Shown: in pieces, positions 1-64,000 of the stretch
How positions within the stretch are numbered: position 1 is the first letter of the stretch
Layout of the letters: each line of letters opens with the position of its first letter
Origin: Candidatus Sumerlaea chitinivorans
GTDB lineage: Bacteria; Sumerlaeota; Sumerlaeia; Sumerlaeales; Sumerlaeaceae
DNA length: 64,000 bases
Direction of reading: 5' to 3'
NCBI GenBank assembly: GCA_003290465.1
Contig: CP030759.1
Span: forward strand, 2,170,001 to 2,234,000
Translations under genes and position numbers: made by a program
The notes under the pieces: generated by a model
Told to the model about the DNA's origin: nothing
What the model saw: the letters and a program-made list of their open reading frames with translations, nothing else
The model's database searches: none

Positions 1-2
1 GG

Positions 3-1178
3 TGGCAACACCCAAGTCGGTGCAGCCCATTCTCCGCCTTCTTACGCCTCGTTTTCCCTCAAGACCGAGACCACGTCCGTGCCGTTGCACGCTTAGCTCA
101 CAGTGCCGTGGATGTGTACGACGCATACTTCCGTGTGCGTTGGCGCGATGGCAGTATCCACTTTATCCATGCACGCGGCCACGCCTTGGCTTCCACACGC
201 GACGCTGCGCCTACCTACGTTACCGGAATCCTGTTCGACGAGACTGAAAGCCAACGCCGTGCCCGTGAGCACGAAGCTGTGGTCAAGCTTTCCCGCGCTC
301 TGCGCTCGGCAACCAATTTGGACGAAGCAGGTCGGGTGATTCTCGAAGAAATCGTGCACGCCATGGATGCCGAGGCCGGTCTTATCGCCCTCCGCGAAGG
401 CGAAGAGGAAAAAATTGTGACGCTGGGTGCCATCGGCCGATGGGAGCCGCTCCAAGGGACGGATGCGACGTGGGAAGAGGGCATTTTGGGAAGAGTGGCA
501 TCCACTCAGACTCCCTATTTCTCGGAATCCGCGTGGGAAGACCCACAATGCCTTCGTCCGGACCTTCTCCGAGGCTTGCGGGGCTTTATGGCCTTGCCGC
601 TCATTAGCCACCAGGAGCTTACGGGCGTCCTTGCAGTGGGCCGCACGACCCCGTTTGACGCTGAGGATGTCCAGCTGGTAACGGCTTTAGCAGATCTGGC
701 CTCCAACGCACTCGCACGCATCCGCCATTACCGCGCCCTCGAAGAACGACTGGAGGAGCTGAGGGGTCTCCACGAGATCGATCTCGCGATCACCCATACC
801 CTTGATCTTGACGAAGTCCTCTCACAGATTCTCGAGCATACGCTGCCGCGTTTGGGGATGGATGCGGGCAGCGTGTATCTGTTGGAAGGCGACAGCGACA
901 TCTTGGTGTGTCGGGCCGCGTTGGGCTTCAAGAGCCTTCACGTCTGGCATGCTCGGCCTTCCGTGGGCTTGGGTCTTGTGGGAGAAGTTGCCAAACGGCG
1001 CGCCCCAATCTTGCTGTCCGGCCACGAGGAACTCCTCAGAAAGTGCCGGCGTAGCGACATGCTCGCGGAAGAAGGCTTTAGCGCCTATGCGGGGCTTCCT
1101 CTGCTTCTTGGTCCCAAACTGATTGGAGTGTTGAACTTTTCTCGCGTCAGCCTCGCCATTTCACGCCCCAGTGGGTGA
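3..1178 (+). CDS. PAS-GAF-GAF sensory region, 5' partial; N-terminal part of a frameshifted HD-GYP protein
   Basis: The frame is open from the first bases of the window, so the true start lies upstream. The first ~95 visible codons look like the end of a PAS_3 fold (a WRDGS stretch, then GILFDET before a helix). Two GAF domains follow, at about codons 95-225 and 240-385, the second reaching GVLNF, the usual last strand of a GAF. The frame then drifts into unrelated residues and stops at 1178, while the rest of the GAF helix and an HD-GYP domain continue in another frame. The two parts read as one cytosolic cyclic-di-GMP phosphodiesterase controlled by ligand or redox sensing. The break is explained by one missing base in the T-run at 1137-1140. 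I cannot tell an assembly error from a real mutation. Confidence 0.8.
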   Translation, partial: WQHPSRCSPFSAFLRLVFPQDRDHVRAVARLAHSAVDVYDAYFRVRWRDGSIHFIHARGHALASTRDAAPTYVTGILFDETESQRRAREHEAVVKLSRALRSATNLDEAGRVILEEIVHAMDAEAGLIALREGEEEKIVTLGAIGRWEPLQGTDATWEEGILGRVASTQTPYFSESAWEDPQCLRPDLLRGLRGFMALPLISHQELTGVLAVGRTTPFDAEDVQLVTALADLASNALARIRHYRALEERLEELRGLHEIDLAITHTLDLDEVLSQILEHTLPRLGMDAGSVYLLEGDSDILVCRAALGFKSLHVWHARPSVGLGLVGEVAKRRAPILLSGHEELLRKCRRSDMLAEEGFSAYAGLPLLLGPKLIGVLNFSRVSLAISRPSG

Positions 1179-1846
1179 GTTTCGCGATGATGCTAGCCAC
1201 CCAGACGACGATGGCAATCAATAACTCTCAGCTCCACTCGGAACTGCAGCTCGCGCATGCGGAGTTGATCGCCACCTACGATAGCACGATCGAGGGCTGG
1301 GCACGAGCCATGGATTACCGCGACAGCGAAACGCTGGGCCACAGCGCGCGCGTCACCGGGATCACGCTCACGCTCATGCGGGAGTTCGGTGCGACTCCAG
1401 ATGACCTTGTTATCATTCGGCGCGGCGCGCTTCTCCACGACATCGGGAAGATGGCGATCCCGGATTCGATCCTCCGCAAGCCGGGCCCACTGACGCCTGA
1501 GGAGTGGGAGCTCATGCGCAAACATCCGCTGATCGCCATCGAGCTGCTTCGCCCTATCAAGTTTCTGGAACCCAGTTTGCCCATTCCTGCCTACCATCAC
1601 GAGCGTTGGGACGGCACAGGCTATCCGTTCGGGCTAAAAGGCGAGGAGATTCCGTTGCCGGCACGGGTATTTGCGGTTGTGGACGTGTGGGATGCGCTGA
1701 TTTCTGACCGCCCCTATCGGCCCGCTTGGCCGCGAGAAAAAGCTCTCGAATATATCGCCGAGCAGGCCGGCAAGCAATTTGATCCCGAGGCTGTCCGCGT
1801 CTTTCTCGACCTCGCTCGAAAAGGCCACATTTTCACAGGAACATAA
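1175..1846 (+). CDS. HD-GYP domain cyclic-di-GMP phosphodiesterase (C-terminal part of split gene)
   Basis: This is a complete HD-GYP domain: H56, the HD pair at residues 88-89 (LLHDIGK) and the HHERWDGTGYP signature at 141-151. The first ~30 residues (MLATQTTMAINNSQLH) are the C-terminal helix that normally closes a GAF domain, so the apparent GTG start, which overlaps the upstream stop, is probably not a true start. Read in this frame from about 1142, the sequence continues the upstream GAF (SRQPRHFTPQW). HD-GYP proteins hydrolyse cyclic-di-GMP to pGpG or GMP and control the switch between motility and surface growth. If the break is real, the catalytic domain might be made alone from the GTG or not at all. 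Confidence 0.85.
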   Translation: MSFAMMLATQTTMAINNSQLHSELQLAHAELIATYDSTIEGWARAMDYRDSETLGHSARVTGITLTLMREFGATPDDLVIIRRGALLHDIGKMAIPDSILRKPGPLTPEEWELMRKHPLIAIELLRPIKFLEPSLPIPAYHHERWDGTGYPFGLKGEEIPLPARVFAVVDVWDALISDRPYRPAWPREKALEYIAEQAGKQFDPEAVRVFLDLARKGHIFTGT

Positions 1847-2261
1847 TGCAACGTTTACGGGCTCTGGGGCTCACAGCCTTCAGAAATGCTCTCAGTCGTC
1901 ACACCAACAGCCCGCCGTTTGGAAGGTTGTCGAAACGAGCGGCGATCGGTACGCCCCTTTCCGAATATCCCTGCTTCCCCTCGGCTTTTGCACAAGCCCA
2001 GCTTCAACGTGTGGCATACCCTCGGCTAATTCTGGGCTTTCCAGAGTTTCAGCGGATACCAAACACACCACTGGGCCGACGTGTGCCTCCGTACTCGCCA
2101 AGGATGTCGGCTGTGCTTTCCCTCGGAGATCGTGCGGAACAGTTGGCGCCAGCTCTCCGGAAAACCATGTTCTCCGCGGTTCCCCATCTCGCATCTGGCC
2201 AACCGGATTGGGCGCAAAAATCATTGCGTTCTCAGGTCCATTGGCCAAGCATGTGGAATTT
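1847..2261. other. 415-bp gap before the chitinase gene
   Basis: No recognisable gene. A 139-codon plus-strand frame (1846-2265) begins in a TAATG overlap with the HD-GYP stop and ends in an ATGA overlap with the chitinase start. However, its product is rich in Arg, Pro and Ser, its third-position bases show no clear GC preference, and it matches no family I recognise. The chitinase frame is also open across the gap without a convincing start. Most likely this is a long leader or promoter region. Confidence 0.4.
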
Positions 2262-3524
2262 ATGAAAGTCCAAGAAATTGATTTAGCGGGGTCCGGCTCC
2301 CGATCTCCTCTGAAACGTCTCTTTCCTCAGCTTTCGTTGTCCGCCTGTCAGTTGCGACGCCCTTGGCAGCTGGTTGTTTTGGGAGCGTGCTTTGCAACTC
2401 TCACTCCGGTGTGCGCCACGACGACGGTTTCCGCGAGCACAGCCCAGCCGCAAACGGATCCGCAATCCGAAAACCGTTCAACCGCCGGAGGCCGTCCTCC
2501 CATTGTCCTCGGCTACTACCCCTCGTGGCCATGTGGACTTGAACCGGCTCAAATCCGCTACGAGAACTTCACTCACCTTTGCCACGCGTTTGTGACCGCC
2601 ACCCCTGACGGCAAACTCAAGACCGATGGCAACCTACCAAGCCGCGAACTGACCTCACGGGCGCATGCAGCGGGCGTCAAAGTACTCCTCAGCGTCGGGG
2701 GCGCCGACAGCGGAAAATACATGGGACCCATTGCTACTTCCGAGACGCTCCGCACGCAGTTTGCCCGCGCACTGGTGGGGATGGTGCGCGAATACGGCTA
2801 CGACGGCATCGACCTCGATTGGGAGTTCCCGACAAATCCGACGGAAAAGGAGGCCTTCACGCAGCTTGCGCGAGAGCTCCGTGAGCTGCTCGGTCCGTCG
2901 TCGCAGGGGACCAATCTCCTCACGAGTGCTCAAGTCGGTGTGCCGGATGTGGTGCAAAACGTGGATATGCAGGCCCTGCGTGGAGTTATGGATTGGGTGG
3001 CGATCATGACCTACGACATGCATGGTCCATGGAGCAACCATGCGGGCTACAACGCAGCTTTTCGAACCCCCAAAGGCGACCGAGAGGGGTGCACCTCGCG
3101 TTCACTGGTGGCGCAAATGGCAACGTGGCGCGATGCGGGTGGCTGGCCGCCCGAGCGGCTCCTTGTCGGAATCCCCTGCTACGGCCGGAGCTTCCCCGTG
3201 CGCCGCTGGCACGATCCGATGCCACCAAACACAAAACCCGCCCGCCCCTACCTTGCCTACAAAGACATCCTGCCGCTTCTCGAGCAAGGCTGGGTGCGCC
3301 ATTTCGACAACTACGCCATGGTTCCATGGCTGGAGAAGCCGGGAGGAGGAGAGCTTCTCTCCTACGACGACGTCGAGAGTGTCCAACACAAGACGCGCTG
3401 GGCACGCCAAAATGGCTTTGGCGGTGTTTTCTTCTGGGAAATCTCGCAAGACCGGATGGGGGGCCGGAACGTCCTGATCGAGGCCGCACGCAAGGCGTGG
3501 GAAAGCAACTCACGCGAACCCTAA
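2262..3524 (+). CDS. Secreted chitinase, glycoside hydrolase family 18
   Basis: A 420-residue GH18 endo-chitinase-type enzyme that would cleave beta-1,4-linked N-acetylglucosamine polymers by substrate-assisted catalysis. The catalytic DxxDxDxE motif is intact (DGIDLDWE, residues 181-188, acid E188). The upstream SVGG strand motif (144-147) and the MTYDMHG motif that carries the oxazolinium-stabilising residues are also present. Residues ~15-50 form a basic and then hydrophobic leader, so export is likely. An LGAC tetrad at 40-43 could be a weak lipobox, otherwise cleavage lies near residues 52-60. A TQPQT/ENRS-type low-complexity linker precedes the barrel. The ATG at 2262 was chosen because it is the only one that places a signal peptide near the N-terminus. 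There is no chitin-binding domain. Confidence 0.9.
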   Translation: MKVQEIDLAGSGSRSPLKRLFPQLSLSACQLRRPWQLVVLGACFATLTPVCATTTVSASTAQPQTDPQSENRSTAGGRPPIVLGYYPSWPCGLEPAQIRYENFTHLCHAFVTATPDGKLKTDGNLPSRELTSRAHAAGVKVLLSVGGADSGKYMGPIATSETLRTQFARALVGMVREYGYDGIDLDWEFPTNPTEKEAFTQLARELRELLGPSSQGTNLLTSAQVGVPDVVQNVDMQALRGVMDWVAIMTYDMHGPWSNHAGYNAAFRTPKGDREGCTSRSLVAQMATWRDAGGWPPERLLVGIPCYGRSFPVRRWHDPMPPNTKPARPYLAYKDILPLLEQGWVRHFDNYAMVPWLEKPGGGELLSYDDVESVQHKTRWARQNGFGGVFFWEISQDRMGGRNVLIEAARKAWESNSREP

Positions 3525-3567
3525 CCAGTCGCGTCGTCGAGCTGAGCAGCCGAAAAAAGCTCCCTTG

Positions 3568-4566
3568 CTACTTTCCTAAGAGCAGCGGCAGCAAATCCGT
3601 GAGTGTTTCGGCATGCGCATTGACGATGCCCGCCAGCCCCGCGCTGCGATAATTCCCACCGGCCACGCCGACCGTATAAAAGCCAGCGAGCCGGATCGCG
3701 ACAACCCCAGCGCCGCTATCCTCGATGCCGACGACCCTGTGGGCGCGCTCGCGCGGAATCCCAAGCCCGACCGTCGCCGTCTCGGCATAGAGCCAAGGAT
3801 GCGGCTTGGGCTCAAGCTCGCCAAGCGTACCCACTTCCCCTTTTCGCAACGGTGTCCCGGCCGAGATGATGGAATCATAGAAATCCAACGGATTGCCCAA
3901 GTTCATGGTTCGAAATGCCGCCAGAATTTCTGGCCACGCCTTCTCAAAAAGACCGCTGGTCACGAGACCGATTTTCACGCCGTGGGCTTTGAGCTCGAGA
4001 AGGAAATCCTTGAGCCCCGGTGCCGGCTTGAACGCCTCCACATGGCCTCGGCCCTCTTCGATCTCCTTCAATTCACACCGCGTAAGCTCGAAGTAGACGT
4101 CGCGCGCCTGCTCAAGGGTAAATCCGGGGCAGTACTTTTCAATGCAATAGCTCAGGTGCTCGCTGACCGAGTGCCCGGCCACGTGGGGCAAATCCTCGGG
4201 GGTGAATTGGAAACTTTCATCCCCCAGCAGCCGTGCCACCGTGCGCTCAATGATCCACATCCACATTTCCTCGCTGCGCACGCTCGTGCCGTCCAGATCC
4301 ATCAGGACCGCCTCCACCGGCGGTTCAAACGCCACCTCGCGGACGGGATAAATCGCTGGGTAGCCCATCGCGGAACGCACATAGGCGAGGGTTTTGTCGG
4401 CAAAAACGATGAACTCCACCTTTTGATCTCGCGGGACCAAGATGCACTCGACGCCGTCCCGCCCCACGCGCCATAGTCCATCGCCCCCCACCTCGAGTTC
4501 CTCAAAATCACCATGGTATTCAGGCGCAATTGCTCCCAATCCGGGGATACGTTCAGGGATCGCCAT
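3568..4566 (-). CDS. HAD-superfamily phosphatase with extra N-terminal domain
   Basis: A 332-residue protein. Residues 1-85 form a domain I do not recognise; the rest is a HAD hydrolase of the beta-phosphoglucomutase/phosphatase type. Motif I is DLDGT (D90 nucleophile, D92 acid), motif II is the TSG triad, motif III the Lys of EPKPHPW, and motif IV GIEDSGAG. A long helical cap lies between motifs I and II. The ATG at 4566 was preferred over a frame-start 13 codons upstream because GAGGAGGT lies 11 bases before it. The substrate is likely a sugar phosphate or similar small phospho-metabolite, but this is not shown. It is convergent with the chitinase and divergent from the GH38 gene. Confidence 0.8.
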   Translation of the reverse strand: MAIPERIPGLGAIAPEYHGDFEELEVGGDGLWRVGRDGVECILVPRDQKVEFIVFADKTLAYVRSAMGYPAIYPVREVAFEPPVEAVLMDLDGTSVRSEEMWMWIIERTVARLLGDESFQFTPEDLPHVAGHSVSEHLSYCIEKYCPGFTLEQARDVYFELTRCELKEIEEGRGHVEAFKPAPGLKDFLLELKAHGVKIGLVTSGLFEKAWPEILAAFRTMNLGNPLDFYDSIISAGTPLRKGEVGTLGELEPKPHPWLYAETATVGLGIPRERAHRVVGIEDSGAGVVAIRLAGFYTVGVAGGNYRSAGLAGIVNAHAETLTDLLPLLLGK

Positions 4567-4955
4567 GCGGTCCAATGACCTCCTCAAAGATTCTCGCGGG
4601 CACACACGTGCCTAAGCCATCACGCGCGAACAGTTACGAGGTGTGACCCACCGCGCGTGAATTGCGCAAGCGAAACTCAACGCGATTGCCACTTGCCAGA
4701 AACCCAACGCTCGCGCCCGAACGCCGGCGGTCAAGAAGAGATGTGGGGGAAATTACTGCAATAAATAAAATGTTTTCTTGCTTGTGCCCACCACGACGTC
4801 TGCATTTCTTCATACCAACTCGACAGGCAGCATGCCAGTTGCCTTCGCACAAGCGCGAACTTGGCACACTGCGCGGCGCTGTGGGAAGCACTCGAAGAAA
4901 ATCCCAGCGCCATACATAGCTTTGGAGCACGCTGCCGGACGCAATACCAAAGAGA
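4567..4955. other. Divergent intergenic region between HAD phosphatase and GH38 genes
   Basis: 389 bases that should hold the promoters of both flanking genes. An AT-rich patch at 4751-4778 (TAAAAT at 4766-4771) is the only promoter-like stretch I see for the plus strand, and it has no good -35 partner. The SD sequence of the HAD gene is at 4578-4585. No RNA gene is visible. Confidence 0.3.
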
Positions 4956-7733
4956 GTGGAGACGACCGTGGACCAGACGCGCAAATGGCACTGTCACATC
5001 ATTTCGAATACACACTGGGATCGCGAGTGGCGTTATCCCTTCCAAAGCTACCGGATGGACTTGGTGGAAATGATGGACCGCCTGCTCGATATCCTCGAGC
5101 GGCGGCCGGAGTACCGCGCCTTCTACCTCGATAGTCAGACCGTAATTTTGGAGGATTACCTCGAGATTCGACCCGAGAATGAGGAACGAATGCGAAAGCT
5201 TGTGGCGCAGGACCGACTTCAAATCGGGCCGTGGTACACCCTGCCCGACATGTGGGCCTGCCCGGGCGAAGCCCTCGTGCGCAACCTCCTCATGGGCCAC
5301 CGCGTCGCCATGCAGTTTGGGCGGGTCTCCAAGGTCGGCTACACGCCATTCTCCAACGGCCAGATTTCTCAGCTTCCCCAGCTCTACCGCGGCTTCCGCA
5401 TTGATTCGTGCATGTTCTATCGCGGCATCGGCAAGCATGTGGCCAAAAGCGAGTTTGTGTGGGAAGGCGCCGACGGTTCACGCATCTTTGGATTCCGTTT
5501 CGGCGACTATGCCCGCTACAACTACTACTATCTGCTCTATCGGCCGGGACTGCTCGGGCGCACCCCCGCCGACCGAGAATACCGCTGGAACCCGGACGAG
5601 TTGCCCTACCACGTCGCCGTCACGCAGTCGCAGGATCGCCAATATGGCTACATGAATCTGCGCCTCAGGGTGCACGAAGAGCTTCTTGATCAAGCGCTGG
5701 CCGACGCTCTGCGCTTCACAGCAGCCGATGCCACGACATCCCAGCTCCTCTACATGATGGGACACGACCATTCCTACGCCGCCGAAGAAGAACTCGACCT
5801 CATCGAGGCTCTGCAACGCCGCGTGGCCGGCTCCAACCAAGAGATTTTCCATTCCTCTCTCGCTGAGTACATGGAAGCCTTCCGCAAGGAAGCACGCGAC
5901 CTTCAGGTGGTCCGGGGGGAAATGCGCCATACGCTGAAGGAAGGGCTGTGGACAACCCTCATGGCGCTCATTTTGTCGTCGCGTACCTACCTCAAGCAAC
6001 AAAATGCGCGCATCTGTACACACGTCCTTGCTGGTGCCGAACCGTTAGCCGCTATGGCGTGGCTTACGGGATCACCCTATCCCACGCCGTTCTTTACCCA
6101 GATCTGGCGTCGCCTGCTCGTCAACCAAGCCCACGACGCGATCGGGGGCTGCAGTGTGGACCGAGTCCACACCGAAATGCAGGCACGTTGGGGAGAGGTG
6201 GAGACCATCAGCGATGAGATCATCCGCCGCTCGATGCGTGACGTAGCAGCCCGGATTGACGGACGCAGTTCGATCTCCACGAACGATCTGCAGCTCACGG
6301 TTTTCAATCCCACGCCCTATCCGTGGAGCGGGCTGGCTGAGGTGATTATCGACCTCCCGCATGCCACGCCCGAGACCCCATTCGCGCTCGAGCGCGCGGG
6401 CGGCGCGCCTGTCCCAATCCAAATCGTGGCTCAAGAACCCTACACGGCAACCATCGAGAGTGGCTACGAGCTCACGATGACCTTCCCGGTGCAACGCTAT
6501 CGCGCGCGCATCGAGCTGGAGAATCTCCCGGCCTTCGGCTACGAAGCACTGGCCGTACGCGTTGGCGCGGCTCCCGAGAAGCCTGCAGAGCTCCCCAAGC
6601 TCGCCCGCAGCGAGCGCGAACTGGAAAACGATTTCCTCGCAGCACGTTTTGAGGCCGATGGCACCTTCTCGATGCGCGACAAAGCTACAGGCCGCGTCTT
6701 CGAGGGACTGGGCTTCCTCGAGGACTCTGCGGAGTTCGGTGACCCGTGGAACCGCGTGGTCCCACCGGGGGATAAGCCGATCCTTTCCCGACGCAGCGCT
6801 CGCCCGACGTTCCGGATTGTCGAAAACGGCCCACTCTACGCTGCAATTGAGGCCACCTACGAGTTCTCCATCCCCGAGGGGAAAGGACCCGACGGCAAAC
6901 GCAGCCGCAAACGCACGAGGCTTCCGATCTCGCTCACGCTTTCGTTGGAGCGCGGGGCGCGTGCGTTAGGCGTAACGCTACGCCTTACGAACACCGCGGA
7001 GAACCATCGCCTGCGGGTGATGTTCCCGACAGGCCTCAGCCGCGCGACGCATTCGATTGCGGACGGGCAGTTCGACGTCCTCGAGCGCCCGATCCAGCTC
7101 CCTGACGCCACGGGTTGGAAGGAACCCCCGTACCCGACCCACCCCATGTGGAGCTTCGTGGATGTGTTCGATGGCGAAGCGGGACTGGCGGTGCTCAACG
7201 ATGGTCTGACCGAATATGAGGTCGTGGATGAGCCCGCCCGCACGATCGCCATCACGCTCTTGCGGGCCTTTGGGACGTTTGTGTTCGGTCGCCCAACCCC
7301 CGGCGCCCAATGCAAAGGCACGCACGTTTATCGCTTCGCCTTACTCCCGCACCAGCGCCCATGGCACGAAGCTCGAGTTTTCGATGAGGTGCGGCGCCTC
7401 ACCATTCCGCTTCAGGCGCTGCTCTCGGCTCCGACGGCTGGTTCCTTGCCTCGAAGTGCCTCCTTCATTCATCTCACCAATCCACAGCTCGTGTTCAGTG
7501 CCGCGAAACCAGCGGAAAGTGGCGATAAACTGGTGATCCGTTTCTGGAACCCCACTGCCGAAACCCAAACCACATGCATTGAGTTCGGACTCCCACTGAA
7601 ACGCGCTCAACTTCTCTCGCTCGAGGAAATTCCGGAAGGAGATTTGGAGCTTCAGGACGGAGGCCGGCGCGTGGAGTTGTCGGCGGGACCGAAAAAGATT
7701 GTGACGGTGGGCATCGAGTGGATACTGGATTGA
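4956..7733 (+). CDS. Glycoside hydrolase family 38 (alpha-mannosidase-like), variant active site
   Basis: A 925-residue cytosolic protein (no signal peptide) with the GH38 order of an N-terminal catalytic barrel, a middle helical domain and a C-terminal beta-sandwich. NTHWDREW (18-25) carries the zinc-binding His/Asp pair, and GHDHSY supplies a later histidine. In the segment that normally holds the nucleophile and third zinc ligand (GWxxDPFGH or GYxPDxFGQ), this protein reads GYTPFSNGQ (128-136). F132 sits where the aspartate should be. The fold assignment is solid; the reaction (alpha-mannoside hydrolysis, or action on another glycan) is uncertain for that reason. The start is GTG at 4956; a second GTG at 4968 is equally possible. 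Confidence 0.82.
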
Positions 7734-7785
7734 GTGGCGCGTGGCTGTGCAACCCCAGCGCGTAAGGTGAAGGACAAAAAGAAAA

Positions 7786-7861
<76 letters not shown>

Positions 7862-8017
7862 TCACTGCCCATTCGGGCGTTTCGCTCGCCTATTACGCTT
7901 TTTCGGCAAATTTTATTCGCACTTGCGAAATGGCCTTGTGCACTCGCTGTCGCGCTCAAAATTTACCGCTCGCCACACTCAAAAATTCTGCAACGAGATG
8001 ACTGCGCAACACGTTGT

Positions 8018-8467
8018 TTACTCGTTTGCAAGCAGGGTCCGAATCTGCTCGCAGATCTCGTCCACGGTCACGGCAACCTGTGGACTCAGCCCTTCCGCGT
8101 GACCAAACACTGCCCCGCCGACAGAAATCAACCACGCCCGTGGCGCTTTCCCGTAAAGCTCACAACTCATCTGCAGTAACCCGTACGGCGTGACGCGATG
8201 CGTGAAGCTCTCACTCGAATTGGAAGGGGCAATCTCAAGCGACTCGCACCGCACTTCCCCCGGCGCGAGGGTTGCGCTTGCATCCACGAATACGACCGTA
8301 TCGGCCGTACTCAAGTCCTCAGCAAGCTCAGGCACCAGTTGAAAGAGTGCTCGGACTTCGGTGGAAGCGTCCGCATAGGAAGCAGCAAACCGCTGCGCCA
8401 CGACTTGGCCTACGGCGTCGTCGCCGCGCAGCGGATTGCCATAACCGATGACCAACGTTTTCGGCAT
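8018..8467 (-). CDS. hoxW: [NiFe]-hydrogenase maturation protease (HoxW/HycI family)
   Basis: A 149-residue endopeptidase of the M52 family. It removes the C-terminal tail of the hydrogenase large subunit once nickel has been inserted. The family N-terminus is clear: VIGYGNPLRGDDAVG, whose Glu/Asp-type residue binds nickel, followed by DA in VFVDAS and a histidine in FTHRVTP. The start is the ATG at 8467, which shares its first base with the last base of the hoxH stop (TGATG), so translation is coupled to the substrate gene. It is the last gene of the hox operon. No HypA-F maturation genes are in the window, so they must lie elsewhere. Confidence 0.92.
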   Translation of the reverse strand: MPKTLVIGYGNPLRGDDAVGQVVAQRFAASYADASTEVRALFQLVPELAEDLSTADTVVFVDASATLAPGEVRCESLEIAPSNSSESFTHRVTPYGLLQMSCELYGKAPRAWLISVGGAVFGHAEGLSPQVAVTVDEICEQIRTLLANE

Positions 8468-9891
8468 CAGTCGCGAGTCGCAACGTCGAGTACCTGACCG
8501 GTCGGCCCGACAAGCTCCACCCGCAATGGCATCTGCCCGACTGCATGCGTGGAGCAGCTCAAGCACGGGTCGTAGCAGCGGATCACCGCCTCCACACGGT
8601 TGAGCATTCCCTCTTCGATCTTGTCGCCACGCACGAAATGCTTGGCCGCCTGCAGGACCCCGCGGTTCATCGCCAAGTTATTGTGGCCGGTTGCGATGAT
8701 AAGGTTCGCCCACGTCACCAGCCCATTCTCATCAATGCGGTAATGGTGTAGGAGCATGCCCCGGGGGGCCTCGCTCACGCCCACGCCTTCAAACGCGTTC
8801 GCCCCAGCGTGTGCGCGCACGTGCGGGCTCAAGATGTCCGGATCGCGCAGCGTGCGCTCCATCTGTTCGAGCGCCGCGATAATCTCAATCAGGCGCGCAT
8901 AGTGATAATGGAACGAGCTCAGGACCACGCGGCGGTCCAACTCGCGGAACTCCGCCCACTCTTCGTCAGCGCGCGGCGTGTTGCACCGATCCGCAATGTT
9001 GAGCCGCGCCAGCGGCCCCACGCGGTAGATCCCCTCGGGGTAGCCGAGCGGTTTGTAGTACGGCGACTTGAGATAACTATAGGGTTCCACCGCTTCGCCG
9101 ATGAAGTCCTGATAATTTGCGATCTCAAGCTGATCCGCAATCACGTTGCCGGCACTGTCCACCACGCGAACCTTGCCATGCGTGAAGGCCAAGTAACCGT
9201 CCTCATCCACCAGACCCATGAAGAGCGTGGGGAAGTTGGCAAAGGTTGCGATTTCCTCGCGGAACTGTTTGTACGTCTTCTTGTACCACTCGAGTGTGCG
9301 CGTGGCGATCTCCATCGCTTGCGGAATTTCGGCGAGGATCTCGTCGCGCGTTGCAGCATCCAGCGGATCACTCACGCCGCCCGGCACGACCCACGCGGGG
9401 TGAATCCGCTTGCCGGCAAGCCGCTCAATAACGCGCTGCCCGAACTTGCGCAGCGCGATTCCGTCGCGCGCGATCTGTGGATGCGATTCTGCCAGCGCGA
9501 ATAGGTGGCGCTTCGCTGGATCCGCGTCCATGCCCAGCAGAAAATCCGGTGAGGAGAGATGGAAGAAGCTCAGGGCGTGGGACTGCACAATTTGCCCAAG
9601 GTTAAGTACGTGGCGCAACATTCGACCGGTGCGTGGCACCTGTACCGCCAGAAGAGCGTCGCAGGCTTTTGCCGAGGCGATCAAGTGGCTCACCGGGCAG
9701 ATGCCGCAGGTGCGCGCCATCAACGACGGCATTTCTGCGAACGGACGCCCCTCGCAGAGCTTCTCGAAACCTCGGTACTGCGTGACATGGAACTGGGCAT
9801 CCTGCACGATGCCCTCATCGTTCAAGTAAATCGTGATCTTCGCATGTCCTTCAATGCGGGTCACGGGATCAATGGTGATTTGTTTTGCCAT
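8467..9891 (-). CDS. hoxH: NAD-linked [NiFe]-hydrogenase large subunit HoxH
   Basis: The 474-residue catalytic subunit that houses the Ni-Fe(CN)2CO centre. The proximal motif RTCGICPVSH supplies C62 and C65, and the distal motif DPCLSCSTH supplies C443 and C446. Cleavage after H449 would remove a 25-residue tail, the step done by the adjacent protease. RIEGH (12-16) near the N-terminus is also typical. The ATG at 9891 was chosen because AGGAG lies 9 bases upstream and the protein then begins exactly at the conserved ITIDPVTRIEGH; the frame continues upstream only as non-conserved residues. It would work as HoxYH with HoxEFU to couple H2 oxidation or evolution to NAD(H). Confidence 0.96.
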   Translation of the reverse strand: MAKQITIDPVTRIEGHAKITIYLNDEGIVQDAQFHVTQYRGFEKLCEGRPFAEMPSLMARTCGICPVSHLIASAKACDALLAVQVPRTGRMLRHVLNLGQIVQSHALSFFHLSSPDFLLGMDADPAKRHLFALAESHPQIARDGIALRKFGQRVIERLAGKRIHPAWVVPGGVSDPLDAATRDEILAEIPQAMEIATRTLEWYKKTYKQFREEIATFANFPTLFMGLVDEDGYLAFTHGKVRVVDSAGNVIADQLEIANYQDFIGEAVEPYSYLKSPYYKPLGYPEGIYRVGPLARLNIADRCNTPRADEEWAEFRELDRRVVLSSFHYHYARLIEIIAALEQMERTLRDPDILSPHVRAHAGANAFEGVGVSEAPRGMLLHHYRIDENGLVTWANLIIATGHNNLAMNRGVLQAAKHFVRGDKIEEGMLNRVEAVIRCYDPCLSCSTHAVGQMPLRVELVGPTGQVLDVATRD

Positions 9892-9901
9892 GATGATTCT
9901 C

Positions 9902-10441
9902 CTATGCTCCGAACCGAGTCTTGTCGCTGATGTCAGGGATTCTCCCCTCGAGAAGCTCGCTGACGACGTAGAAAATGGTGTCCGCAGAGGGTGGACAGCC
10001 GGGCACGTGGACATCCACTTTCACGAACTCGTGCACGGGACGCGCCTTCGGCAGCAACTTGGGAATGACACTCGTCGGCACTTGCTGATTGAGCGTTGCA
10101 TTTTCGAGGTAAGCGCGGCTGAGAACGTCCTTCAGCGGGAAAGGATTGCGCATGCCCGGCACGTTTGAGGTCACGGCGCAATCTCCCAGAGCCACGAGAA
10201 TGCGCGTGTGCTCACGGATCTTGCGGATCTTGGCCAAATCGTCCTCGCTGCTGACGGCGCCCTCGACAATGGTCACGTCCACCATCTCGGGGAATTCCTT
10301 CATATCGACAAGCGGACTGTAGACGAGCTCGGCCCTCTCCGCCACGGCCAACAGACGTTCGTCCAGATCCAGAAACGACATGTGGCAGCCCGAGCAGCCG
10401 TCCAGCCACACCGTTGCGATTTTTGCCTTGTTGTTGCTCAT
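9902..10441 (-). CDS. hoxY: [NiFe]-hydrogenase small subunit HoxY
   Basis: The 179-residue electron-transfer subunit carrying the proximal [4Fe-4S] cluster. Cluster cysteines are visible in DGCSGCHMS (C15, C18), GDCAV and PGCPPSA. There is no twin-arginine signal and the protein is short, as expected for cytoplasmic group 3 enzymes and unlike the exported group 1 small subunits. Its start overlaps the hoxU stop by 4 bases (ATGA), and hoxH follows after 10 bases. Confidence 0.95.
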
Positions 10442-11169
10442 TCGTGTTCCTCCCGCATCATCGTCAGGTAAGGCAAGAACTGGCGGCGCTTGGCCATCTC
10501 TGCCACGCTCTTACCTTTCTCGCTTAGCGCGCCAGTGGGGCACACGTGCACGCATTTGCTGCAACCCGTGCAGCTTTCCGCCGTTCCCCACGGCTGATTC
10601 AAGTCGGTGATCACCCGCGTCTGAATGCCGCGGTGGTAAAGATCCCACGTGTGCGCGCCCTCGATTTCGTCACACACGCGCACGCAACGCGTGCAAAGGA
10701 TGCACCGGTTGTGGTCCGCCACAAAGCGCGGATGCGAGGCGTCCACTTTAAGCTTCTGATACAAGTAGGGCACACGCACGTGCGTCATCCCTTGCCGTTG
10801 CGCCATGGCCTGAAGATCGCAGTGGCCATTCGTGACGCACACCGCGCACACATGGTTGCGTTCCGTAAACAGGAACTCGAGAATCATGCGGCGATACTTG
10901 CGCAGCCGCTCGCTATCGGTGACGACCTCCATATTCTCGTGAACGCGCGTGACGCATGCCGGCAGGAGCTTATTCACACCCTTCACTTCTACCAAACACA
11001 TGCGGCATGCGCCAACAGGCGTGAGGCCTGACAAGTGACACAACGTCGGGATTTCAATGCCATTCTCGCGCGCGACCTCAAGAATCGTCTGATCGCCCTT
11101 TGCGCTGACGTCTTTGCCGTCGATCTTGAGAGTCTTAACGCGCACCTGCGATGCAGCAGTCGTCGTCAT
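10438..11169 (-). CDS. hoxU: Hydrogenase diaphorase iron-sulfur subunit HoxU
   Basis: 243 residues, homologous to the N-terminal part of NuoG. An N-terminal plant-type [2Fe-2S] domain ([16 protein letters not shown] ... ACVT) is followed by the His-Cys3 [4Fe-4S] region ([15 protein letters not shown]) and two ferredoxin-type motifs near the C-terminus ([13 protein letters not shown] and [15 protein letters not shown]). It passes electrons between the flavin site on HoxF and the hydrogenase module. It overlaps hoxF upstream by 4 bases and hoxY downstream by 4 bases. Confidence 0.95.
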
Positions 11170-12818
11170 ACGAGCACCTCCTCACGGGCCATACGGCACA
11201 CGCCGGCCGGACACCGCTTCTCGATGATGTGAGCCTCATATTCTTTGCGGAAATACCGCAGCGTACTCACCACGGGATTCGGGGCAGTCTGGCCAAGACC
11301 GCACAGGCTCGTGTTCTTGACCATATCGCACAGCTCCTCGAGCAGCTCGAGGTCTTCCATCGTGGCCTCGCCGCGGGTCATGCGGTCCAGCAGATTGTAC
11401 ATGTGGACCGTGCCCACGCGGCACGGCACACATTTGCCGCACGACTCGGTCATGCAGAACTCCATGAAGTACTTCGCCACATCCACCATGCAGGATGTCT
11501 CGTCCATGACGATCATCCCGCCGGAGCCCATGATGGACCCCACACTGGCCAGCGATTCGTAATCCACCGGCATGTCGAGGAATTGCTCGGGGATGCAGCC
11601 GCCGGAGGGGCCACCAGTCTGAACTGCTTTGAACTTCTTCCCGTCGGGGATCCCGCCGCCAATATCGAAAATGATCTCGCGCAGCGTGATGCCCATGGGC
11701 ACTTCCACCAAACCCGTGTTCACTACGCGGCCGGCCAAGGCAAAGACCTTGGTGCCCTTGCTCTTCTCCGTCCCAATGGAGGCAAACCACTCGCCACCGT
11801 TGCGGATAATCGGCGCAATGTTCGCGAAGGTCTCGACGTTATTGATCAGCGTCGGGCAACCCCATAGACCCGATTGCGCGGGATAGGGCGGACGTGGTCG
11901 TGGCTGACCACGCTTGCCTTCGATCGAAGCAATCAGCGCTGTTTCTTCGCCGCAAACGAAGGCACCCGCGCCTAAACGGATCTCTATGCGGAAATTGAAC
12001 GTGCTACCACAGATGGAATTGCCCAAAAACCCATTCTGCTCGGCCTGTTTGATCGCTTGCTTCAGGCGCTTGATCGCCAGCGGGTACTCGGCCCGCACAT
12101 AGATGTAACCCATGTCCGCACCGACCGCATAGGCGGCGATCGCCATACCCTCGAGCACCCGGTGCGGGTCGCTCTCCAGCACGCTCCGGTCCATGAAGGC
12201 GCCGGGATCGCCCTCGTCCGCGTTACAAATCACAAACTTGCGCGACCCGACCGCCTTGGCCACCGTACTCCATTTAAGACCTGTCGGGTAGCCCGCGCCC
12301 CCACGCCCACGCAGGCCGCTCGTCGTAACCTCCTGAATCACTTCCGAGGGGGTCATTTCGGTGATGGCCTTGTAGAGGGCACCGTAGCCACCCACCGCAA
12401 CGTAGTCCTCGAACGACTCAGGATTAATGCGGCCAGCATTCTCGAGCACGATGCGCTTCTGCCGCTGGAAGAGTGGCGTGTCCGTAGGGAGGACAAGCTC
12501 GGGGACGGGGGCTTTATCGAGCGAGTCGATGATTTTCGTCGCATCCTCGGGAGTTACGGCGTGGTAAACGACCCCGTTGACGTCCAGCGCCACGAGCGGG
12601 CCGGCCGCGCAAGGCCCCAAACAGCCCACGGGCCGTACCATCACGCTCTCCTCGAGGCCGCGCTCCTTGATGGCCTGCTTTAGCGCCTCAAACACTTTGT
12701 CCGCGCCTGAGGAGAGACATCCGGCAGCCATACAGACGCCAATGCAATGCTTGTACTTCGCGAGCGCCTCGCGCCGCGAACTTGCTAAATTTTCGAGTTC
12801 TTCAGGAGAGATCGTCAT
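11166..12818 (-). CDS. hoxF: Hydrogenase diaphorase NADH/FMN-binding subunit HoxF
   Basis: 550 residues related to NuoF. The N-terminal thioredoxin-like [2Fe-2S] domain (residues ~20-110) has C-rich motifs including GCLGPC. The FMN/NADH core has [16 protein letters not shown] and [12 protein letters not shown]. The C-terminal [4Fe-4S] motif is SCGKCVPCR, with a later NTSLCGLGQ. This subunit is where NAD+ or NADH reacts. Its start overlaps the hoxE stop by 4 bases, continuing the string of coupled junctions through the operon. Confidence 0.96.
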
Positions 12819-13318
12819 GATTTCACCCTCTTTTCAATGCGCTCAAGGATTTCGGCGGACGACAACTTGCCAGCCACTTCACCATCAATCACAGCAGCCG
12901 GGGCAAGACCGCAGCAGCCGAAGCAACGCGCCGTCAGCAACGACAGCTCGCCATCCTCGCTCGTCTCACCCGGTTTAACCCCATACTTCTGCTCGATCGC
13001 CTCAATGAGATTCCCGGCGCCCTTGATATAGCAGGCTGTTCCGGTGCACACCACACAGGTGTGGCGCCCTTGAGGCTTGAGCGTAAAGAAATGATAGAAC
13101 GTGGCGACGCCGTAGACCTTACTCAGCGGCAAGTGCAACGAATAGGCAACAAACCGCATCACGTCCTCATCAAGGTAACCGAACGCTTCCTGCGCTGTGT
13201 GCAAAACCTCGATGAGGGAATGCGCCTTGTAGCCGTGCCGACGCATGGTCGCCTCGAGCAGTTTCCAACGCGTATCGTTGGAAGGAGGTGTGGGTTTAGT
13301 GTATTTTGCTTTGAGCAT
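12815..13318 (-). CDS. hoxE: Hydrogenase diaphorase subunit HoxE
   Basis: 167 residues, NuoE-like, with a thioredoxin-fold [2Fe-2S] domain whose four cysteines appear in CTGTACY and [10 protein letters not shown]. It is the first gene of the operon. A separate HoxE supports assignment to the bidirectional group 3d type (HoxEFUYH). The ATG at 13318 has a GGAGCG-like ribosome site just upstream; the 22-residue lead before the conserved region is normal for the family. Confidence 0.94.
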
Positions 13319-13349
13319 AGTTTACGCTCCTCGATCCTCGGCGGAAGAT

Positions 13350-13371
13350 AATAGAGAATTCTTTCTCTATT
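13350..13371. promoter_or_regulatory. Perfect 9-bp inverted repeat upstream of hoxE
   Basis: AATAGAGAA and TTCTCTATT are separated by TTCT, 32 bases before the hoxE ATG. On the minus strand it overlaps the AT-rich stretch most likely to hold the hox promoter -10 (TATTAT near 13351). A dimeric repressor or activator site fits better than a terminator: the arms are AT-rich and no T-run follows. The regulator is unknown. Confidence 0.5.
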
Positions 13372-13670
13372 TAGCTGTTGCGCCCGCGACGTATTTTACC
13401 GCTCATCACAACCTCTTCCGCCTTGCTTGACTTCGAATTCACCCCAACATCACACCTAAATTCAAGAAAAATTTATCGAGATTGAATTCCTTATTTGCTT
13501 TGCCTGCAAAACCCCGAGATCTCAAAGAACTATATAACCACTCCATGACAACTGCCCACTCTTTTGTAAACCTCCCCAGACCGGTCCGTCCGAGTATTCT
13601 CTGCCAAACCACAATGACTTCTACCATATCTGGACCCGACCGCGCAACATGAATTATCCTGTTTCAATCC

Positions 13671-13711
13671 CACCAGAAAATAGAAAGCACCCCAAGGTCG
13701 TCCGAGGTGCT
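13671..13711 (-). terminator. Hairpin with T-rich tail, minus strand
   Basis: A 6-bp stem (AGCACC 13686-13691 with GGTGCT 13706-13711). On the minus strand it is followed by TTTCTATTTTCT. It would act as a second terminator downstream of gpmA. Confidence 0.4.
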
Positions 13712-13800
13712 CCCCCTGCGGATCAATCCACGTTGGGCTGTCCCTGCCCACCGTGAAACCGGAAAGCGTTCACTTCCAAATGCTGCTCACCGCGGCAGGA

Positions 13801-13846
13801 CAAATAAAGAGAACGGGAGCTTGGGGCACTGCCGCCATGCTCCCGT
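13801..13846 (-). terminator. Rho-independent terminator candidate for gpmA
   Basis: An 8-bp perfect stem, ACGGGAGC at 13813-13820 with GCTCCCGT at 13839-13846, followed on the minus strand by TCTCTTTATTTG. It lies 85 bases past the gpmA stop. A T-rich run (GTTTTGTTT) also lies on the other side, so it may work in both directions. Confidence 0.5.
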
Positions 13847-13930
13847 CCGGGTTTTGTTTGCACGTGCAAACCTCGCCACTCACGCGCAGCCACGCGCGCG
13901 CAAGAAGCGAGGAGCAAGCCTCTTAGGGCA

Positions 13931-14677
13931 TTACTTTGCTTTTCCTTGGTTTGCCACCGCTTCCGCCGCGCGCGCCACTGCCTCCGGATCCCCCAAATAA
14001 TAGTGGCGGATTGGCTTCAACTCGTCGTCGAGTTCATAAACCAGAGGGATCCCGGTCGGGATGTTGAGCCCAACAATCTCTTCGTCGCTGATGTTATCGA
14101 GATACTTTACCAGCGCGCGCAAGCTATTGCCGTGGGCCGCGATGATCACCCGTTTCCCGCTTCGAATGGCTGGCGCGATGGTCTCATGCCAGTAGGGCAG
14201 GAAGCGTTGAACCGTATCCTTCAAGCATTCGGTCACGGGAATCTCCTCGGGGCGCAGATCGCGATAGCGCGGATCGTGTCCCGGCCAACGCGGATCACTT
14301 TTCTCCAAAGCCGGCGGTGGCACGTCGTAGCTTCGGCGCCAGATTTTCACCTGTTCCTCGCCGAACTTCGCTGCCATCTCGGACTTGTTGAGCCCTTGGA
14401 GGGCACCATAGTGGCGTTCGTTCAGCCGCCACGAATTATGGATGGGGATCCACATGAGATCCATCTCGTCGAGCACGATCCAAAGCGTCCGAATTGCCCG
14501 CTTGAGGACGGAGGTAAACGCGACGTCAAAACAATAGCCTTCTTTCTTTAGCGTTTTGCCCGCCTCGTGGGCTTCCACGATCCCCCGGTCGGACAAATCC
14601 ACATCCGTCCAGCCAGTAAAACGATTCTCTTTATTCCAAACACTCTCGCCGTGACGCAGCAACACAACCTTATGCAT
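13931..14677 (-). CDS. gpmA: 2,3-bisphosphoglycerate-dependent phosphoglycerate mutase
   Basis: 248 residues, the standard GpmA length. The catalytic phospho-histidine is in RHGESVWN near the N-terminus, ERHYGALQG supplies the substrate-binding segment, and the second histidine is in [10 protein letters not shown]. It interconverts 3- and 2-phosphoglycerate in glycolysis and gluconeogenesis. It is a single-gene unit followed by two terminator-like hairpins. Confidence 0.96.
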
Positions 14678-14892
14678 GTTGGATCCTTTCTCTGAAATGT
14701 ATCTCGCGTTCGCTACACTCTACCCCTGTCGGAAAAAAACTTCGTCAAGCCTGAATGGGAAAGAGGCAGACACCTGGAAGGTGCTGAAAGATTCATGGGA
14801 GGCGTCGAGTGCGTCGCCTAGCAAGTGAAAAACCCTCACGCACGCTCAACGTCGTGCGAATCTTCGCCTCTCTTTGGTCTCAGCGCAGAACG

Positions 14893-17064
14893 TTACGGCG
14901 TGGGTGGCAGGGGCGCCTGCGTGGCATCGCCGGCGTCGCGAGCTCGCATGCCCACCTCACCTGACCAAGGTTCGGACCCCGCTGGGGCGGCTTCCTTCTC
15001 GATCTCTGCCATTCCGACCTTCGGACGTTCCGCCGGTTTTCCCGTATGGAGTTCGCCACCCGCTTCTTCCACCGTTTGTTTGAGCAGTGTCTCCATTTGC
15101 ATGCGAATGGACTCGCGACTCTCGCGCGGAGTGTGCTTGCAGACCTCTTCAAATGTAGTAATGCCAAGGCAGATTTTGAGCCACCCATCTTGGCGCATGG
15201 TTTTCATACCTTGGCGAATTGCGGTATCCTGAATCTGGTCCGTGGTTGCACGCTCGAGGATTAGGTCGCGAATCTCATCGGTCACCCGGAGAAGCTCGAA
15301 AATGCCGATTCGGCCCTTATAGCCAGTCTCGGCGCATTCGGCGCACCCTTCGCCGTGGAAGAAAGTGATATCGGCAACCTCTTCGCGCGTGGTTGCGAAC
15401 TCTGCCAACTCCTCTGGCAGCGGATCGTATGGCCGCTTGCAGATCGGGCAGATCAGGCGGACAAGGCGCTGTCCGATGACAGCCTCCAAGGACGACGTGA
15501 TCAAGAACGGCTCGACCCCCATGTCAATCAAACGCGTGACAGCGCCGGCCGCACTATTCGTGTGCAACGTCGAGAAGACCAAGTGACCGGTCAAGGATGC
15601 CTGAATTGCAATCTGAGCGGTTTCGACGTCGCGGACTTCACCGACGAGAATGATGTCGGGGTCCTGACGCAAGATTGCGCGGAGTGCAGCCGCAAACGTC
15701 AGTCCAACGTTCGGGTTGATGTTCACCTGCACCAGCCCATCGAGCTGATACTCCACCGGGTCTTCCGTCGTGATAATCTTCTCCGTCGGGCTATTGATCT
15801 CGTTGAGCGCCGCATACAGCGTCGTCGTTTTTCCAGAACCCGTGGGGCCGGTGACCAAAATGATGCCGTTGGGCCGCTCCACCACTTTCATGAATTGCTC
15901 GAGCACATCGGGCATCATGCCGATCTGCTGCACGCCAAGGAGGGCCATGTTCTTATCCAAGATACGCATGGCCATGCCCTCGCCGTGGGCCACTGGCAGC
16001 GTCGAGACACGCATGTCAATTTCGCGCCCTTCGACTGTCAGCTTGATGCGGCCATCCTGAGGTCGGCGCGACTCGCTGATATCCATGCCCGCCATGACCT
16101 TGAAGCGGGAGATAATGCCCGTCTGCCATGATTTCGGCGGCGACGGGATTTCACGCAGCACACCGTCCACGCGGTAGCGAATACGCAATGCGTTCGAGAA
16201 TGGCTCAATATGAAGGTCGCTCGCGCGGTCTTTGATCGCTTGCAGGAGTAGGAGGTTACAGAAACGGATGATCGGGGCTTCCTGCGCGATCTTTTCAATG
16301 TCGCTCAGGTCGTAGGTACCCTCGCGCTGCTCTAAGCCGGTAGAGGTGTCTTCGGCTTCAAACTCCTCGACCATCTGGTCGAGCGTCTTATCGCCGACGC
16401 CGTAGTAGAGGTTAATGTAGTCAACGATCTCCTCTTCATTGGCGACGACCGCTTCCACATCCCGGACGTTTTGGTCCATGAGGAACAACCGAAGGTCGTC
16501 CACAATCCGCACATTCAACGGATCGCTGATCGCCACGACAATGGTTCGGTCTTCCGCCCGGTACTGGATCGGGAAAACCGTATACGTGCGCGCAATCTCG
16601 GCCGGAATCATCCTCAGCAATTCGGGGGTAATCCACGTCTTCGGTACATCTCCCAATTTGATGTACTTGAGGCCCGCCTGCTCGCTGAGAATTTCGAGCA
16701 TGTCGGCCTCGGGCGACACGGCAAGATCCGGCACTGAGGGTTGTTCGGGTGCGGCGCGTAACTTACCCGCTTCCTCACCCTGGGGCGCAAAGGCACTACC
16801 GACCGTTTTCCGCGCTTCTTCCTCCTGCGGAACAAGGCGCTGTTTCTGCGAGCCCGTACGTGCGGCAAGTTCGTCCGGCGGCGCATTCGGGATCGCCCGC
16901 ATGCGCGTCGTTTGCCCGCCTGTTGAGGCCGAAGGTTTTGCCTCAGGTTTGGCTGCCGGATCAGGCAATTTCGCGGACGAAACGCCCTTTCCCTGCGTTT
17001 CGCCATTCGAGGGCTTTGCTGGCTCGTCGCTTTTGCCCGGAATGAATTTTTTCAAAAAAGACAT
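14893..17064 (-). CDS. GspE/PilB-type secretion or pilus assembly ATPase
   Basis: A 723-residue AAA-type ATPase. Residues ~1-115 are a Pro/Ala/Lys-rich disordered region, ~120-230 an N-terminal GspE/MshEN domain that in relatives binds cyclic-di-GMP or the membrane partner, and ~270 onward the motor. Walker A is GPTGSGKT (406-413), Walker B lies in IILVGEVRD, and a CPIC ... CAEC tetracysteine zinc site follows. A ~70-residue tail after the family core is unusual. It would power type II secretion or type IV pilus extension at the inner membrane, but no other secretion gene is adjacent. The third in-frame ATG (17064) was chosen; two earlier ATGs, 12 and 24 bases upstream, are possible. Confidence 0.9.
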   Translation of the reverse strand: MSFLKKFIPGKSDEPAKPSNGETQGKGVSSAKLPDPAAKPEAKPSASTGGQTTRMRAIPNAPPDELAARTGSQKQRLVPQEEEARKTVGSAFAPQGEEAGKLRAAPEQPSVPDLAVSPEADMLEILSEQAGLKYIKLGDVPKTWITPELLRMIPAEIARTYTVFPIQYRAEDRTIVVAISDPLNVRIVDDLRLFLMDQNVRDVEAVVANEEEIVDYINLYYGVGDKTLDQMVEEFEAEDTSTGLEQREGTYDLSDIEKIAQEAPIIRFCNLLLLQAIKDRASDLHIEPFSNALRIRYRVDGVLREIPSPPKSWQTGIISRFKVMAGMDISESRRPQDGRIKLTVEGREIDMRVSTLPVAHGEGMAMRILDKNMALLGVQQIGMMPDVLEQFMKVVERPNGIILVTGPTGSGKTTTLYAALNEINSPTEKIITTEDPVEYQLDGLVQVNINPNVGLTFAAALRAILRQDPDIILVGEVRDVETAQIAIQASLTGHLVFSTLHTNSAAGAVTRLIDMGVEPFLITSSLEAVIGQRLVRLICPICKRPYDPLPEELAEFATTREEVADITFFHGEGCAECAETGYKGRIGIFELLRVTDEIRDLILERATTDQIQDTAIRQGMKTMRQDGWLKICLGITTFEEVCKHTPRESRESIRMQMETLLKQTVEEAGGELHTGKPAERPKVGMAEIEKEAAPAGSEPWSGEVGMRARDAGDATQAPLPPTP

Positions 17065-17309
17065 GGATACCACCATTCCTCTCGACACTGAGGCTGGCTC
17101 GTGCCTCTGTGCCGACTTACATCAGTATAGGACACACCCAGCGCTTTTCCTCTTCAATCGAATCGTTCAAAGGAGGTCGCGCAAAATCTGAGTCAACCTC
17201 TTACTTTCTCCTCTGAGACGACTCAAGCACGATTTTAGTATTGCCGTCTCCCGTACCCACACGATACCCATGGCAAGAGCTCAGATCACCAAGACAACGG
17301 AGAATCGAC

Positions 17310-18182
17310 GTGAGTAAGAAGACTTTGCGGCCGAAAGCAACTGCCACAAGCTCGCGCACTTTTCGGCGCGTCCTCATTTGGTGTGATATGGAGGGAATCA
17401 GCGGAATTACCCGTTGGGAACAGGTAACTTCAACCTCACCCATGTACGCCGAAGGGCGTGCGCTCTACACGCAGGACGTAAATGCCGCGGTGCGCGGAGC
17501 AAAGCGGGCAGGATTTTCGGAAATCTATGTGGTGGATGGCCATGGTGCTGGCGGGAGTTATTCGTTCAATAGCTGGCTAAAGGACCAGCTCGAGCCGGGA
17601 GCAACCTATATTTTCGGTCATCGATGGGGATGCTATGTGGAGCCACTGCGCATGGGCGATTGCGTAGTGATTCTTGTCGGGGCCCACGCGCGCGCCGGCA
17701 CATCCGACGGCATCCTCTGCCATACAATGTCGAGTGAGGCTTGGTACGACGCCACCCTCAATGGCGAGCCAATCGGAGAGGTGGGTTTTGCCGCAGCCAT
17801 CGCCGGTAGCTTCGGTGCGCCCATCGCGTTTATCTCAGGCGACGCTGCCGTCTGCCGTGAAGCGGGCGCTCTATTGGGCCGCGCACTCGTGACTGCTGAG
17901 GTCAAGAAAGGCATCACGCGCTACAGCGCCGCATGTCTTGCCCCGAAGGATGCCCAGCAGCTCATCGAGGATCAGGTGTGTGCAGCTCTCTCGCGTCCCG
18001 CAGCACAATTGCCCGCCCCGTACCGACCCAAGCCACCCCTTGAGCTCAGGGTGGATCTCATGGCGCCCGATCAGACAAAGCTATATCTTGGGCGTGAGGG
18101 AGTAAAGATCGTCAACGGGCGCACGCTCGTGGCGCGCGGTAAGGACTTCTTCAGTCTGTGGGATCAATTCTGGCACTACTAA
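17310..18182 (+). CDS. M55-family D-aminopeptidase (DppA-like)
   Basis: About 290 residues. Zinc-binding family motifs are present: WCDMEGISGI near the N-terminus, VVDGHGAGG, and GAHARAGT with the metal-binding histidine. The DppA fold is a self-compartmentalising zinc peptidase acting on peptides with N-terminal D-amino acids, so a role in peptidoglycan peptide recycling is plausible. The GTG at 17310 is preceded by GGAGA six bases away, whereas the frame upstream has no better site. It is divergent from the GspE gene. Confidence 0.85.
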   Translation: MSKKTLRPKATATSSRTFRRVLIWCDMEGISGITRWEQVTSTSPMYAEGRALYTQDVNAAVRGAKRAGFSEIYVVDGHGAGGSYSFNSWLKDQLEPGATYIFGHRWGCYVEPLRMGDCVVILVGAHARAGTSDGILCHTMSSEAWYDATLNGEPIGEVGFAAAIAGSFGAPIAFISGDAAVCREAGALLGRALVTAEVKKGITRYSAACLAPKDAQQLIEDQVCAALSRPAAQLPAPYRPKPPLELRVDLMAPDQTKLYLGREGVKIVNGRTLVARGKDFFSLWDQFWHY

Positions 18183-18359
18183 TTCTGCGCTTGTCAGATT
18201 TTTTGAATTCCCACTCCCTTGTGAAAAACCGCCGATTTTCGCAAGAGCTCGACCCGTCGCCGAAAAGCGGAACAGCCGCAGTGCGGGGCGAAGTAGTGTG
18301 TGGGATTGAGCATGAGAGAGACACCGCGTGGCGGCATTTGCCCAAGTGAGGGAAATGTT

Positions 18360-18389
18360 GGGCGCAGGACGCCCGCGCGCCCTGCGCCC
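18360..18389 (-). terminator. GC-rich hairpin downstream of the lysis pair
   Basis: A perfect 9-bp stem, GGGCGCAGG (18360-18368) with CCTGCGCCC (18381-18389). It lies 30 bases past the stop of the small membrane gene on the minus strand. The following bases (CAACATTTCCC) are only weakly T-rich, so termination is probable rather than certain. Confidence 0.45.
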
Positions 18390-18418
18390 GCGTGATCGCG
18401 CCTCCGATCGCGCTCGGC

Positions 18419-18628
18419 TCACTGGCCGATATCGCGCTTGCCCACGCTGTGGGTCCACGTGGCGCCAAAGAACGCGACTCCGAGCTCAACAGCAGCTTTC
18501 AGGATTGCGTCGGCCTGTTGCTGCTCAAGAACATGAAGTGCTACCGCGCCGGCCAAGAAGGTGGACAAGAAGATGTAGGTGCGTGCACTTCCAAGGAACT
18601 TCGCGAGTCCGCTGCGCAGCGGTTCCAT
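18419..18628 (-). CDS. Small holin-like membrane protein
   Basis: A 69-residue protein with two hydrophobic segments, roughly residues 17-34 (TYIFLSTFLAGAVALHVL) and 42-58, and charged ends. A strong GGAGGAGG ribosome site lies six bases before its ATG, which argues that this short gene is real. It follows the cell-wall hydrolase gene by 58 bases on the same strand. Size, topology and neighbour resemble a phage holin or holin-like pair, but no sequence family is recognised, so 'holin' is inference. Confidence 0.6.
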   Translation of the reverse strand: MEPLRSGLAKFLGSARTYIFLSTFLAGAVALHVLEQQQADAILKAAVELGVAFFGATWTHSVGKRDIGQ

Positions 18629-18686
18629 GGTTTGCCTCCTCCGATTTCTGGAAAATGACGAATCGCAGAAGCGGAGCGACGTCTCT

Positions 18687-19592
18687 TTAGGCGAGCGCCT
18701 GCAAAGTTAGATCGTAGCTGCGCCGATGGACAATGCCCCAGCCACGCGCAAACACGAGTTTGCGACCGAGCACATCCGCACGCCAAGGTGCTCGGGACTC
18801 GGCGGCTACAGCAATTGCGATCACTTCGAGTCGCGATTTCGATGCCGGCGGGGCGTCGCGATCCCTCATGAGACGCGCGAAGTGAGTCTCGTGAGCGGCG
18901 CGCCACCCACCATTTTGTACCCAGACATCGAACAGCAGTCCACGCCCGGTGGGGCTCTCCACACCAAGTTTCTTGGCGCACGCCGCCGCTGGATGCCAGC
19001 AGCGCTCGCGAGCAAAGCGCACCTGAAGCTCGCGCATCTGCGGATGATTGCCCCACGCCGCGAAGCTCGCCCGCACTTCAGGTCGCACGCGGCGCATGGG
19101 GTCCAGCATGACTCGCTCCCATACGTGACGATCGCTGTCGCGCAGAAGAAGTTGCTCGAGCCTGCGCCGAAAACTCCGCGGGGCATACTCCAACGCTTCG
19201 GGAGCATGCCTCAGAAATTCGGTCACAAGCTCCTGAACCTCACCATGCTCGGTAGTGAAGCCAATGATCCCGAAGGTGACTCCAGCGCCGTCAGTGTCGG
19301 TCGGGTTGCAGTCCCCGAACCCCGTCCCCTCGAATGCCGAGGTGAGCGTGAGGCAGCGCCGGAATTCATCTGGCCACTCCAAACCGCACGCCGAGAAAAC
19401 GGCTGCGTCCGCGTCGCCAGAGGGCTCGCGGCCAATCGAGCGTTCCACACGCTCCACCGCGTCGCGCGTTTGCGGACCAAAGATCCCGTCGGCTGCAACA
19501 CCTAATGCATGCTGGAGTTCCGCAACGCACAAGCCCACCCCGCCCATTCGATATGCAAGTGGCACAGGGCACCGATCCTCTCCGCGTGGCAC
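18687..19592 (-). CDS. Peptidoglycan-binding cell-wall hydrolase, phage endolysin-like
   Basis: A 301-residue protein without a signal peptide. Residues ~17-52 match a PG_binding_1 repeat (ELQHALGVAADGIFGPQTRDAV). The rest resembles the chitosanase/lysozyme-like fold used by some endolysins. A catalytic-type glutamate sits in TSAFEG (~86-91), followed by an Asp/Thr/Gly-rich turn and GVTFGIIGFTTEHGEV, and later LLFDVWVQNGG. It would cut glycan strands of the wall from the cytoplasm after a holin opens the membrane. The start is uncertain: GTG at 19592 has no clear ribosome site, and an ATG 15 codons downstream is an alternative. The adjacent small membrane gene strengthens the lysis interpretation. 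Confidence 0.68.
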   Translation of the reverse strand: MPRGEDRCPVPLAYRMGGVGLCVAELQHALGVAADGIFGPQTRDAVERVERSIGREPSGDADAAVFSACGLEWPDEFRRCLTLTSAFEGTGFGDCNPTDTDGAGVTFGIIGFTTEHGEVQELVTEFLRHAPEALEYAPRSFRRRLEQLLLRDSDRHVWERVMLDPMRRVRPEVRASFAAWGNHPQMRELQVRFARERCWHPAAACAKKLGVESPTGRGLLFDVWVQNGGWRAAHETHFARLMRDRDAPPASKSRLEVIAIAVAAESRAPWRADVLGRKLVFARGWGIVHRRSYDLTLQALA

Positions 19593-19724
19593 GCGTTTGG
19601 GAAACGCACACCCCGCTTTCTCCGATTCGATGCCCCGAACTTAGACACGTCGGCTGAGCCCGACAATTCCCCCACGGGTGCTAGGCAGATCTTAGCGGCT
19701 TATCTTGTATGTCCCGAGCGCGTT

Positions 19725-20744
19725 CTACTCTGAGAACTGAATGGGATTTGCAGCAATGAACCGCTCTGCGTCGATGGCCGCCATACAACCCGTCCCAGCC
19801 GCTGTAATTGCCTGCCGGTAGACGTGGTCTTGGCAATCGCCGCAAGCAAACACTCCCTCGGCACTCGTGTAGGTGGAGCCGGGCCGCGTGCGAATGTAAC
19901 CGGCTTCATCCATTTCAAGCTGTCCGGCAAAAAGAGAGGTGTTTGGGGTATGACCGATTGCGACAAAGATGCCATCCGTCGAAACAATTCGCTCTTCGCC
20001 GGTGCGGGTATCGCGGAGCCGTGCTCCGGTCACGAACTTTCGAAATCCTTCGGTTTTCCCCAAAATCTCAACAATCTGGGCATTCCAGATGAACTGGATT
20101 TTCGGGTGTTTCATTGCGCGCTCGGCCATAATTTTCGAGGCACGGAGCTGATCGCGCCGATGAACCACCGTCACAGTGCGCGCGTGCCGTGTCAGGAAGA
20201 GCGCCTCTTCCATCGCCGTGTCGCCGCCCCCGACGACCAACACGTCTTTGTCCCGATAAAGGGCGCCGTCGCACGTCGCGCATGCTGACACGCCGCAGTT
20301 TTTGTATTCTTCTTCCGATGGGATCCCGAGCCACTTTGCACTTGCCCCTGTAGCGACGATGACGGCTTCGGCCCAATACACCTCGCCGTCGCACTCTACC
20401 CGTAAGGGCCGCTTGCTGAAGTCCACGGCCGTCACCCGTTTTTGAAGGCATTCCGCGCCAAAATACTGGGCATGACGACGAATGCGCTCGATGATCTCCG
20501 GGCCGGCGAGGCCGTGCAACTTATCGCCTTCCCACTCCACTAAGCCCGGGAAGTTTTCTACTTCGGTCGTGATCGTTAACTGCCCACCGGGCATCGTATC
20601 ATAGAATCCGTCACCCTCAAACACCAGCGGCGCGAGATTGGCTCGCGCAGTGTAAATAGCAGCCGTGAGTCCTGCAGGACCCGAGCCGATGATGATCACT
20701 TGGCGCACGTCGCTACGACGCAGATTGCTCGCTGGTTCTCCCAT
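19725..20744 (-). CDS. trxB: Thioredoxin reductase
   Basis: A 339-residue flavoprotein. The FAD-binding motif is GSGPAGLTAAIY, the redox-active disulfide is CATC, the NADPH-binding motif is VVGGGDTAMEEA, and the C-terminal FAD motif is GVFACGDCQD. It reduces thioredoxin with NADPH. An extra ~15 residues precede the conserved strand. It is divergent from the DUF362 gene. Confidence 0.95.
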   Translation of the reverse strand: MGEPASNLRRSDVRQVIIIGSGPAGLTAAIYTARANLAPLVFEGDGFYDTMPGGQLTITTEVENFPGLVEWEGDKLHGLAGPEIIERIRRHAQYFGAECLQKRVTAVDFSKRPLRVECDGEVYWAEAVIVATGASAKWLGIPSEEEYKNCGVSACATCDGALYRDKDVLVVGGGDTAMEEALFLTRHARTVTVVHRRDQLRASKIMAERAMKHPKIQFIWNAQIVEILGKTEGFRKFVTGARLRDTRTGEERIVSTDGIFVAIGHTPNTSLFAGQLEMDEAGYIRTRPGSTYTSAEGVFACGDCQDHVYRQAITAAGTGCMAAIDAERFIAANPIQFSE

Positions 20745-20904
20745 GATTCCTATTCACCTTCGTCCAATGGCGTTTTTGTGCATTGATATGCGTAGTTCCG
20801 ATAAGCTGGTTGCGACCACCCGCCGGCGGCGGAAATTCTGTTTGCTCCGAATAAAGGACGCATGATATTTTGATTCAACGAAAAGAAGGAGCGACGAGAC
20901 GCTG

Positions 20905-21888
20905 ATGCAACTAAGCCCCATCCACCGAGACGAAAAAACAATAGTCGCTCTGGCACGATGCGATCGCTACGAATCCGCGCGGCTCCGGGAAACATTGCAA
21001 GAAGTGCTTGAGCCCTTTGGCGGGATGCGCGCCTTCGTGCGCCCCGGGATGCGCGTGCTTTTGAAGCCAAACTACGTGGTGGCCCGCCGAGCCGAAGCCG
21101 CCGCAAACACCCATCCGTTGTTCATCCTTGCCGTGGCCGAACTTGTTCGCGAGTGTGGCGGAGAGCCATTTGTGGGCGACTCTCCCGGCTGGGGAAGCGC
21201 CCGAGGCGTTGCCAAAGTCAGCGGCTTTCTGAGTGTGGCGGAGGCAACTGGCATTCCGGTTGTGGAACTAAGTGGCGCAGTGGCGAGCCCCTTGCCTTTC
21301 GGCACGACAAAGCATCTCAAGCTCAGCCGCGTAGTGTGCGAGGCAGACCTCATCATCAATCTCCCAAAATTCAAGGCTCATCAACAGATGCTCATGACGC
21401 TGGCCGTCAAAAACTGCTTTGGATGCGTGCCGGGGCGCAGAAAAGCGGCGTTACATATGCTTTCGCGCGACAATCGCGAGTGGTTCGCGCGCATGCTCGT
21501 CGAAAACTATGTGCTCGTGCGTCCGCAGCTTCACCTAATGGATGGCATTCTGGCAATGGAGGGTAACGGCCCGTCGAATGGCAAACCTCGCCCGCTCGGT
21601 GTGGTCATGGCTGCCACGGATGCCGTGGCAATGGACCGCGTGGCGGTTGAGCTGGTGGGCCTGCCGTGGCACCAGCTCACCACTCTCGTCGCGGCGCGCG
21701 ACATGGGGGTCGGGGTAACGGACCTCGAAAAGCTTGAGCTCATCGGGCCGCCCCTCGACTCGCTTCGCTGCAGCACTTTCGAGCTGCCGCTGCTCATGCC
21801 CATTAGCTTTTCCCCCTACCGGGTCCTCCGCGGTCTGGTGCGCAATTACCTTATCAGGTGGGCGGAACGCCGTCGAGAAATGGCATAG
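20905..21888 (+). CDS. DUF362 domain protein
   Basis: A 327-residue protein of the DUF362 family. It contains VLLKPNYV, GDSPGWG, DLIINLPKFKAH and a central KNCFGCVPG stretch, which are the family landmarks. No ferredoxin domain is fused, unlike many relatives. The biochemical role of the family is not settled. GAAGGAG lies 13 bases before the ATG. It stands as a single gene between trxB and a convergent membrane protein gene. Confidence 0.85.
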   Translation: MQLSPIHRDEKTIVALARCDRYESARLRETLQEVLEPFGGMRAFVRPGMRVLLKPNYVVARRAEAAANTHPLFILAVAELVRECGGEPFVGDSPGWGSARGVAKVSGFLSVAEATGIPVVELSGAVASPLPFGTTKHLKLSRVVCEADLIINLPKFKAHQQMLMTLAVKNCFGCVPGRRKAALHMLSRDNREWFARMLVENYVLVRPQLHLMDGILAMEGNGPSNGKPRPLGVVMAATDAVAMDRVAVELVGLPWHQLTTLVAARDMGVGVTDLEKLELIGPPLDSLRCSTFELPLLMPISFSPYRVLRGLVRNYLIRWAERRREMA

Positions 21889-21944
21889 CCTTGCACTGTA
21901 CCGTGCACCCAATTGACGAGTACGCCGGAACTTGCGTCGTTCCT

Positions 21945-23867
21945 TTACTGGCGCGTTTGCTGTAGGGTTGTTAGCTTTTGCTGCAGGACGCGCGCTTGTG
22001 GGTGATCGGGCGACAACTGTAGGATTCGCTCCACGACTCGATTCGCCTCGTCTATGCGCCCCGCCTCGCCTAATGCATACGCAAACTCGGTACCTGCATC
22101 GAGATCGTTCCCAAAGAACGACAGATAGCGTCGGAGGACCTCGACCGCTTCTGCAGGCCGACGACGTTTGCGCAATTCCGCGGCGTATCCGCGTGCACAC
22201 GCCGGATCCCACGGATGCATGGCTGCCCCCTCGCCAAGTAAGGCAAACGCCTCCTCGTCACGTCCCGCCAACTGCATAGCTCGCGCCATCATGACGTAGT
22301 CGTTGGGCCGGATCCATCGCACCAGCTTGAGCGTCGGCGGGCTATTGATGCGTACAGCAGGCGACCATCTTGGTTGAAGCGCCACGATGAGCGCGACCGC
22401 AATGCCAAGCCCTCGCGCAACTCCGCCCCACGATCGCGTCGCCAAATCGCGCGCCAATGCCACGACTCCGGCGCCGGCCCAGAGGCACATCGGCAAGAGA
22501 AACTCCAGTCGATAGCGCCCAACAACAAAGACGAGGATGATCGAAATCGCAAAGCTCGCAGCATACAGATAGACCAAGAATTGTCGCCGCCAGTTGCGCC
22601 ACGTGCGCCAGATACCCACCGCCCCCAGCGCGATCACAAGCTCCCACGTAATCGGGTTCGCCCGCAACACCCACGAGAATCGCTGGTTCAGATAATAACT
22701 TGAATTGTCCGCAATATCGTAGCCGCTGAAGAACATCCATGCTTTGCGTCCCAGATTGCGCGCGAAAGCCAGCGGCTCGGCAAGGATTGCCGCGAGAAGT
22801 TCCCGCGACCACGGCACCAGACTTTGATCGCCCCCATAGCGCTCTTTGAGCGCGTAGAAAGAGTCAGGATAATGAAATATCCCAAACGAGTCCGGGGCGT
22901 TTCCAATGTAGAGAAGGATCGGGCCATTACCGGTGGTCAGCACCCACTGCCCGCCAATAATGCGATTGCGCAGCAGCGAGAGGAACAACAGGCTGCCGAA
23001 GCTCGCGGCAAATGCAAACGCCGCCCGCCACGCAGAACGCGTGACGGCAGACCGATCGCCTTCCGTCGCCAAGCTCGTCACCAAACGAATTGCCACCCAC
23101 CACCCCGGAATCAGCAACGCGCCGACCAGAAGAAAATTGCCTCGTCCAAAACATGCCAAGGCGCTCAACACCCCCGCAAAGGCAGCGAAGCGCCACGCGC
23201 GCTCGGGTTCCAATGTCCCCCGCACCAAGCACCATAAAAGGCACGCGTGAATTGCAACAAGCAGCCCCTCCATGAGTAAGAGCTGTTCGTAAAACAGAAT
23301 CGGACCACTTAGCGCCGCAAGCAAACCGGCCACAAGAGCTTCGCTCCGCCCCCACAGGCGGCGAGCAACGTCCCAGATCGCCACGGGTGCAATCACGCCA
23401 ATGAGAGCCTGAATGCCGTGCACGACATCGTAGCTTTCTCCGAACACGCGAAACAGAAGGGCGAGAAAGTACGGGTAGAGAGGGCCATAATAAAAAACCC
23501 CCTGTTTGCGGCTCAGCCAGTCACCCGCCACAAGGGACTTCGCCCACTCCCAGTACGTGTGCATGTCGGTTTCTGGAAGCGTCCGGTTGTAAAGCGGGTC
23601 AAAGTGCCGAACATTCCACCAATGGATCAAGCGCACGAGCAAGGCGACGATGAGCGTCACGAGGAGACCGTGTGCGGCCAGCCATTCCCAAGCGCTCCGA
23701 CATCGGCCGGGTGCGGCGCCCTCGCGCGGGGAAGCGAGAGGGGAGGTGGTGCCAGAGGAAGCCACGGCTGCTCCACGGGGGCCATGCCCCACGGCATGTT
23801 CACGATTCGAGCGGCTGCGGCGATTCCTTGCGGACATGGCTCGGTCATCCACCTGTTTTCTGTGCAT
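21945..23867 (-). CDS. Multi-pass GT-C-type glycosyltransferase with C-terminal TPR-like tail
   Basis: About 640 residues. A basic N-terminus is followed by at least nine hydrophobic helices. An acidic residue in the first periplasmic loop (LPETDMHTYWEW) and YYGPLYPYFLALLFRVFG match the ArnT/PMT-like superfamily that moves sugars from a lipid carrier. The last ~110 residues carry TPR-like repeats (AEVLRRYLSF, ANRVVERILQLSPDHPQA). The ATG at 23867 is used; a TTG three codons upstream and an ATG at 23837 are alternatives. Acceptor and sugar are unknown. Confidence 0.7.
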   Translation of the reverse strand: MHRKQVDDRAMSARNRRSRSNREHAVGHGPRGAAVASSGTTSPLASPREGAAPGRCRSAWEWLAAHGLLVTLIVALLVRLIHWWNVRHFDPLYNRTLPETDMHTYWEWAKSLVAGDWLSRKQGVFYYGPLYPYFLALLFRVFGESYDVVHGIQALIGVIAPVAIWDVARRLWGRSEALVAGLLAALSGPILFYEQLLLMEGLLVAIHACLLWCLVRGTLEPERAWRFAAFAGVLSALACFGRGNFLLVGALLIPGWWVAIRLVTSLATEGDRSAVTRSAWRAAFAFAASFGSLLFLSLLRNRIIGGQWVLTTGNGPILLYIGNAPDSFGIFHYPDSFYALKERYGGDQSLVPWSRELLAAILAEPLAFARNLGRKAWMFFSGYDIADNSSYYLNQRFSWVLRANPITWELVIALGAVGIWRTWRNWRRQFLVYLYAASFAISIILVFVVGRYRLEFLLPMCLWAGAGVVALARDLATRSWGGVARGLGIAVALIVALQPRWSPAVRINSPPTLKLVRWIRPNDYVMMARAMQLAGRDEEAFALLGEGAAMHPWDPACARGYAAELRKRRRPAEAVEVLRRYLSFFGNDLDAGTEFAYALGEAGRIDEANRVVERILQLSPDHPQARVLQQKLTTLQQTRQ

Positions 23868-23920
23868 CACTGTCAAGGCTTGGGACGCCGATCTGCTCCC
23901 CTTTCAAGACTCACGGCGTT

Positions 23921-25591
23921 TCACTTTTTCTTTTTCGTGAACGCTTTGCGTAGCTGTGTGACGAGGGAAGCAGCCGCTTTGTCGCGTTCCAGCTCGCGCA
24001 AGAAATCCTGCGCTTCCTTTTCCCGACCCAGCTTCCACGCTGCAGCTGCCGCACACGCCAACACGTCGCGCCGAGCCGCTGAGTTCTTCGAAGGAGTTTG
24101 ATCCAGCAAAGCCAGCGCATCCTGAAGCGCGCGGCTCGTTTCCTCATCAGATAATGCCAATTGCAGTAGCGAGGATTTCTGTCCGCGTAGCCGCGCGAGT
24201 CGCGACTCCTGCACACGCTTGTCGAGCTTGTCCTGACAGGCAAACACCACCGCGCGCTCCGCGGTCGTCAGCGCCTCATCCGTCACAAGGCTAAAAATCT
24301 CATCCTGTGCTTCTTCGATTTTGCCGCTGCTGACGAGCTGTTCCACTTGGCGCAGACGCTCACGGCGTTCCGTATTCGCAAGCACTCGCGAGGCAAGGTC
24401 CACCGGTCCACTGACATCCACGATGTCGCGGAACGCTGCCGCCAGGTTTTGAATCTCGCTCAGGAGCTCGCGCGCTTCATCGTACTTTCGGGCGTCCATC
24501 AGGGATTGGAAACGGTCAAACATCCAACTGAGTATTTCGTCCACAAGCTGCGGCCGCACCTTCTTGATCGTTTCGCTTCCCGGGTACTGAGCTGCCAGCT
24601 GTTGCAACTCATTGACCGTAGCTTCGACATCACGCTCGGAGCGGAACTTCTCGCGCAATGCGTCCAACCGCTGACTCACTTCGAGTTCGCGCGCCTCGTT
24701 AAGAAACTGCCGCAATTCCTCTTTCTCCGGGATGTCCGGATACAGTTGCAGAAATTGCTGGACGCGCTCCGCGAGATCCGCATAGCTGACCTCGCCTGCA
24801 ACGAAGCGTCCATACAGATCGAGGATGCGCTGGCGGTAGTAGTGATTGATGTCCTGCTTGATCATGGCGAGAGCCACACTTGTCTCCGGGTCCGGCTCCC
24901 AGCTCTCCACTTCCGCAATGCGCTTGAGTGCCTCAGGATAGTTTTCCTGAAACTTCAGATCTTGTACGTATCTGACCTGAGAGTTGAGTTCCGATCGCAG
25001 CGCCTTTGCGAGCGCGCGTGCAGCCACCTCGACGGCGCTCCCCGGCCGCGCTGTGCGGGTTGTGGCTTCGAGCTCCCGAAGCGCCGTCGCCCATCGCCCG
25101 CCCTCGATGTGTGAGTAGGCCGTGCGTAAGAGCTGAGCGGCGGGATCAGGACGCGTCGCGTAAAATAGCGCGAGGCCCAACACGATCACCAAGATAAATA
25201 GAACAACCGTGAGCCCGCCGAGAACGCGCAGCGCAGGCAGCGAGCGTTCCACTGTTTCAAGGTTTTGCAAGTACCTATGGGCTTTCGCCAGTTCCGGCTG
25301 AAGTGCCAGAGCTGCTTCCCAGGCTTCCCGCGCACGATCGAATTGTTTGAGTTTCGCGTAGAGGGTACCCAGCACGACGTGGGCATTGACAAAGCGCCGG
25401 TCTAAATCCAGCGCATTGTGGAGCTCGTCAATCGCTTCCTGATAGCGGCCTCGTTCCGCATGTTCGAGCGCCAAATTGTAGTGATGACGCGCCTTGTTCA
25501 CAATGAGGCGCAGCATAGAAATATCGCGATCGCAAACATAACAGCGCTCGCGGTCCTCGCGATTCTCGGTTTGGCAATAAGGACATTGCAT
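23921..25591 (-). CDS. Zinc-ribbon, TPR and single-TM protein
   Basis: 556 residues. The N-terminus holds a CxxC-x11-CxxC zinc ribbon (CPYCQTENREDRERCYVC), followed by TPR repeats at about 35-110 and one membrane segment (~120-142, VLGGLTVVLFILVIVLGLAL). A long helical region to the C-terminus ends in a lysine run. It looks like a scaffold tethered to the inner membrane with TPRs in the cytoplasm. No partner is evident; the gene follows the GT-C gene's direction and lies just upstream of it (44-base gap). Confidence 0.75.
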   Translation of the reverse strand: MQCPYCQTENREDRERCYVCDRDISMLRLIVNKARHHYNLALEHAERGRYQEAIDELHNALDLDRRFVNAHVVLGTLYAKLKQFDRAREAWEAALALQPELAKAHRYLQNLETVERSLPALRVLGGLTVVLFILVIVLGLALFYATRPDPAAQLLRTAYSHIEGGRWATALRELEATTRTARPGSAVEVAARALAKALRSELNSQVRYVQDLKFQENYPEALKRIAEVESWEPDPETSVALAMIKQDINHYYRQRILDLYGRFVAGEVSYADLAERVQQFLQLYPDIPEKEELRQFLNEARELEVSQRLDALREKFRSERDVEATVNELQQLAAQYPGSETIKKVRPQLVDEILSWMFDRFQSLMDARKYDEARELLSEIQNLAAAFRDIVDVSGPVDLASRVLANTERRERLRQVEQLVSSGKIEEAQDEIFSLVTDEALTTAERAVVFACQDKLDKRVQESRLARLRGQKSSLLQLALSDEETSRALQDALALLDQTPSKNSAARRDVLACAAAAAWKLGREKEAQDFLRELERDKAAASLVTQLRKAFTKKKK

Positions 25592-25881
25592 CGTTTTCTG
25601 TGCCCTAAACGAAAGCCATTGCCGGCACTTGGCAAGAAAAAGCTTCCAGCATACTACGCCAAGCGCGTGCGCCCATGAGCAGGACTTACCGCGAATCCAA
25701 CCGCTGGGCTATTGGCCTTTGAGGTGTGTCCGAACCTCTCGCCACAAGGGCTCGTGCCCTCGCCCACAACCACTTCCCCACCCACCATGAAAAAGCTGAC
25801 CCGCCGTCGAATTTTCGTCCGAGCTCAGGTATAGTATTCTCAGGCTCCGGCCTACCAGCTTCGGACGGAGGTTCAGATACC
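25592..25881. other. Divergent promoter region
   Basis: 290 bases between the TPR gene and the anti-sigma gene. Only the GGAGG ribosome site of the latter (25867-25871) is clear. No RNA or extra gene was recognised. Confidence 0.3.
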
Positions 25882-26277
25882 GTGATTTGTGAAAGGTATC
25901 GGGAATCGTTGATGGCACTCCTCGACAACGAACTGCCGGAGAGCGAGCGTCACAACGTTGAGCTTCATCTGCAAGAGTGCCATGAATGTCGCACGGAGTA
26001 CGAACAACTCCGCAATCTCGTCAGCCAGCTGAACACCCTCCGCTTCCCCGCCCCGAAACCCGAATTCTGGGATGATTACTACCAAGGCGTGTGCGAGCGC
26101 ATGCAGCGTAGCGCACGCTGGGGCATTTGGGGCGCGGCAGCCGTGGGCTTGCTCATTCTGGCGAACGTGCTGTTCTTTGCCGTACCAGCCAGCGCGTTAA
26201 CAATCACGCTGGGTTCTCTTGCGCTCGTGGGTGGCGCCGTCACGCTTTGGCTGACCTATTATTGTAATTGCAGCTAA
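25882..26277 (+). CDS. Membrane anti-sigma factor, zinc-finger (zf-HC2) type
   Basis: 131 residues. The N-terminal anti-sigma domain contains the LLDNELPESER helix and the H-x3-C-x2-C zinc site (HLQECHEC). A cytoplasmic linker is followed by two hydrophobic segments near the C-terminus. Such proteins hold an ECF sigma factor at the membrane until a signal releases it. The GTG at 25882, 10 bases after GGAGG, makes the protein start right at the domain. Unusually, no sigma factor gene adjoins it. Confidence 0.8.
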   Translation: MICERYRESLMALLDNELPESERHNVELHLQECHECRTEYEQLRNLVSQLNTLRFPAPKPEFWDDYYQGVCERMQRSARWGIWGAAAVGLLILANVLFFAVPASALTITLGSLALVGGAVTLWLTYYCNCS

Positions 26278-26555
26278 AGCAGGCTCCTCTCCATCGAGGA
26301 GTGAACCGTTAGGGGGTTGCGCGCGCACGAAGATGTCGCGTCCAGCTCGTCGGTACACCACGCGCAAACCAGCTGAAGCGTAGCCGCCCCCTGCAGGGAA
26401 TTCGTGTGGCTGCGCCCAGACGCGACGTTGCCCACTCGTGCGGGTTCACGCCTTCCGTTGAGATCGCCGTGGACGCAAGTCGCGCGGCGGAAACTGGACT
26501 TTTTGCGGCACCTATTTGGGGTGCAGAGTGCTCATGGGTTTTGAAAACCGTGGAG

Positions 26556-29444
26556 CTACTCTTCGTAATGCTCCCAACAGCCAATCTCGGAGGGGATTGG
26601 CCCGACGTACACAAACTTCACCGCATCGGCGCAGAACCGATTCTGTGGATTTGAGCCTGTTCCGTCGCCGTCCACGTTGGTCAATTCCACGCCGCCGACC
26701 GTCCCCGCTGCGCCCGCCTGAAATGGAACACCCGAGGCAATTTTTAGCCACTTGTTGCGCAGGCCTGGTGTATAAGGATGCAGATACACAGTCCCAGAAA
26801 TTGGCGTGCCGGCGTTCGTGATGACGTAACCGACATTCGCATCATTGTTCGGTCCACTGTAGCGATCGTCCAGCGTCACATAGACGTCGTAGAGGCCTGC
26901 CTGGGGAATTGCGGGACGGAATGCCGCCTTCGCCCCCACTTGCGTGGAATAGCGGGCCCCACTCCCAACCGTGCCGGGAGCACCCGACTTGCTCGTCGTG
27001 TTGCCGAATGTTCCGGTCTCTTGATACGCGGGAGTCGGCGTCAATCCTCCGCTCGAAGTGCGGCTTTCTACGATCACCTCCTCCGGCAATGGGTCGCTGG
27101 TCACTTCCACAGTGAGCGTCGCCGAGCGCGACGCCGAGGCCCCGTCGGTGACGGTGACCGAGAATGTATAGAGACCGGTGGCGGTGGGGGTACCCGTGAT
27201 CAGGCCCGATGATGCCAGCGTCAATCCCGGCGGTAAGCCACTGCCACCACTCCACGTGTAGGGCGTCGTGCCAAAGCTCGCATGCAGCCGGTAGGCAAAC
27301 GGCTTATTCACCGGGATGCGCCCCAAGCTCACCGTATTGAGACTCAACCCCATATACTTCAGCACCCAGTTGTCGGGGTCTAAGTCAATTTCGAGCGGCA
27401 CACTGGTCCCCAGGTTCACCGTATCCACGGCTGAAAGCGCCGAGTTCTGAATCCGGACCGTGGTGGTTTGATGATCCTGACACACAACTTCGTAATCGAG
27501 GGGCATCACGTAGGGCGTCCCGGAGCCCACCTGCGTTGTGTTGAGTGCGAGCAGCCAATCCGAGCCGCTCTTTGAGCTGGACCCATGGAAACGGTAGGTG
27601 GGTTGCGCTGGTGGATTTGAGGAGTCCGTACGGTAAAGCCATTGGCTGAAGAAGGCCGTCAAATCCATTCCCGAAACAGCCTCGGCAACGTCCTCGAAAT
27701 CCTGCGATACCGCGCTGCCGTAGGAGACTGCCGGATGCTGGGCCCACGTGCGCATGATCTCCCAAAACTTTTGCTCGCCCACCACGTGGCGCAGCATGTG
27801 CAACACCCACGCCCCCTTGCGGTACACCGCCGCGCCGGAGAAGTTGTCCGAGTTGGGGCCCACAACGGCCTGAGTCGTGGAAACGCTCCATCCGTTCACA
27901 CGGCTCCAAAACTGATAACGCCCCCACTTGTATTCATCCCACAATGCCTCGCAGTACGTAGCAAATCCCTCATTGAGCCATAGATGGTCGAACGTAAGAG
28001 GGGTAATTTTATCGCCGAACCACTGGTGCGCGAGCTCGTGAACATTACGCCGCTGCATGCCGTCCTGCACGTCTCCCCCGGGCATGCTCGTCGCTGTCTG
28101 ATGTTCCATGCCTGCCCCGCTGTTGTGCGAGGCTGTATAATACTTCTCATCAAGGAACGGATATTCGCCAAAGCGGTCTGCAAAAAAGTTCATGACCTGC
28201 AACGTGCCGGCGGCACCCGTCGCCTCGAGGCTGAGGTTCTCGGGGTAGATTGCGTGGCGAATGGGCATCGTTGTGGTGCCGTCACGACTGGTGTACGTCG
28301 CCGACACATAAACATAGTTCGAAACGCAAAACGAGACGAGGTAGGTCGCGATCGGATAGCGGTTTTCCCACACCCACGTTTCCGTGGCACCGTTATTCAC
28401 GACCGCAGCGAGTCGGCCATTCGACACCACCTGCCATCCCTGCCCGCTTGGCACAGTAATCCGTTGAATGGAGGAAGTCGCTTTGTCGTCGGGCAGATCC
28501 TTGCATGGCCACCACTGCCGCGCCCCATAGGGTTCGCTGAAGGTGTACACGACCGCCACCGGCGGCGAGCCGTGAGTAGACCGCACGTAGGGCGCCCCAA
28601 AGGTGCCTGTCGGTCGCGGCGTCCCACTGTAGTTGATGCGCACCTGAAACTCTTCGCCTGCAGGAACTGGAGCAGGCAACGTGATGCGAAGTTTATTATT
28701 TGCTGTGTCCACGCTGAAGGGGAGCAGCGGAGTCGAGGGGCCACTGTCCACGCTTGAGACCGCGAGCGCACCGCCGTTCGAATCGAAATCGAGCACGCAC
28801 GTCGTGAGCGAAGAATCCAGACTCCGCGCCCGCACTGTCACACTCGCTGCATTGAGCACCGAGGCGGTCATACTGGGAGTCCAGCTGCAATCGTAAAACA
28901 GCACATCGAACTTCGGCTGGACGGGATCCGCAGGCGGCGCCACCTTGGGTACCCCCTCGGCAAATGCTCGCTCAAAATGAATCTCTTCGTAGGAGCCATC
29001 GAGCGAAAACATCACTGTGCCGTCCCACAGCGTTCCTTCGCGCGTCGCCTTGCTGGAGCGAATCACCATCTCGTTCACTCCAACTCGAAGGAGCGCTTCG
29101 GGCACTCGATAATACCACCCATCAGAGCGCTGCAGGGGTTCGATGTCGAGGCGCCGCGCGTTCACCTCGATTTCTGCAGGCCGCAGCCCCACCACCCGAA
29201 GGCCGTAACCGGTTTCAAGCGCCTGCCGCTCAAGGACAAACGTGGTAACCAGTTCGGTAGGCGCTACGGATAGAGCACGAACCGCCGTCGCCCGATCGCG
29301 AATCTCTTCCCCGACGCCAAACAGGATTCTCCGCTGGCTCAGGTCGAGCTTCCCTGCACACGCAAATTGCATCCCAACGCCATTAATCATGATCGCGGCA
29401 AGCACACCAATCGTGCGGCCCGCTACTCCGCTGAAGCACCTCAT
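26556..29444 (-). CDS. Secreted M1-family metallopeptidase with Ig-like and C-terminal adhesion-like domains
   Basis: A 962-residue exported protein. After a signal peptide come ~150 residues of unassigned beta sheet and then the M1 peptidase: HELAHQW with LNEGFATY gives the HExxH-x18-E zinc site. The exopeptidase motif normally GxMEN reads GAGMEHQ. A putative Ig domain (GLPPGLTLASSGLITGTPTATG) follows. The last ~170 residues resemble a golvesin/xanthan-lyase-type beta sandwich (AGLYDVYVTLDDRY, KWLKI). The ATG at 29444 has GGAGGGG 8 bases upstream. It would digest peptides or proteins outside the cell, perhaps attached to a polymer. Confidence 0.88.
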   Translation of the reverse strand: MRCFSGVAGRTIGVLAAIMINGVGMQFACAGKLDLSQRRILFGVGEEIRDRATAVRALSVAPTELVTTFVLERQALETGYGLRVVGLRPAEIEVNARRLDIEPLQRSDGWYYRVPEALLRVGVNEMVIRSSKATREGTLWDGTVMFSLDGSYEEIHFERAFAEGVPKVAPPADPVQPKFDVLFYDCSWTPSMTASVLNAASVTVRARSLDSSLTTCVLDFDSNGGALAVSSVDSGPSTPLLPFSVDTANNKLRITLPAPVPAGEEFQVRINYSGTPRPTGTFGAPYVRSTHGSPPVAVVYTFSEPYGARQWWPCKDLPDDKATSSIQRITVPSGQGWQVVSNGRLAAVVNNGATETWVWENRYPIATYLVSFCVSNYVYVSATYTSRDGTTTMPIRHAIYPENLSLEATGAAGTLQVMNFFADRFGEYPFLDEKYYTASHNSGAGMEHQTATSMPGGDVQDGMQRRNVHELAHQWFGDKITPLTFDHLWLNEGFATYCEALWDEYKWGRYQFWSRVNGWSVSTTQAVVGPNSDNFSGAAVYRKGAWVLHMLRHVVGEQKFWEIMRTWAQHPAVSYGSAVSQDFEDVAEAVSGMDLTAFFSQWLYRTDSSNPPAQPTYRFHGSSSKSGSDWLLALNTTQVGSGTPYVMPLDYEVVCQDHQTTTVRIQNSALSAVDTVNLGTSVPLEIDLDPDNWVLKYMGLSLNTVSLGRIPVNKPFAYRLHASFGTTPYTWSGGSGLPPGLTLASSGLITGTPTATGLYTFSVTVTDGASASRSATLTVEVTSDPLPEEVIVESRTSSGGLTPTPAYQETGTFGNTTSKSGAPGTVGSGARYSTQVGAKAAFRPAIPQAGLYDVYVTLDDRYSGPNNDANVGYVITNAGTPISGTVYLHPYTPGLRNKWLKIASGVPFQAGAAGTVGGVELTNVDGDGTGSNPQNRFCADAVKFVYVGPIPSEIGCWEHYEE

Positions 29445-29612
29445 CAAACGACCCCTCCAAATAGTTTACTTCCCCATGCTGAGTAAGGACAGGTCTGTTG
29501 GGCAAGACGAATCGGCCACGTCAAGCAATCTGAGCCGCCGGATCCAACAAAAGTTCTTGGCAACTTGCCTTGTTGACGAAACTTTACAGTTGGCCGCACG
29601 AAAAGATGTGAG

Positions 29613-31097
29613 GTGTTAGGCAACCAAAGCGATGAGCTTTGCGCGAGCACGATGCGGGAACGATTTGCTACAAGTGCGCCTTCAGAGGCTGGGAAAGGTG
29701 GCAACGCACCTGCGGTCTCGCTTCGTCGTGGCCTCCCTACCCTCTCTGCCTTCATCCTCATGGTCATCGTCCTGCTCATCTTTAATCTTTCTTCGCTGCG
29801 GCTCGTGCGTCTGTTGGAGGCCTCAAAGGAAAGTGATTTAGGGCAGCGCATGGTAGCGGTCGGACGCATGATTGCCTACCACCTGCGCCAACCCAGCCCG
29901 CCCGTGATCCTCTCGCTGGTAAGCGAGTTGCCCATCGATCAGCAGGCCGACAAACTTGAGGACTTTGCAGCCACGACCGTTTATGAGAAGCTGATCCAAC
30001 GCTTAAGCGAGATGAAGCGGCTGAACAACCTCGCGGCGCTCACGCTGCTCACCGTCCAGGGGCTCGTGGTGGCAGACGCCGACGAGAAAATGGCGCCGGC
30101 CTCACCATACTTGTACAACGAGGTGGATGCTGAGCCCTTGAGCCGTGCTGCGACGGGTCAAGTCGCACAAATGCGCCTCTATCCGATCGGGGACACGCTT
30201 TACAAACGCGTCTATGTGCCGATCGTCTCGGAAGGCAAACCGCTCGGGATTCTTGCACTGTCAGCAAGTGCGGACTACTTCGCCGCCTTACGTGAGGTGC
30301 AACGCCGAGCCCGTGTCCAGATGATCCTCAGTTCTGCCCTGCTGATCGCAATCGGGGTGCTCGTTCATCGCCTCTTCTCTTTCATCGTCAAAGCCGAGGC
30401 TCGAGCCCTACGTCTTGCACGCATGGAAGCGATGGCCTCGCTTGCCGGCGGGGTCGCCCACGAACTGCGCAACCCTCTCTCCATCATTCGAATGATGTGC
30501 GAGGAGATTCTTGCGGATCTACCGCCCGAAAGTCGCAGCGCCCGCAATGCCCGCGACATCATCGGCGAGGTGGACCGACTCAATGAGCTTGTTTACCAAT
30601 TCCTGTCGCTCGCAAAGCCACCTGATTTTTCAAAGGCAGAGCCTGTGGACCTTGTGGCGGAGGTCCGACGCACCGCCGAGCTCCTCCGCAAAAGCTCTCC
30701 TCAGGCGTTCGCACTAGAGCTGAATTTGCCAACTGCCCCTCTGCGCGTGCAAGCCGACGAGCGCGCCCTTCGGCAAGTTTTACTCAATCTCCTGCTCAAT
30801 GCGCGCGACGCTGTGGCTGAAAATGGTGGGCGTGTGAGTGTCACGGTCACCGAGCGACGCGATATGGCGGAAGTGCGCATCGCTGACACGGGGCCGGGCA
30901 TCGCGCAACGCGACCTCGAGCGCGTTTTCGACCCGTTTTTCACCACCAAACCGACCGGCTCGGGCTTGGGACTTGCCATCTCACGGAACCTCGTCCAAAA
31001 CATGGGTGGAGAAATCTCACTAACGAGCTGCGTCGGCAAGGGAACCGAGGTCTGTGTGCGCCTTCCGCTTCGTCGCAGCATGACCCTGCGCGGCTAA
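29613..31097 (+). CDS. Membrane sensor histidine kinase
   Basis: 494 residues. TM1 (~43-62) and TM2 (~228-250) flank a periplasmic sensor of ~160 residues. The HisKA box is GGVAHELRNPLS, and the ATPase domain shows N (NARDAV), G1 (DTGPGI), F (FDPFFTT) and G2 (GSGLGLAI) boxes, NtrB-like. No response regulator is next to it, so its partner is unknown. The start is uncertain: GTG at 29613 or ATG at 29652, neither with a good ribosome site. Confidence 0.88.
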   Translation: MLGNQSDELCASTMRERFATSAPSEAGKGGNAPAVSLRRGLPTLSAFILMVIVLLIFNLSSLRLVRLLEASKESDLGQRMVAVGRMIAYHLRQPSPPVILSLVSELPIDQQADKLEDFAATTVYEKLIQRLSEMKRLNNLAALTLLTVQGLVVADADEKMAPASPYLYNEVDAEPLSRAATGQVAQMRLYPIGDTLYKRVYVPIVSEGKPLGILALSASADYFAALREVQRRARVQMILSSALLIAIGVLVHRLFSFIVKAEARALRLARMEAMASLAGGVAHELRNPLSIIRMMCEEILADLPPESRSARNARDIIGEVDRLNELVYQFLSLAKPPDFSKAEPVDLVAEVRRTAELLRKSSPQAFALELNLPTAPLRVQADERALRQVLLNLLLNARDAVAENGGRVSVTVTERRDMAEVRIADTGPGIAQRDLERVFDPFFTTKPTGSGLGLAISRNLVQNMGGEISLTSCVGKGTEVCVRLPLRRSMTLRG

Positions 31098-31170
31098 TCT
31101 GTGCCAATGTGCGTCGAGTTCACCAAGTGCAGCAAGCATCTCCAAGAGTCTGTAAACATCGGTAAGAGCA

Positions 31171-32946
31171 TTGGCAAAGGACGTCCCTACCGCTGAACTC
31201 AAAGGCGGTGTGGCTGATTCCAAACATACGAACCGTGATAGGGCAAGCGAGCTTTGGCACACGATCCAGCACTCAACTCATAATCCCACTGGTGCCCATG
31301 CAGAATCTCTTTGTGGCGCATTGCGAGACTCGAGTTTGATCTTTGCGTACGCGTTTTTTCCCCACCTCTGCCGCTATCCCTTCTCCCGCATGCATGTGGA
31401 ACTCTTCGAGCGCTACGACACCACGACGCGTTCGCACCTCCCGTATCGCGCCGGCAAACGCTTTGCGTTGGCCGCACCACGTGGTTACGCAAAATCCACA
31501 CTCCATTCGTTAATCCTCCCCCTGGCCGACCTATGCTTTAGGCGCGAACAATTCATCGTCATCGTGAGTGCAACGTTTTTGCAGGCTGCAACTCGCCTGC
31601 GCGCCCTGCGTGCGGAACTTGCGTCGAATCCTGCACTGCGGGCAGCCTTCCCGCATCTGGCACAACCGCCGACAGAGGCAAATCGCCAGACGCTCTGCGT
31701 AGCGGGCATGCGCATATCAGCGTTTGGTGCCGGAGCAGAGATGAGGGGCCTGACTCATAACGGCTGGCGCCCAACCAAAATCATTCTCGATGACGTTGAG
31801 GACTCCGAGCGCGTCCTATCCGCGCGACTGCGCGACGCCACTGAGGCGTGGTTCCACGAAGTCATTGTGCCACTCGGCGATACGACCACCCATATTGAAG
31901 TCGTTGGTACACTTCTGCATCGCGAGTCCCTTCTTGCAAAGCTCCTGCATGCTCCCGCTTTCGAAACGCGCCTTTACCGAGCCGTCGAGGCATGGCCGGA
32001 CCGCGAAGACCTTTGGGCGGAGTGGCGTCGCCTGCGCTCGAACCCTGAGGATCCGCAACGCACAACGACTGCGACACAGTTTTTCCACGAAAACCGAGAG
32101 GCGATGCTTCGCGGCGGTTGCGTGCTTTGGCCAGAGAAGGAATCGCTCCCCCAGCTGATGGAGCTTATGCTGACGCAAGGACGGGTGGCATTCTTCCAAG
32201 AAAAACAAAACGAACCACCCGCCGGCGCAGGCGCTCTCTTCGACGTCGAGGGTTGGCAGCGCTTTACCATCCGTGAGGATGGCCAAATTGTTTCGGCTCA
32301 GGCGAGGGATCCAGCGATCGGCTCGTCAAGCCGCTCGCCTCGTGCACTCAACGACACGGCGCCCGCCACAGATGCTTCCGCCGAGCCGAAATCCCCCAAC
32401 GTGCGCGAACTTGAGGTCGTTGGATTCTTGGACCCAGCATTGGGCGGGGGCGACTACGCCGCAATCGCCACTGTGGGACGGGATCGCCGCGGAGTCCTCT
32501 ACGTTCTTGACGTCTGGATGGCTCGCGTGCCACCAGCTCAGCAAGTTGCTCGCGCATTTGAACTTCACTCGCGCTGGGGTTACAGCCGTTTCGGTTTCGA
32601 AGCAAACGCGTTTCAGGTCATGCTCACCCGCGCCTTCGAACTCGAACTGCAGCATCGCGTTCAAGCTCATCGCCCAGCACAGATGCGCTTCGTCGGCATC
32701 AAGAATCGCGCACCCAAAGCAACTCGGATTGCAGCGCTCGAACCGCTTGCAGCGGCTGGGTGGTTACGCTTCCACGAGGCGTTGTCTCCAACATTCCTCC
32801 ATGAAGCGGCGGCTTATCCTTGCGGCCAAACCGATGACGGACTGGACGCGGTTGCGGGTGCTGTGGCATTGCTCACCACCCATTTTACGCATCGTGTGGT
32901 AAGCACTGTTGCGATCCCTACGCGTCGCCATCTGCCAAACTTTTAA
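31171..32946 (+). CDS. Phage-type terminase large subunit (orphan)
   Basis: A 591-residue protein with both terminase activities. The packaging ATPase has a Walker A-like AAPRGYAKST (101-110), Walker B with catalytic acid ILDDVE (205-210), and VVGTLLH (244-250) as the coupling segment. The RNase H-fold nuclease follows: D421 in FLDPALGGGDY, E477 in FEAN, and the DDGLD acids (555-559). A Ser/Pro/Ala-rich linker (~372-412) separates them. All catalytic residues are present and the frame is full length. No small terminase, portal, capsid or integrase gene adjoins; neighbours are a histidine kinase and lysA. TTG at 31171 is the assumed start; the N-terminus is poorly conserved, so a later start is possible. 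Confidence 0.85.
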   Translation: MAKDVPTAELKGGVADSKHTNRDRASELWHTIQHSTHNPTGAHAESLCGALRDSSLIFAYAFFPHLCRYPFSRMHVELFERYDTTTRSHLPYRAGKRFALAAPRGYAKSTLHSLILPLADLCFRREQFIVIVSATFLQAATRLRALRAELASNPALRAAFPHLAQPPTEANRQTLCVAGMRISAFGAGAEMRGLTHNGWRPTKIILDDVEDSERVLSARLRDATEAWFHEVIVPLGDTTTHIEVVGTLLHRESLLAKLLHAPAFETRLYRAVEAWPDREDLWAEWRRLRSNPEDPQRTTTATQFFHENREAMLRGGCVLWPEKESLPQLMELMLTQGRVAFFQEKQNEPPAGAGALFDVEGWQRFTIREDGQIVSAQARDPAIGSSSRSPRALNDTAPATDASAEPKSPNVRELEVVGFLDPALGGGDYAAIATVGRDRRGVLYVLDVWMARVPPAQQVARAFELHSRWGYSRFGFEANAFQVMLTRAFELELQHRVQAHRPAQMRFVGIKNRAPKATRIAALEPLAAAGWLRFHEALSPTFLHEAAAYPCGQTDDGLDAVAGAVALLTTHFTHRVVSTVAIPTRRHLPNF

Positions 32947-33118
32947 ATCAGCTCAGCCTATGCCGAACGTGCATCGCACGTACCCGCGCTGAAGAATACT
33001 CGTGGCACGCAGAGCTCTGAACCCCCCGCCCGTGACTCCCTTGGGCGCCCCGCTTGGTCCACATCATTCCAACGCCGATGTCGCTCCGTCCCACGCAAGC
33101 GCTTGCGCGCGCCCGCGG

Positions 33119-34405
33119 TTAGCTAAGTGGCTCGTCCGTCTCGAGCTTGACCACGTCCTCGAGCGTCTCGCGCCGCGAAATAAGTACGCGGCTTCCATCC
33201 TCCTCGACCCACACCTGTGGGGCCCGGCCCAACGAGTTGTAGTTGGAGCTCATCACGTAGCCGTAAGCACCGCCATCATGAATGCAGAGAAAATCCCCTC
33301 GCTCGGGTCGCGGGAGACGCCGTGGCGCAATGAAGTCCGACGCATCGCGCGTAAACACGTCGCCCGATTCACAAAGGGGGCCGGCCACCACCACGTCGTG
33401 GGGCGGATTGCCCGCCCCGCGTCCCACGACGCTCATCCGGTGATAAGAGCCATACATGGCTGGCCGAATCAAATCCACGAATCCGGCATCCACCATGACA
33501 AATGTCTGGCCCGTGCCCTTCTCGTTTGTTCCGGTGCGCTTCACATCGGTCACTCGCGCCACAAGTGTTGCGCACGGTGCCACAAAGTAGCGGCCGGGCT
33601 CTATCTCAATGCGTAGGGGGTGTCCCGCTCCACCCTCAATCACCTTTCGCGCCTCGACAAACAACTGCGCGAGCGGCTGAATTTCCACTGGTGGCTCGAA
33701 TTCCTTGTAGGTGTGTGGGATGCCTCCCCCAAGACTCACTGCCTCCAGATGGGGAATGCGCGGAGCTAAGGCCGCAAATTCGCGGGCAAGGCGCTCAAGA
33801 TTCGCAAGTAGCTCTTCGATCTTGGGGCCACTTCCGATGTGCGCATGCAGCATCACCACCTGCATGCCGGCAGCTTCGGCCTCCGCGAGCGTTGGCTCGA
33901 GATACTCGTACCAAATCCCGTGCTTGGAACTCGGGCCACCTGTATCGCAGGCGTTGACGTGGCCGTGCCCAAAGCCCGGATTGACACGAATCGCGATTGG
34001 CCCACGGTAACCCGCGGAGCGGAGCTCCGCAACCATGCCGGGCGAGCCCACGTTTGGCAGGATCCCATGCTCGAGGACAACCTGCAGCGCGTTATCGCGA
34101 AAAACATCGGCCGTCAGCACAATCTGCGGTGGATTGTTGCCGGCAGTGTAGCCCACACGAAGGGCGCGCAGCACCTCGTTGCCCGAAACGGCGTCAATCC
34201 AGATTCCTTCCCGACGCATTTCCTCCAGCACCCGCCACGTCGAGAGGGCTTTCATCGCGTAGCGTAGCTGAATGCCCGCCGGCGCGGCCACGGCTTTAAG
34301 CTCGCGAATTCTCTGGCGCAAGGTCGCGGCGTCGATCAGCCAAAACGGTGTGCCAACTTTCTTTGCAATCTCGTCAAGCTCCTGAAACGTTCGGGGCGAC
34401 CCCAT
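33119..34405 (-). CDS. lysA: Diaminopimelate decarboxylase
   Basis: About 428 residues, a PLP-dependent fold III enzyme converting meso-diaminopimelate to lysine. The PLP lysine is in YAMKAL. HAHIGSG and the GGGIP motif bind the phosphate, EPGRYF binds the cofactor ring, and CESGDVF carries the catalytic cysteine from the partner subunit. The ATG at 34405 follows GGGAGA by nine bases; GTG at 34420 is an alternative. Last gene of a probable minus-strand unit with the SDR and TPR genes upstream. Confidence 0.93.
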   Translation of the reverse strand: MGSPRTFQELDEIAKKVGTPFWLIDAATLRQRIRELKAVAAPAGIQLRYAMKALSTWRVLEEMRREGIWIDAVSGNEVLRALRVGYTAGNNPPQIVLTADVFRDNALQVVLEHGILPNVGSPGMVAELRSAGYRGPIAIRVNPGFGHGHVNACDTGGPSSKHGIWYEYLEPTLAEAEAAGMQVVMLHAHIGSGPKIEELLANLERLAREFAALAPRIPHLEAVSLGGGIPHTYKEFEPPVEIQPLAQLFVEARKVIEGGAGHPLRIEIEPGRYFVAPCATLVARVTDVKRTGTNEKGTGQTFVMVDAGFVDLIRPAMYGSYHRMSVVGRGAGNPPHDVVVAGPLCESGDVFTRDASDFIAPRRLPRPERGDFLCIHDGGAYGYVMSSNYNSLGRAPQVWVEEDGSRVLISRRETLEDVVKLETDEPLS

Positions 34406-34562
34406 ACACATTTCTCCCACACTTAGGTAATCAAAAACCTGTCAGCGTGAAGGCCGAGAGGACGACAAAGCACCAACTGTTGGAGTTGCTAACGCCACTC
34501 GTGTTGGAGATTCCGGCGCGCCGTGGGGCTTCTGCCCCATACCAAGGCATCGTGGCGTACCG

Positions 34563-35513
34563 TCATGTCTCGCGTGTCGTCCGCTCAATATTCGCGCGGA
34601 AATACTCGATAGTCCGGCGCAATCCCTCTTCAAGCGAAACTTTCGGTTCCCACCCTAAGACTTTTCGCGCTTTCGTCAGGTCCGGCCGACGAGTTTTTGG
34701 GTCGTCCTCTGGCAACGGGTGATACTCGACAGGCACCTCGGACCCAGCCAACCGTTTGATCAGCGTGGCAAAGTCCTCGATGCTCATCTCAAATTCCGAG
34801 CCAAGGTTGACCGGCATCACTTCGTTCGAATTCAAGAGCCGCCAGATGCCCTCCACCAAGTCATCAATGTAGCAGAAGCTCCGGGTTTGCTTGCCGCTCC
34901 CATAGATGGTGATGGGCTCGCCGGTGAGCACCGACTTAATGAAGCTTGGCACCACGCGCCCATCGTTCATGCGCATACGTGGGCCGTACGTGTTGAAGAT
35001 GCGCGCGATTCGCGTCTCAACCCCATGGTAACGGTGATAGGCGATCGTCATTGCCTCGGCAAACCGCTTCGCCTCATCGTAAACACCGCGCGGTCCGATC
35101 GGGTTGACGTGCCCCCAGTAGGTCTCCGGCTGCGGGTGCACTTGCGGATCCCCATAGACTTCGCTCGTCGAAGCTAAGAGGAATTTTGCGCCTTTCTCGC
35201 GCGCGAGTCCCAACGCTTTGTGAGTCCCCAGCGATCCCACCTTGAGGGTTTGGATCGGCATGCGCAGATAGTCCGCCGGGCTGGCGGGCGAGGCGAAGTG
35301 CAGAATGTTGTCCACCCGCCCCTTCACATAGATGTACTCGGTGACGTCGTGATGAATGAAGTGAAACCGTGGGTCACGAATGTGATCAATGTTCTCAATC
35401 GTACCGGTTAGAAGATTGTCCATTGCGATGACTTCGTGGCCCTCGGCAAGAAAACGCTCCACGAGATGGGACCCAATAAAACCTGCTCCTCCGGTAATGA
35501 GCGTGACTGGCAT
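34563..35513 (-). CDS. UDP-glucuronate decarboxylase-like SDR (UDP-xylose synthase)
   Basis: 316 residues, an extended SDR. The NAD-binding motif is [11 protein letters not shown], catalytic residues are S/T in [10 protein letters not shown] and Y/K in YDEAK. The segment [18 protein letters not shown] is characteristic of the UXS group, which makes UDP-xylose from UDP-glucuronate. The C-terminal pattern [11 protein letters not shown] is also typical. It supplies a sugar nucleotide for surface glycans; the glycosyltransferases are elsewhere in the window. Confidence 0.9.
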
Positions 35514-35559
35514 CGTCGAATCTTTCTATTCTCCTGTCTGCAAAGAGTCAGCTATGAAA

Positions 35560-36657
35560 TCAGAAAATCGGATCTTGCGCAGCGGTGCTGGTAGTCTCGC
35601 TGAGCGAAAAACGTACGACCCCGCGCAGCACCACCGGCGTGGGAGTCGCTTTTGCCGCCGTGGGCGACGTTTCCGTGGTCGCTTGCGCTGGTGTCGTGGC
35701 CACGTCCAGCCCCAAGGCTTTGCGGCGTAGCCACTCGCGTTCCTCCTCAACGGTCTTGACTTTCACTCGCGTGCCTTTGGTGCCCTCTAAGATCTCGCTG
35801 ACTCCCGCATTCGAAACGGACTCGATATAGTAATAGAAAACTTTTCCACGCGGGAGCGGCCGGTCCACGTAACAATAGTCGTGGGGGATATTCGTAGTTC
35901 CAGCACCCGGGATAATCCCCTTGTTGATTTTCGTGTACGGCCCGTCGGGGCTCTCCGCACGGTAGATGTTGAACCCATAATTGTCTTCCTGCGATTCCGT
36001 GCGCCATCGGATCCTGACCTGCCCCGGCGAGTCGTCGGGCACCAACCGTTTCAAATCCTCGTCCGTGAGGGGGCCGCTTGGCAAAGGGTCGCAGGGCTCA
36101 AGCTCACGTTCCAACGCGAGGGTCGTTTTCTCGTCGGAGAGACTCGCTGTCGTGCCTGCCTCTGAGGTGGCAGCTACGGCGCCCCCGTGCGTCGGCATTG
36201 GATGCGATCCCGCTGCCTCCCCGCCAACAAATTTCATAAGCCTTTGGCGTAGTTTATCGTCCTTTTGCGCGTCGGGCATTGCCAGAGCACGACGCGCAAC
36301 GTCTTCCGCCTCCATCCGCCGCCCCGCTCGGTCCAGCGCGATCGCATACAACGTCAGAAGCTCCGCGTCGTCCGGCTCGAGTTCGGTCGCATGGCGAAAC
36401 GCTGCCACCGCTTCCTCAAACTCATTTTGGCGCAAATGGATCGTACCGATTTTGCGCCATGCCCGGACGTGCTTCGGATCTTTTTGCACCACACGCTCAA
36501 ACGTCCGCAGGGCCGTCGCAAGGTCCCCCGATTCTAACTGTTTCTTGCCAAGCTTGTACTCATCGCGCTCTGCGCATGCCACAAGCAGGAGCAGCGAGGC
36601 GACAACACACAGCCACTTGCCGCTCCGGCGCAACAACAAGAGTGTTTCCTTTCCCAT
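35560..36657 (-). CDS. TPR lipoprotein with fibronectin-III-like domain
   Basis: 365 residues from the ATG at 36657. The signal peptide ends in the lipobox LLVACAE (cysteine ~ residue 28). TPR repeats cover ~35-145, then a linker, then an Fn3-like domain (VRIRWRTESQEDNYGFNIYR ... YYYIESVSNAG). Likely anchored in the outer or inner membrane, with protein-interaction roles. A frame extending 24 codons further upstream would bury the signal peptide, so it was not used. Confidence 0.8.
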   Translation of the reverse strand: MGKETLLLLRRSGKWLCVVASLLLLVACAERDEYKLGKKQLESGDLATALRTFERVVQKDPKHVRAWRKIGTIHLRQNEFEEAVAAFRHATELEPDDAELLTLYAIALDRAGRRMEAEDVARRALAMPDAQKDDKLRQRLMKFVGGEAAGSHPMPTHGGAVAATSEAGTTASLSDEKTTLALERELEPCDPLPSGPLTDEDLKRLVPDDSPGQVRIRWRTESQEDNYGFNIYRAESPDGPYTKINKGIIPGAGTTNIPHDYCYVDRPLPRGKVFYYYIESVSNAGVSEILEGTKGTRVKVKTVEEEREWLRRKALGLDVATTPAQATTETSPTAAKATPTPVVLRGVVRFSLSETTSTAAQDPIF

Positions 36658-36803
36658 AGCCACGATACGCTTTACCGCACGTTTTTCTCTCAGCTTAGTC
36701 AAACGCAAAGCGATAAGGCCGGGGAGCACGCCACACGTCGTCCCTCTGCCGGCGTGCTTTGGGCTTGCGGCACCGGCCGCTTTTTGGAATGTGTTGCCAG
36801 CGT

Positions 36804-37775
36804 ATGTGGAAACTCATCGTTCGTCGAATTTTGGAAGCGATTCCGCTACTGCTGGCGATTTCGCTGGTCACGTTTTACCTCCTTTTTCATTCGCCGGGCG
36901 ACTTTCTTTCCGCATTACGGATGGACCCCAAGATCCCGCAAGAATTCCTTGATCGCGAAGTGGCGCGGCTTGGGCTCGATCGTCCGTGGTACGAAGTGTG
37001 GGCTCGCTGGGTCTGGGGTGTCGTACGCCATGGCAATCTCGGCAACAGTTTCAGCTACAAAATCCCGGTTGCGGAGCTCATCGGCCAGCGCCTCTTCAAC
37101 ACCTTCCTGCTCGCACTCAGCTCCACCCTCTTTGCGTGGTGTATTGCGGTGCCGCTGGGCATTATCGCTGCGGTGCGCCAAAACCGACTCGCGGACCGCT
37201 TTGCCTCAGCCATTGCTTTCTTGGGTCTCTCGGTGCCCGCTGTCCTCCTTGCCCTTTTTGCTGTGTATTTTGCCGCCCGCACAGAGTGGTTTCCGACCGG
37301 CGGGATGACTTCGGATCGCTACGCCGAGCTTCCCTCCACGTGGGAGAAAATGAAAGATATCGCGCACCACCTCGTTCTGCCCACCATTGTCCTTGGGATG
37401 GGCGGCTTGGCTATCTATACGCGCCAAATGCGCTCCAACCTGCTGGAGGCCTTGGGCGCCGACTACATGCGGACTGCGCTGGCCAAAGGACTGAGCTACC
37501 GTCAGGCCGTGCTCCGGCACGCCCTGCGCAACGCACTCAACCCCATGATCTCGCTTTTCGGCTTTGCATTCAGCGACCTACTCAGCGGGGCGTTTCTCGT
37601 GGAAAACGTCATGGCGTGGCCGGGCTTGGGTCGCACGACAATTGAGGCGTACAATTCCAAAGATATGTTTGTGGTGGCGGCCGCCGTGATGCTTGCGAGC
37701 GTGATGCTCATCCTCGGCAACCTGATTGCTGACATTCTCCTTGCACTCAACGACCCGAGGATTCGCTATGAGTGA
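36804..37775 (+). CDS. Peptide/nickel ABC transporter permease, DppB/OppB type
   Basis: 323 residues with about six membrane helices and the N-terminal RRILEAIPLL motif of this permease family. The EAA-type loop that contacts the ATPase is present (GADYMRTALAKGLSYRQAVLRHALRNAL). The ATG at 36804 matches the family start. It forms the channel for oligopeptides or related compounds with the permease encoded downstream. No ATPase or binding-protein gene is found in the window. Confidence 0.9.
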   Translation: MWKLIVRRILEAIPLLLAISLVTFYLLFHSPGDFLSALRMDPKIPQEFLDREVARLGLDRPWYEVWARWVWGVVRHGNLGNSFSYKIPVAELIGQRLFNTFLLALSSTLFAWCIAVPLGIIAAVRQNRLADRFASAIAFLGLSVPAVLLALFAVYFAARTEWFPTGGMTSDRYAELPSTWEKMKDIAHHLVLPTIVLGMGGLAIYTRQMRSNLLEALGADYMRTALAKGLSYRQAVLRHALRNALNPMISLFGFAFSDLLSGAFLVENVMAWPGLGRTTIEAYNSKDMFVVAAAVMLASVMLILGNLIADILLALNDPRIRYE

Positions 37776-37914
37776 GCCACTCCCCCAGAATCTCTACGAG
37801 AAGCGCACCTCCACTGAGTGGCCACGCACGCGCGACGTTCAGCCGCGGCTTCACCACAGCGGCCGATACCCCCTTCCTCTGATCGACTTTATGCAGAACA
37901 TCAGGAAGCCATGA
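37768..37914 (+). CDS. 48-codon ORF coupled between the two permease genes
   Basis: The ATG overlaps the end of the upstream permease gene (ATGAGTGA) with GAGGA six bases before it. The stop overlaps the downstream permease start (ATGA). The predicted peptide is hydrophilic, basic and proline-containing (begins MSEPLPQNLYEKR), with no membrane helix. It may be a translated coupling peptide, or the natural N-terminus of the downstream permease separated by a frameshift. Confidence 0.5.
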   Translation: MSEPLPQNLYEKRTSTEWPRTRDVQPRLHHSGRYPLPLIDFMQNIRKP

Positions 37915-39074
37915 CGGGACCAAGTAAACAACACATCGAACAAGGCGACGCGACCGCCCGAGAGGCACTGCCGGTCGGCGTATCGCCAGCGCGCTTGGCA
38001 TGGCGCCGGTTCCGCCGAAACCGCACCGCCGTGGCCGCTGGCATCGTCCTAATTTTCCTCTATCTAATCACCCTTTTTGGCAGCTTCATCGCGCCCTACG
38101 ATCCAGCGGAACGCAACTACGCTATGACGAACCATCCGCCGATGCTCCCGCGCTTCGTGGATGAAACCGGCCGCTTTCACCTCCGCCCGTTTGTCTATGG
38201 CATGGTCCTTGTGGATCCAGTCCGCCAGACGTGGAAATTCGACCTTTCCAAGAAATACCCCATCCGCTTTTTCGTGAAAGGAGCTCCGTACAAACTATGG
38301 TGGATTTTCCCCTGCGATCGTCACCTATTCGGCGTTGATCCGCCCGGCCGCATCTGCCTTCTCGGGACGGATAGCGTGGGCAAGGACGTTTTCTCGCGCC
38401 TCATCGAAGGCGGCAAGATCTCGCTTTCCATCGGCCTCGTCGGGCTGAGCATCTCTCTGCTCATCGGAATGTTCGTGGGAGCGCTCGCAGGCTATTACGG
38501 CGGCTGGTGGGATACCCTCATCATGCGTGGCGTGGAATTTCTCCTGTCCATCCCCACTCTGTATCTCATCATTGCTCTCCGCGCTTATTTCCAAACGAAA
38601 GGCATCTTTGGCATCGGCGGCAGCCAATTAACAAGCACACAGATGTACGTGATGATTGTCGTCATTCTGGCCTTCATCGGATGGGCTGGGCAAGCACGCG
38701 TGGTGCGGGGAATGGTGCTCGCGATTAAGGAGCAGGATTTCGTGACCGCGGAGCGCGCACTCGGGGCTTCGTCGCTGCGCATCATTGCACGCCACATTTT
38801 ACCCAATACGTTTAGCTACGTCATCGTCGCCGCCACGATTGCTATTCCCGGGTACATTCTTGGCGAAGTCGCCCTGAGTTATCTGGGAGTGGGCATTCAG
38901 GAGCCGCAGGTTAGCTGGGGCATCATGCTGGAGCAGGCGCAAAGCCTCTCGACGATCCGCAATTTCCCGTGGCTTCTCTTCGCTCCTGCAAGTGTGATTA
39001 TCATCACGGTGTGTGCATTCAATTTCCTCGGCGACGGACTGCGCGATGCCTTCGATCCCAAGAATCGCACCTGA
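37911..39074 (+). CDS. Peptide ABC transporter permease, DppC/OppC type
   Basis: 387 residues from ATG 37911, preceded closely by AGGA. An N-terminal helix is followed by a ~110-residue extracytoplasmic insert, then five helices and the EAA loop (ERALGASSLRIIARHILPN). The large insert between TM1 and TM2 resembles the YejE-type microcin C/peptide transporters. Pairs with the upstream permease. The upstream frame (to 37818) does not look conserved. Confidence 0.9.
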   Translation: MTGPSKQHIEQGDATAREALPVGVSPARLAWRRFRRNRTAVAAGIVLIFLYLITLFGSFIAPYDPAERNYAMTNHPPMLPRFVDETGRFHLRPFVYGMVLVDPVRQTWKFDLSKKYPIRFFVKGAPYKLWWIFPCDRHLFGVDPPGRICLLGTDSVGKDVFSRLIEGGKISLSIGLVGLSISLLIGMFVGALAGYYGGWWDTLIMRGVEFLLSIPTLYLIIALRAYFQTKGIFGIGGSQLTSTQMYVMIVVILAFIGWAGQARVVRGMVLAIKEQDFVTAERALGASSLRIIARHILPNTFSYVIVAATIAIPGYILGEVALSYLGVGIQEPQVSWGIMLEQAQSLSTIRNFPWLLFAPASVIIITVCAFNFLGDGLRDAFDPKNRT

Positions 39075-39209
39075 TGGCCTCGCCACCACGTCCCTACCCA
39101 GCGAAGCGCATCCACGCTCGGCAATTGGGAATTGTGTGAAGTCGGGCCTTACAACACGAAAACGGGCGGTTGCCCCCCGCGAGCCGGTTCTTCTTCGCCC
39201 GTCGCGGAA

Positions 39210-40610
39210 TTACTTCTGCACCAACATCTGCGGCAGATTTTCAAGCGACTGCATGGGGATGCCCCGCGTGCGGCAGAACTCGAAAATCTGAAGAATTAAG
39301 AGGTACTCCAACGTTGCGCGGTCCGCTTCGTCTCGGTAGTAAACTCGCACGCTTTGGGGCAGCAAAGCCTGAAACAGATCCGCACGCGAAGGGATACGCG
39401 CCTGTTCCAAGTCCGGTTGCTGAAACATATCGAACTGGACACCAAAGCGCCGCCGATCGCTCAGATCGCGCTCAAGTTGCAGGCACTTCTCATGCCAGAA
39501 TTCAAGCACCTCGCGCACCACATGAAGCGTCCACCCAAGGCCACTCTCGTCGTAGTCCACCTCGATCGGCGCGTACACGTTTGCGTCGTCGGCCTGCAGG
39601 CGTTTGCGAACGTCCATCGCCTCGGTCACTGAGAATTTCCACATTCGAAGCCGTGCTTCAGGCGAAGAAAACGCATCCGCCTGCACGCGCACCGAAAACT
39701 TCGCCTGACTGAGCATAAACAGCTCAAAAACGAAATTCCCAAACTGCTGACGCGCATCCGCCGTCATAAGCGCAAAGAAAGCGCTTTCGCGTTCCGACCA
39801 CACTAAAAAGTCAATTTGATAACTTTCATAGACCTCGGCAGACGCTTGATGCAACCAAGCCACGCCATCAAAAGGTTCACTGGCTTTCGTTTTCTTTCGC
39901 CGCATGCTTTTGCGCCACGCCAAGAAGTTCGAGCGCAACCGGAGGTCTTCGTCACTTAGGCCAAAATACTGATCGAAAAGGAACAGGAGAACCGTCTTTT
40001 GCAAGATGGTTTGGACGAAACGTGGCTCGCTATCCAAACGTGCCCCAACCGCCACTCGCCACAGCTCCAGCCATCGCAAGAACTCCTCCGCGCGCTGGAT
40101 CTGACTTTTCCTTGGGAGTTCATCCCAGCACCGACGGATGTCCTGCCGCTGCGCAAGAGGCTCCAGCAGCAACCCCTCCAGCTCTTCCAATTCGGTGCCC
40201 CACCGCAAAATATCTTCGGTTGCCAAGTCGAACAGGTAAAAGCGGTCGCTTCCCACGAACAGGAGATAGGGAAAATCGCAATGCGCCTGCAGGAGTAACA
40301 AAACCTCGGCCACGAAAGCGTTTTTGTCCACGTAGCTTTCGAAAAGTTCTTTGAAGTCCGGGAGAGCCCCCGCTGCTGCAGTGAAAACGAGCGCAAAAGG
40401 CTTTACGCCGACTGAGGGTTGCGACGCCACCATCGGCGGATACCCTTTTGCCCCCAACTTCACCACACTGCTGAGTTCCTGCGCTGCTCGGCTTTTCTCG
40501 TCCCCTTGTGGACGAATCGCCACCAACTGCAAGTCCAGCTCCCCCGCTGGCGTACTTGCTGCAGCGCGCTTCTCCTCGATCAGTCTCCAAAATCGCTCGT
40601 ACAGGTTCAT
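39210..40610 (-). CDS. Uncharacterised 466-residue protein
   Basis: I do not recognise a family. The protein is soluble, without signal peptide or membrane helix, and rich in Leu, Glu and aromatic residues, with long predicted helices. Sections such as FPYLLFVGSDRFYLFDL (two beta strands, ~115-131) look vaguely like the N-terminal part of restriction/modification-type proteins, but no catalytic motif (PD-ExK, methylase) is visible. The start ATG at 40610 is in a reasonable position. It is convergent with the ABC permease gene and divergent from the GT2 gene, so it stands alone. Confidence 0.65.
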   Translation of the reverse strand: MNLYERFWRLIEEKRAAASTPAGELDLQLVAIRPQGDEKSRAAQELSSVVKLGAKGYPPMVASQPSVGVKPFALVFTAAAGALPDFKELFESYVDKNAFVAEVLLLLQAHCDFPYLLFVGSDRFYLFDLATEDILRWGTELEELEGLLLEPLAQRQDIRRCWDELPRKSQIQRAEEFLRWLELWRVAVGARLDSEPRFVQTILQKTVLLFLFDQYFGLSDEDLRLRSNFLAWRKSMRRKKTKASEPFDGVAWLHQASAEVYESYQIDFLVWSERESAFFALMTADARQQFGNFVFELFMLSQAKFSVRVQADAFSSPEARLRMWKFSVTEAMDVRKRLQADDANVYAPIEVDYDESGLGWTLHVVREVLEFWHEKCLQLERDLSDRRRFGVQFDMFQQPDLEQARIPSRADLFQALLPQSVRVYYRDEADRATLEYLLILQIFEFCRTRGIPMQSLENLPQMLVQK

Positions 40611-40736
40611 TCAGCCGTCGCTTGGTCGTACGCTTCTTCCGTGATGTGGATTACGCACACAAGTGCAAAAGAGGGCAAGAGCAATGTTGCATCCACGATT
40701 GACGCCCGCGGATGGCCTAAGGCAAGAAATCTCTTC

Positions 40737-41636
40737 GTGAGCGAACAATCGACAGAGAGAGCGGCGCCCGCCGTCAGCATTGTCTTGCCGGCGTACAACG
40801 AAGAAGAAGCTGTGGGCAAGGTGATTGCTGACGTCAAGCGCACCATGGACGCCACTGACTACTCCTATGAGATTCTTGTGGTAGACGACTGCAGCACGGA
40901 CCGCACGGCCCAAGTGGCCGAACAAGCAGGTGCGCGGGTGATCCGTCATTCCATAAACCGCGGCAGCGGGGCCGCCCGCCGAACGGGTATTCGTGCCGCC
41001 CGCGGCGAGATTATTGTCATGCTCGACGCCGATGGCACCTACGATGCCGCAAGTATCCCAAAGCTTCTCGAGTGGTTTCCCGAATACGATCAGGTGAACG
41101 GCGCACGCACGAGCGAGCAAGGCACGCTCAAACCCCTGCGTATCCTTGCAAAAGAGTTCATACGCCGACTTGCAGAGTACCTCGCCGGAACGCAAATCCC
41201 CGATCTCAACACCGGCCTCAAAGCTTTCAAGCGCTCCGTGATGCTGCGGTATCTCTGGGTGCTGCCCGACGGATTCTCCTGTGTCACGACGATGACGCTT
41301 GCCTTTCTCACCAACGGCTACCGCGTGAAGTACATTCCTACACCGTATTATCCGCGCATCGGGAAATCGAAATTTCATCCGCTCACGGACACCGCCAACT
41401 ACCTTGCGACCGTGGTGCGCATGATTACCTACTTTCGCCCCCTGCGCGTTTACGGCCCCCTCGCGGGCATATTGCTGGGGACAGGAATTTTAAAAAGTGC
41501 CTACGACCTGCTTCGCCCCCAAAAACACTCTCTTGAAGAATCGGACATCATTCTCGTTGCAGCCGGCATCCTCATCGGCGCCATTGGTTTGCTCGCGGAC
41601 CTGATTGTGGCTCAACGGAGGAATGATGCTGAATGA
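40737..41636 (+). CDS. Family 2 glycosyltransferase, DPM1/DolP-mannose synthase type with C-terminal TM helices
   Basis: About 299 residues. The GT-A core starts SIVLPAYNEE, with DDCSTDRT and the metal-binding DADGTYD (DxD). Two C-terminal hydrophobic helices anchor it in the membrane. It would transfer a sugar from a nucleotide donor to a polyprenyl-phosphate. GTG at 40737 places the core near the N-terminus; ATG at 40644 is an alternative. It overlaps the next gene by 4 bases (ATGA), the first of a coupled series. Confidence 0.88.
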   Translation: MSEQSTERAAPAVSIVLPAYNEEEAVGKVIADVKRTMDATDYSYEILVVDDCSTDRTAQVAEQAGARVIRHSINRGSGAARRTGIRAARGEIIVMLDADGTYDAASIPKLLEWFPEYDQVNGARTSEQGTLKPLRILAKEFIRRLAEYLAGTQIPDLNTGLKAFKRSVMLRYLWVLPDGFSCVTTMTLAFLTNGYRVKYIPTPYYPRIGKSKFHPLTDTANYLATVVRMITYFRPLRVYGPLAGILLGTGILKSAYDLLRPQKHSLEESDIILVAAGILIGAIGLLADLIVAQRRNDAE

Positions 41637-43294
41637 GTAGTTCATCAGAAACTTTGCGTCGGCGCTACACGGACGAGGCTTTCACCTACCTGCCCCGCTT
41701 ATTCCAAATGGTGGACCGCAACCGCTACAGCCCCACCTACGGCAGCTTCGACCGCTCCTATTGGCACTACCGCACGATGGACTTTCCTTGTGGGATGTAC
41801 CAGGAGTTCACGTTGCCACTTGCGCTGGCCTATGCCCACCCGTTTCCGGACAATCCCTATTACGGCGTGGAGCGAGTCCGTGAGCTCGCTCTTGCAGGCG
41901 TGGATTTTGCACGGCGCAGCTCGCATCCCGACGGAACGTGCGACGACTATTTCCCCTTCGAGCGCGCCCTCGGTGCGATGGTCTTTTCGCTCTATGCGTG
42001 CACGGAAACAGTAATTGTCCTCGATGAAAAACGGCCCGAGTTTCTGGAGTTTTTCGAGCGGCGCGCACATTACCTTGCCCACCACAACGAAACAGGTCAG
42101 CTTACAAATCACCAAGCACTTGCCGCCCTCGCTCTCTACAATGTTTACCTACTCACGGGCAACGAACAGTGGCGCAAAGCTTCGGACGCTTATCTTGACA
42201 TCGTTCGCGCTTGGCAATCCGACGAGGGATGGTTCCAAGAATACGAGGGAGCCGATCCGGGCTACCATACCTGCACCATTGCGTTCCTCGCGAAGCTCTG
42301 GAAAAAAGCGCAGGACGAGCGCATCCTCGCGCTCCTGCATCCTGCCGTGGATTTCGCGTGGTACTTTATGCATCACGACGGCAGCTACGCGGGAGAATAC
42401 GGAAGCCGCAACACATACCATTTCTATCCCCACGGGTTCGAGGTGATGGCTCCCTTGAACCCAAGGGCGGCGCAAATCGCCGATCAGTTTCTGACCCACG
42501 CGCTTCCGCGTCGCACCCGCTACTTCAACGACGACGACCGGATGTGCGCCCACTACCTCTACGACTGGATGCAGGCTTACCTTGATTTTTCGCCGGTGCG
42601 CTCGAGCGAACCGCTCAATGCGCGCGCCCCATTCCAAAAGTACTTTCCCAAGGCACGGCTTTACGTGGAATGCACACCCCAATACTACGCAGTGCTCAGC
42701 CTTGCGAAAGGCGGCGTGCTCAAGGTAACCACCGACCAAGGCCCGGCATACAGCGACACCGGACTCATCGGCGCCACTACCGACGGCAAAGTCCTCGTCT
42801 CGCATCTCGTGGACAACTACGAGGTCGAGGCGGACCTTGAAAATCATCGCTTCCGCGCGGCGGGGCGCCTGTGCCGACGACGAGCCAAACTGCCGACACC
42901 CTTCACCCAGATCCTCTTTCGCATTGTGAACCTTACCCTCGGGCGGTTTGCCCCGAATCTGCTGCGTGCGCTTCTTCAGAAAATTCTGATTACCGGGAAA
43001 CCGCGCACCGACTACACCTTCGAGCGCTCTTTTGAGTTCGCTCCTGACCGGATTCGTATCCGCAATGTGGTGCGACGACCAGCGGGCGCTGCTGGTTTCA
43101 CCTCAATCCACGTGGCAAGCGATGCGACCTCCATCTACGTTGCGAATAGCAATGTCTATCAGCGGAGCGTCCTGTTGCCATGGCGCGAGCTCCGGGCCCT
43201 CTGTGATCAAGTGAACCAGACAGGTGCCGGAGAGGAATGGATTGACGTCATGCCCAGCACCTCACCCATTGCCCAAGGGGAGAAACCGGCGTGA
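41633..43294 (+). CDS. Uncharacterised alpha-helical protein of a glycan cluster
   Basis: 553 residues. Repeated helix pairs with aromatic and acidic clusters (WHYRTMDFPCGMYQEF, DGTCDDYFPFERALGA, GWFQEYEGADPGYH) suggest an alpha/alpha toroid, as in glycan lyases, glycosidases and epimerases. The C-terminal third looks like beta sandwich. I do not recognise a named family, and the catalytic pair cannot be assigned from sequence alone. Coupled to a GT2 gene upstream (ATGA) and to a YbhN-like gene downstream (GTGA), so a role in modifying or trimming an exported glycan is inferred. Confidence 0.7.
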   Translation: MSSSSETLRRRYTDEAFTYLPRLFQMVDRNRYSPTYGSFDRSYWHYRTMDFPCGMYQEFTLPLALAYAHPFPDNPYYGVERVRELALAGVDFARRSSHPDGTCDDYFPFERALGAMVFSLYACTETVIVLDEKRPEFLEFFERRAHYLAHHNETGQLTNHQALAALALYNVYLLTGNEQWRKASDAYLDIVRAWQSDEGWFQEYEGADPGYHTCTIAFLAKLWKKAQDERILALLHPAVDFAWYFMHHDGSYAGEYGSRNTYHFYPHGFEVMAPLNPRAAQIADQFLTHALPRRTRYFNDDDRMCAHYLYDWMQAYLDFSPVRSSEPLNARAPFQKYFPKARLYVECTPQYYAVLSLAKGGVLKVTTDQGPAYSDTGLIGATTDGKVLVSHLVDNYEVEADLENHRFRAAGRLCRRRAKLPTPFTQILFRIVNLTLGRFAPNLLRALLQKILITGKPRTDYTFERSFEFAPDRIRIRNVVRRPAGAAGFTSIHVASDATSIYVANSNVYQRSVLLPWRELRALCDQVNQTGAGEEWIDVMPSTSPIAQGEKPA

Positions 43295-44286
43295 AACGTG
43301 CGATCTCGCTTGTCCTCACGGTCGCCATCTTAGCCTTACTCTTTTGGAAGGTGGATCGCGCTGCGCTTCTGGCCAACTTGCGCGCCACCCGCTGGACGTG
43401 GTTTAGCCTCGCGATCTTCATGTTCGTTCCGCAGATTTGGGCGATTGCATGGCGATGGCGCCGCATGGTCGGCGTCTTTACCCCGATTTCGTGGGGCGAA
43501 GCCGTCGGCCTCATTTTGGCGAGCAACACGATGAATCTCATCCTGCCATCGAAACTCGGCGACCTGACAAAAGGCTACTTTTTGGCGCGCACGGGAGCCC
43601 TCGATCTCAAACGCGCTATGAACGTCGTCGTTTTTGAAAAAATGCTCGACGTAGCCACGCTCGCACTGGTCATGCTGGGTGGGGTTAGCGTGCTTTTCGC
43701 GAGTGGAGCTGCCATGCCTGTCCAGCGTGGGGCTGCCGTTGTCGCAGGCCTTGCTGGCCTTGCAGCCGTGAGCGCCGTAGCGATCCTCTATTTCATTCCG
43801 CCCAGCGCTCTGCCCGGCTTTCACCGTCTTCTGACGTGGCTGAATGCGCGACCGCGATTTCGCAAAATCCACAGCCTCCTCGAAGCGAGCCACGAAACAA
43901 TTTCGCTGCTCCAAAGTCGCGGGGCTCGGCGAGGCCTCATCTGCGCGCTTTCTCTCCTGATATGGTTCTTCCACCTCGTGCAGATTTATTTCTTCTTTCT
44001 CAGCCTCAATGCGCAGCCGTTGCCCGTATTCCAGTTTGCTACCCTTGTTCCGCTTGCGATTTTCATCGGGCTCGTCCCCCTGACGGTGGCGGGTTTTGGC
44101 ACGCGCGACGGCGCTCTAATCAGTTTCTTCCCACAGTTTCCCCCCAGCCTGATGCTCGGCGTCGCTCTCTACGTGAACTTACGCTACATTGTCCCAGCGA
44201 TCGCCGGTCTGCCTTATCTCAACCGATATCTCACTGCGGCACGGGCGCTACGCGCAGGTTCTCCGGGTGAGTCTGACTCGAAGTAG
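43291..44286 (+). CDS. YbhN/AglD-type membrane protein (lysylphosphatidylglycerol synthase TM-region family)
   Basis: 331 residues, seven to eight hydrophobic helices. Family landmarks are NLILPSKLGDLTKGYFLAR and VVFEKMLDVATL, matching the UPF0104 family. Members are thought to help flip or modify lipid-linked sugars. GTG start overlaps the preceding stop by 4 bases. No aminoacyltransferase domain is present. Confidence 0.82.
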   Translation: MKRAISLVLTVAILALLFWKVDRAALLANLRATRWTWFSLAIFMFVPQIWAIAWRWRRMVGVFTPISWGEAVGLILASNTMNLILPSKLGDLTKGYFLARTGALDLKRAMNVVVFEKMLDVATLALVMLGGVSVLFASGAAMPVQRGAAVVAGLAGLAAVSAVAILYFIPPSALPGFHRLLTWLNARPRFRKIHSLLEASHETISLLQSRGARRGLICALSLLIWFFHLVQIYFFFLSLNAQPLPVFQFATLVPLAIFIGLVPLTVAGFGTRDGALISFFPQFPPSLMLGVALYVNLRYIVPAIAGLPYLNRYLTAARALRAGSPGESDSK

Positions 44287-44290
44287 CTCG

Positions 44291-45979
44291 ATGCAACCAC
44301 CGAAAACAAAAGGGCAAACATTTGCATTTGCGAATTCCGCGAGACAAGTTCCCCCTGAAGCACGCAGGACTTCGACCGTGAACCGACTCACACGTGCAGA
44401 AATTTGTCTGTTCGCTCTGCTTTGGGCGACCTTTGCCTATTTCCAGCACCGCGAGGCCGGCTGGAACGTGAACTCGCGTCTTGCCCTGACCTACGCGATC
44501 GTGGAGCGTCAGACCCTCCGCATTGACGATTACTGGAACACGCCGGGCTACGAAACTCACGACGTTGCAGTTTTCAACGGGCACTTTTATTCTGATAAGA
44601 GCATCGGCACGAGCTTGCTTGGTATCCCTGCCTTCGCCGTGGTGCACGCGATCGAGCTCGTGCGCGGGGCGGCCTTCTCTCCATTCACACGACGGCATCT
44701 CGTCACCCTTTTCTCGACGGCGCTACTCACCGCTGCGGCTGGTGTGCTCTTTCTTCGCCTCGCGCGGCGATATGTGGGCGGCACCTGTGGGAATTCTTCA
44801 AACTATCCCATCCTCCTCACCGTTGGAACCTTCGCCGGTACGATGCTCGCCCTGTACGCCAATCTCTTCATGTCCTATGGGCCAGCGACCTTCTTCCTGC
44901 TTGCAGCATTACTCCTCATCGAGCGGACACGACGCGCCGAGCCTGCGCTCACAAGCAGGAACAACGAAACGGGGGCAGGGCTCTCCGCATCCCACGCCGC
45001 TCCCCCAAACACTTCCCCAGCGCCACCTGAGCCCGAGATTTCTGGGGCCTCTGAGCTCTCCTTGCCCACCCCGCATCGCGCTCGCACCAGCCTCTCGATT
45101 GGCTATTTACTGGGGTGGGCCATCCTGTGCGAGTATCTGGTTGGGTGGGCGGCCGTGCTCTTGACCTTCTACTATTGGAGATCCGTACGCTGCAGCCTAT
45201 CGCATCTCGCGTGGCTTGCGCTGGGCGGCGTGTTGGCGCTCGCCCCCTTCTTCCTGTACACACTTTCAATCTTTGGCCGCTTCGCTATTCCATACGAATA
45301 TGAAATGGAGCCCATGTTTCGGGAGGCGATGGCGCGCGGTCTCATGGGCGCCACGTGGCCACGCCTCGATGTCCTCCTCCTCATCACGTTTCATCCGTAC
45401 CGAGGACTGTTTGTGCAGTCCCCCCACCTGCTCCTTGGGGTCGTAGGCCTTGCTTGCTGGTGGCGGTGGGGAGCGCGCCTTCGCGCTGCCACCTGCGCCG
45501 CCATCGTGGTTGGCTATCTGCTCTACAATAGTGGCTACTATATGTGGTGGGGAGGCTGGAGTTTCGCCCCGCGCCATTTGGCGTTTGCTGTGCCCTTTTT
45601 GGGTCTTGCGTGCGCTCCGCTCGCGCTTTGGCGCCTTGGACGCGCCGTTGTGCTCGTGGCCGCATCATGGGGCATTCTGGTGCACACGCTTGTGAATGCC
45701 GTGGAACCTCAGTTCCCCGATCGCTGCTTTGGACTTCTCTCACTCAACCAACTTCTTTCGCCAGACCTCGCACAGGTGGAATATCCGTGGATTTTTGGGC
45801 GCTACATTTGGAGGCTCTTCTGGCAAGGCCACCTCGAACCCAACCTCGGATCGCTGGTGGGCCTTCAAGGACCCGCTTCGCTTCTCCCACTCATGCTTTT
45901 TTGGGCCGCGATGCTGGCGGTCACCCTAACGCTGGCACGAGGAACCGCTCTTACTTCTTCCCAACCGGTAAAACAATAA
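44291..45979 (+). CDS. GT-C-type multi-pass membrane protein
   Basis: About 562 residues with ten or more hydrophobic helices. A first periplasmic loop contains acidic residues (RIDDYWNTPGYETHDVA) and GHFYSDKSIGTSLLGIPA. Architecture agrees with polyprenyl-phosphate sugar transferases, though I cannot name the subfamily. Starts 5 bases after the YbhN-like stop, completing the four-gene plus-strand cluster. Its 3' end overlaps the convergent gene by 29 bases. Confidence 0.7.
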   Translation: MQPPKTKGQTFAFANSARQVPPEARRTSTVNRLTRAEICLFALLWATFAYFQHREAGWNVNSRLALTYAIVERQTLRIDDYWNTPGYETHDVAVFNGHFYSDKSIGTSLLGIPAFAVVHAIELVRGAAFSPFTRRHLVTLFSTALLTAAAGVLFLRLARRYVGGTCGNSSNYPILLTVGTFAGTMLALYANLFMSYGPATFFLLAALLLIERTRRAEPALTSRNNETGAGLSASHAAPPNTSPAPPEPEISGASELSLPTPHRARTSLSIGYLLGWAILCEYLVGWAAVLLTFYYWRSVRCSLSHLAWLALGGVLALAPFFLYTLSIFGRFAIPYEYEMEPMFREAMARGLMGATWPRLDVLLLITFHPYRGLFVQSPHLLLGVVGLACWWRWGARLRAATCAAIVVGYLLYNSGYYMWWGGWSFAPRHLAFAVPFLGLACAPLALWRLGRAVVLVAASWGILVHTLVNAVEPQFPDRCFGLLSLNQLLSPDLAQVEYPWIFGRYIWRLFWQGHLEPNLGSLVGLQGPASLLPLMLFWAAMLAVTLTLARGTALTSSQPVKQ

Positions 45980-47732
45980 CGTCACGGATCGCTGCGCCCA
46001 CCGGTGCTGGCGAAGCATAAGGATAATACACGCGGCTTACCCGAAGTTCTAAAAGGTTCAGCCCTTCTTTTGTGAGCTTCGCCGGCACATCGAACCACGG
46101 CGCCTGCGCAAAAGTAAAATCTTTCGCCAGAATCACAATCTCACCGAATTTCGTCCCGTTGAGATATAAGCCCACCGTTGTGGGTTCGTACGGAAAATAC
46201 TCGGAAGTGACTTCGACGCGGAGCCGAAGCGCGCTCGGCGCCGACAGGTTGAAAGCGATCCCAGCACGCGGCGGCATCGCCCAATTGCCATGCGGTTCCT
46301 GATACACAAACCCGTAGCGGAGAAACGGCGAAGTCGGGTCGTCTTTGAGCCGTATCACCCCGTTGGGCGGCAGGTTCACTGCGCTACTGACAGCAAGCGG
46401 TTCGCGCGTCGAAGCCCCGTACGTCAGGCAATGCAGGATCTGAGATTTTCGCCAGTTCCACGCGTTGGTTTCGCGAGTCATGCCCATGAGGATATTCCAC
46501 GACTCATAATCGCGCGCCACCCCCAACCACTGAATGAAAGCGCTGAGGCCAAAGAGCGCAATGGGCAGCACCGCGCGCCGCCAATTGGCGAGCAGGAAGT
46601 CGAAGAGCGGCGCAGCCCCCAGCAAGAGCAGGGCCGCGACGTCCAACATGTAGCGCGACCCGTAACAGTGGCCTCCAAACCAGCCGTAAAAAAAGCCGCG
46701 CATCAGAATGCCGACAAGCGCCGCGAGTGCCAGCGCCGCACGCCAGCGCTCCGTACGCCAATGAGCCAGATTGCGCGGCAAGGCCACCATCGCAAGCAAC
46801 AGGATGGGGGAGAACACAAACATGCCACGATTGGGCGAGAAGAGCGTCCCGAATAGGCGGCGCGGATACGCCGACCACGTCTCGGGGCCTAACGCTCGAA
46901 GCGACACGTACGTGCCAAGCGGTTTACCGCTTGTCGCCATATTGAAGGCCACCCATGCGCCTACCGCCAATAGCGCTGCAGCTCCACCGAGGAGAAGTTC
47001 CCGTCGCGTGCGGATGAGGGCACCAACCGCGATCACGGCGATCACGGGCGCCAATGCTGGCCGACACCAAAACGTGTAGGCCAAGAGCAGTCCCCCAAAA
47101 AGGAATGCCACAGGATGCCGACGTTCGCGATCCAGTAGACAGAGAGCAGCCAACATGGAAAACTGCGCGCCCGTGTGCTGCCACAAGCACCGGCTTGCCG
47201 TGCTCCACGAAGCCGTCGCAAGCGCAAGAGTGAAGCCAAGAAATAGGGCGGTCCTTCGCCGATATCGCCGGGCAAGAAACGACAGCATGGCCGCGCTTGC
47301 CGCAGTGAGAACGCTCGCCGCAAGCGAATCCAAGAAAACCACGTTCTCATCCGTCAGCTCCATGCCAAGCTGGCGAGCAATCCAGAAAAAGGGAGCACCG
47401 AGCAACGCCGCCCCCACCGGCGTATGCGCCCGCACCTTGCCGTCGGGCATGACCCGGAAACTGTAGAAGCGATCGAGCCCAATGTTGAGCTCTGTAAAGT
47501 CGAGCGTTCCGCGCGTTGCCAGCAGGGCAGCACCAAACCGCAGCGGCTGATTATCCATGCTGCTTTGAATGAGCGGCTTATAGAGGTAAATCAGGAAGCA
47601 CGCCACTCCCACCAGCAACGGGACCGGCGCGCGACGCAGCCACGCCCATGCCGCAGTGCATTGTTGCACTAAGCGTGCAACGAATGCTCCGAAACTTCTC
47701 GCGAAATCCGTCAAACGACTCAGCTTCGGCAT
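45951..47732 (-). CDS. GT-C-type multi-pass membrane protein with C-terminal beta domain
   Basis: 593 residues. About eleven hydrophobic helices; LLATRGTLDFTEL ... HTPVGAALLGAPFFWIAR resembles the loop of the convergent neighbour (YSDKSIGTSLLGIPAFAV), so the two are probably distant paralogs. The last ~150 residues form a soluble beta-rich domain (LRLRVEVTSEYFPYEP, VGLYLNGTKFGEIV) that would sit outside the membrane. Likely substrate: lipid-linked sugars. It converges on the glycan cluster. Confidence 0.7.
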   Translation of the reverse strand: MPKLSRLTDFARSFGAFVARLVQQCTAAWAWLRRAPVPLLVGVACFLIYLYKPLIQSSMDNQPLRFGAALLATRGTLDFTELNIGLDRFYSFRVMPDGKVRAHTPVGAALLGAPFFWIARQLGMELTDENVVFLDSLAASVLTAASAAMLSFLARRYRRRTALFLGFTLALATASWSTASRCLWQHTGAQFSMLAALCLLDRERRHPVAFLFGGLLLAYTFWCRPALAPVIAVIAVGALIRTRRELLLGGAAALLAVGAWVAFNMATSGKPLGTYVSLRALGPETWSAYPRRLFGTLFSPNRGMFVFSPILLLAMVALPRNLAHWRTERWRAALALAALVGILMRGFFYGWFGGHCYGSRYMLDVAALLLLGAAPLFDFLLANWRRAVLPIALFGLSAFIQWLGVARDYESWNILMGMTRETNAWNWRKSQILHCLTYGASTREPLAVSSAVNLPPNGVIRLKDDPTSPFLRYGFVYQEPHGNWAMPPRAGIAFNLSAPSALRLRVEVTSEYFPYEPTTVGLYLNGTKFGEIVILAKDFTFAQAPWFDVPAKLTKEGLNLLELRVSRVYYPYASPAPVGAAIRDVIVLPVGKK

Positions 47733-47901
47733 GTGCTGAAGTCACTGAAACGAAGCCATTTCGTCCACTGGATTTTGCAGCGAGCGTGCCTTTGCCACTT
47801 CGGCGGTCAGTCAGCGCGTTATTCCTGGTTGCCTGCGCCCCGCACACGTTGCGCGCGATCTCTGGAAACAGAACACATGAAGTGCGGTAATCACTTGGTA
47901 A

Positions 47902-48408
47902 ATGACGAAACCAAGCACATTCACGAATCGCGCGGCGCTTGTGCTTCTTTCCCACGGCTCGCTACTATGCGGAGCAGGGCAAGCACTCGACGAGCATGTC
48001 GGGCGATTGCGCAAAATGGGTGAGTGGCTTTGCGTGGAAGCCGGATTCCTGAACTATACCTCACCACACTTTCTTGAGGCGGTCCGACGTTGCGTCGAGC
48101 GCGGGGCCAAAATGATCGTCGTCCAGCCGTACTTCCTCGTCGCGGGCAAGTTTGTCACCGAAGACTTGCCGGAGCAGATCGCTCAGGCACGCGCGGAGTT
48201 TCCCGATCTCGAGTTTGTGATCGGAGAGCCAATCGGTTTTGATGCTATGCTTGCCGACGCGATCCTCGAGCTGGCGGCTCAACCCCGTCCGCCTCAGCAG
48301 TGGCGCGACGACCTCCTGCGCGCTCCGGACTACTGCACCCGGAATCCAGAGTGCCCCCTCTACGGCACCGAGCACTGTCCCGTCTCTCTCGCAGGAGGTC
48401 AGCGATGA
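47902..48408 (+). CDS. Half-size CbiX/SirB-type chelatase, variant (lacks second histidine)
   Basis: 168 residues, one CbiX domain. LLSHGS carries the first metal-binding histidine (H18). The position of the second histidine, normally in YFLHTGxH, is VVQPYFLVAGKFV, with F in place of H. A C-terminal extension has a cluster of three cysteines (DYCTRNPECPLYGTEHCP), which could bind a metal or Fe-S cluster. It overlaps the next gene by 4 bases (ATGA). Likely partner of the second chelatase in metal insertion into sirohydrochlorin or a relative. Confidence 0.75.
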   Translation: MTKPSTFTNRAALVLLSHGSLLCGAGQALDEHVGRLRKMGEWLCVEAGFLNYTSPHFLEAVRRCVERGAKMIVVQPYFLVAGKFVTEDLPEQIAQARAEFPDLEFVIGEPIGFDAMLADAILELAAQPRPPQQWRDDLLRAPDYCTRNPECPLYGTEHCPVSLAGGQR

Positions 48409-48794
48409 AGCGTGCGCTTCTCCTTATGGTGCACGGTAGCCCGCGCCCGCAGTCCAACGATGTAGTGTTTCGCGTGGCGGAAGAGATTCGCGCGCGTCAC
48501 ATCTTTGATATCGTCACCGTGGGCTTTATGGAGTGCAACGAGCCCGACATTCCCACTGCGGTACGCGATTGCGTGGCTCAGGGTGCGCGGCAAATCATCG
48601 CCGTGCCATACTTTCTCCACACGGGCCGCCACGTAGCCGAGGACCTTCCAAGCATTCTGGAACAAGCCCGCGGCGACTATCCCGACATACGAATTTTAAT
48701 GACGACCTATCTGGGGCGTTCCCAGACTCTCACGTCGTTGCTTGCCCGCCGCGCGAAAGAGGCGCTGGCGCAGCCGGCCCGCGATTGCAGTTGA
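48405..48794 (+). CDS. Half-size CbiX/SirB-type chelatase
   Basis: 129 residues, a single CbiX domain. MVHGSPRP (H10) and PYFLHTGRHVAEDLP (second His) keep both metal-binding histidines. CbiX-short proteins act as homodimers in cobalt or iron insertion into sirohydrochlorin. ATG overlaps the previous stop, so equal co-expression is expected. No cobalamin or siroheme genes adjoin. Confidence 0.82.
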   Translation: MKRALLLMVHGSPRPQSNDVVFRVAEEIRARHIFDIVTVGFMECNEPDIPTAVRDCVAQGARQIIAVPYFLHTGRHVAEDLPSILEQARGDYPDIRILMTTYLGRSQTLTSLLARRAKEALAQPARDCS

Positions 48795-48870
48795 ATTCCC
48801 AAGCCCCTCAAATGTGAATGAAGGTTGATAGCGTGACTCGAGCACGCACGCGAAGAGAGGGAGTTGACCG

Positions 48871-50097
48871 TTGCTACAGAAGTTCCGAGTTCCCGCGCTG
48901 ATTGTTGCTTTTATTCTTGTGTTCGTTGCAGGCATCTTTTTTGCCCGCAATCTGCCTTCCGTTCCCGTATTAGCGAAATCCGCGGTGCCGAAGACCGAGC
49001 CGATTGCGAGTGAATCCCCAGCCGCGCCTCCGTCGCCCAAAGGCGTTGGAGCCACCCGCGATTTGTCGTCCATTGTTCAGGCTTACGCAAAACGCGAAGA
49101 GTCAGCTAAAGCTGGGCCCGCAAGCGCAGCAGGAAGCGTTGAGAGCGCTCAAGGCTCCACAAGCGGCAGCACCGTCGCGCGCCCCGCGCCCGTCCGCACC
49201 CCGCCCCCCGACCTTAAGCTCATTCGCCAATGGCCAACGGGGCGCAAGTGGGTTGCTCTGACCTTTGACGATGGCCCCCATCCTCAGTACACGGAGCAAT
49301 TTCTCGACTTACTCAAACGCAAGAACGTGCGAGCGACCTTTTTCCTGTTGGGGCCGAACGTGAAATCGCGCCCGGACCTCGTGCAAAAGATTGTCTCAGA
49401 GGGTCACGAAGTGGGGAACCACAGTTGGTCGCACCCGACGCTGAGTAAGCTCTCCCCAGAGAAAATTCGGGCTGAGATCGAGAACACCAACGAGCAAATC
49501 CGCGAGGCTGCGGGAGTGACTGTTCACCTGATGCGCCCGCCCTACGGCAGCGCAAACAAGAAGGTCCAAGACGTCTGCGACCTGCTCGGGATGCGCATCA
49601 TCTGCTGGAGCGTGGATACTGACGACTGGCGCAAGACTACCACGCAGGAGAAGATGTTCGACATCGTGAAGAAAAATACAAGCGACGGCGCCATCATCCT
49701 TATGCACGATCGCTTCGAGAAGTCGCTCAAGACCACGGAGCAAACCATCGACTATCTCCGCTCGCAGGGCTACGAGTTTGTTACGGTAAGCGAACTTCTG
49801 GGGCTGGAGCCACCCAAAGCGCCCTCCGCAAGTGCGGTAGCGGCAGCGACAACCCCGCAGGCCGATTCCCCTCAGAGGGCAATGGCGGCTGCAACACCCG
49901 TCGAGGCCGCCCCAACGCAAACTCCGGTCACAAATGCTGGGTCCAATTCGGCGGCATCCGTTGCGACAGCTGTCAGTGCTCCAACGGAGGGGAACGCTGC
50001 TCCAACAGTCCCAGTGCCCATCGGCCAGCCCAACGATCCGCTCCCACCCGTCAGCCCGGAGAAAATCACGACGATCCCGAGAGCCTCGGGTAGGTAA
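48871..50097 (+). CDS. Polysaccharide deacetylase (carbohydrate esterase family 4)
   Basis: 408 residues. TM anchor (~8-25), a Pro/Ala/Ser linker, then the NodB-type domain: TFDDGP (general base and metal Asp), HSWSHP (metal His), RPPYGS, DTDDW and LMHD. The C-terminal ~110 residues are Ala/Pro/Thr-rich and low in complexity. It would remove acetyl groups from peptidoglycan or a GlcNAc polymer outside the membrane. TTG start at 48871 is supported by AGAGGGAG 7 bases upstream. Confidence 0.9.
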   Translation: MLQKFRVPALIVAFILVFVAGIFFARNLPSVPVLAKSAVPKTEPIASESPAAPPSPKGVGATRDLSSIVQAYAKREESAKAGPASAAGSVESAQGSTSGSTVARPAPVRTPPPDLKLIRQWPTGRKWVALTFDDGPHPQYTEQFLDLLKRKNVRATFFLLGPNVKSRPDLVQKIVSEGHEVGNHSWSHPTLSKLSPEKIRAEIENTNEQIREAAGVTVHLMRPPYGSANKKVQDVCDLLGMRIICWSVDTDDWRKTTTQEKMFDIVKKNTSDGAIILMHDRFEKSLKTTEQTIDYLRSQGYEFVTVSELLGLEPPKAPSASAVAAATTPQADSPQRAMAAATPVEAAPTQTPVTNAGSNSAASVATAVSAPTEGNAAPTVPVPIGQPNDPLPPVSPEKITTIPRASGR

Positions 50098-50110
50098 CCG
50101 CTGAGACCCC

Positions 50111-51037
50111 ATGCCCGACGAGAAGCCACAAACGCACTCTGACTTGGGGAATTCTCAGGCAGGCACACCTGCAGCGAGCATTGTGATTCTGAGCTACAAC
50201 AGCGCCTCCTACCTTGGCCCCTGCTTGCATTCCGTGGCACGACTGGCGCCGCCTCCCGCTGAAGTCATTGTCGTGGATAATGCCTCACGCGACGATTCGG
50301 TGAAGGTTGCGCAGAACGTGGCCGCAGAGCTCGGCCTCGAGATTTGCACGATTCCCCTCGCCGGCAACTTGGGATGTGCAGGCGGCAACAACGTCGGCTG
50401 GCGGGCCACCCGCGGCGACATCGTAATTTTTCTGAATCCCGACACTGAGGTCTCGCCGTCCTTTGTCGGCGAAGTTGCAGCTGCGTTCGCTACGGACGAG
50501 CGCATCGGCATCGTGGGAGCCAAAATCTATTACCCGAATTCAAACCGCCTCCAGCATGCGGGAGCCATCATTCATCCCAACGGCCAAACCGACCACTTCG
50601 GTGCCGGCGAGACGGACAACGGCCAATTCGATGAGCCGCGCGAGTGCGATTACGTCACGGGCGCGGGATTTGCCGTTCGTCGCCAAGTTCTCACTGAGCT
50701 GGGCGGCTTTGACGAAGACTTCTACCCTGCCTATTTCGAGGAAGTGGATTTTTGCACACGTGCGCGCAAGCGCGGTTGGCGCGTGCTGTACTGGCCACGC
50801 GCCACCATGGTCCACCACGAGAGCGTCTCGCTCGGCGTGGCCTCGGAGCGCTTCCTGCGACTCTACCACCGCATGCGAATGCGCTACTGCGCGAAACACT
50901 TCACGTGGAAGCAGTGGGTGCGCGAGTTTCTTCCCCGCGAGCGCGTTGCATGGCGGCTCGGTTCAGCCATCGACCGGCGCGCCATGCGCGCCGCCTACTT
51001 GGATCTGGTGCGCTGGCGCCTGACGCGCCGACGATGA
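50111..51037 (+). CDS. Family 2 glycosyltransferase (rhamnosyltransferase-like)
   Basis: 308 residues. GT2 core with SIVILSYNSASYL, VVDNASRDDSV, FLNPDTEV (DxD-like) and the GGFDEDFYPAYFEEVDF motif typical of WbbL-type rhamnosyltransferases. No membrane helix. 13 bases after the deacetylase gene, likely same transcript. Probably adds a sugar to a surface glycan. Confidence 0.88.
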   Translation: MPDEKPQTHSDLGNSQAGTPAASIVILSYNSASYLGPCLHSVARLAPPPAEVIVVDNASRDDSVKVAQNVAAELGLEICTIPLAGNLGCAGGNNVGWRATRGDIVIFLNPDTEVSPSFVGEVAAAFATDERIGIVGAKIYYPNSNRLQHAGAIIHPNGQTDHFGAGETDNGQFDEPRECDYVTGAGFAVRRQVLTELGGFDEDFYPAYFEEVDFCTRARKRGWRVLYWPRATMVHHESVSLGVASERFLRLYHRMRMRYCAKHFTWKQWVREFLPRERVAWRLGSAIDRRAMRAAYLDLVRWRLTRRR

Positions 51038-51170
51038 CCCCTTCCGCGATTCAAAAGCGTTTTCCGTTTGCATCTCCCACTCGCCGGGGACATGCATATC
51101 GCTGTTTTGCAGTGCTCGCGCACGAAAAACGTGGGTAAGGACTTCTGTGAGGAAAGGATGAGCGCCATCA

Positions 51171-52658
51171 ATGAAACTGAGTCAATTACTTGCTGTCGTC
51201 CCTGAAGCGAAGGTTGTGCAAGGGCACACCGATCACGAAATCACTGGCGTGATTTACGATCCCCTTCGGGTCAAACCCGGCTATCTTTACGTTGCGATCA
51301 ACATCTACACGCAGCTCGACAAGATCGAGATACCCGATGGCCACGACGTCGTGGACAAAGCAATCGAAGCTGGAGCGGTGGCCGTGCTCCTCGAGCGCGA
51401 CGTGCCCGTGCCCGCGCACATCACCAAGATTTTGGCCCCCAGTAGCCGAGCTGCCCTTGCGCGCTTGGCAGGCGAATTCTATGGTCACCCGTCGCGCAAG
51501 CTGAAACTAATCGGTGTGACAGGGACAAACGGCAAGACGACCACGACGCACGTCGTCGAGAGCATTCTCTCGGAAAAGTACCGCGTCGGCCTCATGGGTA
51601 CGCTCTATTTTAAGGTTGCAGGCGAAATCCGCAAATCGAAGGACACCACCCCCGAGCCGCCCGACCTGCAGGAGATCTTCCTCCAAATGGTGGAGGGCAA
51701 CTGCACCCACTGCGTCATGGAAGTTTCCTCCCACGGCGTGGACCTTCACCGGGTGGATGGGCTCGAGTTTGAGGTGGGCGCTTGGACCAATCTCACGCAG
51801 GACCACCTCGACTACCACAAGACCATGGAAGCGTACCGGGAGTGCAAGATGCGCTTCATTAGTTGGCCTACTCCCGAGAAGCATGTCGTGCTCAACATTG
51901 ACGATCCGAATTTCAACTACTTCAAGGAAGCTGCCCGTGCGAAGGTCGTCACCTTCGGGATCGAGAACCCAGCTGACATCATGGCGCGGGACATCGAGTA
52001 CTCGGTCAACGGTACCAAGTTTACCCTCGTCACCCCCAAGGGGTCGGTGCAAATCAATAGCCGTCTTCGCGGTCAGTTCAACGTCTACAACTCGCTGACC
52101 GGCGCCGGCGTCTGTTACGCCCTCGGCGAAGATCTCGAGACGATCAAGCGTGGACTGGAAAAACCTATCATCGTGGCCGGCCGCTTCCAACCGGTCGAAC
52201 GCGGCCAAGACTTTGTGGTGGTGGTGGACTACGCTCACACCCCCGACGGGCTCGTGAAAGTGCTGAACGCTGCCCGCGCCACGAAGCCCAAGCGCATCAT
52301 CACCGTGTTTGGGTGTGGCGGCGACCGCGACGCAACCAAGCGCCCCATCATGGGCCAAATTGCTGAAGAAATGAGCGATCTGGTCATCGTCACTGACGAC
52401 AACCCGCGCACCGAGGATCCGGAAGTCATCGTGCAAAACATCCTCGCTGGGATCCGTGATCGCTCGAAAGTGGAGGTCATCCACGACCGTTACCAAGCCA
52501 TCGCGCGAGCGATCGAAATCGCACAGACTGGCGATCTGGTGCTCATTGCGGGCAAGGGTCACGAAACCACCCAAACGCTCAAGGATCGCACCATCGAATT
52601 CAACGACTTCAAAGTTGCGGACGAACTCGTGGCAAAGCGGCTGGGGCAAAAGGCCTAA
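51171..52658 (+). CDS. murE: UDP-N-acetylmuramoyl-tripeptide synthetase, meso-DAP type
   Basis: 495 residues. Mur ligase ATP site GVTGTNGKTTTTH, central CVMEVSSHGVD and DHLDYH motifs, and C-terminal DNPRTEDP, the motif for meso-diaminopimelate rather than lysine as third amino acid. Its presence, with lysA, indicates DAP-type peptidoglycan. Other mur genes are absent nearby; instead two dipeptide-epimerase-like genes follow. A strong hairpin lies just downstream. Confidence 0.95.
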   Translation: MKLSQLLAVVPEAKVVQGHTDHEITGVIYDPLRVKPGYLYVAINIYTQLDKIEIPDGHDVVDKAIEAGAVAVLLERDVPVPAHITKILAPSSRAALARLAGEFYGHPSRKLKLIGVTGTNGKTTTTHVVESILSEKYRVGLMGTLYFKVAGEIRKSKDTTPEPPDLQEIFLQMVEGNCTHCVMEVSSHGVDLHRVDGLEFEVGAWTNLTQDHLDYHKTMEAYRECKMRFISWPTPEKHVVLNIDDPNFNYFKEAARAKVVTFGIENPADIMARDIEYSVNGTKFTLVTPKGSVQINSRLRGQFNVYNSLTGAGVCYALGEDLETIKRGLEKPIIVAGRFQPVERGQDFVVVVDYAHTPDGLVKVLNAARATKPKRIITVFGCGGDRDATKRPIMGQIAEEMSDLVIVTDDNPRTEDPEVIVQNILAGIRDRSKVEVIHDRYQAIARAIEIAQTGDLVLIAGKGHETTQTLKDRTIEFNDFKVADELVAKRLGQKA

Positions 52659-52679
52659 CCCACGAACGCTTGTCGCACG

Positions 52680-52715
52680 CAGCAGCGCTCGGCAACAGGA
52701 GCGCTGCTGTTGTGC
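52680..52715 (+). terminator. Rho-independent terminator candidate after murE
   Basis: An 11-bp perfect stem, CAGCAGCGCTC (52680-52690) with GAGCGCTGCTG (52699-52709), 8-base loop, then TTGTGC. The T-run is short, so efficiency is uncertain, but the position just past murE fits. Confidence 0.6.
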
Positions 52716-52769
52716 GAGGTGTTCCGTCTACGCCTACCCGCACGCAGGGGAAAGAAAGGATAGGGAGTA

Positions 52770-53837
52770 ATGTGTGCTAAAATTGTGGCGGTTGAAGCCG
52801 AAGCGTTCGATCTTCCGCTGAAAGAACCCTTTATCATCGCGACGGGGCGCAAAGATGCCGCCAACAACGTGCTTGTCCGCGTGAAACTCGACGACGGCAC
52901 CGTTGGCTTCGGTGAGGTAGCGCCCTCGCCCTACACGACGGGCGACACCCAAGCGACCTGCATAGCCTCGATCGAGCACCTGCGCCACGTGCTTGTCGGC
53001 AAACCGATTGGGGAATGGCGATCGCTCCTTGCCCAAACGCGCCGGGCGCTGCGCCATCAATTTGGGGCCCACAGCGGCGTCGAAATTGCCGTGCTGGATG
53101 CCTTCACCAAATCCGCCGGCATCCCCCTCTACCAATTCTTTGGCGGGGTGACGACCACCGTCGAATCCGACGTCACGCTCTCCCTTGGAACGCCCGAAGA
53201 GACAGCCCAAGCGGCAGCGAAGGCCGTTCGCGACGGCTTCCAGAAAATCAAAATCAAGGTCGGCATGGGCGTGGCCACCGATGTCGCGCGAGTGGCCGCC
53301 GTGCGCGAAGTTGCTCCCGACTGCGAACTTTCGCTCGACGCAAACCAAGCTTTCTCCCCGAAACAGGCGGTTGAATTAGCAAAGCGCGTCGCTGCGTTGG
53401 GCATCGAGCTTAGCTTGCTCGAACAGCCCGTGCGGCGCGACGATCTGGCAGGCATGCGCTACGTCCGCGAGCATGCCGGAGTCCCTGTCGGAGCAGATGA
53501 GTCCGTCTTCACGCCCGAAGATGCAATCCGCGTGGTGCGCGAGGGTGCGGCCGACGTCATCAATATCAAGGTCGCGAAAGCGGGTCTGCTTGGCGCTCTC
53601 GATATTTTCTCCATCGCGCGCGCTGCGAACCTTGAACTCATGATCGGCTGCATGATGGAGTCCAAGGTTGGCCTGTCGGCATCCGTCCACCTTGCGTGCG
53701 GCCTCGGTTGCTTCACACATTGCGATCTCGACTCCGTTTTCCTGCTCAAACCCTTTGAGTGCTCCGGCGGCTATGAGCTCCAAGGAGCGCGCTTCTCCGT
53801 GGCTTCGATTGGCGCCGGTACGGGAGTGAGCCTATGA
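52770..53837 (+). CDS. Enolase-superfamily dipeptide epimerase-like protein (first of a pair)
   Basis: 355 residues. Muconate-lactonizing subgroup features: KIKIKVG (catalytic Lys), LDANQAF, LEQP, ADES metal ligands, and the second Lys in NIKVAKAGLL. GCMMES near the C-terminus matches L-Ala-D/L-Glu epimerases of peptidoglycan recycling. Placement after murE fits that role; other dipeptide specificities are possible. Overlaps the next gene by 4 bases. Confidence 0.85.
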   Translation: MCAKIVAVEAEAFDLPLKEPFIIATGRKDAANNVLVRVKLDDGTVGFGEVAPSPYTTGDTQATCIASIEHLRHVLVGKPIGEWRSLLAQTRRALRHQFGAHSGVEIAVLDAFTKSAGIPLYQFFGGVTTTVESDVTLSLGTPEETAQAAAKAVRDGFQKIKIKVGMGVATDVARVAAVREVAPDCELSLDANQAFSPKQAVELAKRVAALGIELSLLEQPVRRDDLAGMRYVREHAGVPVGADESVFTPEDAIRVVREGAADVINIKVAKAGLLGALDIFSIARAANLELMIGCMMESKVGLSASVHLACGLGCFTHCDLDSVFLLKPFECSGGYELQGARFSVASIGAGTGVSL

Positions 53838-54904
53838 GTCCGCTGCATCTGACCACCGCGCGCTACGTGCTCAAGCTGGTGGATCCATTTGGCATTTCCC
53901 GTATCACCCGCACGGAGGAAGAGCGCATCTACCTTGCGCTCGACGGTGGAATTGGTGAGGCGGCTCCGGTCAGCTACTACGGCGAGGACGAAGAGACGGT
54001 CACGCGCACCCTCGCCACCGTCGAGCAAATGGAGTTTGACGACCTCGATCTTGTCGAGCACGTGATGACAGAAATCAACGCCCGAGTCCCTGAGAATCGC
54101 GCAGCAAAAGCTGCGCTCGACATGGCGCTCTACGATCGCCTTGGGAAGCGCTTGGGCATACCCCTCTGGAAGCTTTTCGGCCACAAACCCACGCGACCAC
54201 TGCTCACAAGTTTCACGATCGGCATCGATACCCTCGAGGTGATGCTCGAGAAGGTCGAGCGAGCCCAAAACTACAAGATCCTGAAAATCAAACTCGGGCG
54301 CGATGTGGAGCACGATCTCACAGTCATGCGGGAAATCCGAAAATTGGTGGGGCCTGAGAAGTGCCTCCGTGTGGATGCCAACGCAGGTTGGGATCTCGAT
54401 ACGGCAAAACGCGCTTTCCCAGTGCTGGCCGACCTTGGCGTCGAGTTCGTCGAGCAGCCGCTCCCCATGGGGGCTTTCGAGCAGCTTCCCAAACTGAAAA
54501 GCCATTGCCCACTTCCTATTCTCTTGGATGAAGACGTGCACACTGCGCGCGACATCCCGCGCTTGGCTCCCTTCACGGATGGCATCAATATCAAGCTGAT
54601 GAAAAGCGGGGGGCTCGCAGAAGCCCGTCGCATGATTGCCGTCGCCCGCGCCCACGGCCTGCGCGTCATGCTCGGCTGCATGATCGAGAGTTCTCTCGGC
54701 ATCACTGCCGCCGCACATTTGGGTCCCGCCGTGGATTATCTCGACCTCGATGGCCATCTACTCATTGCTAACGACCCCTTTGCCGGCGTGGCCTGCGATC
54801 CGGACGGAACCATGCACCTGCCGACAGGACCAGGCCTGGGGGTCACCGTGCTGCCGGAATACCGCGAGGCCCTGCTACCCGTCAGCAAGGCCGCCGTGGG
54901 ATAA
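53834..54904 (+). CDS. Enolase-superfamily dipeptide epimerase-like protein (second of a pair)
   Basis: 356 residues, paralogous to the preceding gene. ILKIKLG (catalytic Lys), VDANAGW, FVEQPL, LLDEDVH metal ligands, and NIKLMKSGGL (second Lys), then GCMIESSLG. All superfamily catalytic residues are kept. Coupled by ATGA to the first copy; the two sequences have diverged strongly, so different dipeptides are likely substrates. Confidence 0.85.
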   Translation: MSPLHLTTARYVLKLVDPFGISRITRTEEERIYLALDGGIGEAAPVSYYGEDEETVTRTLATVEQMEFDDLDLVEHVMTEINARVPENRAAKAALDMALYDRLGKRLGIPLWKLFGHKPTRPLLTSFTIGIDTLEVMLEKVERAQNYKILKIKLGRDVEHDLTVMREIRKLVGPEKCLRVDANAGWDLDTAKRAFPVLADLGVEFVEQPLPMGAFEQLPKLKSHCPLPILLDEDVHTARDIPRLAPFTDGINIKLMKSGGLAEARRMIAVARAHGLRVMLGCMIESSLGITAAAHLGPAVDYLDLDGHLLIANDPFAGVACDPDGTMHLPTGPGLGVTVLPEYREALLPVSKAAVG

Positions 54905-55168
54905 CAACACCGACTCCGTCCATCTGCTTGCCTTTTATCAGCAGGCGCCGTTCACATGAACTGATGGCAGACAACTGCTTCCTCCACGTGTGCGCCAACC
55001 TTGCTTGTCGATACCGCGGTGCGCCACTTCGACACGCCTGTTGATGGAAGGGAGGAAGCGCACGTACGCACGCTGAAGGTGCGTCCTGCGGACCGACGTG
55101 ATCCTACCGCGTTTATGCGCACCTGCGGACACCCCGATGTCGCAGTGGACAGGAGGGCGAAGCCGCTC

Positions 55169-56362
55169 TCAAGGTATCGAAGCATAGGCGCGCAAGAGCG
55201 CTTCGCGCGAGAACCGCCAATCCAACTCTGTCTCCATCCGACGACGACCGAACTCACCCATGCGACGGCGGCGCTCAGGATCCGCAAGCAGCTCCAAAAT
55301 TTTTTCAGCGAAATCCCGCGGGTCATTCGCCTTCGCGTAAAGCGAAGCCTCCTGCGCCGAAAAGCGCCCTTCGGTCATGTCGAACTGCACGATGGGCTTC
55401 CCCACTGCCATGTACTCCATGATCTTGTTCATCGTGGATTTATCGTTCATCTCGTTCACGCGGTCGGGATTCACGCACACGTCCGCGGTCGAGAGATAGC
55501 GCAGGAGGTCTTCGTCCGGGATTCGCCCCGTGAAGCGCACGTGCGGCGCCACGCCGATGCGCTTCGCATACTCTTCCATGTGGGGTCGCTCGGGTCCACT
55601 GCCGATCAACACAAATAGAATGTCCTCGCGCCCGTGCTCGTGCGTGATCACGCGCACCGCATCCAGCAAGAGGTCGATCCCCTCCTGTTTGCCCATCACC
55701 CCAACATAGGCCACCAGATAGCGTCGCCCCTCGCGCAGCGCAGGATCCGGCTCGACTGGGCGAAAACGAGTCGTGTCGGGCGCACTACGGACGATGTGGA
55801 CTTGCTCGGGACGCTTGCGGCCGCGGGTGAGCGCGATCCTCCGATAACTTTCGTTCGTGGCAATGACCAAATGCGCGGTCGCATACGTCAGCCGCTCCAG
55901 CGCAAGCAGGACGTAGTAGAGTGGGCCTTTTTTGCCGTACTTCGCAATGTAGAGTTCGGGGTTGATATCGTGTTGATCAAAAACAAACCGAACCCCGAAC
56001 GGCCGAAACGTCAGAGCCACCAGAAAGATGTTATCCGGCGGATTGCAGGCGTGCAGGATATCAAAGCCACGCGTCAGGAAAATCTTCCACGCGAGGAAGA
56101 GTTCCCAGAAAAACGCAACTCCATACTCGATCAGAAAGCCTAGCGCTCCCGAGTCCCCCTCAACAGGCAACGGGTGGCGGTAGATGTGAATGCCCTCGAG
56201 CGTTTCGCGAGACTGCATGTAATTCTTGCCCTTTGGGCAGATCACACTCACCTCGTAGCCGGCGTCGCGCAGCGCAGTCGCTTCCAGCCACACCCGCCGA
56301 TCAAAGGGGACCGGTAGATTCTCGACAATGATCAACACGCGGCGCTTGCGAGCTTGGCTCAC
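55169..56362 (-). CDS. Family 4 glycosyltransferase
   Basis: 397 residues, GT-B fold. N-terminal RVLIIVENLPVPFDRRVWLEA and C-terminal nucleotide-sugar region with TEGRFSAQEASLYA in place of the more common EAFG. No signal or helix except a hydrophobic patch (~78-105) that may bind membrane. GTG 56362 overlaps the upstream sugar dehydrogenase stop by 4 bases (GTGA), tying the two to one pathway. Confidence 0.88.
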   Translation of the reverse strand: MSQARKRRVLIIVENLPVPFDRRVWLEATALRDAGYEVSVICPKGKNYMQSRETLEGIHIYRHPLPVEGDSGALGFLIEYGVAFFWELFLAWKIFLTRGFDILHACNPPDNIFLVALTFRPFGVRFVFDQHDINPELYIAKYGKKGPLYYVLLALERLTYATAHLVIATNESYRRIALTRGRKRPEQVHIVRSAPDTTRFRPVEPDPALREGRRYLVAYVGVMGKQEGIDLLLDAVRVITHEHGREDILFVLIGSGPERPHMEEYAKRIGVAPHVRFTGRIPDEDLLRYLSTADVCVNPDRVNEMNDKSTMNKIMEYMAVGKPIVQFDMTEGRFSAQEASLYAKANDPRDFAEKILELLADPERRRRMGEFGRRRMETELDWRFSREALLRAYASIP

Positions 56363-57669
56363 CAGCAAATTCCCTCGTAGTTTTTCTCGCTCGTCACGTT
56401 GCGATCCACACGCACCAAATCCACCACGACTTGGTCAGGATTCACTTTCTTGAGCACGCCCGCAAATTCCGGATCATTGTTGCCAATCACAATGCATTCG
56501 CTGGCCTTGAGCACTTCTTCGAGCGAGGAAACAAACAGTTGGGAGATATGCGGGATGGCATGCTCGATGTACGCCTTGTTCGCCCCCATCAGGCGCGCTA
56601 AGTTCACGTTGCGATCGTAGATTTTCACATGGTAGCCTTTGCCAATCAGGCGCTCGACCAGCTCCACCAACGGGCTTTCGCGCAAGTCATCCGTGCCGGC
56701 TTTGAAACTCAAGCCCAGCAGGCCAATCCGCTTCTTTCCCGTGTTCTGGATGAGCTTCAGGCCAAATTCGATATGCTTGCGATTGCTCTCGGCCACGTGG
56801 CTCAGCACGGGCACCTCAAGGTCCAGACAGCGCGCACAGTAGGTCAGTGCGCTGAGGTCTTTCGGCAAGCAGGAGCCCCCGTACGCAAAGCCGGGCCTGA
56901 AATACGCAGGCGAGATGTTGAGCTTGGTGTCGCGCACGAAAAGATCCATTACCATGTGGCTATCAATGCCCAGGGCCTTACAAATCTCCCCGACCTCATT
57001 CGCAAACACGACCTTGAGCGCATGGTAGGAGTTGTTCACGTATTTGAGCATTTCCGCCACCCGCACCGGCACGACAATAAACTCTGCGCCCACGGGTGCG
57101 TAAAGCTCACGCAGCATCTGCGCCGCACGCTCATCCTCCGTGCCCACCAACGTATAAGGCGGATTCTGGAAATCACGAATTGCGCTGCCCTCGCGCAGGA
57201 ACTCAGGATTTGAGGCTATCCCGAATCCTTCATCGCAGCGCTTTCCCGATGCTTCCTCAATGAGCGTCGCGCAATGCTCGATCGTTCCCGGCAGCACCGT
57301 CGAGCGAATGACGACCAGATGGTAATCCTTGCGCTCGCGCAAGGCCTCCCCGATTTCACGGCACACGCCAAAAATGTAGTCGAGATTCAGCGAGCCATTG
57401 TCACGCGAGGGAGTGCCCACGCACACCAGCGAGAGGTCGGCCCATGCCACGGCTTCGGCGCTGTTGGTCGTCGCCCGAAACGCACCCCGCGCATGAGCTT
57501 CCGCAAGGAATTCGTCCAACTGTGGCTCCACGATGGGCGATTTTCCCTCATTGATCATCTGGACCTTTAGCGGATTGACGTCCACCCCCAGAATCTCATG
57601 ACCATACTTTGCAAAGCAGGCACCACACACGGTGCCCACATAGCCTAAACCAAAGATCGCAACTTTCAC
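56359..57669 (-). CDS. UDP-glucose/GDP-mannose 6-dehydrogenase family protein
   Basis: 436 residues. NAD motif GLGYVGTVCGACFA, VGTPS, and catalytic cysteine in FAYGGSCLPKDLSAL. The FRPGFAYGGSCLPKD context resembles GDP-mannose dehydrogenase (AlgD) more than UDP-glucose dehydrogenase, but substrate choice cannot be settled from motifs. It makes a uronic-acid nucleotide for surface polysaccharide; if UDP-glucuronate, it could feed the UXS-type enzyme at 34.5-35.5 kb. Confidence 0.9.
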   Translation of the reverse strand: MKVAIFGLGYVGTVCGACFAKYGHEILGVDVNPLKVQMINEGKSPIVEPQLDEFLAEAHARGAFRATTNSAEAVAWADLSLVCVGTPSRDNGSLNLDYIFGVCREIGEALRERKDYHLVVIRSTVLPGTIEHCATLIEEASGKRCDEGFGIASNPEFLREGSAIRDFQNPPYTLVGTEDERAAQMLRELYAPVGAEFIVVPVRVAEMLKYVNNSYHALKVVFANEVGEICKALGIDSHMVMDLFVRDTKLNISPAYFRPGFAYGGSCLPKDLSALTYCARCLDLEVPVLSHVAESNRKHIEFGLKLIQNTGKKRIGLLGLSFKAGTDDLRESPLVELVERLIGKGYHVKIYDRNVNLARLMGANKAYIEHAIPHISQLFVSSLEEVLKASECIVIGNNDPEFAGVLKKVNPDQVVVDLVRVDRNVTSEKNYEGICW

Positions 57670-57815
57670 CCGTTTTGCTCCTCAAAAGGCCTGTCGAAGT
57701 TTTGCGTGATTAGTTTCACGCGTGAGACCGATGCACAATAGAAAAAACGGCACACTGGGCACACACGCGCATTTCCCTTGCGACCGCTCTCCGGGGCTTT
57801 ACACGTTGGCTTGCA

Positions 57816-59609
57816 ATGACTGCCGAGGCAAATGCAACCGTGACGATCCACGCAGTGGAGCGGGCGCCCTCGCCCCCCCTTCCCAAGTGGCACTTCGCAT
57901 TTGTCGCCGCAGTTGCGTTTGTGCTCTATTTGCCTTCCCTCCGGTTCTCGTTCGTTTGGGATGATACCTTCTTCATTGTCCGCAATCCTGCGGTGCAATC
58001 CCCGCGTTATCTTTGGGCCTATTTTACGGACGCCACAACCTATGCGTGGGCCACGACTCCGGGGCTTTATCGGCCGCTGCGCAATATCAGTTTCCTCCTC
58101 GATTACGTGCTCGTCGGGCTCCGCCCCGCATGGTGGCATCTGCACAACGTGCTTCTCCACACTTTGAACGCCGTGCTTGTGCTGTGGGTTGTGAATCGGG
58201 TTGTTGCACTTCGCCCCTCGCCAGCCTCCCGGGCAGCGGCTCTCGTTGCCACCCTACTGTGGGTCTGCCATCCAGTGCACACCGAAGCGGTCGCGTGGGT
58301 GAAGAGCCGCGACGAAATGCTCTTCACCGCGTTTTATCTCGCTGCCTTCGGTCTCGCGTGGCAGGCCTACTTCTGGCGACAGTTTCGCGCGCGTACATGC
58401 ATCCTCGTTCTGCTTCTTTTCGCTGGGGCCCTTTTGAGTAAAGAAATGGCGGCAAGCCTCCCCATCGTGCTGAGTATGGGCCTGTGGCTGCTGACGCCTC
58501 GGGACGCACGCCGCCTCCGCCTGCCGAGCGCAGTCCTTTTGCTTGCGGGGCAGCTTGCCTTACTGCTCGCTTTCGTGTACGTTCGTCATCGCGTACTGGG
58601 GCAAACTGCCCAGTGCCCCCGCCTCTCGGGGAGCTTGCTCGGCGACATGTTGACCATGGTGCGTGCGGCGGCTCGCTACGTGACATTGTCCGTCGCTCCC
58701 ATCCGCCAGCTTGCCGACTACCAAGCGTTTGGCGTCACGCGCTCACTTGCCGAGCCACGTTGGTGGGTGGCGGTGGCAATCCTTGCTGCATCCGTAGGCG
58801 CTTGGATTGCGATCGCTCGCAGAGATCCGCGCGCCAGCTTCGGGATGGCTTGGTTCTGGATCGCTCTCTTGCCCGTGTCGAACATCATTCCAACCATGCA
58901 ATTCCTCGCGGAACGCTTTTTGTACTTGCCGCTGGTCGGCCTCGCGGTCACCGTCGCAGCCCTTCTTGATCAAGCTTGGTACGCCGCTGCCCAGAGTGCG
59001 TCCCCGCAAAAGGCAAAACAGGTTGCCATCGTGGCGGCCACGTGGCTGACCCTCTTTGTCTCGCTTACAAGCGTGCGGGTGCACGTTTGGCGCGACGAAA
59101 CCATCCTCTTCGCCACCACCTACCTCGATTCTCCTCCTTGCGCACGCATTGCCCAGAATCTCGCCGTTGCGCTTACGAACCGTGGGCAACCCGAAGCCGC
59201 CATCCAGATTCTTGAGGAGGTGTTGGCAGACCGGCAAGGTGTGTACAAAGATATGAATGCCGTCGTGCTCGAGTGCACCCTTGCCCAAGCGTTGGTACTG
59301 AGCGGCCGCCCCGCCGAGGCGCTCGTGCACGCCGATCGCGCCCTTGCCCTCAATCTCCAATATGAGGAGGCGTGGCAAATTAAAGGCCTTGCCTACGGGC
59401 GCATGGGCGACCATGAGCGCGCACTTGCGTGTTTTGTCCAAGCGCTCCGCACGAACCCCGCCGCGGCCGAAAAAGCCCGACAGAACATTCGCACCGCCCT
59501 CCGCTATCTCGGCCGGTTCGAGGATTTGAAGGCATTCGAGCGCGGGCAAATCCCGCTCGAAAAACTGGCGCCACCCCTTCCCCCTCCTTCCTCCAGCAAG
59601 CGCCCATAA
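57816..59609 (+). CDS. TMTC-like membrane protein with C-terminal TPR repeats
   Basis: 597 residues. Around ten hydrophobic helices; signature loops FVWDDTFFIVRNPAV, YRPLRNISFLLDY and HPVHTEAVAWVKSRDEML match the TMTC/O-mannosyltransferase-like group, including the acidic DD in the first loop. At least three TPRs occupy ~460-590. Such proteins are thought to attach sugars to proteins outside the membrane, with TPRs to bind partners. ATG at 57816 is the natural start. Confidence 0.85.
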   Translation: MTAEANATVTIHAVERAPSPPLPKWHFAFVAAVAFVLYLPSLRFSFVWDDTFFIVRNPAVQSPRYLWAYFTDATTYAWATTPGLYRPLRNISFLLDYVLVGLRPAWWHLHNVLLHTLNAVLVLWVVNRVVALRPSPASRAAALVATLLWVCHPVHTEAVAWVKSRDEMLFTAFYLAAFGLAWQAYFWRQFRARTCILVLLLFAGALLSKEMAASLPIVLSMGLWLLTPRDARRLRLPSAVLLLAGQLALLLAFVYVRHRVLGQTAQCPRLSGSLLGDMLTMVRAAARYVTLSVAPIRQLADYQAFGVTRSLAEPRWWVAVAILAASVGAWIAIARRDPRASFGMAWFWIALLPVSNIIPTMQFLAERFLYLPLVGLAVTVAALLDQAWYAAAQSASPQKAKQVAIVAATWLTLFVSLTSVRVHVWRDETILFATTYLDSPPCARIAQNLAVALTNRGQPEAAIQILEEVLADRQGVYKDMNAVVLECTLAQALVLSGRPAEALVHADRALALNLQYEEAWQIKGLAYGRMGDHERALACFVQALRTNPAAAEKARQNIRTALRYLGRFEDLKAFERGQIPLEKLAPPLPPPSSSKRP

Positions 59610-59663
59610 GTGAGCTCTCCCAACCGCATAGCTGCACCTCTCAATTGTCCCGCGCGATTCGAG

Positions 59664-61433
59664 CTACTCCAGCATCCCCTGCACCAAAATCTTACCCGCC
59701 TCCTCAGGTGGCATGGGCCGCCCATAGTAATAGCCCTGCGCCAGTTCGCAACCAATCGTCCGCAGAAACTCCGCCTGAGACTCATGCTCCACCCCCTCCG
59801 CAATCACGCATAGCTGCAACCCTTGCCCAAGCTGCGTCATCACTCTCACCACATTTTCCGCTCTGGTGTCTCCGGGAACGTTGCGAAGGAATGAAAGATC
59901 TATCTTGAGCACATGGATGGGCAAATGGAGGAGGTAACCCATGGCCGAGTACCCCTTACCGAAGTCATCGAGGCACGTGCTCAATCCCATACGGTTGAGC
60001 TCTGTAAGCACCTCTTTGGCTTTCTCCGCATAGCGCAGGAAGACACTTTCCGTCAGCTCGATCCTCAAGCGGTGGGCTTGCACCCCCGTGCGGGCCAGAA
60101 TGTCGCGCAGGGCCTTGAGAAATTCCCCATTTGCGAAATGCTCCACCGAGAAATTGACACTGACCCACCATGGGCGCTGCGCCAGCGTCGTGGTGCTACT
60201 CTCCCATTCGCGAACTTGCCTGCACACCCGTTCGAACACCCATAAATCCAGTTCACACACAAGCCCAGCCTCTTCTGCCACGGGAATGAACTCGCTTGGC
60301 GAGATCATTCCGCGCACGGGATGCGGCCAGCGCACCAGCGCTTCCAGTCCCACCACGGCCCGCGTCCTGTTTTCCACCACCGGTTGATAATAAACGGCCA
60401 ATTGGCCCACTTCCAAGGCGCGACGCAGATCATTCTCCAGGGCGAGCGTCCGGAGTGCTTCTTCATGCATCGTGGGGACAAAGAATGAGTACTTGCCCCG
60501 AGTGGAACGTTTCGCGGTCGCCAAGGCGGCCTCAGCATCGCGCAAAACCTGGGCACTTGAAGTGATGGGATCTTGGATCACGACGACACCCATCGAAGCC
60601 GTGAGATGCAGCAAGTTACTTCCGTAGGGCTGGTTTAGGGCGGCATTGAGCCGGTCCGCCATACGCGTGATATCTGCAAGACTGTCGAAGCCCTCAGCCA
60701 AAACCGCAAACTCGTCACTTCCTAAACGAGCTACGGTGTCCTCGGGGCGCAGAAGCGCCGAAAGCCGTGCTCCCACCTCGCGAAGAATTACATCTCCTTC
60801 GTCGTGGCCAATTGCCTCATTCAAGATCTTGAATCGGTCGAGGTCCACATAGAAAACGGCTGCAAGAGTTTGCGGATGACGTGCACGGCGGTAAATCGCT
60901 TGCGTCAGACGATCGCGAAACAGCACACGGTTCGGAAGGCCTGTCACAGCATCCGTGGTCGCCTGTAACGCGATCTGTTCCTGCATTGCGCGCTCGTTGG
61001 TGATGTCCCGGACGACCGCGATCACGCCCTGAAATTCCTCGTCGACAAACCACGGGGATAGTCGGACAGAAAACCACCGCCGCCCCTCCTTCTTCATAAG
61101 GGGATAGCTGTATTCCACGATCTCTCCCTGCCGGACTTTCTCAAACGCTGGCTGGAAGAGCGCATCGAGCTCTGGCCCCATCACTTCCCCATGCCGCTTG
61201 CCAAGGAATGTGGACGGGGGATACAGGAGCGGTACCAACGTACTATGGTAGGAGACAAAACGCTGATCACGGTCGAGCACAAACACCAAGTCCGGAGATG
61301 CCTGAAGAAGGGCATGAAGCTTGGCTTCGCACTGCGCAAGTGCGGCACGCAATTTTTCAAATTCTTCTCGGAAAGGTCCCTTCCCCCATTCGGTTTCATT
61401 ACTCGCCGGAGAGTTCTTGTAATTTTGCATCAT
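59664..61433 (-). CDS. PAS-GGDEF-EAL cyclic-di-GMP protein
   Basis: About 589 residues. PAS (~30-140) with a C-terminal coil, GGDEF (~150-310) and EAL (~325-575). The GGDEF signature is GSDEF (in ARLGSDEFAVL), so cyclase activity is doubtful. The EAL domain has EALVRW, ELTES, DDFGKGYS, KIDLSFL and AEGVEHESQ, all consistent with active phosphodiesterase. No membrane helix. ATG at 61433 (or the next codon) follows an AAAGGAC stretch; the upstream extension looks non-coding. Confidence 0.9.
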   Translation of the reverse strand: MMQNYKNSPASNETEWGKGPFREEFEKLRAALAQCEAKLHALLQASPDLVFVLDRDQRFVSYHSTLVPLLYPPSTFLGKRHGEVMGPELDALFQPAFEKVRQGEIVEYSYPLMKKEGRRWFSVRLSPWFVDEEFQGVIAVVRDITNERAMQEQIALQATTDAVTGLPNRVLFRDRLTQAIYRRARHPQTLAAVFYVDLDRFKILNEAIGHDEGDVILREVGARLSALLRPEDTVARLGSDEFAVLAEGFDSLADITRMADRLNAALNQPYGSNLLHLTASMGVVVIQDPITSSAQVLRDAEAALATAKRSTRGKYSFFVPTMHEEALRTLALENDLRRALEVGQLAVYYQPVVENRTRAVVGLEALVRWPHPVRGMISPSEFIPVAEEAGLVCELDLWVFERVCRQVREWESSTTTLAQRPWWVSVNFSVEHFANGEFLKALRDILARTGVQAHRLRIELTESVFLRYAEKAKEVLTELNRMGLSTCLDDFGKGYSAMGYLLHLPIHVLKIDLSFLRNVPGDTRAENVVRVMTQLGQGLQLCVIAEGVEHESQAEFLRTIGCELAQGYYYGRPMPPEEAGKILVQGMLE

Positions 61434-61979
61434 GTCCTTTTTTTCGTCCTTTCTATTTATCCGCTGTTTGGCGACACACAAGCTCACCCCCTCTTTCTCC
61501 AGCGCCGCTGAAGGCAATTCGGAAACCCGCAAGACCTTATACGTGAGCCGATCAGTTACTTGCCAATGATTGAAATATCAAGAGTAAAACATCAGGAAAT
61601 GCACCAATCGTTTTTCGTCAGAACGTAGCAGTCCATTGCTTCGGGAGGCCGCAGGACTCGCAGCTCTTCCAGAACAGCACCGTTGTCCCTTGGTCGCTTA
61701 AGGGGAGAATGATGGGCCAAACGCAACGGGCTTTCCCAGAGTGAACAATGCGGCTATATTCGCCAAATTGTAAAAATCATCCGTCGAGAACGGCAAAATT
61801 TGTGTCTCTTTTCACAAATATAGAAAGATTTTCCCGTTTTGGATCGATTGACTTGCGTCGTGCAATACAGCTGCGAATAAATTCGCCGCTGCAAACGTCT
61901 GTTATCGTAAAGGCTTGACACACCGTTGTCGTCGCCCGTGACTGCGCCTTGAAAATTTGAATTAGAAAGGATTTGAAAT
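61434..61979. other. Long divergent leader between GGDEF-EAL and aldolase genes
   Basis: 546 bases, noticeably AT-rich in its right half. TTGACA at 61915-61920 is followed 17 bases later by GTGACT, a poor -10. The aldolase ribosome site (GAAAGGAT) is 61964-61971. No ORF or RNA structure was recognised; a structured 5' leader cannot be ruled out. Confidence 0.35.
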
Positions 61980-63011
61980 ATGCCTCTCGTCCCAATGCGC
62001 GTATTGCTCGACCACGCGGCCGAAAATGGTTACGGCGTCGCAGCGCTCAACGTCAACAATATGGAGCAGATCCAGGCCATCATGGCTGCTGCGGTCGAAA
62101 CGAACTCCCCCGTCATCATTCAGGCCTCGCGTGGCGCCCGTTCCTATAGTCAGGACGCCTACCTGCGGCACCTCATTTTGGCCGCGGCCGAGCTTCATCC
62201 CAACATTCCGATCGCTATGCACCTCGACCACGGCAATGCCCCCGAAACTTGCTACAGCGCGATCGCCCAAGGGTTTACCTCAGTCATGATGGACGGGTCG
62301 CTGATGGCCGACGGCAAGACGCCCTCGGATTACGAATATAACGTTCGTGTGACCCGCGAGGTCGTCCAAGTCGCCCACGCTCTCGGCGTGAGCGTCGAAG
62401 GCGAAATCGGCGCTCTCGGTGGCATTGAGGACGGCCACGGCGCCGGTCTGAGCGAAGAGGAAGCCAAGAAGCACCTCACCGATCCCGCGCAAGCTGAGCA
62501 ATTCGTCGCGGAAACCGGCGTGGATGCGCTCGCCGTCGCGATCGGCACGAGCCACGGCGCTTACAAGTTCTCCAAGCCCCCCACAGGCGACGTGCTGAAA
62601 ATGGACCTCATCGAGGAAATCCATCGCCGTTTGCCCAACACCCACCTCGTGATGCATGGCTCCTCGAGCGTGCCGCAGGAGTTGGTCGAGATCGTCAACA
62701 AATACGGCGGCAAGCTGAAACCCGCGTTCGGTGTTCCGATTGAGCAAATCCAGCGCGGCATCAAGCACGGCGTGCGCAAGATCAACGTCGACACCGACAA
62801 CCGCCTCGCCATCACCGGCGCCATCCGCAAGGTCTTCGCGGAGCAGCCTGAGAAGTTCGATCCGCGCGACTACCTGAAGCCCGCGCGCGAAGCCATGAAG
62901 GAAGTCTGCAAAGAGCGCATGATCGCGTTCGGTCAGGCAGGCCATGCAGATAAAGTCCGCGTTATCTCCTGCCGCGAGATGATTTCCTTCTATATCTCGC
63001 AGAAGAAGTAG
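61980..63011 (+). CDS. fba: Class II fructose-bisphosphate aldolase
   Basis: 343 residues. Zinc ligands and catalytic base appear in [26 protein letters not shown] and [17 protein letters not shown] binds the substrate phosphate. It splits fructose-1,6-bisphosphate in glycolysis and runs in reverse for gluconeogenesis, which fits with gpmA in the window. ATG 61980 has GAAAGGAT eight bases upstream. A terminator follows. Confidence 0.95.
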
Positions 63012-63074
63012 CGCACGAATTGCGAGTGGTGCGGCGCCGCTGCGCGCCAGCGGAACTGCACGATCAAAGCTTTA

Positions 63075-63116
63075 GGGCGAGCGGCTCAAGCCGAGCTGCT
63101 CGCCCCTTCTTTATTT
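63075..63116 (+). terminator. Rho-independent terminator of fba
   Basis: Stem GGGCGAGC (63075-63082) with GCTCGCCC (63098-63105), an inner GGCTCAAGCC hairpin, then CTTCTTTATTTC. Located 63 bases after the fba stop. Confidence 0.75.
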
Positions 63117-63205
63117 CGCGCCCAAGCCACGCGAGCCGTCTTTTTCGCGACAGGGCCTCGTCCCCACAGCCTCCCGCAAGCGCAACCCTCACCGTGCGTC
63201 TTCGG

Positions 63206-64000
63206 TCAGAACTTAAGTTCGACGCGCTTCTCCTTGAAGAGCTCGTCGCGCTCGAGGTCGCGCCCTTTGCGCGTCTGCTCCAGCTCGTACATCCGGCGCA
63301 CCTTAGGCAGCGCTTCTTCAAAGGAGACGACCGGCGCAGGGATCTTCTCCTCGAGCATGATAATCATGACCTCGGAACCATAGAGGAAAGGTTCGGAAAT
63401 CTGCCCCACCTTGAGCTTTGCGATTTCGTTGCGGAACGCGTCACCCCGGAATGATGTGGGCACCACTCCAATGAGCCCACCGCGCGAGCGCGTGGCAATG
63501 GCGTCGCTTTCTCTGCGCGCGTACTCCTCGAAATCCTGCACGGTGCGAATCTTCGATCGAATGTCGTTGAGCTGCTTCTTCGCGCTTTCGATCGCAGCCT
63601 GGCGCTCCGCGTCCGGCAGAAGCAGATTCACGCGCTTCGTGATTTCACGGAGCTTCACTTTCTCAGCCCCAGTGAACTTGTCCAAGTGCTGTTCGTACCA
63701 CGCGCGAAGCTCCTCGTCGGTTGGCGGCTTCCGACTTTGCTCGCGACGCCGTAGCCATTCCGTCGTCACTTCGATGATTTTCTTCGACTCCATTTCGGAG
63801 CGATACACAGGATCTTTCTCTAAACCGAGGGCCTTCGATTCGCGCTTGACCAGCTCCATGACGATTTTCGGCGAGCTCCTTAGGAATTTCAGTCGTTCGT
63901 CGTAATTCATCCCACGCCACGATTTCTGGTAGGGCAGCACCTCACGCTGGAAATCGTCGTACGTATAGCGAAAATCCCCAATCCGCGCGAGCCATGTGGA
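63206..64000 (-). CDS. PpiC/SurA-type peptidyl-prolyl isomerase, 5' partial
   Basis: About 265 visible codons; the frame is open to the window edge, so the N-terminus, probably with signal peptide and chaperone helix, is missing. The SurA_N-like part contains RIGDFRYTYDDFQRE and a helical region. The parvulin domain includes SDAIATRSRGGLIGVVP and FRNEIAKLKVGQISEPF. It would act as a periplasmic folding chaperone. A GTG at 63940 is not a true start since the homology continues upstream. Confidence 0.8.
   Translation of the reverse strand, partial: STWLARIGDFRYTYDDFQREVLPYQKSWRGMNYDERLKFLRSSPKIVMELVKRESKALGLEKDPVYRSEMESKKIIEVTTEWLRRREQSRKPPTDEELRAWYEQHLDKFTGAEKVKLREITKRVNLLLPDAERQAAIESAKKQLNDIRSKIRTVQDFEEYARRESDAIATRSRGGLIGVVPTSFRGDAFRNEIAKLKVGQISEPFLYGSEVMIIMLEEKIPAPVVSFEEALPKVRRMYELEQTRKGRDLERDELFKEKRVELKF

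Follow-up and report, generated by a model that had tools for sequence, protein, structure and literature searches.

A conserved terminase gene of Sumerlaeota and a distant phage-head cluster: candidate parts of a gene transfer agent-like particle

Gene transfer agents (GTAs) are caudovirion-like particles that carry mostly random host DNA and deliver it to other cells, and their head is too small to package all of their own genes (PMC9662315). The families formally classified in 2022 come from alphaproteobacteria and Brachyspira: RcGTA (Rhodogtaviriformidae), BaGTA (Bartogtaviriformidae) and BhGTA/VSH-1 (Brachygtaviriformidae). RcGTA genes are spread over five loci, and those of BhGTA have no synteny between species (PMC9662315). 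Encapsulins are another case of domesticated HK97-fold shell proteins.

The locus described here belongs to Candidatus Sumerlaea chitinivorans, of the Sumerlaeota, a lineage without a pure culture (PMC8092238). The window, that is, the whole stretch of DNA that was analysed, spans 64,000 nucleotides (contig CP030759.1, positions 2,170,001 to 2,234,000). An initial annotation had noticed in it an intact large terminase subunit (TerL) gene with no other phage gene beside it, and had proposed that selection preserved it, one option being a GTA-like packaging system whose components are dispersed. In the papers searched on Sumerlaeota/BRC1 in connection with terminases or gene transfer agents, we found no description of such a system.

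Two groups of phages come close to this gene. The D3112/B3-like transposable Pseudomonas phages (MP38, JBD24, LPB1) have a PHROG 38 TerL approximately 31% identical to the one in the window; these are complete phages, whereas Sumerlaeota show only head and packaging genes, at two loci. The nearest TerL relatives, forming a sister clade at approximately 31-37% identity, are IMG/VR phages (L151-L169) and a prophage-like locus of Chitinivibrionales (L092). Unlike in Sumerlaeota, their TerL sits in an array TerS - TerL - SPP1-type portal - capsid.

The terminase gene and its neighbourhood

The gene at 31171-32946 (+) is an intact open reading frame encoding 591 aa, with a TTG start and no internal stop, and the 3.29-Mb single-contig genome holds no second match of this type. 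In a profile search, residues 49-576 matched the PHROG 38 terminase large subunit (E 8.1e-83), which makes it a full-length member of that family. The NCBIfam model of T7-type TerL gave 5e-15, below the cut-off of the model, the Pfam Terminase_6C match was weak (0.0044), and a PDB sequence search gave no match. The AlphaFold model (mean pLDDT 84.9) matched solved terminases in both the ATPase and the nuclease domains, with Z scores of 24.1 for 8dgc_E, 19.8 for the T4 gp17 ATPase (2o0h) and 17.0 for the TerL nuclease of phage G20c (5m1o).

The ATPase motor occupies residues ~50-350 and the RNase H-fold nuclease residues ~352-570, followed by a basic C-terminal tail ending in Phe. Active-site positions, all on the + strand, were compared among orthologs. 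In the Walker A region APRGYAKST (residues 102-110, 31474..31500), A102, P103, R104, G105, A107 and K108 are invariant among 26 orthologs; in the Walker B LDD (residues 206-208, 31786..31794), D207 and D208 are invariant and are kept in phage homologs, as is the coupling motif GTLLH (residues 246-250). Among the nuclease acids, D421 and D428 (32431..32454) are invariant and kept in Sumerlaeota, sister phages and Planctomycetota relatives, E477 (32599..32601) is invariant, and D555, D556 and D559 (32833..32847) are nearly so. Thus the ATPase motifs and RNase H-type nuclease acids expected of PHROG 38 are intact, and Walker A, Walker B, coupling motif and nuclease acids are conserved both in Sumerlaeota orthologs and in phage homologs. 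The initial description of a full-length protein with its catalytic residues in place was borne out by the phrog_38 match, the structure and the conservation. Its exact start is uncertain: besides TTG 31171, the sequence offers GTG 31210 and TTG 31321. Conservation begins at about residue 56, so the start must be upstream of ~31336.

The C-terminal tail (32887..32943, +) is basic and disordered (pLDDT below 50), and its last residue is aromatic. Of the 31 complete Sumerlaeota C-termini, 27 close with F or Y, preceded by a variable basic tail, compared with 7% F/Y/W among other genes at these loci; the four C-termini without it are all in the window's family. In some phages, such as T3 and lambda, the C-terminus docks TerL on the portal. 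The tail may therefore be a portal-docking tail, and perhaps the mark of a retained partner.

On either side of TerL lie a histidine kinase gene (29613..31097, +) and lysA, encoding diaminopimelate decarboxylase (33119..34420, -), both identified by Pfam. They are neighbours only: nothing shown so far ties the kinase to the system, and lysA served as our control gene. The kinase gene, which has the same orientation, ends 73 bases before TerL, and the two could be co-transcribed in this species; the pairing is not conserved in relatives. The isolation of TerL noted at first was confirmed, as no phage gene was seen beside it and no other head-system gene was found in the 64-kb window. Across Sumerlaeota it is surrounded by common chromosomal genes, among them those for EPSP synthase, thymidylate kinase and Lon, gene order around it being partly kept within genera and not between families, and across the phylum no neighbour is conserved above genus level. 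A wider prophage in the same place, which would have argued against the initial proposal, was not seen in any relative. Synteny between TerL and lysA, suggested as a check, proved not to be conserved across the phylum. This leaves the idea unharmed: around lysA in the window only the three-gene operon lysA-epimerase-TPR keeps its order across the phylum, and since the lysA region also loses order, lost synteny is the norm here and does not point to mobility of TerL.

Distribution and inheritance of TerL in the phylum

TerL orthologs were found in 33 of 40 Sumerlaeota genomes, most of which are incomplete metagenome-assembled genomes (MAGs), and in 18 of the 20 high-quality ones. The gene is thus about as frequent as lysA (35/40 and 18/20). 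The seven genomes with no TerL match are mostly incomplete MAGs, the high-quality ones being G035 and G006, and in three MAGs the gene carries a stop or a frame break. Such losses and disruptions are too few to overturn the proposal of preservation.

In the TerL tree, the Sumerlaeota sequences form one clade (support 100/99) apart from phages, with IMG/VR phage contigs as nearest neighbours. All six GTDB families represented by several sequences are monophyletic, and family labels change 10 times along the tree, the minimum possible, against 25 in shuffles; GTDB family labels, together with a single control gene, stand here for the host phylogeny. Where computable, dN/dS was ~0.13-0.39, values that are approximate, many synonymous distances being large. 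Taken together, these sequence comparisons indicate that TerL is under purifying selection and vertically inherited. It is not a decaying prophage remnant, the sporadic distribution against host phylogeny expected of remnants being absent among these genomes, and the preservation by selection proposed at the outset is upheld. One genome (G033) has two copies (L034, L048) that are sisters in the tree, i.e. a duplication within the lineage.

Other TerL relatives occur in Planctomycetota and Omnitrophota (L100-L145, e.g. L104:5781-14911), in a recurrent module with a ParB-N/N6-N4 DNA methyltransferase (20/21 loci), an HTH protein that is perhaps a TerS (15/21), a large serine recombinase (11/21) and, often, DUF2924 and HARE-HTH genes. 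Portal and capsid genes of the kinds tested were not found in it. This module is possibly a packaging-only mobile element or satellite.

A head-gene cluster elsewhere on the chromosome

Several portal and capsid models found nothing in the window's genome: for the portal, PF04860 and the SPP1-type portal of the sister phages, and for the capsid, PF05065 and the capsid protein of the sister phages. Only with PF06074, the Mu-type portal, after these four models had failed, did a candidate partner of TerL emerge. This profile matched 32 of 40 Sumerlaeota genomes, and in the window's genome it hit G000:C1:2335911-2337116 (-), with E ~5.3e-92 to 7.5e-92. The match belongs to a compact phage-head cluster on the same chromosome, outside the window and ~130 kb from TerL, at ~2330817-2337464 in genome coordinates (locus L277), with all genes on one strand.

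In L277 coordinates, the Mu-type portal gene (11663-13465, PF06074) is accompanied by genes for a head maturation protease (10514-11587, phrog_976, 1.4e-39), a cement protein (10067-10456, PF09956, 2.6e-6) and the major capsid protein (9069-10007, phrog_1005 major head protein, 3.9e-76). After the capsid gene come genes for a 111-aa protein, a 270-aa lipoprotein-like protein and one of 209 aa that probably has a membrane helix, the last two descriptions being read from the sequences. Flanking genes resemble prfB, an acyl/acetyl-CoA synthetase gene and clpB, again as judged from their sequences. The same order, portal - protease - cement - capsid protein, is found again in genomes across Sumerlaeota. 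A search with the capsid protein, which found the window genome's own copy at E 5.9e-167, was positive in 34 of 40 genomes and in 18 of the 20 high-quality ones. Its structural model is of moderate quality (pLDDT 65.8), yet clearly HK97-like, with Z 18.6 against 3bjq, a phage-related protein, and Z 11-13 against many phage capsids.

The search for portal, capsid and small-terminase genes elsewhere, suggested together with the initial proposal, was therefore positive for the first two. With the Terminase_2 profile (PF03592), no small terminase was found in the window's genome, and matches in the phylum were sporadic, none being conserved. We also considered whether the capsid protein is an encapsulin. 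This was ruled out, as it matches phrog_1005 and the window's genome has no match to PF04454; true encapsulins are limited to 5 of the 40 genomes (G014, G015, G016, G036 and G037, in families f11 and f14). The Sumerlaeota cluster differs from encapsulins in its retained portal, protease and cement genes and in having a motor for DNA packaging.

Trees of the portal and of the capsid protein follow the same families as TerL, except for a second, long-branched portal of G031 that falls outside. TerL distances correlate with portal distances (Mantel r 0.82, p 1e-4) and with capsid distances (r 0.65, p 1e-4). Between the window's genome and G029, dN was 0.23 for the capsid protein and 0.21 for lysA, i.e. 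no greater divergence than for lysA. In two families other than the window's, TerL lies within ~10 kb of the head cluster: it adjoins the end of the cluster in G019, and is ~8 kb from the portal in G028. This linkage suggests an earlier arrangement in which the motor gene lay with the head genes. The parts at another locus that a scattered GTA-like system predicts were thus found, and they co-diverge with TerL.

In the tree, the Sumerlaeota capsid proteins form a clade distinct from those of phages, and a single "viral" contig falls inside it (L288). This short IMG/VR contig and another one, L289, encode a capsid protein 58% identical to that of the window's genome. L288 carries the same gene order as well, and is probably a fragment of a Sumerlaeota chromosome misfiled as a virus.

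A GTA-like particle and the alternatives

Three features that define GTAs and can be read in sequences were found in this system. TerL, portal, protease, cement and capsid proteins match phage families, as expected of caudoviricete-derived proteins; the genes are endogenized over several loci, TerL and the head cluster being ~130 kb apart and each among housekeeping genes; and inheritance is vertical, with co-diversification with the hosts, as represented by GTDB family labels. In all this the Sumerlaeota set of packaging and head genes is like GTAs. Unlike them, it has a portal of the Mu type (PF06074) and a capsid protein matching phrog_1005 and is kept across the whole phylum, and no tail genes were detected in the window's family. 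We call it GTA-like rather than filing it as a proven GTA.

From the gene content and its history, we consider it likely that TerL serves as the motor, now separated from the head genes, of an ancient GTA-like particle passed on vertically, and that Sumerlaeota probably produce their own virus-like particles, for instance a gene transfer agent. A more specific version, to which we give somewhat better than even chances, is that of an independently domesticated GTA, unrelated to the known families and phylum-wide since the class-level ancestor, whose motor gene became detached in most lineages. A domesticated phage head system would have come down from the class-level ancestor of Sumerlaeota, and then been retained. 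The capsid protein would build the head around the portal, the protease processing it and the cement protein stiffening it. TerL would dock on the portal, perhaps via its basic-aromatic tail, pump DNA into the head with ATP and cut it with its nuclease. As replication, integration and small-terminase genes were not seen at the loci, host DNA would probably be packaged without a specific start site, as in gene transfer agents. The most likely use would be to carry pieces of the chromosome from one cell to its kin.

The chief rival is a domesticated tailless capsid that would package DNA or another cargo within the cell, serving storage, protection, or the uptake or repair of DNA, without transfer. 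The cluster in the window's family, which holds only head genes plus the lipoprotein-like and probable membrane proteins, would fit it. In families f10-f13, however, the head genes are followed by conserved tail-like genes, which encode a head-tail adaptor (phrog_195, 1e-12), a large protein resembling a tail hub and one resembling a fibre, the last two labels being our reading of the sequences. The tail-hub-like protein is present in 26 of 40 genomes; the window's genome has no homolog, and the rest of its family only a weak match, in G031. The ancestral gene set, judged by these clusters, looked like that of a tailed particle, and in the window's family tail genes may have diverged or may lie at another place. 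We regard the tailless capsid as unlikely, if the most serious competitor.

Another possibility is that TerL was domesticated by itself, to process chromosomal DNA, and that the head cluster is a separate relic or system. TerL is indeed far from the cluster in most genomes, and its nearest phage relatives mostly carry an SPP1-type and not a Mu-type portal, so that motor and head may differ in phage origin; the transposable Pseudomonas phages, which resemble TerL, also turn up among the portal matches, where Pseudomonas phages outnumber every other group. Some genomes also hold one part without the other: in the high-quality G006, portal and capsid protein were found and TerL was not detected, and G022 has TerL without portal and capsid protein. 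Among the 40 mostly incomplete genomes, the presence and absence of TerL and portal do not by themselves show a significant association (p 0.13), and for TerL and the capsid protein p is 0.055. Against separate fates stand the co-divergence of the three proteins, the linkage in G019 and G028, the retained C-terminal tail, and G035, from which TerL, portal and capsid protein are all absent. A lone domesticated TerL therefore appears quite improbable to us.

Remnants of independent infections in each genome are already contradicted by the trees, in which one Sumerlaeota clade tracks host taxonomy with the minimum of label changes, and by purifying selection, housekeeping neighbours and the gene order partly kept within genera. 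Neither at TerL nor at the head cluster do head, tail, replication and integration genes occur together. A few genomes do hold separate prophages with a diverged TerL (G022:C7, G028:C30 and G013:C26), and we leave recurrent prophages only a very small chance as an explanation of the conserved genes. The region in G013:C26 (L067) has next to its diverged TerL a Mu-type portal, a capsid protein and a tail-hub-like gene, and is a possible relative of the domesticated phage. Least probable of all is an anti-phage decoy, in which the host TerL and portal would poison packaging by infecting phages: related phages with homologous packaging genes exist, but no defence family recurs beside TerL or matches it, and a full catalytic centre and lysA-level constraint on the capsid protein exceed what a decoy needs.

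If the GTA-like reading is true, phage heads can be domesticated once and retained over very long times, and Sumerlaeota would have a mechanism for gene exchange. A lone terminase gene could then flag a hidden system whose portal and capsid genes lie elsewhere.
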